A DNA stretch of 39,175 bases from Treponema sp. (GTDB taxonomy: Bacteria > Spirochaetota > Spirochaetia > Treponematales > Treponemataceae). The notes beneath the pieces are model-generated. The model made no database searches, had not been told where the DNA came from, and saw nothing but the letters and a program-made list of their open reading frames with translations. The stretch is taken from contig NZ_JAILGZ010000053.1 in assembly GCF_024696245.1 (NCBI RefSeq), positions 1-39,175 of the forward strand, read 5' to 3'. Position numbers and translations under genes: made by a program. Below, in pieces: positions 1 through 39,175 of the stretch (the first letter of the stretch is position 1; each line of letters begins with the position of its first letter).

Positions 1-184
1 GAAGTAGATAAAAATATAAAAAGTTTTTATTCATTTGAATTAGTAGCTCTTGATTATGATTGTATTTTTTTTGGTGGAGCTTATGGTAGATATTTATGAA
101 AAGCGAATTGATAACTTCTTTGAATATCGAGATGGAAAATGCTGTGAAAGAATTTATAAAGAGATATTGAAATTACAAGAATAA
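1..184 (+). pseudogene. 3' end of a probable glycan-backbone transferase, apparently frameshifted
   Basis: Frame 1 is open from the window edge to a TGA at 97-99 and reads like protein (…FFGGAYGRYL). Frame 2 is open from about position 50 to a TAA at 182-184 and ends with a charged, aromatic C-terminus containing EYRDGKCCERIYKEI. That tail resembles the C-terminus of CDP-glycerol glycerophosphotransferase-like enzymes, in which a DGK/DGN...ER motif closes the protein. The simplest reading is one gene with a frameshift between about 50 and 96. Alternatively the frame 1 stop is the true end and the frame 2 similarity is chance. Only the 3' end is visible, so function is an inference. It converges on the Wzt-like ATPase gene, and a hairpin at 193-231 lies between them. 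Confidence 0.35.
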
Positions 185-192
185 TGAGTAAA

Positions 193-231
193 TAGATTCT
201 GAAAATATTCTTTTAATATTTCCAGAATCTA
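193..231. terminator. Hairpin between convergent genes, possible bidirectional terminator
   Basis: Arms 193-208 and 216-231 pair over 16 bp with one mismatch, around a 7-nt loop. It sits between the stop at 184 (+) and the stop at 236 (-). Neither side has a strong U-run (TTTA on the minus side, TTAAT on the plus side), so efficiency as an intrinsic terminator is uncertain. Confidence 0.55.
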
Positions 232-235
232 TTAA

Positions 236-970
236 TCAACTCTTCACATAAGCATCACAAACAGGACCTGCTTCTCCTTTCATTTTTACTTCTCCATGGT
301 CAAGCCACATTGCGTTTTTGCAAAGGCGTTTAACCTGGTCTATGGAGTGGGATACAAAAAGGAGGGTAGTGCCGTTTGATAAAAGTTCTTGCATTTTCTT
401 TTCACATTTTTCCTTAAATTTAAAATCACCAACAGCCAGTACTTCATCCACAATAAGAATATCAGGCTTTACTAAAGTTGCAATAGCAAAACCAAGTTTG
501 GCTCTCATACCAGAAGAAAAGTTTTTAATAGGAACATTTAAAAACTTATCTACTTCAGAAAATTCTACAATTTCATCATAGTGTTCCTTTATAAATTCTT
601 CACTGTACCCAAGGACTGCTCCGTTTAAGAAAATGTTTTCTTTTGCAGTAAGTCTTCCGTCAAAACCTGCTCCAAGTTCAATAAGAGGAGAAATGCGACC
701 GTTAATTTGAATTGAACCTTTGTAAGGTTTAAGGATTCCACAGGCAGCTTTTAAAAATGTAGACTTACCGGCTCCATTGCGTCCAATAATTCCCCAGGAT
801 TCACCTGCTTTAACTTCAAGATTTACACCCTGTAACGCCATAAATTCCTGAAACATCAGCTGGCGTTTAAGGATTTTAATTACAAATTCCTTAAGGTTAT
901 CTACGTTTTCAGAAGCAAGGTTATATCTTATATGAAGGTCTTCAATTTTAAGTTTTATATTGTTTTCCAT
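236..970 (-). CDS. wzt: Polysaccharide ABC exporter, ATP-binding subunit (Wzt-like)
   Basis: A 244-aa cytoplasmic ATPase that powers export of a lipid-linked surface polysaccharide with the permease encoded just upstream. Walker A is GRNGAGKST (residues 63-71), the ABC signature is FSSGM (151-155), Walker B is ILIVDE (171-176) and the switch histidine is H208. The roughly 45-residue N-terminal extension before the nucleotide-binding core, with the IELGAGFDGRLTAKENI segment, is typical of the Wzt/TagH/RfbE branch. The protein ends right after the nucleotide-binding domain, so it lacks the C-terminal carbohydrate-binding domain of long Wzt proteins such as those of E. coli O8/O9a. It follows the permease by 14 nt and is surely cotranscribed. 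The substrate cannot be read from the sequence. Confidence 0.9.
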   Translation of the reverse strand: MENNIKLKIEDLHIRYNLASENVDNLKEFVIKILKRQLMFQEFMALQGVNLEVKAGESWGIIGRNGAGKSTFLKAACGILKPYKGSIQINGRISPLIELGAGFDGRLTAKENIFLNGAVLGYSEEFIKEHYDEIVEFSEVDKFLNVPIKNFSSGMRAKLGFAIATLVKPDILIVDEVLAVGDFKFKEKCEKKMQELLSNGTTLLFVSHSIDQVKRLCKNAMWLDHGEVKMKGEAGPVCDAYVKS

Positions 971-984
971 TTTTTCCGCCTGAA

Positions 985-1773
985 TTAAATGTAAAGAATG
1001 AATTTATCCTGATTTTTCTTAAAGAAAATCATACCTATTAGCAGTGCCACTATTCCAATTGTAAAGCCTTTAAGCATTGTAGTTGGATTTAACATGCGGT
1101 TTAAATACATAAGGTCACGGAACTGTTCTATAAACATATACATAGGATTAAATCTTGTTACATATTTTTGAAGGTAAGGAGGCAGCATGGTAAGAGGATA
1201 AAAAATAGGGGTAATGTAAAGCCATATTGTGATAATTACCTTCCAAATATACTGAATATCCCTAAAGAAAACATTTGCCTGGGCTAAAAATAATCCTACA
1301 CCAAGACTAAATATGTAAACTTCAACAGCAGGAACAAAAAAGAGAAGGTTATAAAAAGAAAAGTTCGCATGAGTTGCCAGCATTACAATAAGAAGGGCCC
1401 CTAGAGAAAAACAGAATTCAGAAATCAGCTGGGTTGTAACAGCAGAGACTACAAATATGTATTTAGGAACATAGATTTTTTTTATTAAGGCACCGCTGTC
1501 TACAATTGAATGAATAGACATAGTAGCACACATACTGAAAAAGTTAAAAAGAATCTGTCCGCAAAGGTAATACAATGGAAAGTTTTTTATATCCCTTTTA
1601 AACATATAAGAAAAAACCACAGTAAGAACAATCATAATCATAAGAGGGTTAAGTATGCTCCAGATATAGCCCAGCATACTGCGCCTGTATTTAAGTTTAA
1701 TATCGCGGCTTATAAGCTGTTTTAAAAGTCCCTTATATTTAATGAATGTTTTTGTGGAATTTATAATGTTCAT
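985..1773 (-). CDS. wzm: Polysaccharide ABC exporter, membrane subunit (Wzm-like, ABC-2 family)
   Basis: A 262-aa inner-membrane permease of the ABC-2 family. The N-terminus carries the family hallmark LKYRRSMLGYIWSILNPLMIMIVL (residues about 26-49), in which an amphipathic cytoplasmic helix leads into the first membrane span. About six hydrophobic segments follow. It pairs with the downstream Wzt-like ATPase to flip or export a polysaccharide across the inner membrane. The length matches the family. The start codon has no Shine-Dalgarno, and a good promoter sits immediately upstream, so the mRNA may be leaderless. Confidence 0.9.
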   Translation of the reverse strand: MNIINSTKTFIKYKGLLKQLISRDIKLKYRRSMLGYIWSILNPLMIMIVLTVVFSYMFKRDIKNFPLYYLCGQILFNFFSMCATMSIHSIVDSGALIKKIYVPKYIFVVSAVTTQLISEFCFSLGALLIVMLATHANFSFYNLLFFVPAVEVYIFSLGVGLFLAQANVFFRDIQYIWKVIITIWLYITPIFYPLTMLPPYLQKYVTRFNPMYMFIEQFRDLMYLNRMLNPTTMLKGFTIGIVALLIGMIFFKKNQDKFILYI

Positions 1774-1781
1774 AATAATCC

Positions 1782-1810
1782 ATTATAATGAATAAAACTT
1801 AAAATGTCAT
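1782..1810 (-). promoter_or_regulatory. Sigma70-like promoter of wzm-wzt
   Basis: On the minus strand ATGACA (1810-1805), a 17-nt spacer and TATAAT (1787-1782). The expected start of transcription is about 1775, only 2-3 nt before the ATG at 1773, which predicts a leaderless transcript. Confidence 0.6.
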
Positions 1811-1866
1811 TTAATTACTTTGGGCAATTTTAAGACTCATTTTTTTTTCTTTTTACTCCGATATAA

Positions 1867-2592
1867 CCACTTTTTACAATTTCTACAAGCGGTACTGTTG
1901 CAAGCGGAACTGGAGTAACTGTTACAAATAATGACAGTCATGACGGAACTGTTCTTTACTATAGTTTTGGTACAGAACTTACAGCAGATAATTATTCTAC
2001 TGCAGGAACACTGGCTACACTTACAAACGGTGCATTTACTTACTCTGTAACAGCAGCCGGAACCCTTTATGCAATTGCTGTTGTAACAAATAATGGTACA
2101 ACTTACTGCTCTGATGTAGTTAGTGCTGAATATACACTTGCAGCTAGTAATGAAGATGTAATTGATTGTAGTTCAAGTAATGATTATACAGCCCTTTTCC
2201 CTACATCAAATACTGGTGGGGTTACAACTACAGTAACAACAGATTATTCAACTCTTGTATTTGCCCCAGGTACAGCTCAGTCAACATGTTTTGCTGATTC
2301 AAATATCAGAATGTATGCCAGTGGTAAGATAACAATTACTCCTTCAAGTGCTAAAACCATTACAGGTTTAACAATTACTGGGACACAAAATCTTACAACA
2401 ATTTACACAGCTACTGTAACAACAAGTGATGATACAGAAACATGGACTGCAAGTACTGCTCTTAGTGGTGATGATGCATCTTCTGTAACCTGGAGTGGTA
2501 CAGCTACTTCTTCTGCACCAATATATTTAATTTATAATGCAACTAAAGGCCATGCCAGAATCACATCCATCACCATTACCTACGCAGATTAA
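1867..2592 (+). pseudogene. 5'-truncated fragment of a secreted repeat/adhesin-like protein
   Basis: The frame is open for 241 codons from just after an in-frame TAA at 1864-1866 to the TAA at 2590-2592. No ATG, GTG or TTG occurs in frame before the ATG at 2311, which lies deep inside the coding similarity and has no ribosome-binding site. The first part (TISTSGTVASGTGVTVTNN… to …CSDVVSAEYTL) resembles the CHB_HEX_C_1 / chitobiase C-terminal-like beta-sandwich found in large exported proteins of gut bacteria. The second is a Thr/Ser-rich beta domain ending RITSITITYAD, typical of the extreme C-terminus of secreted proteins. This looks like the C-terminal third of a larger exported protein whose promoter, signal peptide and N-terminus are missing. 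It could be a decaying remnant or a silent donor cassette. The 93-aa ORF from 2311 is not a credible gene alone. Confidence 0.7.
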
Positions 2593-2637
2593 TTTCTGCC
2601 GCAGTTCCCTTACAGGGGACTTGCTCAGGTAAAAAGT

Positions 2638-2676
2638 AAAGGCAGTCTCCTTTAACTAAAAGGGTACGGCCTTTTT
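2638..2676 (+). terminator. Intrinsic terminator after the adhesin-like fragment
   Basis: An imperfect hairpin (outer AAAGGC...GCCTTT, inner CCTTT...AAAGG) is followed by TTTTTAT. On the other strand the hairpin is followed by CTTTTTACC, so it may also stop transcripts from the gene ending at 2764. The fragment has kept its terminator although it lost its 5' end. Confidence 0.6.
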
Positions 2677-2679
2677 ATA

Positions 2680-2746
2680 TTGAGGGTTTATTACAAAACC
2701 CTCAAAACGGCGAAGTCAAGGCTTTAAGCGTGAGCGTGCCTTGACT
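2680..2746. repeat. Two adjacent inverted repeats in intergenic DNA
   Basis: The first is a perfect 10-bp pair, TTGAGGGTTT (2680-2689) and AAACCCTCAA (2696-2705), with a 6-nt loop. The second is a perfect 9-bp pair, AGTCAAGGC (2714-2722) and GCCTTGACT (2738-2746), whose loop contains GCGTGAGCG. Neither is followed by a T-run, so they are poor terminators. They look like a REP-type or other dispersed intergenic element. Confidence 0.55.
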
Positions 2747-2763
2747 CGACGTATTCCTTAACT

Positions 2764-4269
2764 TTATATTCCCAGTCGTTTTGCCCAGGACTGCCAGCTT
2801 ACAAGGTCAGCTTGTTTTTCTTTATAGCTTTTTATTTGCTTTTGATTTAGTGCAATTTTAAATACAGCCTTAATGATTTCAAAAGGAAGTCTGACTATAT
2901 AAAATAAATCACAGCAGCATTTGCTTTTATGGCTGCGTAAAAAGCCATTAAGTTCTTCTCCGTCAATATTGTTAAGATGTTCTGCTCCCTTTAAAAAATC
3001 CCTGAAGGCAAGTTTTACAAAATAAACGGCCTTTTTTCTTTTAAGGGTATTAAAGGTCAGATGAACTGCATAAGTAAGGAAAGTTTTAAAAGCCAGGCAT
3101 TTTTCTTCATGAATGGCATTGCTTGTAAGACGGTTTCTGATACTGTAATAGTAAAGGTAAGGGGAGTCTTTTCCGGCAAATTCCTGATGCCAGACAGAGA
3201 TTCCGTTTACCATAATAAATTTGTTTTTGAATTTCCTGATTCCAAATTCAATATCATCCCCCTTAATAAAATAAGGCATAGGAAGCTGATCTTTATCAAT
3301 ACATTCAACAGGATAGCAGCAGTACCACCAGGCATTGAAATCCATTCTTACAGCCTTAAGGTTTTTCATAAGGACTGTCTGTTTACATAAGTTTGCATTC
3401 TTTCCCCAGGCTTTTAAGCGTAAAAAATCATAGCAGGAGCCCCGTTCGTGCTGAATACAGGGGTCATTAAGCCTTAACATGGCACCACCTAAAGCCCAGG
3501 TCTTATATTCATCCTTTAAGACTGATAAAAATGAATGATTTCTTGTAAAAAGGCCCCGGTTAAAAGCTATGTCATCATCCATAAGAATAATATGGCTGAA
3601 ATTTTCCCTGTTTTTTAATACTTCCATTATTCCTCTGGTAAAACCACCGGCTCCACCAAGGTTTTTATTAGGGAATATTTTTGCAAAAGGAAAATCCTGC
3701 TGCCTTAAGTCCAGGGTCTGGCCGTTATCTATTACAAAAACTTTAAGGCTGCCGTCCTTAACTTTTTCCGTGCAGGCAAGTTCCTTAAGATTGCTGATAA
3801 TAAAGCTTTCCCTGCGGTAAGTTGTAATTACAGCTGCCATTTTAACATCTGTGCTTTTATATTCATCCCTGCAAAACCAGTAGCCCTGGCAGAAATCACT
3901 GGTAATTTCGTTTTTTCTAAAAGAATCATCCTTTTTGTAAAATTCAGGGTAGAGTATGCTCTCTTCTTCAAAACCTTCAATATTGCAGGTAAAAATAAGC
4001 TCCTGGCCTGGATTACATTCTTTTTCTTCTATTATTGTTTCTATTATTTTATTTTTAAGAAGGCTGGCTTTTACAAGTAAAACACGGCAGCTGCATTTGG
4101 TGGTAAGGTTTAAGGAAACTTCTGAAATCTTAGTGTACTTATTGTATATTCCTGCGGCAAAGCTGTTAAAATAGCTGGCATAAGATACTTTATCCCCCAG
4201 ATTCTTAAAATACAGGTGTTTTTTTCTGTTAAAATCGTTTTCCGGATAGGATATGTCAAACAATTTCAT
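2764..4269 (-). CDS. Galactofuranosyltransferase, GlfT2-like (GT2 family)
   Basis: A 501-aa cytoplasmic or membrane-peripheral glycosyltransferase predicted to add galactofuranose from UDP-Galf to a growing glycan. Residues 1-140 form a beta-rich N-terminal region like that of mycobacterial GlfT2. The GT-A core follows: AAVITTYRR (145-153), NLGGAGGF (203-210), the metal-binding DDD (231-233), a tryptophan pair in FNAWW (311-315), the GDDIEFG acceptor/base motif (337-343) and WHQEF with H361. This arrangement of DDD, DDxEF and WH matches GlfT2 rather than ordinary GT2 enzymes. UDP-galactopyranose mutase is encoded at 10778-11899, so the donor can be made locally. The start is preceded by GAAGG and a promoter about 60 nt upstream. 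Confidence 0.8.
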   Translation of the reverse strand: MKLFDISYPENDFNRKKHLYFKNLGDKVSYASYFNSFAAGIYNKYTKISEVSLNLTTKCSCRVLLVKASLLKNKIIETIIEEKECNPGQELIFTCNIEGFEEESILYPEFYKKDDSFRKNEITSDFCQGYWFCRDEYKSTDVKMAAVITTYRRESFIISNLKELACTEKVKDGSLKVFVIDNGQTLDLRQQDFPFAKIFPNKNLGGAGGFTRGIMEVLKNRENFSHIILMDDDIAFNRGLFTRNHSFLSVLKDEYKTWALGGAMLRLNDPCIQHERGSCYDFLRLKAWGKNANLCKQTVLMKNLKAVRMDFNAWWYCCYPVECIDKDQLPMPYFIKGDDIEFGIRKFKNKFIMVNGISVWHQEFAGKDSPYLYYYSIRNRLTSNAIHEEKCLAFKTFLTYAVHLTFNTLKRKKAVYFVKLAFRDFLKGAEHLNNIDGEELNGFLRSHKSKCCCDLFYIVRLPFEIIKAVFKIALNQKQIKSYKEKQADLVSWQSWAKRLGI

Positions 4270-4327
4270 TATATGTTACCTTCACTAAATTTTTAAAATA
4301 TTCCATAATAAGCCCAGAAGTATATGT

Positions 4328-4356
4328 ATAATAATACATCTATCGATATAAACCAA
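4328..4356 (-). promoter_or_regulatory. Promoter of the GlfT2-like gene
   Basis: On the minus strand TTGGTT (4356-4351), a 17-nt spacer and TATTAT (4333-4328). It would give a leader of about 50 nt containing the GAAGG Shine-Dalgarno. The 184-nt gap 4270-4453 is divergent and also holds the promoter of the plus-strand operon. Confidence 0.5.
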
Positions 4357-4419
4357 CATTAAAAATTTGAAATTTTCTTTGAAAATTTTCAAGAAAATGC
4401 AAATTTCTTTAAAAAAAGT

Positions 4420-4447
4420 TTGTTTTTTTTAGTTTATGGGTTAAAAT
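4420..4447 (+). promoter_or_regulatory. Promoter of the GT2 / LolCE-like operon, probably leaderless
   Basis: TTGTTT (4420-4425), a 16-nt spacer beginning with a T-tract, and TAAAAT (4442-4447). The ATG is at 4454, so transcription would start at or next to the start codon. No Shine-Dalgarno precedes this ATG. Confidence 0.5.
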
Positions 4448-4453
4448 ATTAGT

Positions 4454-5290
4454 ATGAGTAGTGAGTCAGATCAGATAGTATACAAGGATAATCTTGTATC
4501 AATTATTATGCCCTGCTATAACGGAAGCAGGTTCCTTGAAGAAACTATAAATTCAGTACTTTCTCAGAGTTATGACCAGTGGGAGCTTCTGGTTGTAGAT
4601 GATGGTTCTACGGATTTATCCCTGGATATCGTAAAAAAATTCATGAAAAAGGACGACAGAATCACCTATATTACTCAGGAAAACTCAGGCTGTGCTTCTT
4701 CAAGAAACATGGCTATTAAGGTATCTTCCGGCCGTTATATCGCCTTCCTTGACTCAGATGACGTGTGGCATAAGGATTACCTTTCTATAATGCTTAATAA
4801 AATTCAGCAGGATAAATGTTTAAGCCACGTTGTTTTTTATTCCGGCTACAGAAGAATGAATGCAGACCTTACTTTTCCTTTACTGGAAGATTTTTCATGT
4901 CCTGGAGAAAGGGATTATAAAAAGCTGCTTATGCATTGTCCTGTTTTTCCGTCAGCTGCCATTGTTGACAGATTCAGGCTTAAAAATAATGTATTCTTCC
5001 GTGAATCCCTTATGAACCTCAGGGATGACTATGTTTTCTTCCTTGATATTCTTCGTCAGGGACTTAAATGTGTTGGTTTTGATGATATTCTTGTTGATTA
5101 CAGAATGCGCAATGATTCAGTAACCGGCGGTGCAAAAAGAAAGATGATCAGGCCTCAGTGGAATGTTTATCATAATGTTCTCCGCCTGAGTGTTTTTAAA
5201 AGTGCATGGTATTTATGTACCTGGGCTATTAACGGAATTAAAAAGTACCATAAAAAACCTTTGCTTGTAACATCAGCTTTATTTCTTTAA
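4454..5290 (+). CDS. GT2-family glycosyltransferase (TuaG/WfgS-like)
   Basis: A 278-aa GT-A fold glycosyltransferase that transfers a sugar from a nucleotide donor, probably onto a surface glycan or glycolipid precursor. Motifs in order: VSIIMPCYNGSRFLEE (12-27), the donor-binding VVDDGSTD (47-54), the conserved NSGCASSRNMAI region (77-88) and the metal-binding FLDSDDVW (97-104). No membrane spans are evident except a weakly hydrophobic C-terminus. It is the first gene of an operon with two ABC permeases, a LolA-like protein and a beta-barrel protein. The next gene starts 9 nt downstream. Sugar specificity cannot be read from the sequence. Its position suggests that the transported lipid or protein is glycosylated. 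Confidence 0.85.
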   Translation: MSSESDQIVYKDNLVSIIMPCYNGSRFLEETINSVLSQSYDQWELLVVDDGSTDLSLDIVKKFMKKDDRITYITQENSGCASSRNMAIKVSSGRYIAFLDSDDVWHKDYLSIMLNKIQQDKCLSHVVFYSGYRRMNADLTFPLLEDFSCPGERDYKKLLMHCPVFPSAAIVDRFRLKNNVFFRESLMNLRDDYVFFLDILRQGLKCVGFDDILVDYRMRNDSVTGGAKRKMIRPQWNVYHNVLRLSVFKSAWYLCTWAINGIKKYHKKPLLVTSALFL

Positions 5291-5299
5291 AATAAGCCA

Positions 5300-6691
5300 A
5301 TGATATTTTATCTGGCTTTTAAAAATATAATTTCAAGAAAATCTTCTCTGGTCATAATAGCTTTTATTTCCCTGGCTGCAATGCTTTTTGCTTTTTCCAA
5401 TGCAGTTTTTGACAGTACTGAAAACGGCGTTCAGGAAACCTTCTGTTCAAGTTTTACAGGAGACCTGATTATCCGCCCGGTAAGTAATGTTCCCTTAAGT
5501 CTTTTTGGAGACGAGACACCTGTTACCGGCATGCTTACAAAAATCAACAGTATTCTTCCTTATCATCAGGTTAGTCAGGCTGTTTCTTCCTGTCCTTATG
5601 TATCGGCTTCAGTTCCTCAGGTTTCTTCTACAGCTATTCTGGAAAATGGAAAAAAAAGGCTGCCTGTTTTTTTATTCGGTACAGATTTTCCTGATTATTC
5701 CAGAATCATGTCTTCCATAAAAATTATTGAGGGAAGGGGTTTTGATTTTGATGAAGAAGCCTGTATGATTCAGTCTTCCATGGCAAAAGAAGCTGGTATT
5801 AAAGCCGGCAGTAAAGTTCAGTTTATGGTTGCAGACGGCATCTCTTTTAGAATCAGAAGTCTTACTGTCAGCGGAATCTACGAATATGCCTTTTCCCATT
5901 CTTCTTTAAATAAAATTGTTATTGCTTCTCCTCAGGTGGTAAGGGAACTGGCCGGAACAGAAAATACAGTCAGTCTTGATTATGATTTTTCTGACAGTGT
6001 TGAATCCCTTCTTGATTCAGATTTAAACGAAGATGATTTTTTCTTTAGCGAAGATCTTGATGATTTTGATATTGAAATTACAGAAAGCCAGACTCAGGAT
6101 TATTCTTCTCAGGGCTCCTGGAATTTTATTATCTGCAAATCAGATGACGCAAGAAAGGCAGTTTATGATTTAAACTCATCATTTAAGAATAATGGATGGC
6201 CTGTAGAAGCTGTTCTCTGGCGTGATGCTGCAGGTAGTTCAGCCCTTTATATTTACTGGCTCAGGATAATTTTTAATGCCGGAATTCTTATAATACTGGC
6301 TTCGGGATTTATTGTTGTTAATAACACCCTGGTTATTCATGTTATTGACAGGACAAGGGAAATCGGAACTTTAAGAGCCATGGGAGCTTCTTCATTTTTT
6401 GTTTCTGCTGAATGTCTTATGGAAAATCTTATTCTTTCACTGGTATCTGCCTTTACCGGAATAATATTTTCCTTTATTTTATGTGCCCTTGTAAATAAAG
6501 TTGGTTTTCAGCTGCACAATGATTTTTTAATTCAGCTTTTTGGTTCTGAACCCCTTTGTTTTTCCATCAGGGTTCCTAACATAATTTCCGTATTTATACT
6601 TTGTCTTTTACTGGCTTTTATAGGCTGGATTCTTCCTGTCAGAAATGCACTTTCTGTAGAACCTGTAAAGGCAATTCAGGGGGCTAAATAA
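5300..6691 (+). CDS. FtsX/LolCE-like ABC permease (first of a pair)
   Basis: A 463-aa inner-membrane permease. One N-terminal span (about 17-35) is followed by a large periplasmic domain (about 36-320) and three C-terminal spans (about 322-455), the MacB/LolC/LolE topology. DRTREIGTLRAMGAS (about 352-366), between the second and third spans, is the FtsX-family coupling helix that contacts the ATPase. Such pairs usually extract lipoproteins from, or move substrates out of, the outer leaflet of the inner membrane. An odd acidic stretch sits in the periplasmic domain (about 227-267, Asp/Glu-dense). Its TAA overlaps the next ATG by one base (TAATG), so the permeases are translationally coupled. 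The likely ATPase is encoded at 10053-10781 on the other strand. Confidence 0.85.
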   Translation: MIFYLAFKNIISRKSSLVIIAFISLAAMLFAFSNAVFDSTENGVQETFCSSFTGDLIIRPVSNVPLSLFGDETPVTGMLTKINSILPYHQVSQAVSSCPYVSASVPQVSSTAILENGKKRLPVFLFGTDFPDYSRIMSSIKIIEGRGFDFDEEACMIQSSMAKEAGIKAGSKVQFMVADGISFRIRSLTVSGIYEYAFSHSSLNKIVIASPQVVRELAGTENTVSLDYDFSDSVESLLDSDLNEDDFFFSEDLDDFDIEITESQTQDYSSQGSWNFIICKSDDARKAVYDLNSSFKNNGWPVEAVLWRDAAGSSALYIYWLRIIFNAGILIILASGFIVVNNTLVIHVIDRTREIGTLRAMGASSFFVSAECLMENLILSLVSAFTGIIFSFILCALVNKVGFQLHNDFLIQLFGSEPLCFSIRVPNIISVFILCLLLAFIGWILPVRNALSVEPVKAIQGAK

Positions 6692-7974
6692 TGTTTATTT
6701 TAAAGCTTGCTCTCAGGTCTTTTATTTACCGCAGAAAACAATATTTTTCTTTATTTCTGGTTTGTGCTGCAGGCTGCGGTATTTCTTTATTTTTTCTTTC
6801 CGTAACAAAGGGAATGATGGCTTCTTTAAGTGACAAGGCCAGAATTTATTATGGGGGAGACTACCAGATTATTGGCGGTACTAATGAACTTGGCTGTTAC
6901 AATACTACAGATTTTATAAAGGGACTTGAGGATATTTTTCCAGAAGGAAGTGTTATAAGTCCCCGCTTTGATTACGATGCAGCAAGGGCTTCCTTTTACT
7001 TTGAAGGTAATTCCGCAAGACAGAGGGTTGTAAAGGGAGTAGATTTTAAAAAAGAAAAGCGTCTTCTTTCTTCCATCAATCTTCTTGAAGGTTCAATAGA
7101 AAATGTGGGCAGGGGTGGTATTCTTTTAAGCAGCCCTGTTGCTTCCATGCTTTGCGCCTCAGAGGGAGATAAAATCACTTTTATGGCACCGGCTTTTGGT
7201 GGTGGAGTCAATACAATTGATTTATATGTAAGGGGTATTTTTGAAGATTCCAGTCTGTTTGGAATGTACACTTCTTATATGGACCTTGATGATTTAAGAC
7301 AGCTTCTGTGTACAGGGCATGATTATTCCAACCGTATCTGTCTTGACCTGAACGGGGCTAATATCAGTAAAGAGGACACTAAAAAGTATCACAGTCAGCT
7401 TAGTAAAAGAATAAAAATGTTTCCTCTTGTAGATGATAAACAGATTTTTTACGACCATCTTCTTTCCGGAAAATTTAAGGAAGATAATTTTGCCCTTGTT
7501 CCATTACAGGCAAACCTTCAGGACGTAAAGATTCTTATAGTTGCAATGAAGGCTATAACATCCTTTATCATTGGCATTTTAGTCCTGATTATTATAGTAG
7601 GAATAGGAAGTACCTTTAAGATTTTAGTAATGAAGCGTATAAACGAAATAGGCATTTATATGTCTTTAGGAATGAATAGGGCTCATATTATGCTTACAAT
7701 TCTTACAGAAGCAGTGATTCTTGTTCTTGCAGGTTCCTTTGCAGGAATTCTTTTATCCCTTCTTTTAAGCCGCTTTATTTCTATTTTTAACTTTTCATTT
7801 ATTCCGGCTTTTGATATTTTCTTAAAGGGTGGTGCTATAATTCCTTTGCCTGATATGACTAATATCTGTATCATATGTCTGTCAGTTTTGTTTTTTACTA
7901 TAGCTGCTGTTACTGGTTCCGTAAGAAAATCCATCAGAATTATGCCCTGCAAGGCTCTGGCAGTAACAGAATAG
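6691..7974 (+). CDS. FtsX/LolCE-like ABC permease (second of a pair)
   Basis: A 427-aa permease of the same FtsX/LolCE topology. The N-terminal span lies at about 18-35, a periplasmic domain extends to about 285, and three spans fill 290-420. The cytoplasmic coupling segment MKRINEIGIYMSLGMNR (about 314-330) fits the family. It is probably the second half of a heterodimeric transporter, like LolC with LolE. A LolA-like periplasmic protein gene starts 9 nt after it with an AGGAGA ribosome-binding site. Whether the substrate is lipoprotein, glycolipid or something else is not visible. Confidence 0.85.
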   Translation: MFILKLALRSFIYRRKQYFSLFLVCAAGCGISLFFLSVTKGMMASLSDKARIYYGGDYQIIGGTNELGCYNTTDFIKGLEDIFPEGSVISPRFDYDAARASFYFEGNSARQRVVKGVDFKKEKRLLSSINLLEGSIENVGRGGILLSSPVASMLCASEGDKITFMAPAFGGGVNTIDLYVRGIFEDSSLFGMYTSYMDLDDLRQLLCTGHDYSNRICLDLNGANISKEDTKKYHSQLSKRIKMFPLVDDKQIFYDHLLSGKFKEDNFALVPLQANLQDVKILIVAMKAITSFIIGILVLIIIVGIGSTFKILVMKRINEIGIYMSLGMNRAHIMLTILTEAVILVLAGSFAGILLSLLLSRFISIFNFSFIPAFDIFLKGGAIIPLPDMTNICIICLSVLFFTIAAVTGSVRKSIRIMPCKALAVTE

Positions 7975-7983
7975 GAGATTAAA

Positions 7984-8766
7984 ATGAAAAAGTTATTTTT
8001 ATTAATAACAGCATGTCTTATGACAGCTTCTATAAGTGCCCTTTCTGCAAATGAAGAGTTACTTAAAAAAGCTCAGGACAATACTTCTTTTTATGATACG
8101 GATTTTTATGCCCAGTATTCCATTGTTCAGGATAAGCCGGGAGAGGGCAGGTCTGTAACGGAAGCCCAGATGTTCCGCCGTGATAAAAGCCGTTGCTGGA
8201 CAATTCTTGTAACAGCTCCTTCTTCAGAAAAGGGTAAGGGCTACCTGCAGCTTGATGAAACAATCTGGTTTTATGATCCTGCAGACAGACGTTTTACTTT
8301 TTCGTCTGCCCGGGATAAGTTTCAGAATACCAATGCAAACACTTCTGACTTTGGTCCCCAGAATTATTATACAGATTATAAAATTATAAGTGACAGCCAG
8401 GTAAAGCTTGGAAAATACAACTGTATTCTTTTTGAACTTGAAGCAAAAAAAGAGACAGCAGATTATCCTCTTGTAAAACTCTGGGTAAGCCAGGATGATG
8501 GTCTTGTAAGAAAAAAGGAAGATTATTCTCTTTCCGGAAAAAAAATCCGTACAACTGTAATTCCTTCTTATCAGAAAGTTACTTCTGCAGGTTATGAACG
8601 CCGTATCCCTGTAAGCATGATAATTCAGGACAATCTTAAAGGTAAAAAAATTGCCGGTAAAATGGAATACGAAAAAACTCTTGTTTCCATAAGCAATGTT
8701 TCCCTTAAAAAAGTTGAAGATGCAGTTTATACCAAGCCATACTTAGAAATGGCAGGGGCCAGGTAA
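7984..8766 (+). CDS. Periplasmic outer-membrane lipoprotein-sorting protein (LolA-like)
   Basis: A 260-aa protein with a Sec signal peptide (about 1-22, ending SALSA). The mature part has the order of features of the LolA-like family annotated as outer membrane lipoprotein-sorting protein (PF17131 type). These are a central KGKGYLQLDETIWFYDPADR segment (about 78-97), an SDFGPQNYYTDYK segment (about 120-132) and a later KLWVSQDDGLVRKKE strand pair. No lipobox is visible. Family members form a half-barrel that carries acyl chains across the periplasm. Its place after the two permeases and before a beta-barrel protein suggests a dedicated carrier for this transporter. Confidence 0.75.
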   Translation: MKKLFLLITACLMTASISALSANEELLKKAQDNTSFYDTDFYAQYSIVQDKPGEGRSVTEAQMFRRDKSRCWTILVTAPSSEKGKGYLQLDETIWFYDPADRRFTFSSARDKFQNTNANTSDFGPQNYYTDYKIISDSQVKLGKYNCILFELEAKKETADYPLVKLWVSQDDGLVRKKEDYSLSGKKIRTTVIPSYQKVTSAGYERRIPVSMIIQDNLKGKKIAGKMEYEKTLVSISNVSLKKVEDAVYTKPYLEMAGAR

Positions 8767-8771
8767 TAAAA

Positions 8772-10052
8772 ATGAAAAAGTTTTTCTTCTTAATACTTTC
8801 TGTTATTTCTTCTGTAACTTTGTTTTCTCAGGAAACTTCAGATCTGGATTCTTATTTTGAAGATGCCAGTGACATTGAAGAAGCTGTAGTTGTAAAAGAA
8901 GAAAAAACTTCTGCTGCTCAGAATTCTTTTCTTTCTTCCATAAAATTTTCCGGTAACCTTACTTCTTCTTTAGGCGGTGGTCTTATCAGAAAAGATGGAG
9001 AAAATGATTTTACCGGATACCTTGAGCTTAAAAATCATTTTTATATTGATAGTGCTAAAAGCGGACTTTATAAAATCCATGGTGATATTTATACATCCCT
9101 CCCGTCTGCAGCTTCTTCTGAAAAATCAGAAGGGGCAGACATTATTACTTTAAGGGAACTTTATTTTGACTACCTTCTTTTATCCAGGGCCTACATTACT
9201 GCCGGTAAAAAAAAGACAACCTGGGGTTATCCCCGTCTTTTTACTTCAGACAGTAAGGATTCATCAGGCTCCCTTGATATAGCAGGTAACGGTATAACTT
9301 ATGATTCTTCAATGAATACCAATATTCTTGCAGATACTTTATACGGAACTTCTGCCCAGCTAAGGCTTCCTGTAAAAAATGGAACATTGTCTGCTCTTGC
9401 TTTTTACAGGTCTTCTTCTTCTGAACTTTCCGAAGAAAATATTTCCTGGTGTTTTTCTGCAGAGTTTGTTTTATGGAACATATCCTTTAATCTTTTTGGA
9501 AGAAAAAATCCTAATCAAAAAGCTTCTGCCGTTACTTCAGGCCTTATAACTTACCAGCCTCATGTTGCAGGTTTTGAAACTAAAACATCCCTTGCTTCTT
9601 TTGATATTTACGCTCAGGAATTATTAAAGTTTACCTCCGTTAAAAAAATGCTGAAAGTCTTTTCTGATACAGACACCCTGCATTCTTCCGTAACAACTGC
9701 TGGTTTTTACAGACTTTTTTCTTTTAATGAATTTGATTTTGGCTTTAACGGTGAATATCAGCTGGAATATATTTTTTCTCCGGAAGATGGACAGGAGGAT
9801 TTGTTTCACAGAACTTTTGCAGAAGCAGGTCTTCTTAGACTTGGAAAGAAAAACAATATTTCCATTGGACTTGACTGGCTACATAAGTATCAGGAAGAAG
9901 AAGGTTATGTTAAAGGCGGAATAAATATTGGCGGCATCTTCTCCTGTGCCGACTGGCGTACAGGATTTAAAGCCACTTATGAAGTAAAAGAAGAAGCTGA
10001 TCTTACAGAATTTGTTTTTGGAAGCTGGATAAAATTTACTTTTAACTATTAA
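8772..10052 (+). CDS. Predicted outer-membrane beta-barrel protein
   Basis: A 426-aa exported protein with a signal peptide (about 1-19, cut near LFSQ). A short acidic N-terminus (LDSYFEDASDIEEAVV) is followed by alternating polar and aromatic strands to the end. The last residues, FGSWIKFTFNY, end in an aromatic-rich strand as in Bam-dependent outer-membrane barrels. The start is only 5 nt after the LolA-like gene. I do not recognise a specific family. It resembles uncharacterised barrels encoded beside LolA-like and FtsX-like genes. It could be the outer-membrane acceptor or exit for the substrate, which is inference from position. Its stop abuts, with zero spacing, the stop of the convergent LolD-like gene. 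Confidence 0.65.
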   Translation: MKKFFFLILSVISSVTLFSQETSDLDSYFEDASDIEEAVVVKEEKTSAAQNSFLSSIKFSGNLTSSLGGGLIRKDGENDFTGYLELKNHFYIDSAKSGLYKIHGDIYTSLPSAASSEKSEGADIITLRELYFDYLLLSRAYITAGKKKTTWGYPRLFTSDSKDSSGSLDIAGNGITYDSSMNTNILADTLYGTSAQLRLPVKNGTLSALAFYRSSSSELSEENISWCFSAEFVLWNISFNLFGRKNPNQKASAVTSGLITYQPHVAGFETKTSLASFDIYAQELLKFTSVKKMLKVFSDTDTLHSSVTTAGFYRLFSFNEFDFGFNGEYQLEYIFSPEDGQEDLFHRTFAEAGLLRLGKKNNISIGLDWLHKYQEEEGYVKGGINIGGIFSCADWRTGFKATYEVKEEADLTEFVFGSWIKFTFNY

Positions 10053-10781
10053 TTACTGATTATCAATAATTTTTCCATCTTTAAGGCTGATTACCTGATC
10101 TGCCATATTTACGATTTTCTGATCATGAGTAGAAAAAATAAATGTAGTTTTAAGTTCTTCATTTATTTTTTTCATCAGGTCCAGAATCTGTTCTCCGTTT
10201 TTACTGTCCAGGTTTGCAGTAGGTTCATCTGCTAAAATCACAGGAGCTTTTGTTACAAGAGCCCTGGCAATTGCAGTACGCTGTCTCTGACCTCCGGAAA
10301 GTTCAGAAGGCTTATGCTTTTTCCAGTCTGTAAGGCCAACAGTTTCTATAAGAAAATCAACCCATTCATCTTTTTCTTTTTCTCCCATAAGGGCCCCTGT
10401 AGATTTTCCCAGGGACAGGGGAAGGGCAATATTCTCTTTTACATTAAGAACAGGGATAAGATTAAAGGTCTGAAAGATAAAACCAAGGGAACTGCGTCTC
10501 AGATTAGTAAGTTTTGCATCAAGTTTTGAAGGTATCTTACTGCTAAAATCAATGTCCCCGTAAACATCTTCTCCTTCAATAATAACTTTACCCCGGCTTG
10601 GGATATCTGTAAGACCGATTATGTTAAGAAGGGTAGACTTGCCGGAACCAGAAGGGCCTGACAGGGCGGCAAAACTTCCTGATTCAATCTGAAAGCTTAT
10701 ATTGTCTGCAGCTTTAACCTGTACTTTATCCAGCTGATAAATTTTTGAGACCTCTTTTAGTTCAACGGCAATGTTTTTCAT
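10053..10781 (-). CDS. LolD/MacB-like ABC transporter ATPase
   Basis: A 242-aa cytoplasmic ATPase of the LolD/MacB/FtsE branch. Walker A is GPSGSGKST (42-50), the Q-loop lies in FQTFNLIPVLNV (102-113), the signature is LSGGQRQR (160-167), Walker B is VILADEPTANLD (180-191) and the switch histidine is H218. The NLIPVLNVKENI region is typical of ATPases that serve FtsX-type permeases. The only such permeases in view are at 5300-7974 on the opposite strand, so it probably completes that transporter. Its ATG overlaps the glf stop (ATGA), so it is translationally coupled to glf. It ends exactly next to the convergent barrel gene with no terminator between. Confidence 0.9.
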   Translation of the reverse strand: MKNIAVELKEVSKIYQLDKVQVKAADNISFQIESGSFAALSGPSGSGKSTLLNIIGLTDIPSRGKVIIEGEDVYGDIDFSSKIPSKLDAKLTNLRRSSLGFIFQTFNLIPVLNVKENIALPLSLGKSTGALMGEKEKDEWVDFLIETVGLTDWKKHKPSELSGGQRQRTAIARALVTKAPVILADEPTANLDSKNGEQILDLMKKINEELKTTFIFSTHDQKIVNMADQVISLKDGKIIDNQ

Positions 10782-11899
10782 TCTTTCTCCCAGGTGTTAA
10801 ATACTTCTGCAATTACATCATCCATGTCGTAGTACTTGTACTGGGCAAGTCTTCCTCCAAAGATTACGTTTTTTTCTTTGTCGGCCAGTTCCTTATAGCG
10901 CTGGTAAAGGGCAGAGTTCTTCTGGTCATTTACAGGATAAAATGGTTCTGAACCTTCTGTCCATTCAGAAGAATATTCTTTAGAAATAACAGTTACCTTA
11001 TTACCAAAGGCTGGGTTTTCCGGTTCAAAATGCTTGTGTTCAATTACACGGGTGTAAGGAACCTGACTCTCTGTATAATTAATAACAGCATTACCCTGAT
11101 GGTTTACTTCGTTAAGCTTTTCTGTTTCAAAGCGTACTGTGCGGTATTCAAGTTTACCTAAGCTGTAACCAAAGAACTCGTCGATTTTACCGGTAAAAAC
11201 AATTTTTTCTGCCATATCTTCATACTTTTTTCTGTCGGCAAAAAAGTCTTTTTCTGTTTCTACTTCTATTCCTTTAAGGAGTCCTTCTGTAAGCTTATTA
11301 TAGCCTCCCAAAGGAATTCCCTGGTAAAGGTCATTAAAATAATTGTTGTCAAAAGTAAGTCTTACAGGAAGTCTTTTAATGATAAAGGCAGGAAGTTCAG
11401 TGCACTTACGTCCCCACTGTTTTTCTGTATAGCCTTTAATCAGCTTTTCATAAATATCTTTTCCTACAAGAGTTAAAGCCTGTTCTTCAAGATTTGCCGG
11501 CTCCCTTCCATTAAGTTCAGCAAGGGCCTGGGCCTTCTGTTCAGCAATTTTTTTCTCTGCTTCTTCAGGACTTATTACTCCCCACATCTGGTAAAAGGTA
11601 TTCATATTGAATGGAAGGTTATAAAGTTTGCCCTGATAGTTAGCCACAGGACAGTTGGTATAGCGGTTAAATTCAACAAAAGAATTTACATAATCCCAGA
11701 CTTTTTTATTACTGGTATGAAAAATATGAGCACCGTATTCATGTACATGGATTCCGTCAACATCACGGCACCAGATATTTCCACCTGTATGCTTTCTTTT
11801 ATCAATTACAAGGCATTTTTTACCGGCTCTGGCAGCGAGATTGGCAAATACACAGCCGTAAAGTCCTGCCCCTACAATAAGATAATCATATTTTTTCAT
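10778..11899 (-). CDS. glf: UDP-galactopyranose mutase
   Basis: A 373-aa flavoenzyme that interconverts UDP-galactopyranose and UDP-galactofuranose, the donor for galactofuranosyltransferases. The N-terminus MKKYDYLIVGAGLYG holds the FAD-binding GxGxxG. HEYGAHIFHTSNKKVWDYV, YNLPFNM, GYTEKQWGR and the C-terminal FGGRLAQYKYYDMDD are all diagnostic of Glf. The frame extends 15 residues upstream to an ATG at 11944. I chose 11899 because family members start right before the FAD motif and because a promoter -10 element ends 7 nt before this ATG. The LolD-like gene overlaps its stop by 4 nt. A GlfT2-like enzyme is encoded at 2764-4269. Confidence 0.95.
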   Translation of the reverse strand: MKKYDYLIVGAGLYGCVFANLAARAGKKCLVIDKRKHTGGNIWCRDVDGIHVHEYGAHIFHTSNKKVWDYVNSFVEFNRYTNCPVANYQGKLYNLPFNMNTFYQMWGVISPEEAEKKIAEQKAQALAELNGREPANLEEQALTLVGKDIYEKLIKGYTEKQWGRKCTELPAFIIKRLPVRLTFDNNYFNDLYQGIPLGGYNKLTEGLLKGIEVETEKDFFADRKKYEDMAEKIVFTGKIDEFFGYSLGKLEYRTVRFETEKLNEVNHQGNAVINYTESQVPYTRVIEHKHFEPENPAFGNKVTVISKEYSSEWTEGSEPFYPVNDQKNSALYQRYKELADKEKNVIFGGRLAQYKYYDMDDVIAEVFNTWEKE

Positions 11900-11906
11900 A
11901 CAAATA

Positions 11907-11935
11907 ATGTTACAGTTAAAGCTTAAAAAAAACAA
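11907..11935 (-). promoter_or_regulatory. Promoter of glf-lolD, probably leaderless
   Basis: On the minus strand TTGTTT (11935-11930), a 17-nt spacer starting with a T-tract, and TAACAT (11912-11907). Transcription would start at about 11900, at the chosen ATG. It lies back-to-back with the rmlA promoter. Confidence 0.5.
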
Positions 11936-11948
11936 CCTGAACATCTTA

Positions 11949-11977
11949 TTGAAGGAAGTAAGAATATCAATTATAAT
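11949..11977 (+). promoter_or_regulatory. Promoter of rmlA operon
   Basis: TTGAAG (11949-11954), a 17-nt spacer and a perfect TATAAT (11972-11977). The leader is about 26 nt and carries GGAG 8 nt before the rmlA ATG. Confidence 0.6.
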
Positions 11978-12010
11978 TTATTGATATATTTATACTGATG
12001 GAGCACTCAT

Positions 12011-12886
12011 ATGAAGGGAATAATACTTGCCGGTGGATCCGGTACAAGGCTTTACCCTATAACTAAGGCTGTTTCTAAGCAGCTTCTTCCTGTTTATGAT
12101 AAACCAATGATTTATTATCCGCTTAGTGTCCTCATGCTTGCCGGAATAAGGGAAGTTCTTATTATTTCCACCCCCAGGGATCTTAATACTTTTAAGGAAT
12201 TGTTTGGTGACGGTTCTTCTTTAGGGATGAGATTTGAATATGCCGTTCAGGAATCTCCAAGAGGCCTTGCCGATGCTTTTATCGTAGGAAAATCTTTTAT
12301 TGGCAGTGACGATGTAGCTCTTGTTCTTGGTGACAATATTTTTTACGGACAGGGTTTTACTACCAGTCTTGAAAATGCAGTAGAACGCCTTAAGCAGGGT
12401 AAAGGTTCTACAATTTTTGGTTATTACGTAAAGAATCCTGTAGCTTACGGTGTTGTTGAGTTTAATGATAAGGGGCAGGTTCTTGGTATAGAAGAAAAGC
12501 CCCTTAAACCAAAATCAAATTATGCAGTTCCAGGTTTATATTTTTATGACAACAATGTAGTTTCCATTGCAGAAAATATTAAACCTTCTGCTCGTGGTGA
12601 ACTGGAAATCACTGCCGTTAACAATGAATATTTAAACAGAAAAAGTCTGTCTGTTGAACTTTTAGGCCGCGGATTAGCCTGGCTTGATACAGGAACTTAC
12701 GATGGTCTTCAGGAAGCAGGAAACTTTGTTGCAACAATTCAAAAAAGACAGGGAATGTATGTTGCCTGTATCGAAGAAATTGCCTACCGCAACGGCTGGA
12801 TTAATAAAGAAAAACTTTTGCAGCTTTCAAGTCAGTATAAAACAGACTACGGTCAGTATCTTAAATTTATAGCAGAGTCCTTCTAA
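12011..12886 (+). CDS. rmlA: Glucose-1-phosphate thymidylyltransferase
   Basis: A 291-aa cytoplasmic enzyme that makes dTDP-glucose from glucose-1-phosphate and dTTP. The N-terminal [13 protein letters not shown] (6-18) holds the nucleotide-binding loop. [32 protein letters not shown]…EEKP and the C-terminal [14 protein letters not shown] are all RmlA signatures, and the length is normal. GGAG lies 8 nt before the ATG. It heads an operon with rmlB (22-nt gap), an SGNH-like protein and an MBOAT acyltransferase. RmlC and RmlD are not in the window, so the final dTDP-sugar is unknown. Confidence 0.95.
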
Positions 12887-12908
12887 GATTTTTTTACGGA
12901 GATATATA

Positions 12909-14021
12909 ATGTCAAGAAAACTTAAAAATGTTCTTGTAACCGGTGGTGCAGGTTTTATTGGTTCTAATTTTATAAACTATCTTTTAGGTTTAAGCGCCAC
13001 ATCTTCTCCTGAGTTTATGGATTCAGGTTTTACAGGAAGAATCATTAACGTAGACTGCCTTACTTATGCCGGTAATCCTGATAACCTTAAAATGGCTTCA
13101 CAAATTAAAGACAGGTATATTTTTGAACAGGCAGACATATGTGACCGCAGTAAAATGGAAGAAATCTTTAAAAAGTATGACATTGATACAGTCGTACATT
13201 TTGCTGCAGAAAGTCATGTAGACCGTTCCATTCTTGGACCAGAAGCTTTTATTAAAACAAACGTAATGGGAACATTTACCCTTCTTGACATTGCAAGAAA
13301 TTACTGGGGCATTTCCCTTGATAACAAGAGGGATGATGTAATATTCCATCATATTTCTACTGATGAAGTTTACGGTTCCCTTGGACCGGAAGGATACTTT
13401 ACGGAAGAAACTCCTTATGATCCCCGTTCACCATATTCAAGTTCCAAGGCATCTTCTGATCATATTGCCATGGCTTATTATCATACCTACGGAATGCCTC
13501 TTACTCTTTCTAACTGCACAAATAATTACGGACCATACCAGTTTCCGGAAAAGCTTCTTCCTTTTATGATTTCAAACATTCGTGACGGAAAAAATCTTCC
13601 TGTTTACGGTCAGGGAAAAAATATCCGTGACTGGATTTATGTAGAAGATCACAATCGTGCTGTATGGCAGATTCTTAAAGATGGCCGCTATGGACAGAAG
13701 TACAACATTGGCGGAGAAAACGAGTGGCAGAATATTAACCTTCTTACTAAAGTTATTGAATTAACGGCTCCTCTTGTTGGTAAAAATCCTGAAGACGTTA
13801 AAAAATCCATTGTTTTTGTAAAGGACAGACCGGGACACGATGCCCGTTATGCAATTGACTGTACTAAAATAAAAAAGGAACTGGGCTGGGAAAGAAAAAT
13901 GACTTTTGAACAGGGCCTTAACCTTACAGTTAACTGGTATCTTAACAATAAAGAATGGATGGACCGTATTTTAAGCGGCGAATATAAAAACTGGTTAAGT
14001 AAAAACTATCAAGGAAGATAA
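12909..14021 (+). CDS. rmlB: dTDP-glucose 4,6-dehydratase
   Basis: A 370-aa NAD+-dependent extended short-chain dehydrogenase that converts dTDP-glucose to dTDP-4-keto-6-deoxyglucose. The Rossmann motif is TGGAGFIGS (11-19). The active-site TDE is at 151-153 and YxxxK at Y176-K180 (YSSSK). NNYGPYQFPEKLLP and GKNIRDWIYVEDH are further RmlB hallmarks. ACGGAGA precedes the start. A roughly 12-residue segment near 30-42 (SATSSPEFMDSG) is slightly longer than in short RmlB proteins. The next gene begins one base after the stop, so the dehydratase and the acyl-transfer genes form one transcript. Confidence 0.95.
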   Translation: MSRKLKNVLVTGGAGFIGSNFINYLLGLSATSSPEFMDSGFTGRIINVDCLTYAGNPDNLKMASQIKDRYIFEQADICDRSKMEEIFKKYDIDTVVHFAAESHVDRSILGPEAFIKTNVMGTFTLLDIARNYWGISLDNKRDDVIFHHISTDEVYGSLGPEGYFTEETPYDPRSPYSSSKASSDHIAMAYYHTYGMPLTLSNCTNNYGPYQFPEKLLPFMISNIRDGKNLPVYGQGKNIRDWIYVEDHNRAVWQILKDGRYGQKYNIGGENEWQNINLLTKVIELTAPLVGKNPEDVKKSIVFVKDRPGHDARYAIDCTKIKKELGWERKMTFEQGLNLTVNWYLNNKEWMDRILSGEYKNWLSKNYQGR

Positions 14022-14022
14022 G

Positions 14023-15348
14023 ATGACTTCTATCAGACAGAGAATAATAAAGGTTGTAATATTTACAGCAATACTTGCTTTACTCATCAATCTTACTGCA
14101 TTAATTTTAAGGGATGATGCCCATTCTTATTCCAGGGTTATGATGCACGACCTTTATAATCAGCAACATATTGATTATCTGGTTTGCGGTGCCAGCCATG
14201 TTTCCCATGGAATAGATCCTAAAATCGTAGAAGAAAAACTTGGAAAGAATCTTTATAATGCAGGAACTCCTTCCCAGCATATTGACGGTACCTATGCAAT
14301 TTTAAGGGACATCCTTAACCGCAATAAGGTTGATACAGTTTTTCTTGATATTGATAATGGAATTGCAGCTTCTACACCTTTTAAACAGAGAAAGGGTTTT
14401 AAATCTGAATATATTGTTTCCACATATCTTAAGGATTCCGGAATAAAATATGATTTTTATAAAGATATGTCACTTCCACAGTATTACCTTAATTCCTTTC
14501 TTCCAATCGGAAAAGACAAGCTTATAACTTTAGACCCTCTTGTTCTTTTTAATAAGGCTAAGTGTATATTCAACGGCTCTTACCAGAATTACAGATACAA
14601 TGGCTGGTACCTTTATAAGGACGATGATGATTCAATTTATAAGGGCTGTGTTTACGAAAATAAATTTATAGAAGATTCTTCTTTTCATGATACAGCTGAT
14701 GTTCCTATTATTATGGACAATGTAAGGGCAGGTGACTGGGATAAGACTGTAGATAAAATTATTGCCCTCTGTAAAGACACAAATACTAAACTGGTCTTTA
14801 TTTCAATTCCGGCATCAGATTTTTATATTATGGGCAAGGGTAATTACGATGAATATTATTCCTATGCAAAAGCCTTTCTTAAAGAAAGGGGATATGATTA
14901 TTACGACTTTAATTTTGTAAAAAAAGAGTTCCTTACATTTAATGACACAGAATTCCGTGATTCAAATCACCTTAACCACAAGGGAATTATAAAATTTACA
15001 GATATCTTCTGTGATTATTTTGCAGGAAAATATGATGGAGAAGATTTCTTTTACGATTCCTATAAAGAAAAAATCGCTGATATGCCGGAAAAGGTTTTTG
15101 GTGTAAAAGCTGACTTTGATACCTTAAAGCAGAATCTTCTTCTTAATCCAATTACCACCGGAATAGAAGCTGACCGCCTTACTTTTGATGTTACTGCTCA
15201 AACAGACGGTAAAGAAATTATTCTTGCAAAAAATACTTCTGAAACAAAAATTGCCCTGCCAGCTGCAAGCACAGGTCAGCTTAAGGTTACTTCTTATCTT
15301 GACGGCAATTCAGTTAACAGTTTTAAAATTAAATATATTTCATTTTAG
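14023..15348 (+). CDS. Membrane-anchored SGNH-like protein, probable O-acetylation partner
   Basis: A 441-aa protein with one N-terminal membrane span (about 10-29) and a large extracytoplasmic domain. YLVCGASHVSHGIDP (about 53-67) matches the first block of DltD/AlgX-type SGNH proteins, with the nucleophile serine at 58. D313-x-x-H316 in the RDSNHLNHKG segment supplies the remaining Asp and His of the triad. The family acts outside the inner membrane and moves acyl groups onto polysaccharides with an MBOAT channel protein. The MBOAT gene follows after 9 nt. The C-terminal roughly 90 residues (from about 350) form an extra region I do not recognise, possibly a glycan-binding beta domain. It could instead be a deacetylase-like hydrolase, but the pairing argues for acyl transfer. 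Confidence 0.7.
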   Translation: MTSIRQRIIKVVIFTAILALLINLTALILRDDAHSYSRVMMHDLYNQQHIDYLVCGASHVSHGIDPKIVEEKLGKNLYNAGTPSQHIDGTYAILRDILNRNKVDTVFLDIDNGIAASTPFKQRKGFKSEYIVSTYLKDSGIKYDFYKDMSLPQYYLNSFLPIGKDKLITLDPLVLFNKAKCIFNGSYQNYRYNGWYLYKDDDDSIYKGCVYENKFIEDSSFHDTADVPIIMDNVRAGDWDKTVDKIIALCKDTNTKLVFISIPASDFYIMGKGNYDEYYSYAKAFLKERGYDYYDFNFVKKEFLTFNDTEFRDSNHLNHKGIIKFTDIFCDYFAGKYDGEDFFYDSYKEKIADMPEKVFGVKADFDTLKQNLLLNPITTGIEADRLTFDVTAQTDGKEIILAKNTSETKIALPAASTGQLKVTSYLDGNSVNSFKIKYISF

Positions 15349-15357
15349 GAAAAGTCC

Positions 15358-16911
15358 ATGAGTTTTATTTCTTTTACTTTTGTAATATTTCTTATTTCTA
15401 CATTAATTCTTTATTACCTTGTTCCTAAAAAGTTTCAGCTTGCACTTTTATGCATTGCAAACACAGTTTACTATTGTCTGTGGAATTACAAGAATTTAGT
15501 TTTTATAGTTTTTTCTGCCCTGGTTACTTTTTATGCTGCAAAATTAGTTTCTTATTTAAACGAGGGATTAAAGGCCCGCAAGGCCCTGGTAAGTAAAGAT
15601 GAGTTTAAAGTATTAAAGGCTCAGACTTTAACAAAAAAGAGATTTGTTCTTGTAGGAATGCTTTTCTTAAATGCAGGTATGCTTATTCTTCTTAAGTATT
15701 ATCTTGTTATTTTCAGTTCCATGTCTTTGATTCTTCCATTAGGTATTTCTTACTATACTTTACAAACTATTGCTTACTTTATGGATATTTATAACGGTAA
15801 GTATGCAAGGGAAGAAAACTTTTTTAAATACTACACATTTGTGTCTTTTTTCCCCCAGCTTTTAATGGGACCTTTTAACCGTTATGACGGACTCGGCCTT
15901 CAGCTTAAAAAAGAACACAACCTTAAATTTGAAAATTTTAAAAAAGGTCTTACAAGTATTCTCTATGGTGCCTTAAAAAAATACATCGTTGCAGACATGC
16001 TTGTTGTTAGAATCAGTGATATTTTTGATCCGGGCTATGTTAATCTTCCTGGAGCCTATATTGTTCTTGGAGTTTTCCTTTACGCCGTTTATCAGTACAT
16101 GGATTTTTCCGGCGGTATAAACATGATTTTAGGTATTGCAAAACTCTTTGACATTAATATGCAGCCAAACTTCAGACAGCCATATTTTGCAACCAGCATT
16201 GCAGACTTCTGGCGCCGATGGCATATAAGTTTAGGTTTGTGGATGAAGGACTACATTTTTTATCCTCTTGCCTTTACAAAATTCATGCAGAAAATAAGTA
16301 AAAGCCTTAACTCTTCCGGTCATAAACATCTGGCAAGGACAATTCCGGCAGGTATTTCTAATCTGGTAGTTTTCTGTCTTGTAGGCCTCTGGCATGGTCC
16401 GGAACTTCATTTCCTTCTCTGGGGCCTTTATAACGGCCTTATTATTGCCATCAGTGATTTCTGTAAGCCTTTCTTTGACAAGGTAAATGCCTTCCTTCAT
16501 ATAAATGTAAAAGGCAAGGCCTTCCATGTTTTCAGAATTGTAAGAACCTTTATTCTTGTAACAATTGGCGGCTACTTTGACAGAATCGTTGACGTTAAGC
16601 AGTGCTTTACCTACATGAAAAATTCCATAGTTAACTTTGGTAATGTAAAGGAACTTTTTAAGGTTGTCAGTCTTTCCCAGGTCTTTGGTAATGTGGCAAC
16701 TATTGGTTCCCAGCTTACTCTTGTTTTTATTGGCTGTATCACTGTATTTATCATCAGCTTTCTTAAAGAAAACAAGGTGGATGTTTACCAAAAGATTCAG
16801 CAGAAAAACATTGCCGTAAGATGGCTTTTTTATTATGTACCCATAATTCTTATTATGATTTCCTTTGCCTTCTCAGAAGCTGATTCAGAATTTATGTACG
16901 CCCAGTACTAG
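15358..16911 (+). CDS. MBOAT-family membrane O-acyltransferase (AlgI-like)
   Basis: A 517-aa polytopic inner-membrane protein that moves an acyl group, usually acetyl, from the cytoplasm to an extracytoplasmic acceptor. MBOAT landmarks are YYTLQTIAYFMDIY, SFFPQLLMGPFNRYD, YMDFSGGINMILGIAKLF, FWRRWHISLGLWMKDYIFYPL and GLWHGPELHFLLWG, which holds the catalytic histidine H346. AGGAAAA lies before the ATG. It completes a two-gene acylation unit with the SGNH-like protein. Its place downstream of rmlAB suggests that the glycan or deoxysugar made here is O-acetylated. It converges with the AraC-type regulator with a 10-nt gap and no clear terminator. Confidence 0.9.
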   Translation: MSFISFTFVIFLISTLILYYLVPKKFQLALLCIANTVYYCLWNYKNLVFIVFSALVTFYAAKLVSYLNEGLKARKALVSKDEFKVLKAQTLTKKRFVLVGMLFLNAGMLILLKYYLVIFSSMSLILPLGISYYTLQTIAYFMDIYNGKYAREENFFKYYTFVSFFPQLLMGPFNRYDGLGLQLKKEHNLKFENFKKGLTSILYGALKKYIVADMLVVRISDIFDPGYVNLPGAYIVLGVFLYAVYQYMDFSGGINMILGIAKLFDINMQPNFRQPYFATSIADFWRRWHISLGLWMKDYIFYPLAFTKFMQKISKSLNSSGHKHLARTIPAGISNLVVFCLVGLWHGPELHFLLWGLYNGLIIAISDFCKPFFDKVNAFLHINVKGKAFHVFRIVRTFILVTIGGYFDRIVDVKQCFTYMKNSIVNFGNVKELFKVVSLSQVFGNVATIGSQLTLVFIGCITVFIISFLKENKVDVYQKIQQKNIAVRWLFYYVPIILIMISFAFSEADSEFMYAQY

Positions 16912-16921
16912 TTTTTTATTA

Positions 16922-17785
16922 CTAATCTTTTACAGAAGAAAATTTCTGACGGTATTCGGAAGGTGTCATTCCCACAAATTTTTTAAAGCTGCGGGAAAAA
17001 TAATTTGAATCATTAAAGCCGCACTGATAAGCGATTGTTGTTATGTCAGTGCTGCTTTCTGCAAGGGCAGTTGTTGCATAAAGCATACGGAGCTTGTTCT
17101 GATAAACAAAAGGGGAGTAGCCTGTAAGATGCTTAAAGGCCCTTAATACAGAACTTTCTGACATGGCTCCGATTTCCATTAAGTCCTGCATGCTTATATT
17201 CCTCTGGTAGTTTTTTTCCATATATTGAACAAGTATACTTGCACTGCTTTTTTTATTAACTGCAGGAAAGTCCGGATTCTCCTTAGCCCTTAATATATAA
17301 ATGATAAGCTCTAATAAAAGGCAGTTAATTTTTATTTGTACAAGAGGCAGGTCCTGGGAAAATTCATTTTGAATTGAAGCAATTATTTCTTTAACTGCCA
17401 GCAGCTGTATTTTATTAAGATGTATTCTGCTTACAGAGGCCTTTTTACTTCTGGAATTAAAAGTGAAAAGTTCAGAATAAGAAGGAATCTTTGTTATCTC
17501 TTCATTTAAGTCATAAAAAAAATCCGGCCTTATCATTATATTCATAAGTTCCAGATCCTTTACTTCCGTATAGGAATGAAACTGGCCCGGATGAACACAA
17601 AGAAGGTCTCCTTCTGACAGTTCAAAGCTTTCTTTCTGGTCTGTGTGAATGCCTTTTCCTCTATAAATAACTACAAGTTCAAAAAAATCATGATTGTGCA
17701 TTGGAAAAGGAGGCTGGGATTTTCTATATTCAAGATGGCAGCTTGCAGGTTCAGTCCAGAACTGCCTGGATAAAAGTTCTTTCAT
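16922..17785 (-). CDS. AraC-family transcriptional regulator with N-terminal cupin
   Basis: A 287-aa cytosolic regulator. The N-terminal half is a cupin sensor, with HNHDFFELVVIYRGKG (about 30-45) and EGDLLCVHPGQFHSY (about 62-76). The C-terminal roughly 100 residues form the double helix-turn-helix, with the second motif GFNDSNYFSRSFKKFVGMTPSEYR near the end. It is divergent from a sugar kinase and rhamnulose-1-phosphate aldolase, so it probably senses rhamnose or a related sugar (RhaS/RhaR-like role, inferred). Its start has no Shine-Dalgarno. Its promoter ends about 12 nt before the ATG and overlaps an inverted repeat that could be its own operator. Confidence 0.85.
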   Translation of the reverse strand: MKELLSRQFWTEPASCHLEYRKSQPPFPMHNHDFFELVVIYRGKGIHTDQKESFELSEGDLLCVHPGQFHSYTEVKDLELMNIMIRPDFFYDLNEEITKIPSYSELFTFNSRSKKASVSRIHLNKIQLLAVKEIIASIQNEFSQDLPLVQIKINCLLLELIIYILRAKENPDFPAVNKKSSASILVQYMEKNYQRNISMQDLMEIGAMSESSVLRAFKHLTGYSPFVYQNKLRMLYATTALAESSTDITTIAYQCGFNDSNYFSRSFKKFVGMTPSEYRQKFSSVKD

Positions 17786-17788
17786 TCT

Positions 17789-17825
17789 TTGACGGAATTA
17801 TGCTAATAAAAGCCATTGCCGTCAA
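17789..17825. promoter_or_regulatory. Inverted-repeat candidate operator and araC-type promoter
   Basis: TTGACGG (17789-17795) and CCGTCAA (17819-17825) form a perfect 7-bp inverted repeat with centres 30 bp apart, about three helical turns. Read on the minus strand, the right arm is also the -35 (TTGACG, 17825-17820) of a promoter with a 17-nt spacer and CATAAT (17802-17797), starting near 17790 inside the left arm. For the divergent kinase gene, a TAAACT -10-like element (17847-17852) lies 7 nt before the ATG. It has no good -35, but the right arm lies at about -35. That layout fits an activator-dependent kinase promoter and autoregulated regulator. Confidence 0.5.
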
Positions 17826-17859
17826 GGTCTTTTTTTATGGCGGGACTAAACTAATAATT

Positions 17860-19380
17860 ATGAAGTATGCTGTCTGCGTAATTGATATTGGCATGACCAA
17901 TAAAAAGATTTCCATTTATGACCAGTCCCTTAATCAGATTGAATCTGCCTATCAGAATTTTGAAGGCAAAAAGGTTTCCTGCGAAAAAGATAATAAAACT
18001 ATTCTCTGCCATGATATTGAAGGCATGAAGGAATGGTTTACTAAATGTATTTCTGACTTTGCAAAAAAATACCCGGTAAAAGCCATCAGCGTAACAACTC
18101 ACGGTGCAACTTTTGTATGTACAGATGACCAGGGCAAACAGACACTTCCATGTGTTTTTTATACGGAAGACCCAGGAGAAGATTTTCAAAAAGAATTTTA
18201 TTCCCTTTGCGGCAGTCCCCGGGATTTACAGAAGGAATGTCAGACACCACTTTTATCTTCCATGATTAACATGGCAAAAGGAATATTCTTTGCAAAAAGG
18301 TATTTTCCTCAAGGTTTTGCTGCTACAAAAAAAATCATAAGCTATCCCCAGTTCTGGACTTATTTTTTTACCGGAAACTTCTGTGCAGAAAGGACTTTTC
18401 TTGCCTGTCACACCTATCTCTGGAATCAGAATAAAGACAGCTATTCTTCAGTAGCTGATAAACTTGGCATCAGACAGCTGCTGTCCGATAACATAGCTGA
18501 TACAATCAGTTTTCAGGGTACAATAACAGAAGATTTTGCTAAAAAAACAGGACTTTCTCAGGATGTCCAGGTTACAGCCGGCATACACGATTCAAATGCA
18601 TCCCTTTTACCATATCTTGCCAAAGAAAATGATGACTTTATCCTTAACTCCACCGGAACCTGGTGCGTAAGCATGCATCCTTCAGCTGATGAAGATTTTA
18701 CTCAGGAAGACATAGGTAAGGTTGTATTTTTTAACAGAAGTGCCCTTAATCAGAAAGTAAAGACTTCAATATTCCTTGGGGGAATGGAATTTGATTCCTA
18801 TGTTAAGCTTTACCAGAAGTTAAGTGGTGACAGTGATTTTCCCCTTACAGACAAAGACACAATTAAAAAGCTTTTATTCCAAAAAGACCTTTTTATTCTG
18901 CCGGAAATAGTAAGGGGATCAGGACAGTTCCCTCAATCAAAGGCGGGCCTTCTTTACAAGGGTAATTTTTATCCTTATGAAGAGCTTGAAAATACTCCAC
19001 AGATTAAGGAAATTATCTGCAATAAAAAAATCTTTATTGCCGCTGTTATAATTTCCCTTGTAATTCAGAGCCAGGTTGCCTTTAACAGAGCCGGCCTTAA
19101 AAACAATACTAAGATTTTTACGGAAGGTGGATTCAGAAAAAATAAGATGTATAATCTTCTTCTGTCTTCTGTATTAAAAAATAACCCCTGTTTTACTACA
19201 GATATAAGTGAAGCAACATCCTTCGGTTCTGCCATGACAGCTGTTATGGCTATGGAAGGAAAAAAATGCAGGGATCTGGAATCAGCTATCAGCATAGAAT
19301 ATAATGAAATTCCAAAAGAAGATTTCAGTGACTATGATGAATATAAAAAACTTTGGCTAAATGCTACTCAAGGAGAATAA
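17860..19380 (+). CDS. FGGY-family carbohydrate kinase, probable rhamnulokinase
   Basis: A 506-aa cytoplasmic sugar kinase. The phosphate-binding loop is VIDIGMTNKK (7-16), followed by SVTTHGATF and the catalytic-base segment GIHDSNASL with D244. ILNSTGTWCVS and a C-terminal TEGGFRKNKMYNLLLSS nucleotide-binding segment complete the two-domain fold. It is the atypical FGGY form seen in Bacteroidetes and spirochetes rather than the classic RhaB with DLGASSGR. The rhamnulose-1-phosphate aldolase gene follows within 2 nt, so L-rhamnulose is the likely substrate. L-fuculose is the alternative. The open frame runs upstream to 17701, but that part overlaps the regulator gene on the other strand and does not match the family, so I use the ATG just before the DIG motif. 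Confidence 0.8.
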   Translation: MKYAVCVIDIGMTNKKISIYDQSLNQIESAYQNFEGKKVSCEKDNKTILCHDIEGMKEWFTKCISDFAKKYPVKAISVTTHGATFVCTDDQGKQTLPCVFYTEDPGEDFQKEFYSLCGSPRDLQKECQTPLLSSMINMAKGIFFAKRYFPQGFAATKKIISYPQFWTYFFTGNFCAERTFLACHTYLWNQNKDSYSSVADKLGIRQLLSDNIADTISFQGTITEDFAKKTGLSQDVQVTAGIHDSNASLLPYLAKENDDFILNSTGTWCVSMHPSADEDFTQEDIGKVVFFNRSALNQKVKTSIFLGGMEFDSYVKLYQKLSGDSDFPLTDKDTIKKLLFQKDLFILPEIVRGSGQFPQSKAGLLYKGNFYPYEELENTPQIKEIICNKKIFIAAVIISLVIQSQVAFNRAGLKNNTKIFTEGGFRKNKMYNLLLSSVLKNNPCFTTDISEATSFGSAMTAVMAMEGKKCRDLESAISIEYNEIPKEDFSDYDEYKKLWLNATQGE

Positions 19381-19381
19381 T

Positions 19382-20209
19382 ATGAAAGCAATTGAAGCAG
19401 AATTCGTAAAAGGTTTCGTAAGAATGTGCTCAGACGGCTGGGAGCAGGGCTGGCACGAAAGAAACGGAGGAAACCTTTCCTACAGAATTAAGGACGAAGA
19501 AATTCAGAGCGTAAAGGATGACCTTAAATATGATGCACCCTGGCAGGATATTGGAACATCAGTTCCTCAGCTTGCTAAAGAATACTTTCTTGTAACAGGA
19601 AGCGGTAAGTTTATGCGTAACGTTCCCCTTGATCCTGCTGCAAACATTTGTATTGTTGAACTTGACGATAAGGGAGAAAAATTCAGAATCGTCTGGGGTC
19701 TTGTAAATGGTGGAAGACCTACAAGTGAACTTCCAACCCACCTTATGAATCACGAAGTTAAAAAGCTTGCCAGCAATGGAAAGCACCGTGTTATTTACCA
19801 TGCTCACTGTACAAACCTTATTGCCCTTACATTTGTTCTTCCACTTAAAGATGAAGTATTTACCCGCGAACTCTGGGAAAGCGCCACAGAATGCCCTGTA
19901 GTATTCCCTGCAGGTGTAGGTGTTGTTGAATGGATGGTTCCTGGTGGTAGGGAAATCGCTGTTGCTACAAGCCGCCTTATGAAAAAATACGATGTAGCAG
20001 TTTGGGCACACCATGGACTTTTCTGTTCAGGAGAAGACTTTGACATTACCTTCGGCCTTATGCACACAGTAGAAAAGGCAGCAGAAATCCTTGTAAAAGT
20101 ACTTTCTATCCGTCCTGATAAGCTTCAGACTATTGAACCTGATGGATTCAGACAGTTGGCAAAAGATTTTAAAGTAACACTTCCGGAGGAATTCCTGTAT
20201 AATAAATAA
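19382..20209 (+). CDS. rhaD: Rhamnulose-1-phosphate aldolase
   Basis: A 275-aa class II zinc aldolase that cleaves L-rhamnulose-1-phosphate into dihydroxyacetone phosphate and L-lactaldehyde. GWHERNGGNLSYR (23-35) and VTGSGKFMRNV (71-81) form the phosphate-binding region. The catalytic glutamate is E116 in TSELPTH. The zinc ligands are H140 and H142 (YHAHCTN) and H211 (AHHG). Length and residue numbering nearly match E. coli RhaD. I chose the ATG at 19382 because AAGGAG precedes it and the frame before it overlaps the kinase. No rhamnose isomerase, mutarotase or transporter gene is in the window. Confidence 0.92.
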   Translation: MKAIEAEFVKGFVRMCSDGWEQGWHERNGGNLSYRIKDEEIQSVKDDLKYDAPWQDIGTSVPQLAKEYFLVTGSGKFMRNVPLDPAANICIVELDDKGEKFRIVWGLVNGGRPTSELPTHLMNHEVKKLASNGKHRVIYHAHCTNLIALTFVLPLKDEVFTRELWESATECPVVFPAGVGVVEWMVPGGREIAVATSRLMKKYDVAVWAHHGLFCSGEDFDITFGLMHTVEKAAEILVKVLSIRPDKLQTIEPDGFRQLAKDFKVTLPEEFLYNK

Positions 20210-20222
20210 TAAGGAGTTCTTA

Positions 20223-20780
20223 ATGAAAAAATCTTTTGGTAAACAGACATTTATGTATCCAATGCCAGTCCTGATTATTGCAACTTATGATCAGGATGGT
20301 AAAGCCGATGCAATGAATGCTGCATGGGGCGGAATCCACGATACAAATCAGATTGGTATCTGCCTTAGCCCTGAACATAAAACTGTAGCAAATATTCTTG
20401 CAAATAAAGAATTTACAGTCAGTATGGCAGATGCTTCTCATGTAGCTCAGTGCGATTATGTTGGAATTGTTTCTGCTAATACAGAAAGTGATAAAATCAA
20501 AAAATCAGGTTTTACACTTTCTAAGGCAGAAAATGTAAATGCACCTGTTATAAATGAACTTGCCATGTGTCTTGAATGCCGCATGGTAAGCTATGACCAG
20601 GCATCAGGCTATATGGTAGCAGATATTGTTAACGTAAGCTGCGAAGAAGATGCCCTTACAGATGGAAAAATTGATATTTCCAAGGTTAATCCCCTTATTT
20701 TTGATCCTGTAAGTCATGGTTATTATAAAACCGGAGAAAGGGCAGGTAATGCCTTTAAGGATGGTATGGCCTTAAAATAA
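20223..20780 (+). CDS. Flavin reductase-like FMN-binding protein
   Basis: A 185-aa protein of the flavin-reductase-like / flavoredoxin family, which binds FMN and often uses NAD(P)H. The N-terminus MYPMPVLIIATYDQDGKADAMNAAWGG holds the conserved PVxIxTxDxxGxxNxxxxAW pattern. ICLSPEHKTVANILANKEFTVSM is the FMN-phosphate region. GYYKTGERAGNAF closes the domain. AAGGAG lies before the ATG and the gap after rhaD is 13 nt, so it is in the sugar operon. Its role there is unclear. A redox step on lactaldehyde or protection from reactive sugars would be speculation. A strong terminator follows. Confidence 0.8.
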   Translation: MKKSFGKQTFMYPMPVLIIATYDQDGKADAMNAAWGGIHDTNQIGICLSPEHKTVANILANKEFTVSMADASHVAQCDYVGIVSANTESDKIKKSGFTLSKAENVNAPVINELAMCLECRMVSYDQASGYMVADIVNVSCEEDALTDGKIDISKVNPLIFDPVSHGYYKTGERAGNAFKDGMALK

Positions 20781-20784
20781 AGGC

Positions 20785-20833
20785 AAAAAAAAACTGCACT
20801 TAAGCCTAAAAAAGCTAAGTGCAGTTTTTTTTT
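20785..20833. terminator. Bidirectional intrinsic terminator
   Basis: ACTGCACTTA (20793-20802) pairs perfectly with TAAGTGCAGT (20816-20825), flanked by an A-run on the left and a T-run on the right. It lies between the convergent flavin reductase gene and leuD and can stop both transcripts. Confidence 0.9.
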
Positions 20834-20855
20834 GTTTTAGCAGTTATTCACTGTC

Positions 20856-21389
20856 TTAGTAATTTTTGTCTGCGTATCCGATCCAGCCTTCATTTTCAAT
20901 AAGGGCCTTTTCAAATCCTTCCAGCTTAAATACATAACTCTTGGAAAGGGAACCTGCAATAAGCTTTACCTTCCAGTTTCCGTCTTCCTTTTCTTCGATT
21001 TTGCATTCAGTTTCCTTATCAGCAAAAGTATGGAACATATCATCAATGTCCTTTTTGCTCATATCAAGGGCCAGAAGACCACAGTTGTACATATTCTGTC
21101 TGAAAATACGTGCAAAGTTAATGGCAATTACAGTGTAAATACCGTTAACTTCAAGAGCCCATGGAGCATGTTCACGTGAAGAACCGCATCCAAAATTTTC
21201 TCTGGTAATGATAACTTTCTTGCCTGCAATATCAGACTTTGGGTTAAATCCGTCAAGCTTAAGGTCCTCAAGCAAGTAAGGTTTAAGTGCCTGCTTTGTG
21301 TTTTCAGTAAGATACTTAGCAGGAATTATTTCGTCAGTATTAATATCTGAGCGATCCAAGAAAAGAACCTGTCCACCAAACTGTTTCAT
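20856..21389 (-). CDS. leuD: 3-isopropylmalate dehydratase-type small subunit
   Basis: A 177-aa swivel-domain subunit of an aconitase-superfamily dehydratase that works with the large subunit encoded upstream. RSDINTDEIIPAKYL (13-27) and ENFGCGSSREHAPWAL (64-79) are the hallmark segments, the latter carrying the substrate-binding GCGSSREH. AINFARIFRQNMYNCGLLAL follows as expected. AGAGGA lies before the ATG, and it is 88 nt downstream of leuC in the same direction. Leucine synthesis is the default reading. No leuA or leuB is in the window, so a different malate-type substrate (homoaconitate, citramalate or dimethylmalate) is possible. Confidence 0.85.
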   Translation of the reverse strand: MKQFGGQVLFLDRSDINTDEIIPAKYLTENTKQALKPYLLEDLKLDGFNPKSDIAGKKVIITRENFGCGSSREHAPWALEVNGIYTVIAINFARIFRQNMYNCGLLALDMSKKDIDDMFHTFADKETECKIEEKEDGNWKVKLIAGSLSKSYVFKLEGFEKALIENEGWIGYADKNY

Positions 21390-21477
21390 AGTTATTCCTC
21401 TTAATAATTTCTAACCCGGTTTAAACCAGATAATTTAGATTATAGCAGATGTCTGCCTAATTTGGTACAGAAAATTT

Positions 21478-22764
21478 TCAGCCTTTGTAAAGTTCTGAAT
21501 TTGCAATAGTTCCTGTAATAGCAGTAGCAGCAGCACTTGCAGGGCTCATAAGGTGAACCATTCCGCCTTTACCCATGCGTCCGTTAAAGTTGCGGTTTGT
21601 TGTAGAAGCACAAACTTCTCCTTCTGCAAGAACACCGTTAGACATACCAAGACAGGCACCACAGGTTGGGTTAGTAACACAGAAACCTGCATCCATAAAG
21701 ATAGAAATAAGTCCTTCATCAAGGGCCATTTTGTAAATAAGTGGTGTAGCAGGGCTTACAATACCACGTACTCCCTTAGCAAGCTTGTGTCCCTTAAGAA
21801 TCTGAGCTGCAACCCTGAGATCAGAAATACGTCCGTTTGTACATGAACCGATGTAAACCTGGTTAACTTTAGTTCCCTTCATTTCGGAAATCTTTTTAAT
21901 CTGATCAGGCTTATATTCAACTGTACAAAGTGGTTCAAGGTCAGAAAGGTCAAATGTATAAACCTTTTCATATTCAGCATCTGGATCGTCTACCCATTTA
22001 GAATAATCTTTAAGGGCATCTTCTTTTGAAGCATATTCGTCTTTAATAAATGGCCAGAGGTATTCAACTGTAGTCATGTCAGGGAAACAGATACCGCTTG
22101 TGGCACCTGCTTCTACAGCCATGTTACAGATAGTCATACGTTCTTCCATAGACATTTTATCTACGATAGGACCTGTAAATTCAGTAACGCAGTTAGTAGC
22201 ACCGTTTACACCAATCTGTCCGATAAGGAAAAGAATAACGTCTTTAGCATATACACCAGGTTTAAGCTGGCCGTTAAGAACAAACTTAATTGCCTTTGGT
22301 TCACGGAATGAACAAACACCCTTAAGAATACCAACTTCAAGGTCAGTAGTTCCTACACCGGCTGCAAATGCACCAAATGCACCGTGAGTACAAGTATGGC
22401 TGTCTCCCATGATTACTGTAAATCCAGGACGTACAAAACCTTTTTCAGGGAAAATTGCATGACATACACCGTTTGCACCAATATCAAAGAAATCCTTAAT
22501 ATCATTGCGGTCAGCCCATTCACGGAGAATCTTTTCCTGAAGGGCGCATTTTGAATCTTTAGCAGGTGTAACATGGTCAATTACAGCCTTGATTTTTGTA
22601 GGGTCAAAAACCCTGTCCTTATTACGCTCCATAAGATCATTAATTGCGATTGGAGTTGTAATTTCATGGCAGAATACCCTGTCAAGCTTAAGAACGTTTG
22701 TTCCAGGGAATGGCTGTTCAACCATATGAGCTTCAAAAATTTTCTGAGCTATTGTCTTTCCCAT
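21478..22764 (-). CDS. leuC: 3-isopropylmalate dehydratase-type large subunit
   Basis: A 428-aa Fe-S subunit of an aconitase-superfamily hydro-lyase. The [4Fe-4S] ligands are C308 (GSCTNG), C368 and C371 (PTCGAC). MGDSHTCTHGAFGAFAAGVGTTDLE and CFPDMTTVEY are further conserved segments. The length fits the archaeal-type two-subunit form of about 420 residues rather than the roughly 465-residue E. coli LeuC, and that shorter group includes both isopropylmalate isomerases and homoaconitases. GAGGTA lies before the ATG. A strong promoter drives it (22804-22832). It is followed by leuD. Confidence 0.88.
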   Translation of the reverse strand: MGKTIAQKIFEAHMVEQPFPGTNVLKLDRVFCHEITTPIAINDLMERNKDRVFDPTKIKAVIDHVTPAKDSKCALQEKILREWADRNDIKDFFDIGANGVCHAIFPEKGFVRPGFTVIMGDSHTCTHGAFGAFAAGVGTTDLEVGILKGVCSFREPKAIKFVLNGQLKPGVYAKDVILFLIGQIGVNGATNCVTEFTGPIVDKMSMEERMTICNMAVEAGATSGICFPDMTTVEYLWPFIKDEYASKEDALKDYSKWVDDPDAEYEKVYTFDLSDLEPLCTVEYKPDQIKKISEMKGTKVNQVYIGSCTNGRISDLRVAAQILKGHKLAKGVRGIVSPATPLIYKMALDEGLISIFMDAGFCVTNPTCGACLGMSNGVLAEGEVCASTTNRNFNGRMGKGGMVHLMSPASAAATAITGTIANSELYKG

Positions 22765-22803
22765 AAATATACCTCGAATGTTTCTATTAAAAATAACTCA
22801 TTC

Positions 22804-22832
22804 ATTGTATTTTTTTTTATGGAAAGTGGCAA
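22804..22832 (-). promoter_or_regulatory. Promoter of leuC-leuD
   Basis: On the minus strand TTGCCA (22832-22827), a 17-nt spacer with a 9-A tract next to the -10, and TACAAT (22809-22804). The leader is about 32 nt with a GAGGTA Shine-Dalgarno. No leader peptide or T-box is visible in so short a leader. Confidence 0.6.
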
Positions 22833-22859
22833 GTGACTAACTTAAATCATTTCCTTACT

Positions 22860-23810
22860 TCAGGAAACAACATTAACCGGACTGCCTTTAATCCATGAAT
22901 CAAGGTTATTGATTACTATATCAAGAAGTCTTTTTCTGGTTTCAAGAGGGGCCCAGGCAATGTGAGGAGTAAGTATACAGTTTTTTGCCTTAAGAAGGGG
23001 ATTATCCGCCCTCATAGGTTCTTCCTTTACTACGTCAGCGCCGTAACCTTTAAGCTGACCATTATTAAGCATGTCAGCAAGGTCTTTTTCATTTACAAGA
23101 CCACCTCTGGCTGTATTAATGAGTATGGTTTCAGGACCTGCGATTTTAGAAAGCAGATCCTTATTGAACATTTCTTCGTTATCTTTTGTTAAAGGGCAGT
23201 GGAGGCTTATAAAATCACATCCCTTAAGGCCTTCAAGTCCTACAGCTCTAACATTATCATCCTGAGCCCTCTGGCTTTTATTTACTGTAACTACATCCAT
23301 ACCAAAGGCCCTGGCAATTTTTGCAACCCTGGAACCAATGTTTCCATAACCTGCAATACCAAGCTTTTTACCGTCAAGTTCTGCAAGTGGTGCATTCCAG
23401 TAGCAGAAATCCGGAGAAGATGTCCATTGTCCCTTAAAAACACTTTCTGAATGCTCGGTAACCCTGTTGGTAAAGGCTGTAATAAGGGCAAATACATGCT
23501 GGGCTACTGCGGCAGTAGAATATGAAGGAACATTTGTTACGGTAACATTATGTTTTCTGCAGGCATCAAGATCTACAACATTATAACCTGTAGCCTGAAT
23601 GCCAATATATTTTAAAGAAGGGCAGGCTTTAAGAATATCTTCCGTAATTTTAATTTTATTCATGATGACAACATCACTGTCACCAATTCTTGTAATAACG
23701 TCTTTTTCTTCTGTACGGGGGTAAACAAAAACAGCCCCAAATCGTTCAAAAGACTTATAGCTTAAGTCTCCGGGATTCAGAGCATGTCCATCTAATATAG
23801 TAATTTTCAT
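22860..23810 (-). CDS. D-2-hydroxyacid dehydrogenase (glycerate dehydrogenase-like)
   Basis: A 316-aa NAD(P)-dependent oxidoreductase that interconverts a 2-keto acid and a D-2-hydroxy acid. The Rossmann motif is GYGNIG (154-159). The catalytic set is R235 (NTARGG), E263 or E264 (VKEEP) and H283 (TPHIAW). The overall pattern, with GIQATGYNVVD near residues 70-80, resembles glycerate/hydroxypyruvate dehydrogenases (HprA). The length is normal, with no ACT domain, so it is not a long PGDH. No clear Shine-Dalgarno precedes the ATG. A weak TTAGGC-N17-TATAGC pair overlaps the end of the upstream HMA gene. Substrate is uncertain. Confidence 0.85.
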   Translation of the reverse strand: MKITILDGHALNPGDLSYKSFERFGAVFVYPRTEEKDVITRIGDSDVVIMNKIKITEDILKACPSLKYIGIQATGYNVVDLDACRKHNVTVTNVPSYSTAAVAQHVFALITAFTNRVTEHSESVFKGQWTSSPDFCYWNAPLAELDGKKLGIAGYGNIGSRVAKIARAFGMDVVTVNKSQRAQDDNVRAVGLEGLKGCDFISLHCPLTKDNEEMFNKDLLSKIAGPETILINTARGGLVNEKDLADMLNNGQLKGYGADVVKEEPMRADNPLLKAKNCILTPHIAWAPLETRKRLLDIVINNLDSWIKGSPVNVVS

Positions 23811-23835
23811 TTAATGCTATAATTTAGTAAGGTAA

Positions 23836-24036
23836 TCAGCCTAATACTGTAACACCAGCAGATTCAATTGCGGCATTAATGGCATCTTCAGAAGCTCCAT
23901 CAAAATCAACGCAAACCTGACATTTTGCAACAGTTGAAACACAAGCTGTAACGCCTGCAACGCCTTTTACTGCGGCATCAACTTTTGCTGCTGTTCCATC
24001 GTCATCCATTCCTGTGACATAAATTTTTTTCTGCAT
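23836..24036 (-). CDS. Small HMA-fold protein lacking the CxxC metal site
   Basis: A 66-aa protein with the beta-alpha-beta-beta-alpha-beta pattern of heavy-metal-associated (HMA/CopZ-like) domains: KKIYVTGM, a helix, VAGVTACVS, CQVCVDF, a helix and GVTVLG. The usual GMTCxxC loop is replaced by GMDDDGT (residues 9-15), so the thiol copper/zinc site is absent. Three cysteines remain elsewhere (C32, C39, C42). It has its own promoter and a strong GAGGTGA Shine-Dalgarno, which suggests an expressed protein. It may bind a hard cation through the Asp cluster, or have lost metal binding. Both ideas are inference. Confidence 0.7.
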   Translation of the reverse strand: MQKKIYVTGMDDDGTAAKVDAAVKGVAGVTACVSTVAKCQVCVDFDGASEDAINAAIESAGVTVLG

Positions 24037-24067
24037 GGTTCACCTCACTAGTAATGTTATCTTTACA

Positions 24068-24096
24068 ATTATATGTTGAACAATTTAAATTAGCAA
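24068..24096 (-). promoter_or_regulatory. Promoter of the HMA-like gene
   Basis: On the minus strand TTGCTA (24096-24091), a 17-nt spacer and a perfect TATAAT (24073-24068). The leader is about 25 nt and contains GAGGTGA 6 nt before the ATG. Confidence 0.65.
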
Positions 24097-24116
24097 TACT
24101 TGAGAAATTGGAGATT

Positions 24117-25157
24117 TTAAACCTCTGACTTAGTCTTTTCCAGGGTAGTACGCCCCAGCTGACCGCAGGCTCCTCCAATTTTTGTTCCCCTTCTTTTTCT
24201 AAGGTTTACATTTATATGGTGCTTTTCAAGTATAGCAACAAAATTTTCACATTCCCTGTAGTCAGGAGTTTTAAAATCCAGTCCCGGTACAGGATTCCAT
24301 GGAATAAGGTTAACGTAAACGTCAATACCTCTGGCAAATTCAACCATGCGCATGGCACTTTCCTGGCTGGTGTTTTTTCCAGAAAGGAGGGCTGCTTCTA
24401 AAGTTACTCTCTGACCGGTTTTTTCTGCATAATAGGCTATGGCCTTTTTTAATTCCGGCAGGGGATTGCCCTTAGTTACAGGCATAAGTTGTGTCCTTAA
24501 GTCCGGATCTGCAGTTGTAAGTGAAATTGCCAGCCTCATTTTAGGACCTTTATCTGCCAGGTCATAGATGCCGCTGATTATTCCGCTGGTACTTAAAGTA
24601 ATCCTTCTTGAACTTAAAGCCCGTCCGTTTTTATCTGTAAGTACAGCTACAGCCTTTCTGATTGCTTCAAGGTTCTGCATAGGTTCACCCATACCCATAA
24701 AGACAATGTTGTCCAGGGTACCGGCTTCTTTTTCCATATACATAAACTCTTCTACAATTTCTCCTGCCGTAAGGTTTCTGGCAAGACCCAGCTGACCTGT
24801 CTGACAAAAGGCGCATTTCATTCCACAGCCGGCCTGACAGCTTACACAGGCAGTTTTTCTTCCTTCCTTGTCTGTAAGAAGAACGGTTTCTATAGCCCTT
24901 CCGTCCTCAAGGGTAATCTGAAGCTTTATTGTACCGTCAGGATCATGTAAGGTCTGGGATATTGAAGAAGAGTAGATGACAGCTTTTTCTTCAAGAAGTG
25001 CCCTGGTATCTTTATCAAGATTTTTCATCTGATCAAAAGTTCCGGCACCTTTATAAATCCACTGATATATTTGTTTTGCCCTGAAGGCCTGTTTAAGAGA
25101 CAGTTTTTCTGCTATCTCCTGAGGAAAAAGACCTGTAAGAATAATTTTATCTGACAT
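24117..25157 (-). CDS. rlmN: 23S rRNA (adenine2503-C2)-methyltransferase
   Basis: A 346-aa radical-SAM methyltransferase that methylates A2503 of 23S rRNA and, in many bacteria, A37 of some tRNAs. The radical-SAM cluster cysteines are C111, C115 and C118 (CGMKCAFC). The C-terminal catalytic cysteine is C331 in GGACGQLG. AFRAKQIYQWIY near the N-terminus, MGMGEPMQN and LAISLTTADPDLR are diagnostic of RlmN. RlmN is preferred over the resistance enzyme Cfr because of housekeeping context and overall RlmN character. It starts 17 nt after the TPR gene and is probably cotranscribed with it. Confidence 0.95.
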   Translation of the reverse strand: MSDKIILTGLFPQEIAEKLSLKQAFRAKQIYQWIYKGAGTFDQMKNLDKDTRALLEEKAVIYSSSISQTLHDPDGTIKLQITLEDGRAIETVLLTDKEGRKTACVSCQAGCGMKCAFCQTGQLGLARNLTAGEIVEEFMYMEKEAGTLDNIVFMGMGEPMQNLEAIRKAVAVLTDKNGRALSSRRITLSTSGIISGIYDLADKGPKMRLAISLTTADPDLRTQLMPVTKGNPLPELKKAIAYYAEKTGQRVTLEAALLSGKNTSQESAMRMVEFARGIDVYVNLIPWNPVPGLDFKTPDYRECENFVAILEKHHINVNLRKRRGTKIGGACGQLGRTTLEKTKSEV

Positions 25158-25174
25158 AATTGTTCAGGATTAAA

Positions 25175-26326
25175 TCATTCTCCCTTGATTTTTGCAAGCA
25201 GTTCATTAACATTCTGATTTTTGATTCCAAATCTCTGGAATGATTCAAGAGTGCTTATGGCATCTGCCTTACGGTTCATTTTAAGATAGCAGTCTGCAAG
25301 ATCAAGATAAAGCCTGTAATTCTTTTCGTCGTCCCTGATAAGGCTGGAGAATCTTTTTGCAGCTTCTTCGTATTTACCTTCACCTTTACAGATAAGGGCA
25401 AGACCCATTGCAGCATAGATATCAAAGTCTATGTTCATGGCCCTGTTGTAATATTCTGCAGCTGTAGAGTAATCACCAAGATTACGGTAAGCATCTCCTG
25501 TTCTTGTAAGGATAACTTTATTTTTAGGATCGATTTCAAGAATACGGTTCCAGTAATCAATAGACCTGAACTGCTGGTTCATTCCACGGTAGCAGTCTGC
25601 AATACCAAAGAGGGCATAGAAGTTATTAGGATCCATTTCAAGGGCACGTTCAAAATAAGGAAGTCCCTGTTCAAAGGTCTTAAGCTTTCTATGGCAGTTA
25701 CCTATGGAAGTAAGAACCCTGATGTCAACATGAGATGGAGGAGCATCAAGCATACGGGTCCAATAGTAAAGGGCATCCTTGTACTCCTTAAAGTCGTAGT
25801 GAAGATGACCAAGACCAATTAAAGCGTAGGCATTGTTCTGTTCCATATCCAGAACCTGCAGGTAAAGTTCCTTTGACTTACGGAAATCCCTGATTTTACG
25901 GTAAGCATCTGCAACACGGGTAAGGACTGTAATATTCCTGTCATCGTGAATAAGATACTGTTCCCAGATTTCTATTGCCTTGTGGAACTGATTTAATGCC
26001 TTGTAACAGTCAGCAAGACCAAAGAGGGCGTAATTATTGCCCGGGTGGCATGCAAGACACTTGCTGTAATGTCTGATTGCCTGATTAAAATTACCCCTTT
26101 TACGTTCACAGTCTCCTAAACCTACAAGGGCATAGTTATTATTTGCTTCAATATCAAGAATCTTGCTGAATGCATTAATTGCTTCCTGTGTAAGGTTTTC
26201 CTTTAAGAGCTGATATCCTCTTTTTGATAATTCGCTGATTTCTTTTGCTGTTGAATCTTCGTTCATGCCCTGTTCGATAAATTCGCCCTGAGTCATGTCG
26301 TATTCGTTCTGGTTTTCTGTTTTCAT
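25175..26326 (-). CDS. Tetratricopeptide-repeat protein
   Basis: A 383-aa protein with no signal peptide, made almost wholly of TPR units from about residue 30 to the end. Several repeats share a very similar core, for instance NNYALVGLGDCERKRGNFNQA, NNYALFGLADCYKALNQFHKA and NNFYALFGIADCYRGMNQ, spaced about 68 residues apart and alternating with VLTRVADAYRKI-type units. The two-unit periodicity suggests duplication of a TPR pair. TPR solenoids mediate protein-protein contact. The partner is unknown. CGAGGT lies before the ATG. The upstream 113-aa gene is 11 nt away and rlmN follows 17 nt downstream, so all three form one operon. Confidence 0.85.
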   Translation of the reverse strand: MKTENQNEYDMTQGEFIEQGMNEDSTAKEISELSKRGYQLLKENLTQEAINAFSKILDIEANNNYALVGLGDCERKRGNFNQAIRHYSKCLACHPGNNYALFGLADCYKALNQFHKAIEIWEQYLIHDDRNITVLTRVADAYRKIRDFRKSKELYLQVLDMEQNNAYALIGLGHLHYDFKEYKDALYYWTRMLDAPPSHVDIRVLTSIGNCHRKLKTFEQGLPYFERALEMDPNNFYALFGIADCYRGMNQQFRSIDYWNRILEIDPKNKVILTRTGDAYRNLGDYSTAAEYYNRAMNIDFDIYAAMGLALICKGEGKYEEAAKRFSSLIRDDEKNYRLYLDLADCYLKMNRKADAISTLESFQRFGIKNQNVNELLAKIKGE

Positions 26327-26337
26327 TTTTTACCTCG

Positions 26338-26679
26338 TTATTCGTCTTTCAACATTACTGAAACAACGGATGCTATTTTTTCTATAATCGGGGCGCTTTT
26401 ACGCTGATTGTGTGCAAGTGTATACATCCTGATGGCGTTCATGTAATCTTTTTTTTCAAGATACTTGTCACCTGTACGGCTTAAACCATCAGAATATCCT
26501 GTTGTAACATAGATGCGTTCGGCCATATCGAATTTGCCTTCGTTGAACAGTACGTTAGCTCTTCTGTTCAGTGCAACTTTCTGCTGGTCAGAAAGAGGTG
26601 CGGTCTGAAAATCTGTAGTTTTTATAAAACCACGGGAACCTTGTTTCTGTTCTATAGCCTTTTTTAAATTTTCATCCAT
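26338..26679 (-). CDS. Conserved hypothetical protein, possible short TPR-like helical protein
   Basis: A 113-aa soluble protein. The first 30 residues are polar. The rest reads as three helix pairs, with NRRANVLFNEGKFDMAERIYVTT (38-60) and GDKYLEKKDYMNAIRMYTLAHNQ (about 71-93) resembling degenerate TPR units. No catalytic motif is visible. The gene precedes the TPR protein and rlmN in an operon and may be a partner or offshoot of the TPR protein. I do not recognise a named family. A promoter with a perfect TTGACA lies in the end of rsmD, and no Shine-Dalgarno is seen. Confidence 0.7.
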   Translation of the reverse strand: MDENLKKAIEQKQGSRGFIKTTDFQTAPLSDQQKVALNRRANVLFNEGKFDMAERIYVTTGYSDGLSRTGDKYLEKKDYMNAIRMYTLAHNQRKSAPIIEKIASVVSVMLKDE

Positions 26680-26691
26680 ATACTTAATTAA

Positions 26692-26719
26692 AGTTTAACT
26701 TGTTATTCTGATTTGTCAA
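26692..26719 (-). promoter_or_regulatory. Promoter inside the 3' end of rsmD
   Basis: On the minus strand a perfect TTGACA (26719-26714), a 16-nt spacer and TAAACT (26697-26692). The -35 falls in the last codons of rsmD. The start would be near 26685, giving a leader of only about 6 nt before the ATG at 26679. Confidence 0.5.
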
Positions 26720-27272
26720 GTTTTTGTTGAAAAGTATAAAAATGAACTATGGATCTGCCATATATTCTTTTATCTTTTAAAACAAGACCTTCTGTTTCTT
26801 CCGGTAAAGGATCTTCTGAAGGAAAGTGAATCAGCAGGGTGCCATTCTCTTTAAGAAGCTTTCTTTTGCCAATAGTTTCAAGTAATTCCTTCCTGAATTT
26901 ATAAGGAAAGGGCGGGTCAAGAAAAATATAGTCAAAGGATTCCTTGCATCTTTTTAAGAAGAGTTCAACTGCCATAAAATGACATTTAATCCTTACTCCA
27001 AATTCTTCCGTCATGGCAACATTTTCAAAAACTGTCTTAGCCTTTGATTTGTCCATTTCACACAGGGTTACCTGACTTGCTCCATGAGAAGCTGCTTCGA
27101 TAGCAATTGTTCCTGAGCCTGAAAATAAATCAAGAAAGGATTTTCCTTCAAGATATGGACCAATTATATCAAAGATAGACTCCCTCATTCGGTCCATAGC
27201 CGGTCTTATGGCCATTTTTCCGTTAGGAGTACGGGTTTGTCTTCCCTTTAATTTACCACCTGTTATTCTCAT
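26703..27272 (-). CDS. rsmD: 16S rRNA (guanine966-N2)-methyltransferase
   Basis: A 189-aa class I SAM methyltransferase that modifies G966 of 16S rRNA. It begins MRITGGKLKGR as RsmD proteins do. RPAMDRMRESIFDI (23-36) is the family signature, FLDLFSGSGTIAIEA (46-60) is the SAM-binding motif I, and DPPF (119-122) is the catalytic motif IV for exocyclic amine methylation. AGGATA precedes the start. It lies 9 nt downstream of the ankyrin-repeat gene and is probably cotranscribed with it. Confidence 0.93.
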   Translation of the reverse strand: MRITGGKLKGRQTRTPNGKMAIRPAMDRMRESIFDIIGPYLEGKSFLDLFSGSGTIAIEAASHGASQVTLCEMDKSKAKTVFENVAMTEEFGVRIKCHFMAVELFLKRCKESFDYIFLDPPFPYKFRKELLETIGKRKLLKENGTLLIHFPSEDPLPEETEGLVLKDKRIYGRSIVHFYTFQQKLDKSE

Positions 27273-27281
27273 CTTTTTATC

Positions 27282-28910
27282 CTAGCGTGCAGAACTGTTA
27301 AGTGCCCAGTAAACATCGTCATGCTTAAGGTTGGAATTAAGTTTTGCATAATCAAAAGCTGTCTTTCCTTCATGATCCTGAATTCCTGGTTTTGCACCGT
27401 TGTCCATAAGGATTTTTATTACATGTGTTGAAGAGCCATACTGAGCTGCATACATAAGTGGTGTTTTTCCCTTCCAGAGTCTGTTAAGGGGAATATCCAG
27501 ATCAAGGAAAACCTGCATTTTGGCTTCCCTTACATGAGATTCTCCCTGACTGCTGGTAACGGTCATTATAAAGGCTCTGTAAACTTCATCTTCTGTTATT
27601 GTACGGTCTTTAAGAAGAACCTTAATTATCTGAGGATTCTGGGAATAATCTGCAGCCATAAGAAGGGGAGTTGCGTTGTATTTGTTTCTTACCCTTATAT
27701 GAGCACCCTTATCAATGAGACGGTTTATAATTGAAAGGCTGTTCTGATAACGGCAGGCATACATTAAGGCAGACCATCCGTCCTTATCCCTTAAGTTAGG
27801 ATCTGCACCGCTTTTAAGGAGGTTTTCAACGTCCCAGTCATTTCCGGCTTTTGCAGCCTTCATCAGAAGTGTAACTCCGTTTTTATCTGCAGCATCAGGA
27901 TTTTCTATGGTAAATATTTTCTTTTCTTCTTCCTGAATCTGTTCTTCTGTATTTAAAGCAAAGTCATAAAGGTAGGTATTTGAATAAGATTTATAGCTTT
28001 CAGTTTTTTTTGGAGCTGGTTTTTCTTCTTTTTCCGTAGGAATTTCCGGAATAATAACATCAGGATTAACATTTGGTACTTCTTCTTTTTCAGGAATATC
28101 TTCTTCAACCTGACTTTCCTGGTTATCACCGGAAACAATTACTGGTGTTACAGTGTAGGTAATTTTATCTGCATCACCGGAACTGATTCTTTTTACATCA
28201 TCTTCATTATTTTCTACAGGAGTATTTTCTGCAGGACTTTCTTCAACACTTTCTACCGGATTTTCCTGAGGAGGAATTTCTTCTGCCAGACTCTCTTCTT
28301 CCTGCTGAACTTCAGGAACTTCTTCTTTAATTTCTTCTTTTTCAGCTTCTTCCGCTGCTTTTTTTGCAGCCTTTGCTTTTTTAGCTTCTTCTTTTTCTAG
28401 TTTTTTTTGAACTACAACTTCAGGATCATCAGTAAAAGATGTAAGGACAGGATAAACTTCTTCGTAATTAGGATTTTCCTTTACATGATCAAAGCAGCTT
28501 TTTCCTGAATCATCTTTTTTTGTAAGGCGGTCATCAATACCAATACCAAAAACTGTTCCAAATTTAATTATATATTTTACGGCTTTAGGGTCAGTTACGT
28601 AACGGCAGGCATACATTACGGAAGTTCTGCCGTCCTTGGACATGGTTGTTACGTCTATACCGCAGAGTGAAGCAGTCTTTATAATGTCATAGGGCCTGTT
28701 ATTGTGAAGTACAAGCATAAGGAAATTTTCCCTGTTGGAACCAAAAAGTCTGGTATAAAGTCTGTCATCACTTTTAACGGCGTCTTTAATTTCTTTTGCG
28801 CTTCCTTCAGCTGCAAGCTTTACATAATCAACAGCTGCCTCTTCAGAAATAACTGAGGAAAAGGTAAATGAGAGCATCAATAATATAGTAATAATTTTTT
28901 TCATAATCAT
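27282..28910 (-). CDS. Exported ankyrin-repeat protein with acidic linker
   Basis: A 542-aa protein with a signal peptide (about 1-22, ending SSVIS), so it probably acts in the periplasm or at the cell surface. One or two ankyrin-like units lie at about 28-145 (DGRTSVMYACRYVTDPKAVKYII). A low-complexity Glu/Lys/Pro-rich linker follows from about 165 to 325. A second block of about four ankyrin repeats occupies 340-535 (NGVTLLMKAAKAGN, DGWSALMYACRYQN, YNATPLLMAADYSQN, GKTPLMYAAQYGS). The MYACRYxxxxxxV phrase recurs in both blocks, indicating duplication. Two ATGs, 28910 and 28904, are possible. The second begins MKKII like a typical signal peptide. A promoter -10 lies 5 nt before the first. 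Binding partner is unknown. Confidence 0.85.
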   Translation of the reverse strand: MIMKKIITILLMLSFTFSSVISEEAAVDYVKLAAEGSAKEIKDAVKSDDRLYTRLFGSNRENFLMLVLHNNRPYDIIKTASLCGIDVTTMSKDGRTSVMYACRYVTDPKAVKYIIKFGTVFGIGIDDRLTKKDDSGKSCFDHVKENPNYEEVYPVLTSFTDDPEVVVQKKLEKEEAKKAKAAKKAAEEAEKEEIKEEVPEVQQEEESLAEEIPPQENPVESVEESPAENTPVENNEDDVKRISSGDADKITYTVTPVIVSGDNQESQVEEDIPEKEEVPNVNPDVIIPEIPTEKEEKPAPKKTESYKSYSNTYLYDFALNTEEQIQEEEKKIFTIENPDAADKNGVTLLMKAAKAGNDWDVENLLKSGADPNLRDKDGWSALMYACRYQNSLSIINRLIDKGAHIRVRNKYNATPLLMAADYSQNPQIIKVLLKDRTITEDEVYRAFIMTVTSSQGESHVREAKMQVFLDLDIPLNRLWKGKTPLMYAAQYGSSTHVIKILMDNGAKPGIQDHEGKTAFDYAKLNSNLKHDDVYWALNSSAR

Positions 28911-28915
28911 TTTTT

Positions 28916-28944
28916 ATTATAAAATAGTTCATTGTAAAAAACAA
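28916..28944 (-). promoter_or_regulatory. Promoter of the ankyrin gene, probably leaderless
   Basis: On the minus strand TTGTTT (28944-28939), a 17-nt spacer and a perfect TATAAT (28921-28916). Transcription would begin at about 28909, on top of the ATG at 28910 and just before that at 28904. It is divergent from the rpsF promoter. Confidence 0.6.
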
Positions 28945-28967
28945 CTGATTACTTATTATAGCTGTCG

Positions 28968-28996
28968 TTGACTTAATGTTCTTATTCTGATATCTT
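28968..28996 (+). promoter_or_regulatory. Strong promoter of the rpsF operon
   Basis: TTGACT (28968-28973), a 17-nt spacer and TATCTT (28991-28996). The start would be near 29003, giving a leader of about 54 nt that includes a hairpin and AAGGAG before the rpsF ATG. Confidence 0.7.
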
Positions 28997-29006
28997 AAAG
29001 CTCCCC

Positions 29007-29030
29007 TTGGAACAGCGTATGCCGTTCCCA
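29007..29030 (+). ncRNA. Candidate S6:S18-binding leader hairpin of rpsF
   Basis: GGAAC (29009-29013) pairs with GTTCC (29024-29028). Inside, GC (29015-29016) pairs with GC (29021-29022) around a GTAT loop, leaving unpaired bases on both sides and a CCG at 29022-29024 on the 3' side. A CCG in a bulge beside a short apical stem is the described signature of the S6:S18 autoregulatory motif in rpsF leaders. Position and sequence fit, but no covariation could be tested. Confidence 0.5.
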
Positions 29031-29056
29031 TTTTAGACCATAAGGAGAAACATACG

Positions 29057-29347
29057 ATGAGAAAGTATGAACTTATGACAATTTATCCTGTAGAGGATGA
29101 AAAGTACAATGATGGTATTGCTACACTTAAAGCAGACCTGGCAAAATTCGGTGCAGAAATCGAAAAGGAAGAACCATACGGTGACCGCGACCTTACTTAC
29201 GAAGTAAAGAAGCTTAACCGCGGAAGATTCGTTCTTCTTAACATCAAGGCTAACCCTTCAAAAATTGCTGAACTTGATGCAGCATTTAAATTCAACAAGA
29301 ACCTTCTTAAATATCTTTTCGTATTAAAAGAAGAAAAAAAAGCATAA
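29057..29347 (+). CDS. rpsF: 30S ribosomal protein S6
   Basis: A 96-aa ribosomal protein that binds 16S rRNA in the platform of the 30S subunit together with S18. The sequence MRKYELMTIYPVED, then the DRDLTYEVKKLNRGRFVLLNI segment (about 54-74) and FKFNKNLLKYLFVLKEE are typical S6. AAGGAG precedes the start. It leads the conserved rpsF-ssb-rpsR-rplI cluster and has a candidate autoregulatory hairpin in its leader. Confidence 0.95.
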   Translation: MRKYELMTIYPVEDEKYNDGIATLKADLAKFGAEIEKEEPYGDRDLTYEVKKLNRGRFVLLNIKANPSKIAELDAAFKFNKNLLKYLFVLKEEKKA

Positions 29348-29381
29348 GCTGAATCACTAATACACCTTTTCGGAGTTAAAA

Positions 29382-29882
29382 ATGGCAAGAGTTTCAGATT
29401 TAAATTGTGTAATCCTTATTGGAAACTTAACAAGAGATGCAGAAATGTCTTTTATGAACAATGGCAATGCTGTAGTTAATTTTTCAATTGCGATTAACCG
29501 CAGTAAAAAAGATGGTGATCAGTGGGTGAGTGAAGCAAATTATTTTGAAGTAGCTTACTTTGGAAAACCGGCTGAAGCTGTAAAGCCTTATCTTACAAAA
29601 GGTAAAAAGATTGCGGTACAGGGGTCCCTTAAACAGGACAGATGGGAAAAAGACGGTCAGAAATTCAGCAAGGTAAGAATTGTTGCTGATTCCGTTCAGC
29701 TTATTGGCGGACGTTCTGATGGTGAAGATATGTCGTCTTCAGGGGGCTATCAGGCAAGACCTTCTTTTACTCAGAGACCTCAGGCAGCTTCAATGCCACA
29801 GAACGATTTTTATGATGGTTCTGCAGGTCCGGAATCTTTCGGCGGTGACAACGGTGGCTTCTCAGAAGATATACCGTTCTAA
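29382..29882 (+). CDS. ssb: Single-stranded DNA-binding protein
   Basis: A 166-aa OB-fold protein that coats single-stranded DNA in replication, recombination and repair. The N-terminal domain (about 1-108) contains NCVILIGNLTRDAEM, NFSIAINRSKKDGDQW and YLTKGKKIAVQGSLKQDRWEKDGQ. A disordered Gly/Ser/Pro/Gln linker leads to the acidic tip EDIPF (162-166), which recruits partner proteins. A CGGAG sequence precedes the ATG. Its place between rpsF and rpsR is the standard bacterial arrangement. Confidence 0.95.
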   Translation: MARVSDLNCVILIGNLTRDAEMSFMNNGNAVVNFSIAINRSKKDGDQWVSEANYFEVAYFGKPAEAVKPYLTKGKKIAVQGSLKQDRWEKDGQKFSKVRIVADSVQLIGGRSDGEDMSSSGGYQARPSFTQRPQAASMPQNDFYDGSAGPESFGGDNGGFSEDIPF

Positions 29883-29917
29883 ACAGCCCTAACACTTAAA
29901 ATTTCAGGAGAAATACT

Positions 29918-30241
29918 ATGGCAGACGAAACAAATGAATCTGTAGAAATGAAAGAAGAAGTTACACAGGAACAGCTTCAGGACTCAGGACGTGAGGACGA
30001 AGTTCGTGGTGGACGCAATGGTAAGGGAAAGGCTTTCTTCCACAAGAAGGTTTGCCGTTTCTGCGCTAACAAAGGCACAATCGATTACAAAGACAGCGAT
30101 GCTCTTCGCCGTTACACAACAGAACGCGGTAAGATTCTTCCACGCCGCATTACTGGTACATGTGCTAAGCACCAGAAGGAACTTGCAGTAGCAATCAAAC
30201 GTGCACGTGCAATCTGCCTTCTTCCATACGTTGCTGACTAA
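29918..30241 (+). CDS. rpsR: 30S ribosomal protein S18 with acidic N-terminal extension
   Basis: A 107-aa S18. The conserved core starts near residue 38 ([12 protein letters not shown]) and runs to the end, with [32 protein letters not shown]46, C49, C82 and H85 form a possible zinc site, so this is the C+ form of S18. The first 35 residues are an acidic then Gly/Arg extension not found in the roughly 75-residue E. coli protein. AGGAGA sits 7 nt before the chosen ATG. No internal ATG in the extension looks better, since M11 lacks a ribosome-binding site. S18 pairs with S6 in the ribosome. Confidence 0.95.
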
Positions 30242-30259
30242 TAAAAAAAATCTAAATAA

Positions 30260-30289
30260 GGCCGTGGCTTACTCCTGGTAACACTGGCC
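30260..30289 (+). promoter_or_regulatory. Structured hairpin between rpsR and rplI
   Basis: GGCC pairs with GGCC, GTG with CAC after a one-base bulge, and TTAC with GTAA around a TCCTG loop. There is no U-run after it, so it is not an intrinsic terminator. It may be a processing, stability or translational-control element in the 70-nt gap before rplI. Confidence 0.45.
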
Positions 30290-30311
30290 TCAAAAATAAT
30301 AGGAGCTTGAA

Positions 30312-30848
30312 ATGAAAGTTATTCTTTATACAGACGTTAAACACCTTGGTGAAATGGGTGATGTTAAAAATGTTGCAGCTGGTTATGCACGCAACTTCCT
30401 TTTTCCACGTTCATTGGCTGTACCTTACAACGATGAAACAGTAGCTTACTTTGAATCAAAGAAAGAAGAAATCGAAGCTCGTAAGGCTCAGAAGAGAGAA
30501 GAAAGCAAGTCTCTTAAAGAGAAGCTTGAAGCTCTTTCTATTGAACTTACAATGCCAGCTGGTTCAAACGGCAAACTTTACGGTGCTGTTACAAACCTTA
30601 CACTTGCTAACTGGTTTGATGCTAACGGATTCGATATTGAAAGAAAAAAGATCGAAATCCCTGGTGCTACTTTCAAACAGGTTGGAAAATACACATTCAA
30701 GGTTCATCTTTATGAAACAACAGTTGCAGAAGTAAATCTTGTAATTCTTGCTCAGAAGACAGAAGAATCTGAAGGTGAAAAAAAGCCTTCTAAGAAAGAA
30801 GCTAAAAAAGAAGAAGCTCCAGCAGCAGAAGAAGCAAAAGCTGAGTAA
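30312..30848 (+). CDS. rplI: 50S ribosomal protein L9
   Basis: A 178-aa ribosomal protein. The N-terminal domain [36 protein letters not shown] (1-36) is the L9 signature that binds 23S rRNA. A long charged helix (about 45-75) and a C-terminal domain with [12 protein letters not shown] follow. The last 28 residues form a Lys/Glu/Ala-rich tail that is longer than in the roughly 149-aa E. coli L9. AGGAGC lies before the ATG. A strong terminator follows. Confidence 0.95.
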
Positions 30849-30868
30849 TTTCAGTTAATGCTTAAAGG

Positions 30869-30902
30869 AACCGCATGAGATATTCTTATGCGGTTTTTTT
30901 TT
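30869..30902 (+). terminator. Intrinsic terminator of the rpsF-rplI operon
   Basis: AACCGCAT (30869-30876) pairs with ATGCGGTT (30888-30895) and a run of nine T follows. It separates the ribosomal genes from dnaB. Confidence 0.9.
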
Positions 30903-30932
30903 GCTTTATTATATGGTATTCTAGCATATAAT
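30901..30932 (+). promoter_or_regulatory. Possible dnaB promoter
   Basis: A perfect TATAAT lies at 30927-30932. The nearest -35-like hexamer is TTGCTT at 30901-30906, which leaves a long 20-nt spacer, so the -35 is doubtful. A GAGG ribosome-binding site precedes the dnaB ATG at 30971. Confidence 0.4.
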
Positions 30933-30970
30933 ATTAAAATTCATGGTTTTTAAGTAAGAGGAAAATAGTT

Positions 30971-32323
30971 ATGGAACTTAAAGATAAAATTCCCCCTCAT
31001 AATCTTGAAGCAGAACAGGCTGTTTTAGGTGCCATCCTTATTAACTGGGATGCCCTGGGAAACGTTGTATCTTTTTTAAATGAATCCGATTTTTACAGCC
31101 AGCAGAATCAGCTTATTTACAAGGCTATAAGAAAATTATCTGTTGATGGTGTAAGGGGAGATCTTCTTACCATTATTGAAGAACTTAAAAGAACTGGTGA
31201 GCTTGATAAATCCGGCGGTATGTCCTATGTTTCTTCACTTTTTGACGTAGTTCCAACCTCTGCAAACCTTGAAAGTTACGCTCATATTGTACATGACCTG
31301 GCCATAAGGCGTAATCTTATAAATATCTCTCAGGAAATCAAAGCTGAAAGTTTTGATGAAACAAAGCCCTGTCGTGCGGTTCTTGAAGACTGTGAAAAAA
31401 AGATTTTTGATATTACTGATGCAAATCAGACAACCCAGGTTAAATTTATGCAGGATGTCATCAGTAAAACCATCAACATGATTGATACCCGCTATAAAAA
31501 TCACAATGCCCTTTCAGGCATACCTTCAGGCTTTAATGATCTGGATACTATGACAAACGGCTTCCAGAAAGGAGAAATGACTATTGTAGGTGCAAGACCT
31601 TCTATGGGTAAAACAGCTCTTGCCCTGTCTATAATGGAACATATAGCTATAGAAAAAAATATACCCTGTGGTTTCTTTTCTCTTGAAATGTCTGCTGAAC
31701 AGATTTGTCAGCGTCTTCTTTCTCAGGTTGCCAGAATTCCAAGTCAGAAGTTACGAAGCGGTTTTCTTCAAATGAGTGATTTTAAGAAACTTCAGGATGC
31801 TGCAGGTTTAACTTTTAATGCTCCTCTTTATATTGTTGATACACCAAATATGAAACTTCTTGATTTAAGGGCTATGGCACGTCGTCTTAAAGCAAAACAA
31901 AAGGTAGAAATCATTTTTATTGACTATATTGGTCTTATTTCCAGTGAGCAGGAAGGAACACCTGTATATGAACAGCAGTCCCTTATTTCCAAATCATTAA
32001 AAAGCCTTGCCCGTGAACTTGATATTCCTCTTGTAGTTTTGTGTCAGGTTGCCCGTGATGCAGAAGGTAATGAACCAACTCTTGCACAATTAAGGGGTTC
32101 CGGTTCCATTGAACAGGATGCTGATATGGTTATGTTTATTCACGGAGACAGAAAAAAGACAGCCGGTGCAGGCAGTGAATCTGGAGAAAGTGGAGAAAAC
32201 GAAGGTGTTCTTGATAGAAAACTTGTAATAGCAAAGCAGCGTAACGGTCCTATTGGTGACGTAGAAGTGCTTTTTATTTCAAGTTATACAAAATTTGTAA
32301 ACAAATCTAAAGAAAGGGATTAA
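30971..32323 (+). CDS. dnaB: Replicative DNA helicase DnaB
   Basis: A 450-aa hexameric helicase that unwinds DNA at the replication fork. The N-terminal domain begins IPPHNLEAEQAVLGAIL (7-23), the classic DnaB opening. The RecA-like domain has Walker A GARPSMGKTA (207-216), FFSLEMSAEQ and the DnaB-specific EIIFIDYIGLISS Walker B. QLRGSGSIEQDADMVMFIHGD (about 374-394) carries the arginine finger region. No intein is present. It lies after rplI as in many bacteria, behind a terminator, with its own likely promoter. Confidence 0.96.
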   Translation: MELKDKIPPHNLEAEQAVLGAILINWDALGNVVSFLNESDFYSQQNQLIYKAIRKLSVDGVRGDLLTIIEELKRTGELDKSGGMSYVSSLFDVVPTSANLESYAHIVHDLAIRRNLINISQEIKAESFDETKPCRAVLEDCEKKIFDITDANQTTQVKFMQDVISKTINMIDTRYKNHNALSGIPSGFNDLDTMTNGFQKGEMTIVGARPSMGKTALALSIMEHIAIEKNIPCGFFSLEMSAEQICQRLLSQVARIPSQKLRSGFLQMSDFKKLQDAAGLTFNAPLYIVDTPNMKLLDLRAMARRLKAKQKVEIIFIDYIGLISSEQEGTPVYEQQSLISKSLKSLARELDIPLVVLCQVARDAEGNEPTLAQLRGSGSIEQDADMVMFIHGDRKKTAGAGSESGESGENEGVLDRKLVIAKQRNGPIGDVEVLFISSYTKFVNKSKERD

Positions 32324-32327
32324 TAAT

Positions 32328-32362
32328 AAAAAACCCTGTTTACCATGTAAAAGTAAACAGGG
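32328..32362 (-). terminator. Intrinsic terminator for the P83/100-type gene
   Basis: CCCTGTTTAC (32334-32343) pairs perfectly with GTAAACAGGG (32353-32362). Read on the minus strand, it is followed by TTTTTTATTATT. On the plus strand there is no T-run, so dnaB may stop less efficiently here. Confidence 0.8.
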
Positions 32363-32386
32363 CCGGTTAATCAATTTCTGTTTATG

Positions 32387-34054
32387 TTATTTCTGATAAC
32401 CTGTTGAATCTTTTGAAGAAGATGTATTTACTTCTGAAAGATCAGCAAGTTTAAGAAGTGAAATGTTTCCTTTTGCATTGGTTACGATAATACCCTGGGA
32501 AGTTACTGTAACAGGAGTTGCAGGGTTAACTTCTATCTGACTCTTAAGAAGAAGCTTAAGGTTTTTATCAAATTTACCAAGATAGTATTTACCGCTGTCA
32601 TCAATGATACAGTAGTAATCACTTCCATTGTTTACAAGAACAGAATCCGGACTTACTGTTTCGTTGCTTTCTTTCTGAATTTCCATTTTAAATGCATCAA
32701 GAAGGCAAAGTTTTACGGCACCGTTCTTTGTATTTTCACCACAAATAGCAGCATAAACAAGGGAAAGGTCCAGTCCTTCCGGAGCATCTTCTATAACTGC
32801 TCCTTCTACAGGAAGAATTGTTCTTCCTCGGATTACAGTTACAGGTGATTCCTTTAAGGTTGAGCCGTCATTTCCGTCAACCCTGACCATTTTACTTAAC
32901 TGCTGGCCTTCATCAGTAATTTTAAGACCTACAACAATATTTGGATTTGCTGCTTCTTTAATTGCTTCCTGAATAAGTTCCTGCTGGTCCTGAGCAATTT
33001 CCTGTCTTTCTTCCTGGGCTTCATCTGCTTTTTTATCTGCAAAAGCCTGATCTGCCTCAGCTTCTTCCCTGGCTTCATCTGCAGCTTCCTGCTGTTCCTG
33101 GGTATTCTGGGCTTCTTCATCAGCTTCTGCCTGTGCCTGATCAGCTTCTTTCTGAGCTTCTTCGGCTTCTTTCTGTGCCTGGGAATCAGATGGATCAGAT
33201 TGAGCCTGAGCTTTCTTTTCATCAGCTACTTTCTGCTTCTGATCAGCTTTATCCTGAGCTTTCTTTTCTTTTTCTTTCTGCTCTGCCAGTTTTTTCTCTT
33301 CTTCCTGAGCTTTTTTAGAAGAAACCTGAGCTTTTTCTTCTGCAGCTTCAGCTTCCCTTTCCTTTATATCAACCATGTTTTTGCGTTCATCAACACCACG
33401 GTTATCTTCTTCCTGCATGGATTGAACCACAGACTTATCACTGATAACAGAAGTATCAACTGTAGAAAGTCCGCCATTAACATCATAGAGAGGAATAACA
33501 ATCTGAGAGTTACCCGGCCAGTCACTGTATTTTGTACTTAAACCGCATTTTTCTGCAGAAAGGTTTTTAGTAACGTTTTCCTTGTATTTAGACTGGAATA
33601 CATCCAGCTTTCCTCTGTAAACAGCATTATAAACAGTAACAAAAGTAGCAACCGTAGCTGCATCCTGTCTTGAATAGCCGTAAGCACTTTCAAGATAAGA
33701 AGCGATGATTCTTCTAAGGTTTTTGATGTGGTCTACAGATGCGTTGGAGTTAATTATAATAATATCTGCATCAAGTTTTTCTTTTGTATCAGGATCTACA
33801 GCATGAATAACTGTATATTTCTGATTTTTTCCAAATGTAGCATTTGAATCTACTGCTGAAGCAACCTGTTTACCAAGACCAGTACCAATGGCACTGATGG
33901 TGGAAGCACTTTCAACAACTGAATGTGGGCCAGTGTAGTTTTCAAAACGAATTACGTCTTCACTTCCTGCACTTTGAAGTTCTTCTTCGTTTACTTCAAG
34001 TGCAAAAGCAGAACAGGCAAGGGCAGCTGCAAAAGCCAGCAAAATTTTTTTCAT
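32387..34054 (-). CDS. P83/100-family exported coiled-coil protein
   Basis: A 555-aa protein with a signal peptide (about 1-18, ending ACSAFA). The N-terminal domain (about 19-205), with EVNEEELQSAGSEDVIRFENYTGPHSVVESASTIS and WPGNSQIVIPLYD, matches the Borrelia P83/100 family, which is largely confined to spirochetes. Residues about 215-370 are a charged Glu/Lys/Gln/Ala coiled coil rich in repeated KAxxE and EAxEEA units. The C-terminal domain (about 375-540) has beta strands with GRTILPVEGAVIEDAPEGLDLSLVYAA. A strong GGAGG ribosome-binding site precedes the ATG. In Borrelia the family member is an immunodominant, periplasm-associated antigen. The function remains unknown. Confidence 0.85.
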   Translation of the reverse strand: MKKILLAFAAALACSAFALEVNEEELQSAGSEDVIRFENYTGPHSVVESASTISAIGTGLGKQVASAVDSNATFGKNQKYTVIHAVDPDTKEKLDADIIIINSNASVDHIKNLRRIIASYLESAYGYSRQDAATVATFVTVYNAVYRGKLDVFQSKYKENVTKNLSAEKCGLSTKYSDWPGNSQIVIPLYDVNGGLSTVDTSVISDKSVVQSMQEEDNRGVDERKNMVDIKEREAEAAEEKAQVSSKKAQEEEKKLAEQKEKEKKAQDKADQKQKVADEKKAQAQSDPSDSQAQKEAEEAQKEADQAQAEADEEAQNTQEQQEAADEAREEAEADQAFADKKADEAQEERQEIAQDQQELIQEAIKEAANPNIVVGLKITDEGQQLSKMVRVDGNDGSTLKESPVTVIRGRTILPVEGAVIEDAPEGLDLSLVYAAICGENTKNGAVKLCLLDAFKMEIQKESNETVSPDSVLVNNGSDYYCIIDDSGKYYLGKFDKNLKLLLKSQIEVNPATPVTVTSQGIIVTNAKGNISLLKLADLSEVNTSSSKDSTGYQK

Positions 34055-34120
34055 AATTCCTCCAGGTGAATGTATATAATTTTAACACTCATAACTTATT
34101 TAATAAAGTAAAAAACTAAC

Positions 34121-35875
34121 TTAGAATTTTAATTCCAGTATTTTTTCCATGGTTTTTCTTGCATATTCCTTAGTTTCATCTGCATAACGTCCCCCCATTA
34201 TTCGGGCAATAATGTGCTTGCCTTTCTCAAGAAGAAGGGGTTTTCCCATAAAGCGGCAGATGGTAAAAGTTGAATCACATACAGACTTAAGCAGGGATGA
34301 ATCATTATTCTTAATTTTGGAAAGGAGAAAATCAAAGGCATCAAGAAGTTCTCCATCCTGATCAAAAGCCAGATTCCCTGAATATGTAACAAGGCATAAA
34401 AGCAGGGAAGGATCATTTGTCTTTCTTAAAAGATGAACAAATCTTTTTTGGAACAGATTTAAGCCTGAATAAGAAGCTAATTCAATAATTTTCTGCGTAT
34501 AGGAAAGATTCTGAATAAAATAGGAAGCTTCGTGATGGGAATTTTCCCTTACTGAATAATCCTGAGTTATCTGCCTTAATTCAGCTTCAAGGGCACTAAG
34601 ATAAAAAGCTTCGTTTATAATCCTGTCCTTATTCTTTTTTTCTTTCTTAAAAAGAGTTTCAGCTTCTTCAATTTGAGAATCAGACAAAAGACGGCCGGTA
34701 AGGGTATTGGAAGGATTGCATTCCGGATAAAAAGATGAATAATCACAGATAGTTTTTTTATTTTGTGCAGATATATTTTTACCTGAAACTCCCATATTCA
34801 TTCTGTAACCAAGAATACTCCAGGAAGTTGTACAGGTAACAAGATATCCTGTTTCTGTATAAAAAATAAAAGGGCAGGTTTTAGAAGAAAGTCTGGCCTT
34901 CCATGAAAGCTCTCCATCTTCATTAATACTAAGGGCATTACTGTTGTCACAAAGAAAAAGGGAATTCTTTTTTACTTCTGCTGCCTTTATTGAATTTAAA
35001 TTTATGCTTTTATCTCCTGTAAGGGAAATTTCCCTTCTTTTACTTCCGTCGTCAGGATTTATAAAAACAGCCCTGCTTCCATAAATTAAGCAGGCGTCAT
35101 TATTTTCTTCAGTTATGGCAATAAGGGGAATCCCGTTATCTGTATTATTTTTAAAAACCCAGCTGGAAACTGACTGACCATTTTTTACGCTGCAAAGACC
35201 TGCTGATTTATCTGTAAAAGTTATTATTACCCCCTGACTGAGGGAGCGGCAGAATACAGCCTGGCCCGAAAAAACAATATTTTCTTTTATTTCACCAAAG
35301 GGACTTATCCTGCAGGCTGTAGATTTTCCTTCATGAAGTTCAGTAAAAAAGACAAGGAGGGAACCATCGTTAAGCTGACAGAGGGGAAGGTTAAGGTTCT
35401 GTTCCTTTAAGTCCAGCTTCCATCGTAAAGTACCGTTTAATGAATAGGATGCGAGGGCTGATTTACCTCTTACAAAAACCCTGCCGTCCCTTCCGGTAAA
35501 TGGATTTTCCTTTACTTCAAAGCCACAGTCCTTAGTCCATAAAAGCATTCCTTCAGGATTTAAAAGATTAAGCCTTTTACTTTTGGTAATGCACCAGATT
35601 AAATCACCGCAGCCTGTAGTAAAAAAGGGTGAAGTTCTATCCCTTAAACTTCGCTGCCATAGTAATTTTCCACTTGAAGTAAAGCCTGCATACATTTTTC
35701 CTTCGCAAAGGGCAGCGTAACCATAGCTTGTTTTTTGGGGAGGACAAATAATATTCCCCCCAGGAACCATAGTCCAGCCTGGATTTTCTTTATTAAGGTC
35801 AAAGAAAGAATAAGTCTGTGAACTTAAAGAAAAAGTAAGGGCTGTAAGTAAAATAAGTATGATGCTTTTTTTCAT
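34121..35875 (-). CDS. Exported PQQ-type beta-propeller repeat protein
   Basis: A 584-aa protein with a signal peptide (about 1-20, ending SLSSQ). Residues about 40-370 contain repeated strands of the PQQ/outer-membrane propeller type: GKLLWQRSL, GMLLWTKDC, GTLRWKLDL, GELSWKARL. That pattern indicates a seven- or eight-bladed propeller, as in BamB-like proteins. From about 400 the sequence becomes helical (ESQIEEAETLFKKEKKNKDRIINEA to the end) and ends with a HEAT-like solenoid region. The start overlaps the end of the upstream RNA methyltransferase by 4 nt (ATGA), so the two are translationally coupled. I do not recognise a named protein. A scaffold role at the cell envelope is plausible. 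Confidence 0.75.
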   Translation of the reverse strand: MKKSIILILLTALTFSLSSQTYSFFDLNKENPGWTMVPGGNIICPPQKTSYGYAALCEGKMYAGFTSSGKLLWQRSLRDRTSPFFTTGCGDLIWCITKSKRLNLLNPEGMLLWTKDCGFEVKENPFTGRDGRVFVRGKSALASYSLNGTLRWKLDLKEQNLNLPLCQLNDGSLLVFFTELHEGKSTACRISPFGEIKENIVFSGQAVFCRSLSQGVIITFTDKSAGLCSVKNGQSVSSWVFKNNTDNGIPLIAITEENNDACLIYGSRAVFINPDDGSKRREISLTGDKSINLNSIKAAEVKKNSLFLCDNSNALSINEDGELSWKARLSSKTCPFIFYTETGYLVTCTTSWSILGYRMNMGVSGKNISAQNKKTICDYSSFYPECNPSNTLTGRLLSDSQIEEAETLFKKEKKNKDRIINEAFYLSALEAELRQITQDYSVRENSHHEASYFIQNLSYTQKIIELASYSGLNLFQKRFVHLLRKTNDPSLLLCLVTYSGNLAFDQDGELLDAFDFLLSKIKNNDSSLLKSVCDSTFTICRFMGKPLLLEKGKHIIARIMGGRYADETKEYARKTMEKILELKF

Positions 35876-37122
35876 TTTTCAAACCAGGCTAGACTTTCTA
35901 TGTGGCAGGTCTGGGGATAAAAATCAAGAAGGAAAAGTTTCTTAAGTTTATATCCTGCACGTATAAGAAATTTTGCATCCCTGGCATGAGTTGCAGCATT
36001 ACAGGAAATACTTCTGATCTGTGGAATATCTGAAGCACATAACCACTGGCATACTGATTTTTCCATACCGCTTCTTGGAGGATCAATTACAACGGCGTCA
36101 AAATTATCTCCACTGCTAATACATTTTTCCGCATGATATTTTGTCCATACTTCTCCACTTACACCAAAGCTTTCATGTTTTTTTCCTGCAAGATTCTGTT
36201 CTGCAAAAACAAGGGCATCCCTGTTATGTTCAACCAGAGTTACTTTGTCAAAGTTATCTGCAAGAAAGACAGAGAAGGTTCCTGCACCGGCATACATATC
36301 AAGAACATTTTTACCGGAAAGTCCTCCTGTTACATAAGGAATGGTCTTTTCAAGAACATCAAGATTTGACTGAAAAAATCCCTGAACATCAAAATTAATT
36401 GATTTTCCATTAAGGGAGAGAGTACAGAAATTAGCAGGATTAATGGTAGTTCCTGCAAAACGTTTCTGAATCTTTTTTACCTTAGGAAGTTTTCTTCCTG
36501 TCGGAGTACGGTCTCTTTTACGTACAATTTCTTTTTGAACCTGAGGTCTTGTTTCTTCTGCAATAATAATTTTATCAAAACCTTCCGGAACAGAGGTAAT
36601 TTTATCAGAGGCAAATACATGAACACGGCCATCAGGTCTCTGGTCAAATGGCACTTCAGAAAGATAATGGTTGATTTCTGGTACTGCACATGGACAGCTG
36701 TCTATGGGAACAATATTATTGCTGAATTTTTCCATTAATCCACCGTCATGAAACTGATATCGGGTTCTATACCCCTTATCTGCTCCTGATATAACTTCTA
36801 TCTGCCCTGGATCTATACCTTCCCTTAAAAAAGTGTCTTTAAGAATCTGTGCCCTGTATTTTTCCTGAGCAGAAGGACTTATATGCTGAAGATTACAGCC
36901 TCCGCATTTTCCATAATACTTACAAAAGGGAATTGTTCTGTCTGGTGAAGCTTCAATTATTTCTGCTATTTTACCCCTGTAAAAATCACCGCAGTCCTGG
37001 GTAATTTCTACTTTTAATTTTTCACCAGGAATTGCATAGGGAATAAAAACTGTTTTTCCGTCAATTTTACTGATACAGTCTCCACCAAAGACCATTTTTT
37101 CGGTTATAATAGTTTCTGTCAT
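35872..37122 (-). CDS. RlmD/TrmA-family RNA (uracil-5-)-methyltransferase
   Basis: A 416-aa SAM-dependent methyltransferase that makes 5-methyluridine in rRNA or tRNA. A TRAM-like OB domain spans about 1-60. The [4Fe-4S] ligands include C67, C73 and C76 (CKYYGKCGGC), and a fourth is likely in DSCPCAVPE. FFQSNLDVLEKTI and VLDMYAGAGTFSVFLA form the SAM site. IDPPRSGM, the SCNAAT catalytic cysteine and the HIESL general-base glutamate are all present, so it should be active. Which uridine it modifies cannot be told. A long Lys/Arg segment near 195-220 (KEIVRKRDRTPTGRKLPKVKK) is inserted before the catalytic domain. Confidence 0.9.
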   Translation of the reverse strand: MTETIITEKMVFGGDCISKIDGKTVFIPYAIPGEKLKVEITQDCGDFYRGKIAEIIEASPDRTIPFCKYYGKCGGCNLQHISPSAQEKYRAQILKDTFLREGIDPGQIEVISGADKGYRTRYQFHDGGLMEKFSNNIVPIDSCPCAVPEINHYLSEVPFDQRPDGRVHVFASDKITSVPEGFDKIIIAEETRPQVQKEIVRKRDRTPTGRKLPKVKKIQKRFAGTTINPANFCTLSLNGKSINFDVQGFFQSNLDVLEKTIPYVTGGLSGKNVLDMYAGAGTFSVFLADNFDKVTLVEHNRDALVFAEQNLAGKKHESFGVSGEVWTKYHAEKCISSGDNFDAVVIDPPRSGMEKSVCQWLCASDIPQIRSISCNAATHARDAKFLIRAGYKLKKLFLLDFYPQTCHIESLAWFEK

Positions 37123-37150
37123 TATCTTTCCAATATATCAGAAGATAATG
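37120..37150. repeat. Inverted repeat across the methyltransferase start codon
   Basis: CATTATCTT (37120-37128) and AAGATAATG (37142-37150) form a perfect 9-bp inverted repeat. The left arm includes the start codon of the minus-strand methyltransferase. A TTTAAA-N17-TATATT promoter (37160-37132, minus strand) overlaps it. It may be an operator or an RNA hairpin that hides the start. Confidence 0.45.
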
Positions 37151-37160
37151 TTATTTTAAA
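37132..37160 (-). promoter_or_regulatory. Weak promoter of the RNA methyltransferase operon
   Basis: On the minus strand TTTAAA (37160-37155), a 17-nt spacer and TATATT (37137-37132). The start would be near 37125, leaving a leader of only about 3 nt. GGAAAG next to the ATG is too close for a normal Shine-Dalgarno. Confidence 0.35.
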
Positions 37161-37180
37161 GAGCAGGTCCGGAGATAAAA

Positions 37181-38119
37181 ATGAAGTACACCCTTGAACA
37201 GATTACAATGAGCGACAATAACATCAATGTTTTTCACAGCTGGATTCCAGAAGGCCAGGTAAAAGCCTGTGTAATTTTAAGCCATGGAATGAGGGAACAT
37301 GTAAGCCGCTATCAGGGCCTTGCTAAAGAATTTTGTGATAAAGGTCTTGCTGTATTTGGAGAAGACCACAGGGGCCACGGAGAAACAGCCGCCCTTGCAG
37401 AAAAAAATGGAAATGGTCAGCTGGGCTATCTGGCAGATCATGACGGATTCTTTAGGGTTGTAGAAGATATCCATGAAGAAGTTCAGCTTATAAAAGAGAG
37501 ATATCCCCAGAAAAAGGTTTTTATTATCGGACACAGTTTTGGTTCCTTTATTACTCAAGGTTATATTGAAAAATACGGTAATGAAGTTTCTGGTGCAATA
37601 ATCTGCGGCAGTGCAGGGCCAAGACCTTTAACAGAGGCATTTGCAAAAATTATGGGTTCCCTTATTACAGCCGTAAAAGGCAGAAAAAAGCCCTCACCAT
37701 TAATAGAAAAACTTGCCTTTGGTTCATATAATTCCAGAATCAAAAATCCCTATAGTCAGGTAGCATGGTTAACCCGCAATAATCAGATTATTGACCAGTA
37801 TTTACAAGATCCCTGGTGTACTTTTGAATGCAGCACAGCTTTTTATAAGGATATGTTTACCGGCTTACGTGCAATTCACAAAAAAAAGGCAATGAAGATG
37901 ATTCCTCAGGAACTTCCGGTCTATCTTATTGCCGGAACAGCAGACCCTGTTGGTTCATATTCAAAAACTGTAAGCCGTCTTTTTAAGGTTTATCATAAGA
38001 ATGGTATTTCTGATTTAAGCATCAGTCTCTGGGAAGATTGCCGCCACGAACTCTACAATGAATTGAATGGAGAAGAAATAATAAAGGACAGTCTTGAATG
38101 GATTTTAGACAGGCTCTAA
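37181..38119 (+). CDS. Alpha/beta hydrolase, monoacylglycerol lipase / lysophospholipase-like
   Basis: A 312-aa serine hydrolase of the Hydrolase_4 group. The oxyanion-hole region is ILSHGMREH (32-40). GEDHRGHGET (60-69) is the typical GxDxRGHGxS motif. The nucleophile elbow GHSFGS (117-122) carries S119. The acid is D255 (AGTADPVG) and the base H289 (DCRHELYNE), so the triad is complete. There is no signal peptide, so it acts in the cytoplasm. Likely substrates are monoacylglycerols or lysophospholipids, by family. CCGGAG precedes the ATG. The gene stands alone, with pcnB behind its own promoter. Confidence 0.85.
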   Translation: MKYTLEQITMSDNNINVFHSWIPEGQVKACVILSHGMREHVSRYQGLAKEFCDKGLAVFGEDHRGHGETAALAEKNGNGQLGYLADHDGFFRVVEDIHEEVQLIKERYPQKKVFIIGHSFGSFITQGYIEKYGNEVSGAIICGSAGPRPLTEAFAKIMGSLITAVKGRKKPSPLIEKLAFGSYNSRIKNPYSQVAWLTRNNQIIDQYLQDPWCTFECSTAFYKDMFTGLRAIHKKKAMKMIPQELPVYLIAGTADPVGSYSKTVSRLFKVYHKNGISDLSISLWEDCRHELYNELNGEEIIKDSLEWILDRL

Positions 38120-38140
38120 AGCCTCTCTTTCCTTATGTTC

Positions 38141-38169
38141 TTGATTAAATTTGACTTCAATACTAATAT
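38141..38169 (+). promoter_or_regulatory. Promoter of pcnB, probably leaderless
   Basis: TTGATT (38141-38146), a 17-nt spacer and TAATAT (38164-38169). Transcription would start at about 38176, some 3 nt before the GTG start codon. No Shine-Dalgarno is present. Confidence 0.5.
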
Positions 38170-38178
38170 AAGTTCACT

Positions 38179-39175
38179 GTGTTATTTAGATATGGAACTG
38201 ACGAAAAGGGACGACCTGTAAAAAAGGCCGTCATATATACTAAAGAAGAGCATAAGATTCAGCTCTCGCAAATTGACAGTGATGCACTCTTTGTTATAAG
38301 CAGGCTTAAGGATAACGGATTTTCAGCCTATATAGTTGGTGGTGCTGTAAGAGACCTTCTTATCGGAAAAACACCAAAAGATTTTGATATTGTAACAGAT
38401 GCTACACCAAGCAGAATAAAAAGAATATTCAGAAATTCCCGCATTATTGGAAAACGTTTCCGCCTTGTTCATGTATTTTTTGGACAGAAAATATTTGAAG
38501 TATCTACCTTCCGTTCTACAGTTGCAGGTTCCGTTGGTAATGCTTTTGGAACAATGGATGAAGATGTAATGAGAAGGGATTTTTCCCTTAACGCCCTTTA
38601 TTATGATCCATTCAGGCAGCAGATAATTGATTACGTTAATGGAGTTAAGGATATAAGGGCTAAAGTTGTTAAACCTATTATTCCAATGGACAGAATATTT
38701 GTAGAAGACCCGGTAAGAATGCTCAGGGCTGTTAAATATTCTGCAACTACAAAGTGTTCCCTTCCAAGATCCCTTAAGAAAAAAATCAGGGAATCATCAT
38801 CCCTTTTATCTCCTGTTTCTCCATCAAGACTTACGGAAGAAGTACTTAAAATCATAAACTGTGGTTATTCATATGACGTTGTTTCGGCTGCCCTTGATAC
38901 AGATTTATACGTTTATCTTCAGCCTGCAGCAACAAACCTTATGCTTGAAAACAAAAAATTTGCCAGCGCATATTTATCAAGCCTTAAGGAACTGGATAAG
39001 GCAGTAGCAGAAAATTCAGACTTAAAACTGGGAGATAAACTTTATTATATTTTAAAGGATTTTGTTTCTTCCCTGACTGACTGGTCAAAAGAGGCTAAAA
39101 CTGCATCTGAATCTTCCGAACTCTTTAAGAGAACATGGGCAAGGTGCAGAAATTTTGTACTTCCTATGAATCCTC
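38179..39175 (+). CDS. pcnB: PcnB-type polynucleotide adenylyltransferase / CCA-adding enzyme family (3' end outside window)
   Basis: The first 332 codons of a class II nucleotidyltransferase; the gene runs off the window. It is easily missed because it starts with GTG. The N-terminal tail begins MLFRYGTDEKGR. IVGGAVRDLLIG holds the GG substrate clamp and DFDIVTDATP the two metal-binding aspartates. RRIIGKRFRLVHV-like NSRIIGKRFRLVHVFF, RRDFSLNALYYDP and VEDPVRMLRAVKY are further family motifs. The long N-terminal and C-terminal parts favour poly(A) polymerase I (PcnB), which tags RNA for decay. A CCA-adding enzyme cannot be excluded from this part alone. Confidence 0.88.
   Translation, partial: MLFRYGTDEKGRPVKKAVIYTKEEHKIQLSQIDSDALFVISRLKDNGFSAYIVGGAVRDLLIGKTPKDFDIVTDATPSRIKRIFRNSRIIGKRFRLVHVFFGQKIFEVSTFRSTVAGSVGNAFGTMDEDVMRRDFSLNALYYDPFRQQIIDYVNGVKDIRAKVVKPIIPMDRIFVEDPVRMLRAVKYSATTKCSLPRSLKKKIRESSSLLSPVSPSRLTEEVLKIINCGYSYDVVSAALDTDLYVYLQPAATNLMLENKKFASAYLSSLKELDKAVAENSDLKLGDKLYYILKDFVSSLTDWSKEAKTASESSELFKRTWARCRNFVLPMNP

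Follow-up and report, generated by a model that had tools for sequence, protein, structure and literature searches.

Genomic context of the start-less frame

We analysed a stretch of Treponema sp. DNA of 39,175 nucleotides (hereafter the window), which is the entire contig C116 of a draft assembly (2.66 Mb in 163 contigs, 98.98% complete, 4.83% estimated contamination). About 1.9 kb from the left contig end, a reading frame without a start codon is located between a polysaccharide export gene pair, which we take to be wzm and wzt, and a convergent glycosyltransferase gene. The features of this region are as follows, with strand in brackets where one applies:

236..970 (-): putative wzt, ABC transporter ATPase that pairs with wzm in export (PF00005)
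985..1773 (-): putative wzm, ABC-2 type polysaccharide export permease (PF01061 and relatives)
1774..1866: A+T-rich junction (GC 0.20) 5' of wzm, containing a promoter-like site (1810-1782, -) that could serve this gene (promoter scan, composition)
1864..1866 (+): in-frame TAA immediately 5' of the start-less frame (translation)
1867..2592 (+): frame lacking a start codon (241 codons and a stop), predicted C-terminal tail of a lipoprotein (translation, codon choice, end-to-end match to residues 703-925 of a relative on contig C12)
1867..2142 (+): first domain, a predicted Ig/FN3-like beta sandwich of the kind that Pfam names CHB_HEX_C_1 in relatives (model of residues 1-95)
2149..2589 (+): second domain, a predicted C-terminal beta module that is also found within Endonuclease_NS lipoproteins of another genome of the genus, G109 (sequence and profile searches)
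2638..2674: imperfect hairpin with a T tract (-13.9 kcal/mol), which folds on the - strand as well (RNA folding)
2679..2755 (+): 77-bp repeat made up of two hairpins, with 14 copies genome-wide including this one (genome search, folding)
2764..4269 (-): GT2, a galactofuranosyltransferase-like glycosyltransferase convergent with the fragment (Glft2_N above, Glycos_transf_2 below the cut-off)

Translation of 1864-2592 gives a stop-free run of 241 sense codons (1867-2589, + strand) closed by TAA at 2590-2592, and the list of open reading frames contains no in-frame ATG, GTG or TTG upstream of 2311. A random frame of this length would be free of stops with a chance of ~1e-7, calculated from the base composition of either the fragment or the window. 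The synonymous codon score of the frame is +0.165, compared with 0.081-0.208 for 34 window genes scored by leave-one-out; these reference genes were picked by eye, leaving aside antisense ORFs, 17701-19380 and the open-ended last ORF. The other five frames at 1867-2589 score from -0.47 to +0.03 and carry 8-26 stops each. The GC3 of the fragment (0.145) is below that of all 34 window genes (0.23-0.39) and well below that of the relative on C12 (0.27); the window codon usage would give 27% for the same amino acids, and none of 2000 draws was as low as the observed value. The fragment is thus protein-like but, given its low GC3, not quite typical for the host, a deviation that could be caused by either foreign origin or relaxed selection.

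The number of promoter-like sites in 1500-2900 is near chance (6 against 4.7 expected), and the one weak site on the + strand (9 of 12 bases) ends at 1880, within the frame. The first-pass annotation of this DNA, which had described a clean 241-codon frame that follows a stop, lacks a start codon and a promoter and is protein-like in composition, is therefore borne out, with the addition that GC3 is atypically low. Its further statement that an intrinsic terminator is retained holds in part: RNA folding yields the imperfect hairpin with a T tract at 2638-2674, but a consensus terminator scan around the frame found none, with 0.9 expected by chance. At the left contig end (1-183), short open pieces in two frames resemble the end of a gene, which is possibly frameshifted.

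Homology and domain structure of the fragment

The fragment has no match in Pfam (at E up to 1) or NCBIfam, and it does not reach the curated cut-offs of CHB_HEX_C_1 and Fn3_assoc, above which its relatives in C12 and in another genome of the genus, G207, do score. Within its own genome, residues 1-241 align to residues 703-925 of a 925-aa lipoprotein encoded on C12 (87 of 264 columns identical, 33%; E 4e-12), with E 2.9e-11 in an unfiltered tblastn search. Since only this terminal part is matched, ~700 N-terminal residues are missing from the fragment. The C12 relative was missed by single-protein searches and by a scan of the contig collection, and was seen with the G207 protein as a query (E 4.5e-105), with profiles (E 6.5e-15 for that of the second domain) and with unfiltered tblastn. 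The G207 protein is a lipoprotein of 993 aa with the same two domains at its C-terminus. Besides the fragment itself, the single-protein search of the own genome returned only a lipoprotein frame on C29 (649 aa), which matches the first domain alone (41% over 67 residues, E 4.3e-4); profile and full-length protein searches gave weak matches, besides C12, on C29, C44 and C18. Searching the own genome with the G207 protein revealed no remnant of the N-terminal part, the one match besides C12 being 45 residues long (E 0.06) within an 824-aa frame on C44.

With the fragment alone as a query, 16 of 200 genomes of the genus, its own included, give a match at E up to 0.5; the best one outside the own genome has E 7.6e-7, and no uncut close source gene was found in this set. 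Following the weak matches, we identified proteins that have related domains in G109 and G207. A profile built from the tails of the fragment and its C12 and G207 relatives detects matching sequences in 7 of 196 genomes of the genus (E up to 1e-5), again including the own one (G000); almost the entire profile is covered in G000, G207 and a third genome, G001, and about one domain in the other four. A sequence search of the PDB returned nothing useful, and a plasmid collection contained no match to the fragment. Our literature search found no paper on this lipoprotein family or on the 77-bp repeat, which does not disprove that such papers exist.

Structure prediction reached a pLDDT of 51 without an alignment and 75.6 with an alignment of seven sequences, two of which, the fragment not among them, have CHB_HEX_C_1 matches. 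The latter model predicts two beta domains, the first beginning at residue 3. Comparison with PDB structures yielded, for the most part, tied matches of the Ig/FN3-like kind for residues 1-95 (best Z 8.0) and barely covered the second domain; because of these ties, no function was read from them.

By homology, the fragment is the C-terminal two-domain tail of a predicted surface lipoprotein. The start codon and secretion signal typical of the family are absent from it. The relatives in C12, G207 and G001 share both C-terminal domains and their order with the fragment but differ from it in being full length (925, 993 and 883 aa, respectively), in carrying a lipoprotein-like N-terminus (judged by eye) and in lying at a nuclease locus. 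The initial view of a truncated C-terminal piece of a secreted beta-domain protein thus agrees with the end-to-end C12 match and with a gene order that differs from that of a genome of the same genus (see below), and the whole-genome search that it called for uncovered one full-length gene with the same C-terminus, that on C12.

The full-length relatives belong to an extracellular nuclease locus

On C12, the gene order is a 5'-nucleotidase (PF02872, PF00149), the 925-aa lipoprotein (Fn3_assoc, CHB_HEX_C_1) and two lipoproteins with the Endonuclease_NS domain (PF01223). The same order of nucleotidase, 993-aa lipoprotein and Endonuclease_NS protein is observed in G207, where the nucleotidase was named from its 74% DNA identity to that of C12. 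Because the C12 relative adjoins a 5'-nucleotidase and Endonuclease_NS lipoproteins, the parent gene of the fragment would come from a locus of extracellular nucleic acid degradation. The term adhesin, used initially for the presumed expressed gene, finds no support, the neighbours of the C12 relative being nucleases and a nucleotidase. We infer that these lipoproteins may bind nucleic acid or assist the nucleases; stretches that look OB-fold-like were noticed in them on reading the sequences by eye.

In G001, the DNA flanking the corresponding locus is 97.2% identical to C12 on the nucleotidase side (1908 bases) and 89.1% identical on the nuclease side (1679 bases), compared with 68.8% DNA identity between window bases 4391-8575 and the same genome. 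Between these flanks, the 883-aa relative is encoded in the opposite orientation and is itself flanked by genes with PDDEXK_2 and Transposase_31 matches. The loci compared were L059, 5883-13145 (C12 of G000), and L159, 1-9707 (G001); the lipoprotein in the latter is an inverted, diverged relative that stands in place of the C12 one. Judging by these identities, the nuclease locus appears to have been exchanged between the two species and reshuffled.

Rearranged gene order at the polysaccharide export genes

In G001, a glycosyltransferase gene is followed by divergent wzm-wzt-GT2. A relative of GT2 occurs in 20 of 80 wzm loci from other genomes, after wzt in 19 of them. The window departs from this order: GT2 is found beyond wzm instead of wzt, and the fragment separates wzm from GT2. 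On gene order, the fragment evidently is at a rearranged point, where wzm-wzt are parted from their usual partner glycosyltransferase.

The window wzm and wzt products share 34% and 49% identity with their G001 counterparts, and up to 56% and 64% with those of other loci, the best of which are mostly from gut Clostridia (many of them presumably Lachnospiraceae, going by record titles and general knowledge). A Treponema locus, L080, has a wzm product with 55% identity over 211 residues, three other spirochaete loci reach 46-48%, and a wzm search at E 1e-60 detected only the own genome among 98 genus genomes. This pattern of similarity, closer to other gut bacteria than to G001, suggests that the wzm-wzt pair of the window was replaced by transfer.

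At E up to 1e-3, relatives of the fragment are absent from all 80 wzm loci. No convincing match to the junction (1771-1900) turned up elsewhere: among the matches listed, for which at most 4 candidates were scored per genome, the best outside one covers ~28 bases (E 2e-5) and the longest, in G180, has 70% identity over ~107 A+T-rich bases (E 6e-4). In the own genome, the same 130 bases gave one second match of 20 bases (E 0.046) among the best 4 of 28 candidates. The window contains no tRNA gene that could mark an integration site.

The 3' flank: a hairpin and a 77-bp repeat

The hairpin region at 2638-2674 could also terminate transcription of the convergent GT2 gene, whose end lies at 2764, so that retention of the hairpin would need no function of the fragment. 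The 77-bp repeat starts just behind this hairpin. Its other copies in the genome are on C73, C43, C74, C25, C75, C18 (two copies), C62, C158, C99, C70, C15 and C58 (L015-L027). In 11 of the 14 copies, that of the window included, the repeat begins within ~3 bases of a T-rich run that follows foldable sequence (the run is interrupted in L024); the three variant copies (L025-L027) lack such a preceding run. At E up to 0.001, the repeat is matched in 113 of 196 genomes of the genus, and a clear T run precedes three of the seven copies inspected in other genomes (L144-L150). The repeat looks like a mobile or amplified element set at intrinsic terminators. No Rfam family matches the window at the gathering threshold, or positions 1500-4500 at E up to 1.

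The 77-bp repeat at first resembled an attC site, and the arrangement of a gene followed by a repeated hairpin-forming element is reminiscent of the chromosomal integron cassettes of Treponema, for which a criterion of at least two attC sites within 10 kb has been used (PMC3607928). In contrast to such arrays, a search of the 39-kb window at up to 3 mismatches yields a single copy of the repeat, and its copies in the genome are single and scattered, mostly after ordinary genes. An integron cassette was rejected on these grounds.

Comparison with the C12 relative and the silent cassette question

The first-pass annotation had also proposed that the fragment is a silent cassette for antigenic variation and suggested looking for gene conversion tracts. 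Such a cassette would recombine into an expressed lipoprotein gene and vary antigens or ligands, much as the donor cassettes of TprK in Treponema pallidum, which likewise are silent coding stretches distant from the expressed gene. Several observations are compatible with it: the frame is start-less, undamaged and bounded by domain limits; the genome has one full-length relative; and the relatives look mosaic, the lipoprotein gene of G001 being inverted between outer flanks that are 89-97% identical to C12. The best evidence available for conversion is the sole near-identical stretch between the two genes, at window positions 2050-2081, where 30 of 32 bases equal C12. A match of this quality was attained in 1 of 1000 synonymous shuffles (0 of 60 in a smaller run), and at up to 3 mismatches its 23-base core is confined, within the own genome, to the fragment and the C12 gene. 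However, this stretch encodes a motif, AGTLYAIAV, that is shared by the fragment, C12 and G001 and is AGTLYAIAA in G080, whose gene matches the stretch at 30 of 33 bases; because of this near-sharing, the stretch would be better explained by conservation of the motif than by conversion.

Past this one conserved motif, no likely conversion tract was found between the fragment and C12. Their nucleotide identity is 51% over 207 aligned codons, and the same codon is used for 41 of 81 identical residues, against 34 expected for independent choice from both codon usages. Neither is there a donor repertoire, C12 being the only other gene in the genome with this tail apart from the weak matches on C29, C44 and C18, and the repeats around the frame are short and imperfect. 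The TprK system comprises 53 donor cassettes and one expression site (PMC10063172), against a single fragment and a single diverged relative here. The silent donor cassette was therefore rejected as highly improbable: the genome has one relative with the tail, its DNA identity is 51%, and the conversion tract is not convincing. A related possibility, which we regard as very unlikely, is that the fragment serves as a spare C-terminal two-domain module for a fast-shuffling lipoprotein of an extracellular nuclease locus, with modules moved by rare recombination and not by frequent gene conversion. The locus would be exchanged among related species, as the 97% identity of the nucleotidase flank in G001 suggests, compared with 69% for window bases 4391-8575.

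Origin of the fragment

The explanation that we favour, with a probability of roughly three in four, is that the fragment is a 5'-truncated gene remnant (pseudogene) left by rearrangement. Originally, a mosaic surface lipoprotein gene of the extracellular nuclease locus family would have stood here. The polysaccharide export region would then have been rearranged, its export genes being replaced and moved so that the present wzm-wzt pair landed beside the lipoprotein gene, which in the process would have been deprived of its promoter, its signal peptide and its N-terminal domains. Left over would be the two C-terminal beta domains with their stop codon, the terminator-like hairpin and the repeat behind it. 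If the hairpin region also acts as a terminator for the convergent GT2 gene, this would suffice for its retention. The frame, its homology, the neighbours of the relative and the altered gene order are established; that a rearrangement cut the gene, and in which order the events occurred, is what we deduce from them. The tail is probably silent, that is neither translated nor needed. Of the two options offered by the first-pass annotation, recent truncation or a silent cassette, the former is thus favoured by the tail homology and the altered gene order, and the latter is disfavoured by the single relative and its 51% identity.

That the frame is undamaged says little in favour of a function, because it has few codons that a single mutation could turn into a stop: of all point mutations (transitions weighted 2), just 2.5% would create one, and 0.18 nonsense mutations are expected per 1% divergence. 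At 5% divergence, the probability of no nonsense mutation is 0.40, so an intact frame needs no selection if the truncation is recent; with indels at 0.1 per substitution, the probability of an undamaged frame drops to 0.01, which means that either the truncation is young or the frame is selected. An undamaged frame would therefore be unsurprising in a young remnant and surprising in an old one. Truncated pseudogenes of this type occur at rearrangement borders in bacterial genomes, and the fragment resembles them as a C-terminal remnant that has a stop codon and a terminator-like hairpin, lacks a promoter, a start codon and a secretion signal, and lies beside a changed gene order. It differs from them in that its frame is still undamaged and its cut is deduced from diverged relatives rather than an uncut ortholog. 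Besides the estimate with indels, several points speak against a remnant: i) in the model, the frame opens just before a complete domain and its first strand, although a random cut could have fallen anywhere; ii) the low GC3 is not explained by truncation; iii) the cut is not seen directly by comparison, the best match outside the own genome among 200 genus genomes having E 7.6e-7; and iv) the own genome yielded no N-terminal remnant with the G207 query.

Other origins have to be weighed against a remnant left by rearrangement. An assembly or binning artefact, in which sequence upstream of wzm has been wrongly fused to the interior of an intact lipoprotein gene that in reality continues upstream, is unlikely: it would be in line with a draft of 163 contigs and its estimated contamination, with the nearness of the contig start and with a frame GC3 that differs from the other genes of the contig, but false joins usually require a repeat, the junction has only one short second match in the own genome (the 20 bases at E 0.046, among the best 4 of 28 candidates), and the 3' flank carries the genome's own 77-bp repeat after a T run, like ten other copies. 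It is quite unlikely that the fragment arrived already cut, as passenger DNA with wzm-wzt from a donor. The unusually low GC3 and the similarity of wzm-wzt to loci of other gut bacteria, which is greater than to the one same-genus genome compared, would fit such an arrival, although none of the 80 wzm loci harbours a relative of the fragment, the repeat 3' of it is widespread in the genus, and the wzm of the Treponema locus L080 makes transfer from outside the spirochaetes less than certain. A short gene with a function of its own, read from a non-standard start or else from the ATG at 2311 (93 aa), would agree with the intact frame and the host-like synonymous choice; we consider it the most doubtful, since a start at 2311 would split the C-terminal module mid-way and promoter-like sites are no more frequent than expected by chance.

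Conclusions

The fragment in itself is probably another gene remnant and of minor importance. As a more general point, an undamaged start-less frame is only a weak indication of a silent cassette where few codons are one step from a stop. The mosaic lipoprotein of a secreted-nuclease locus and the repeat associated with terminators may each merit separate study.
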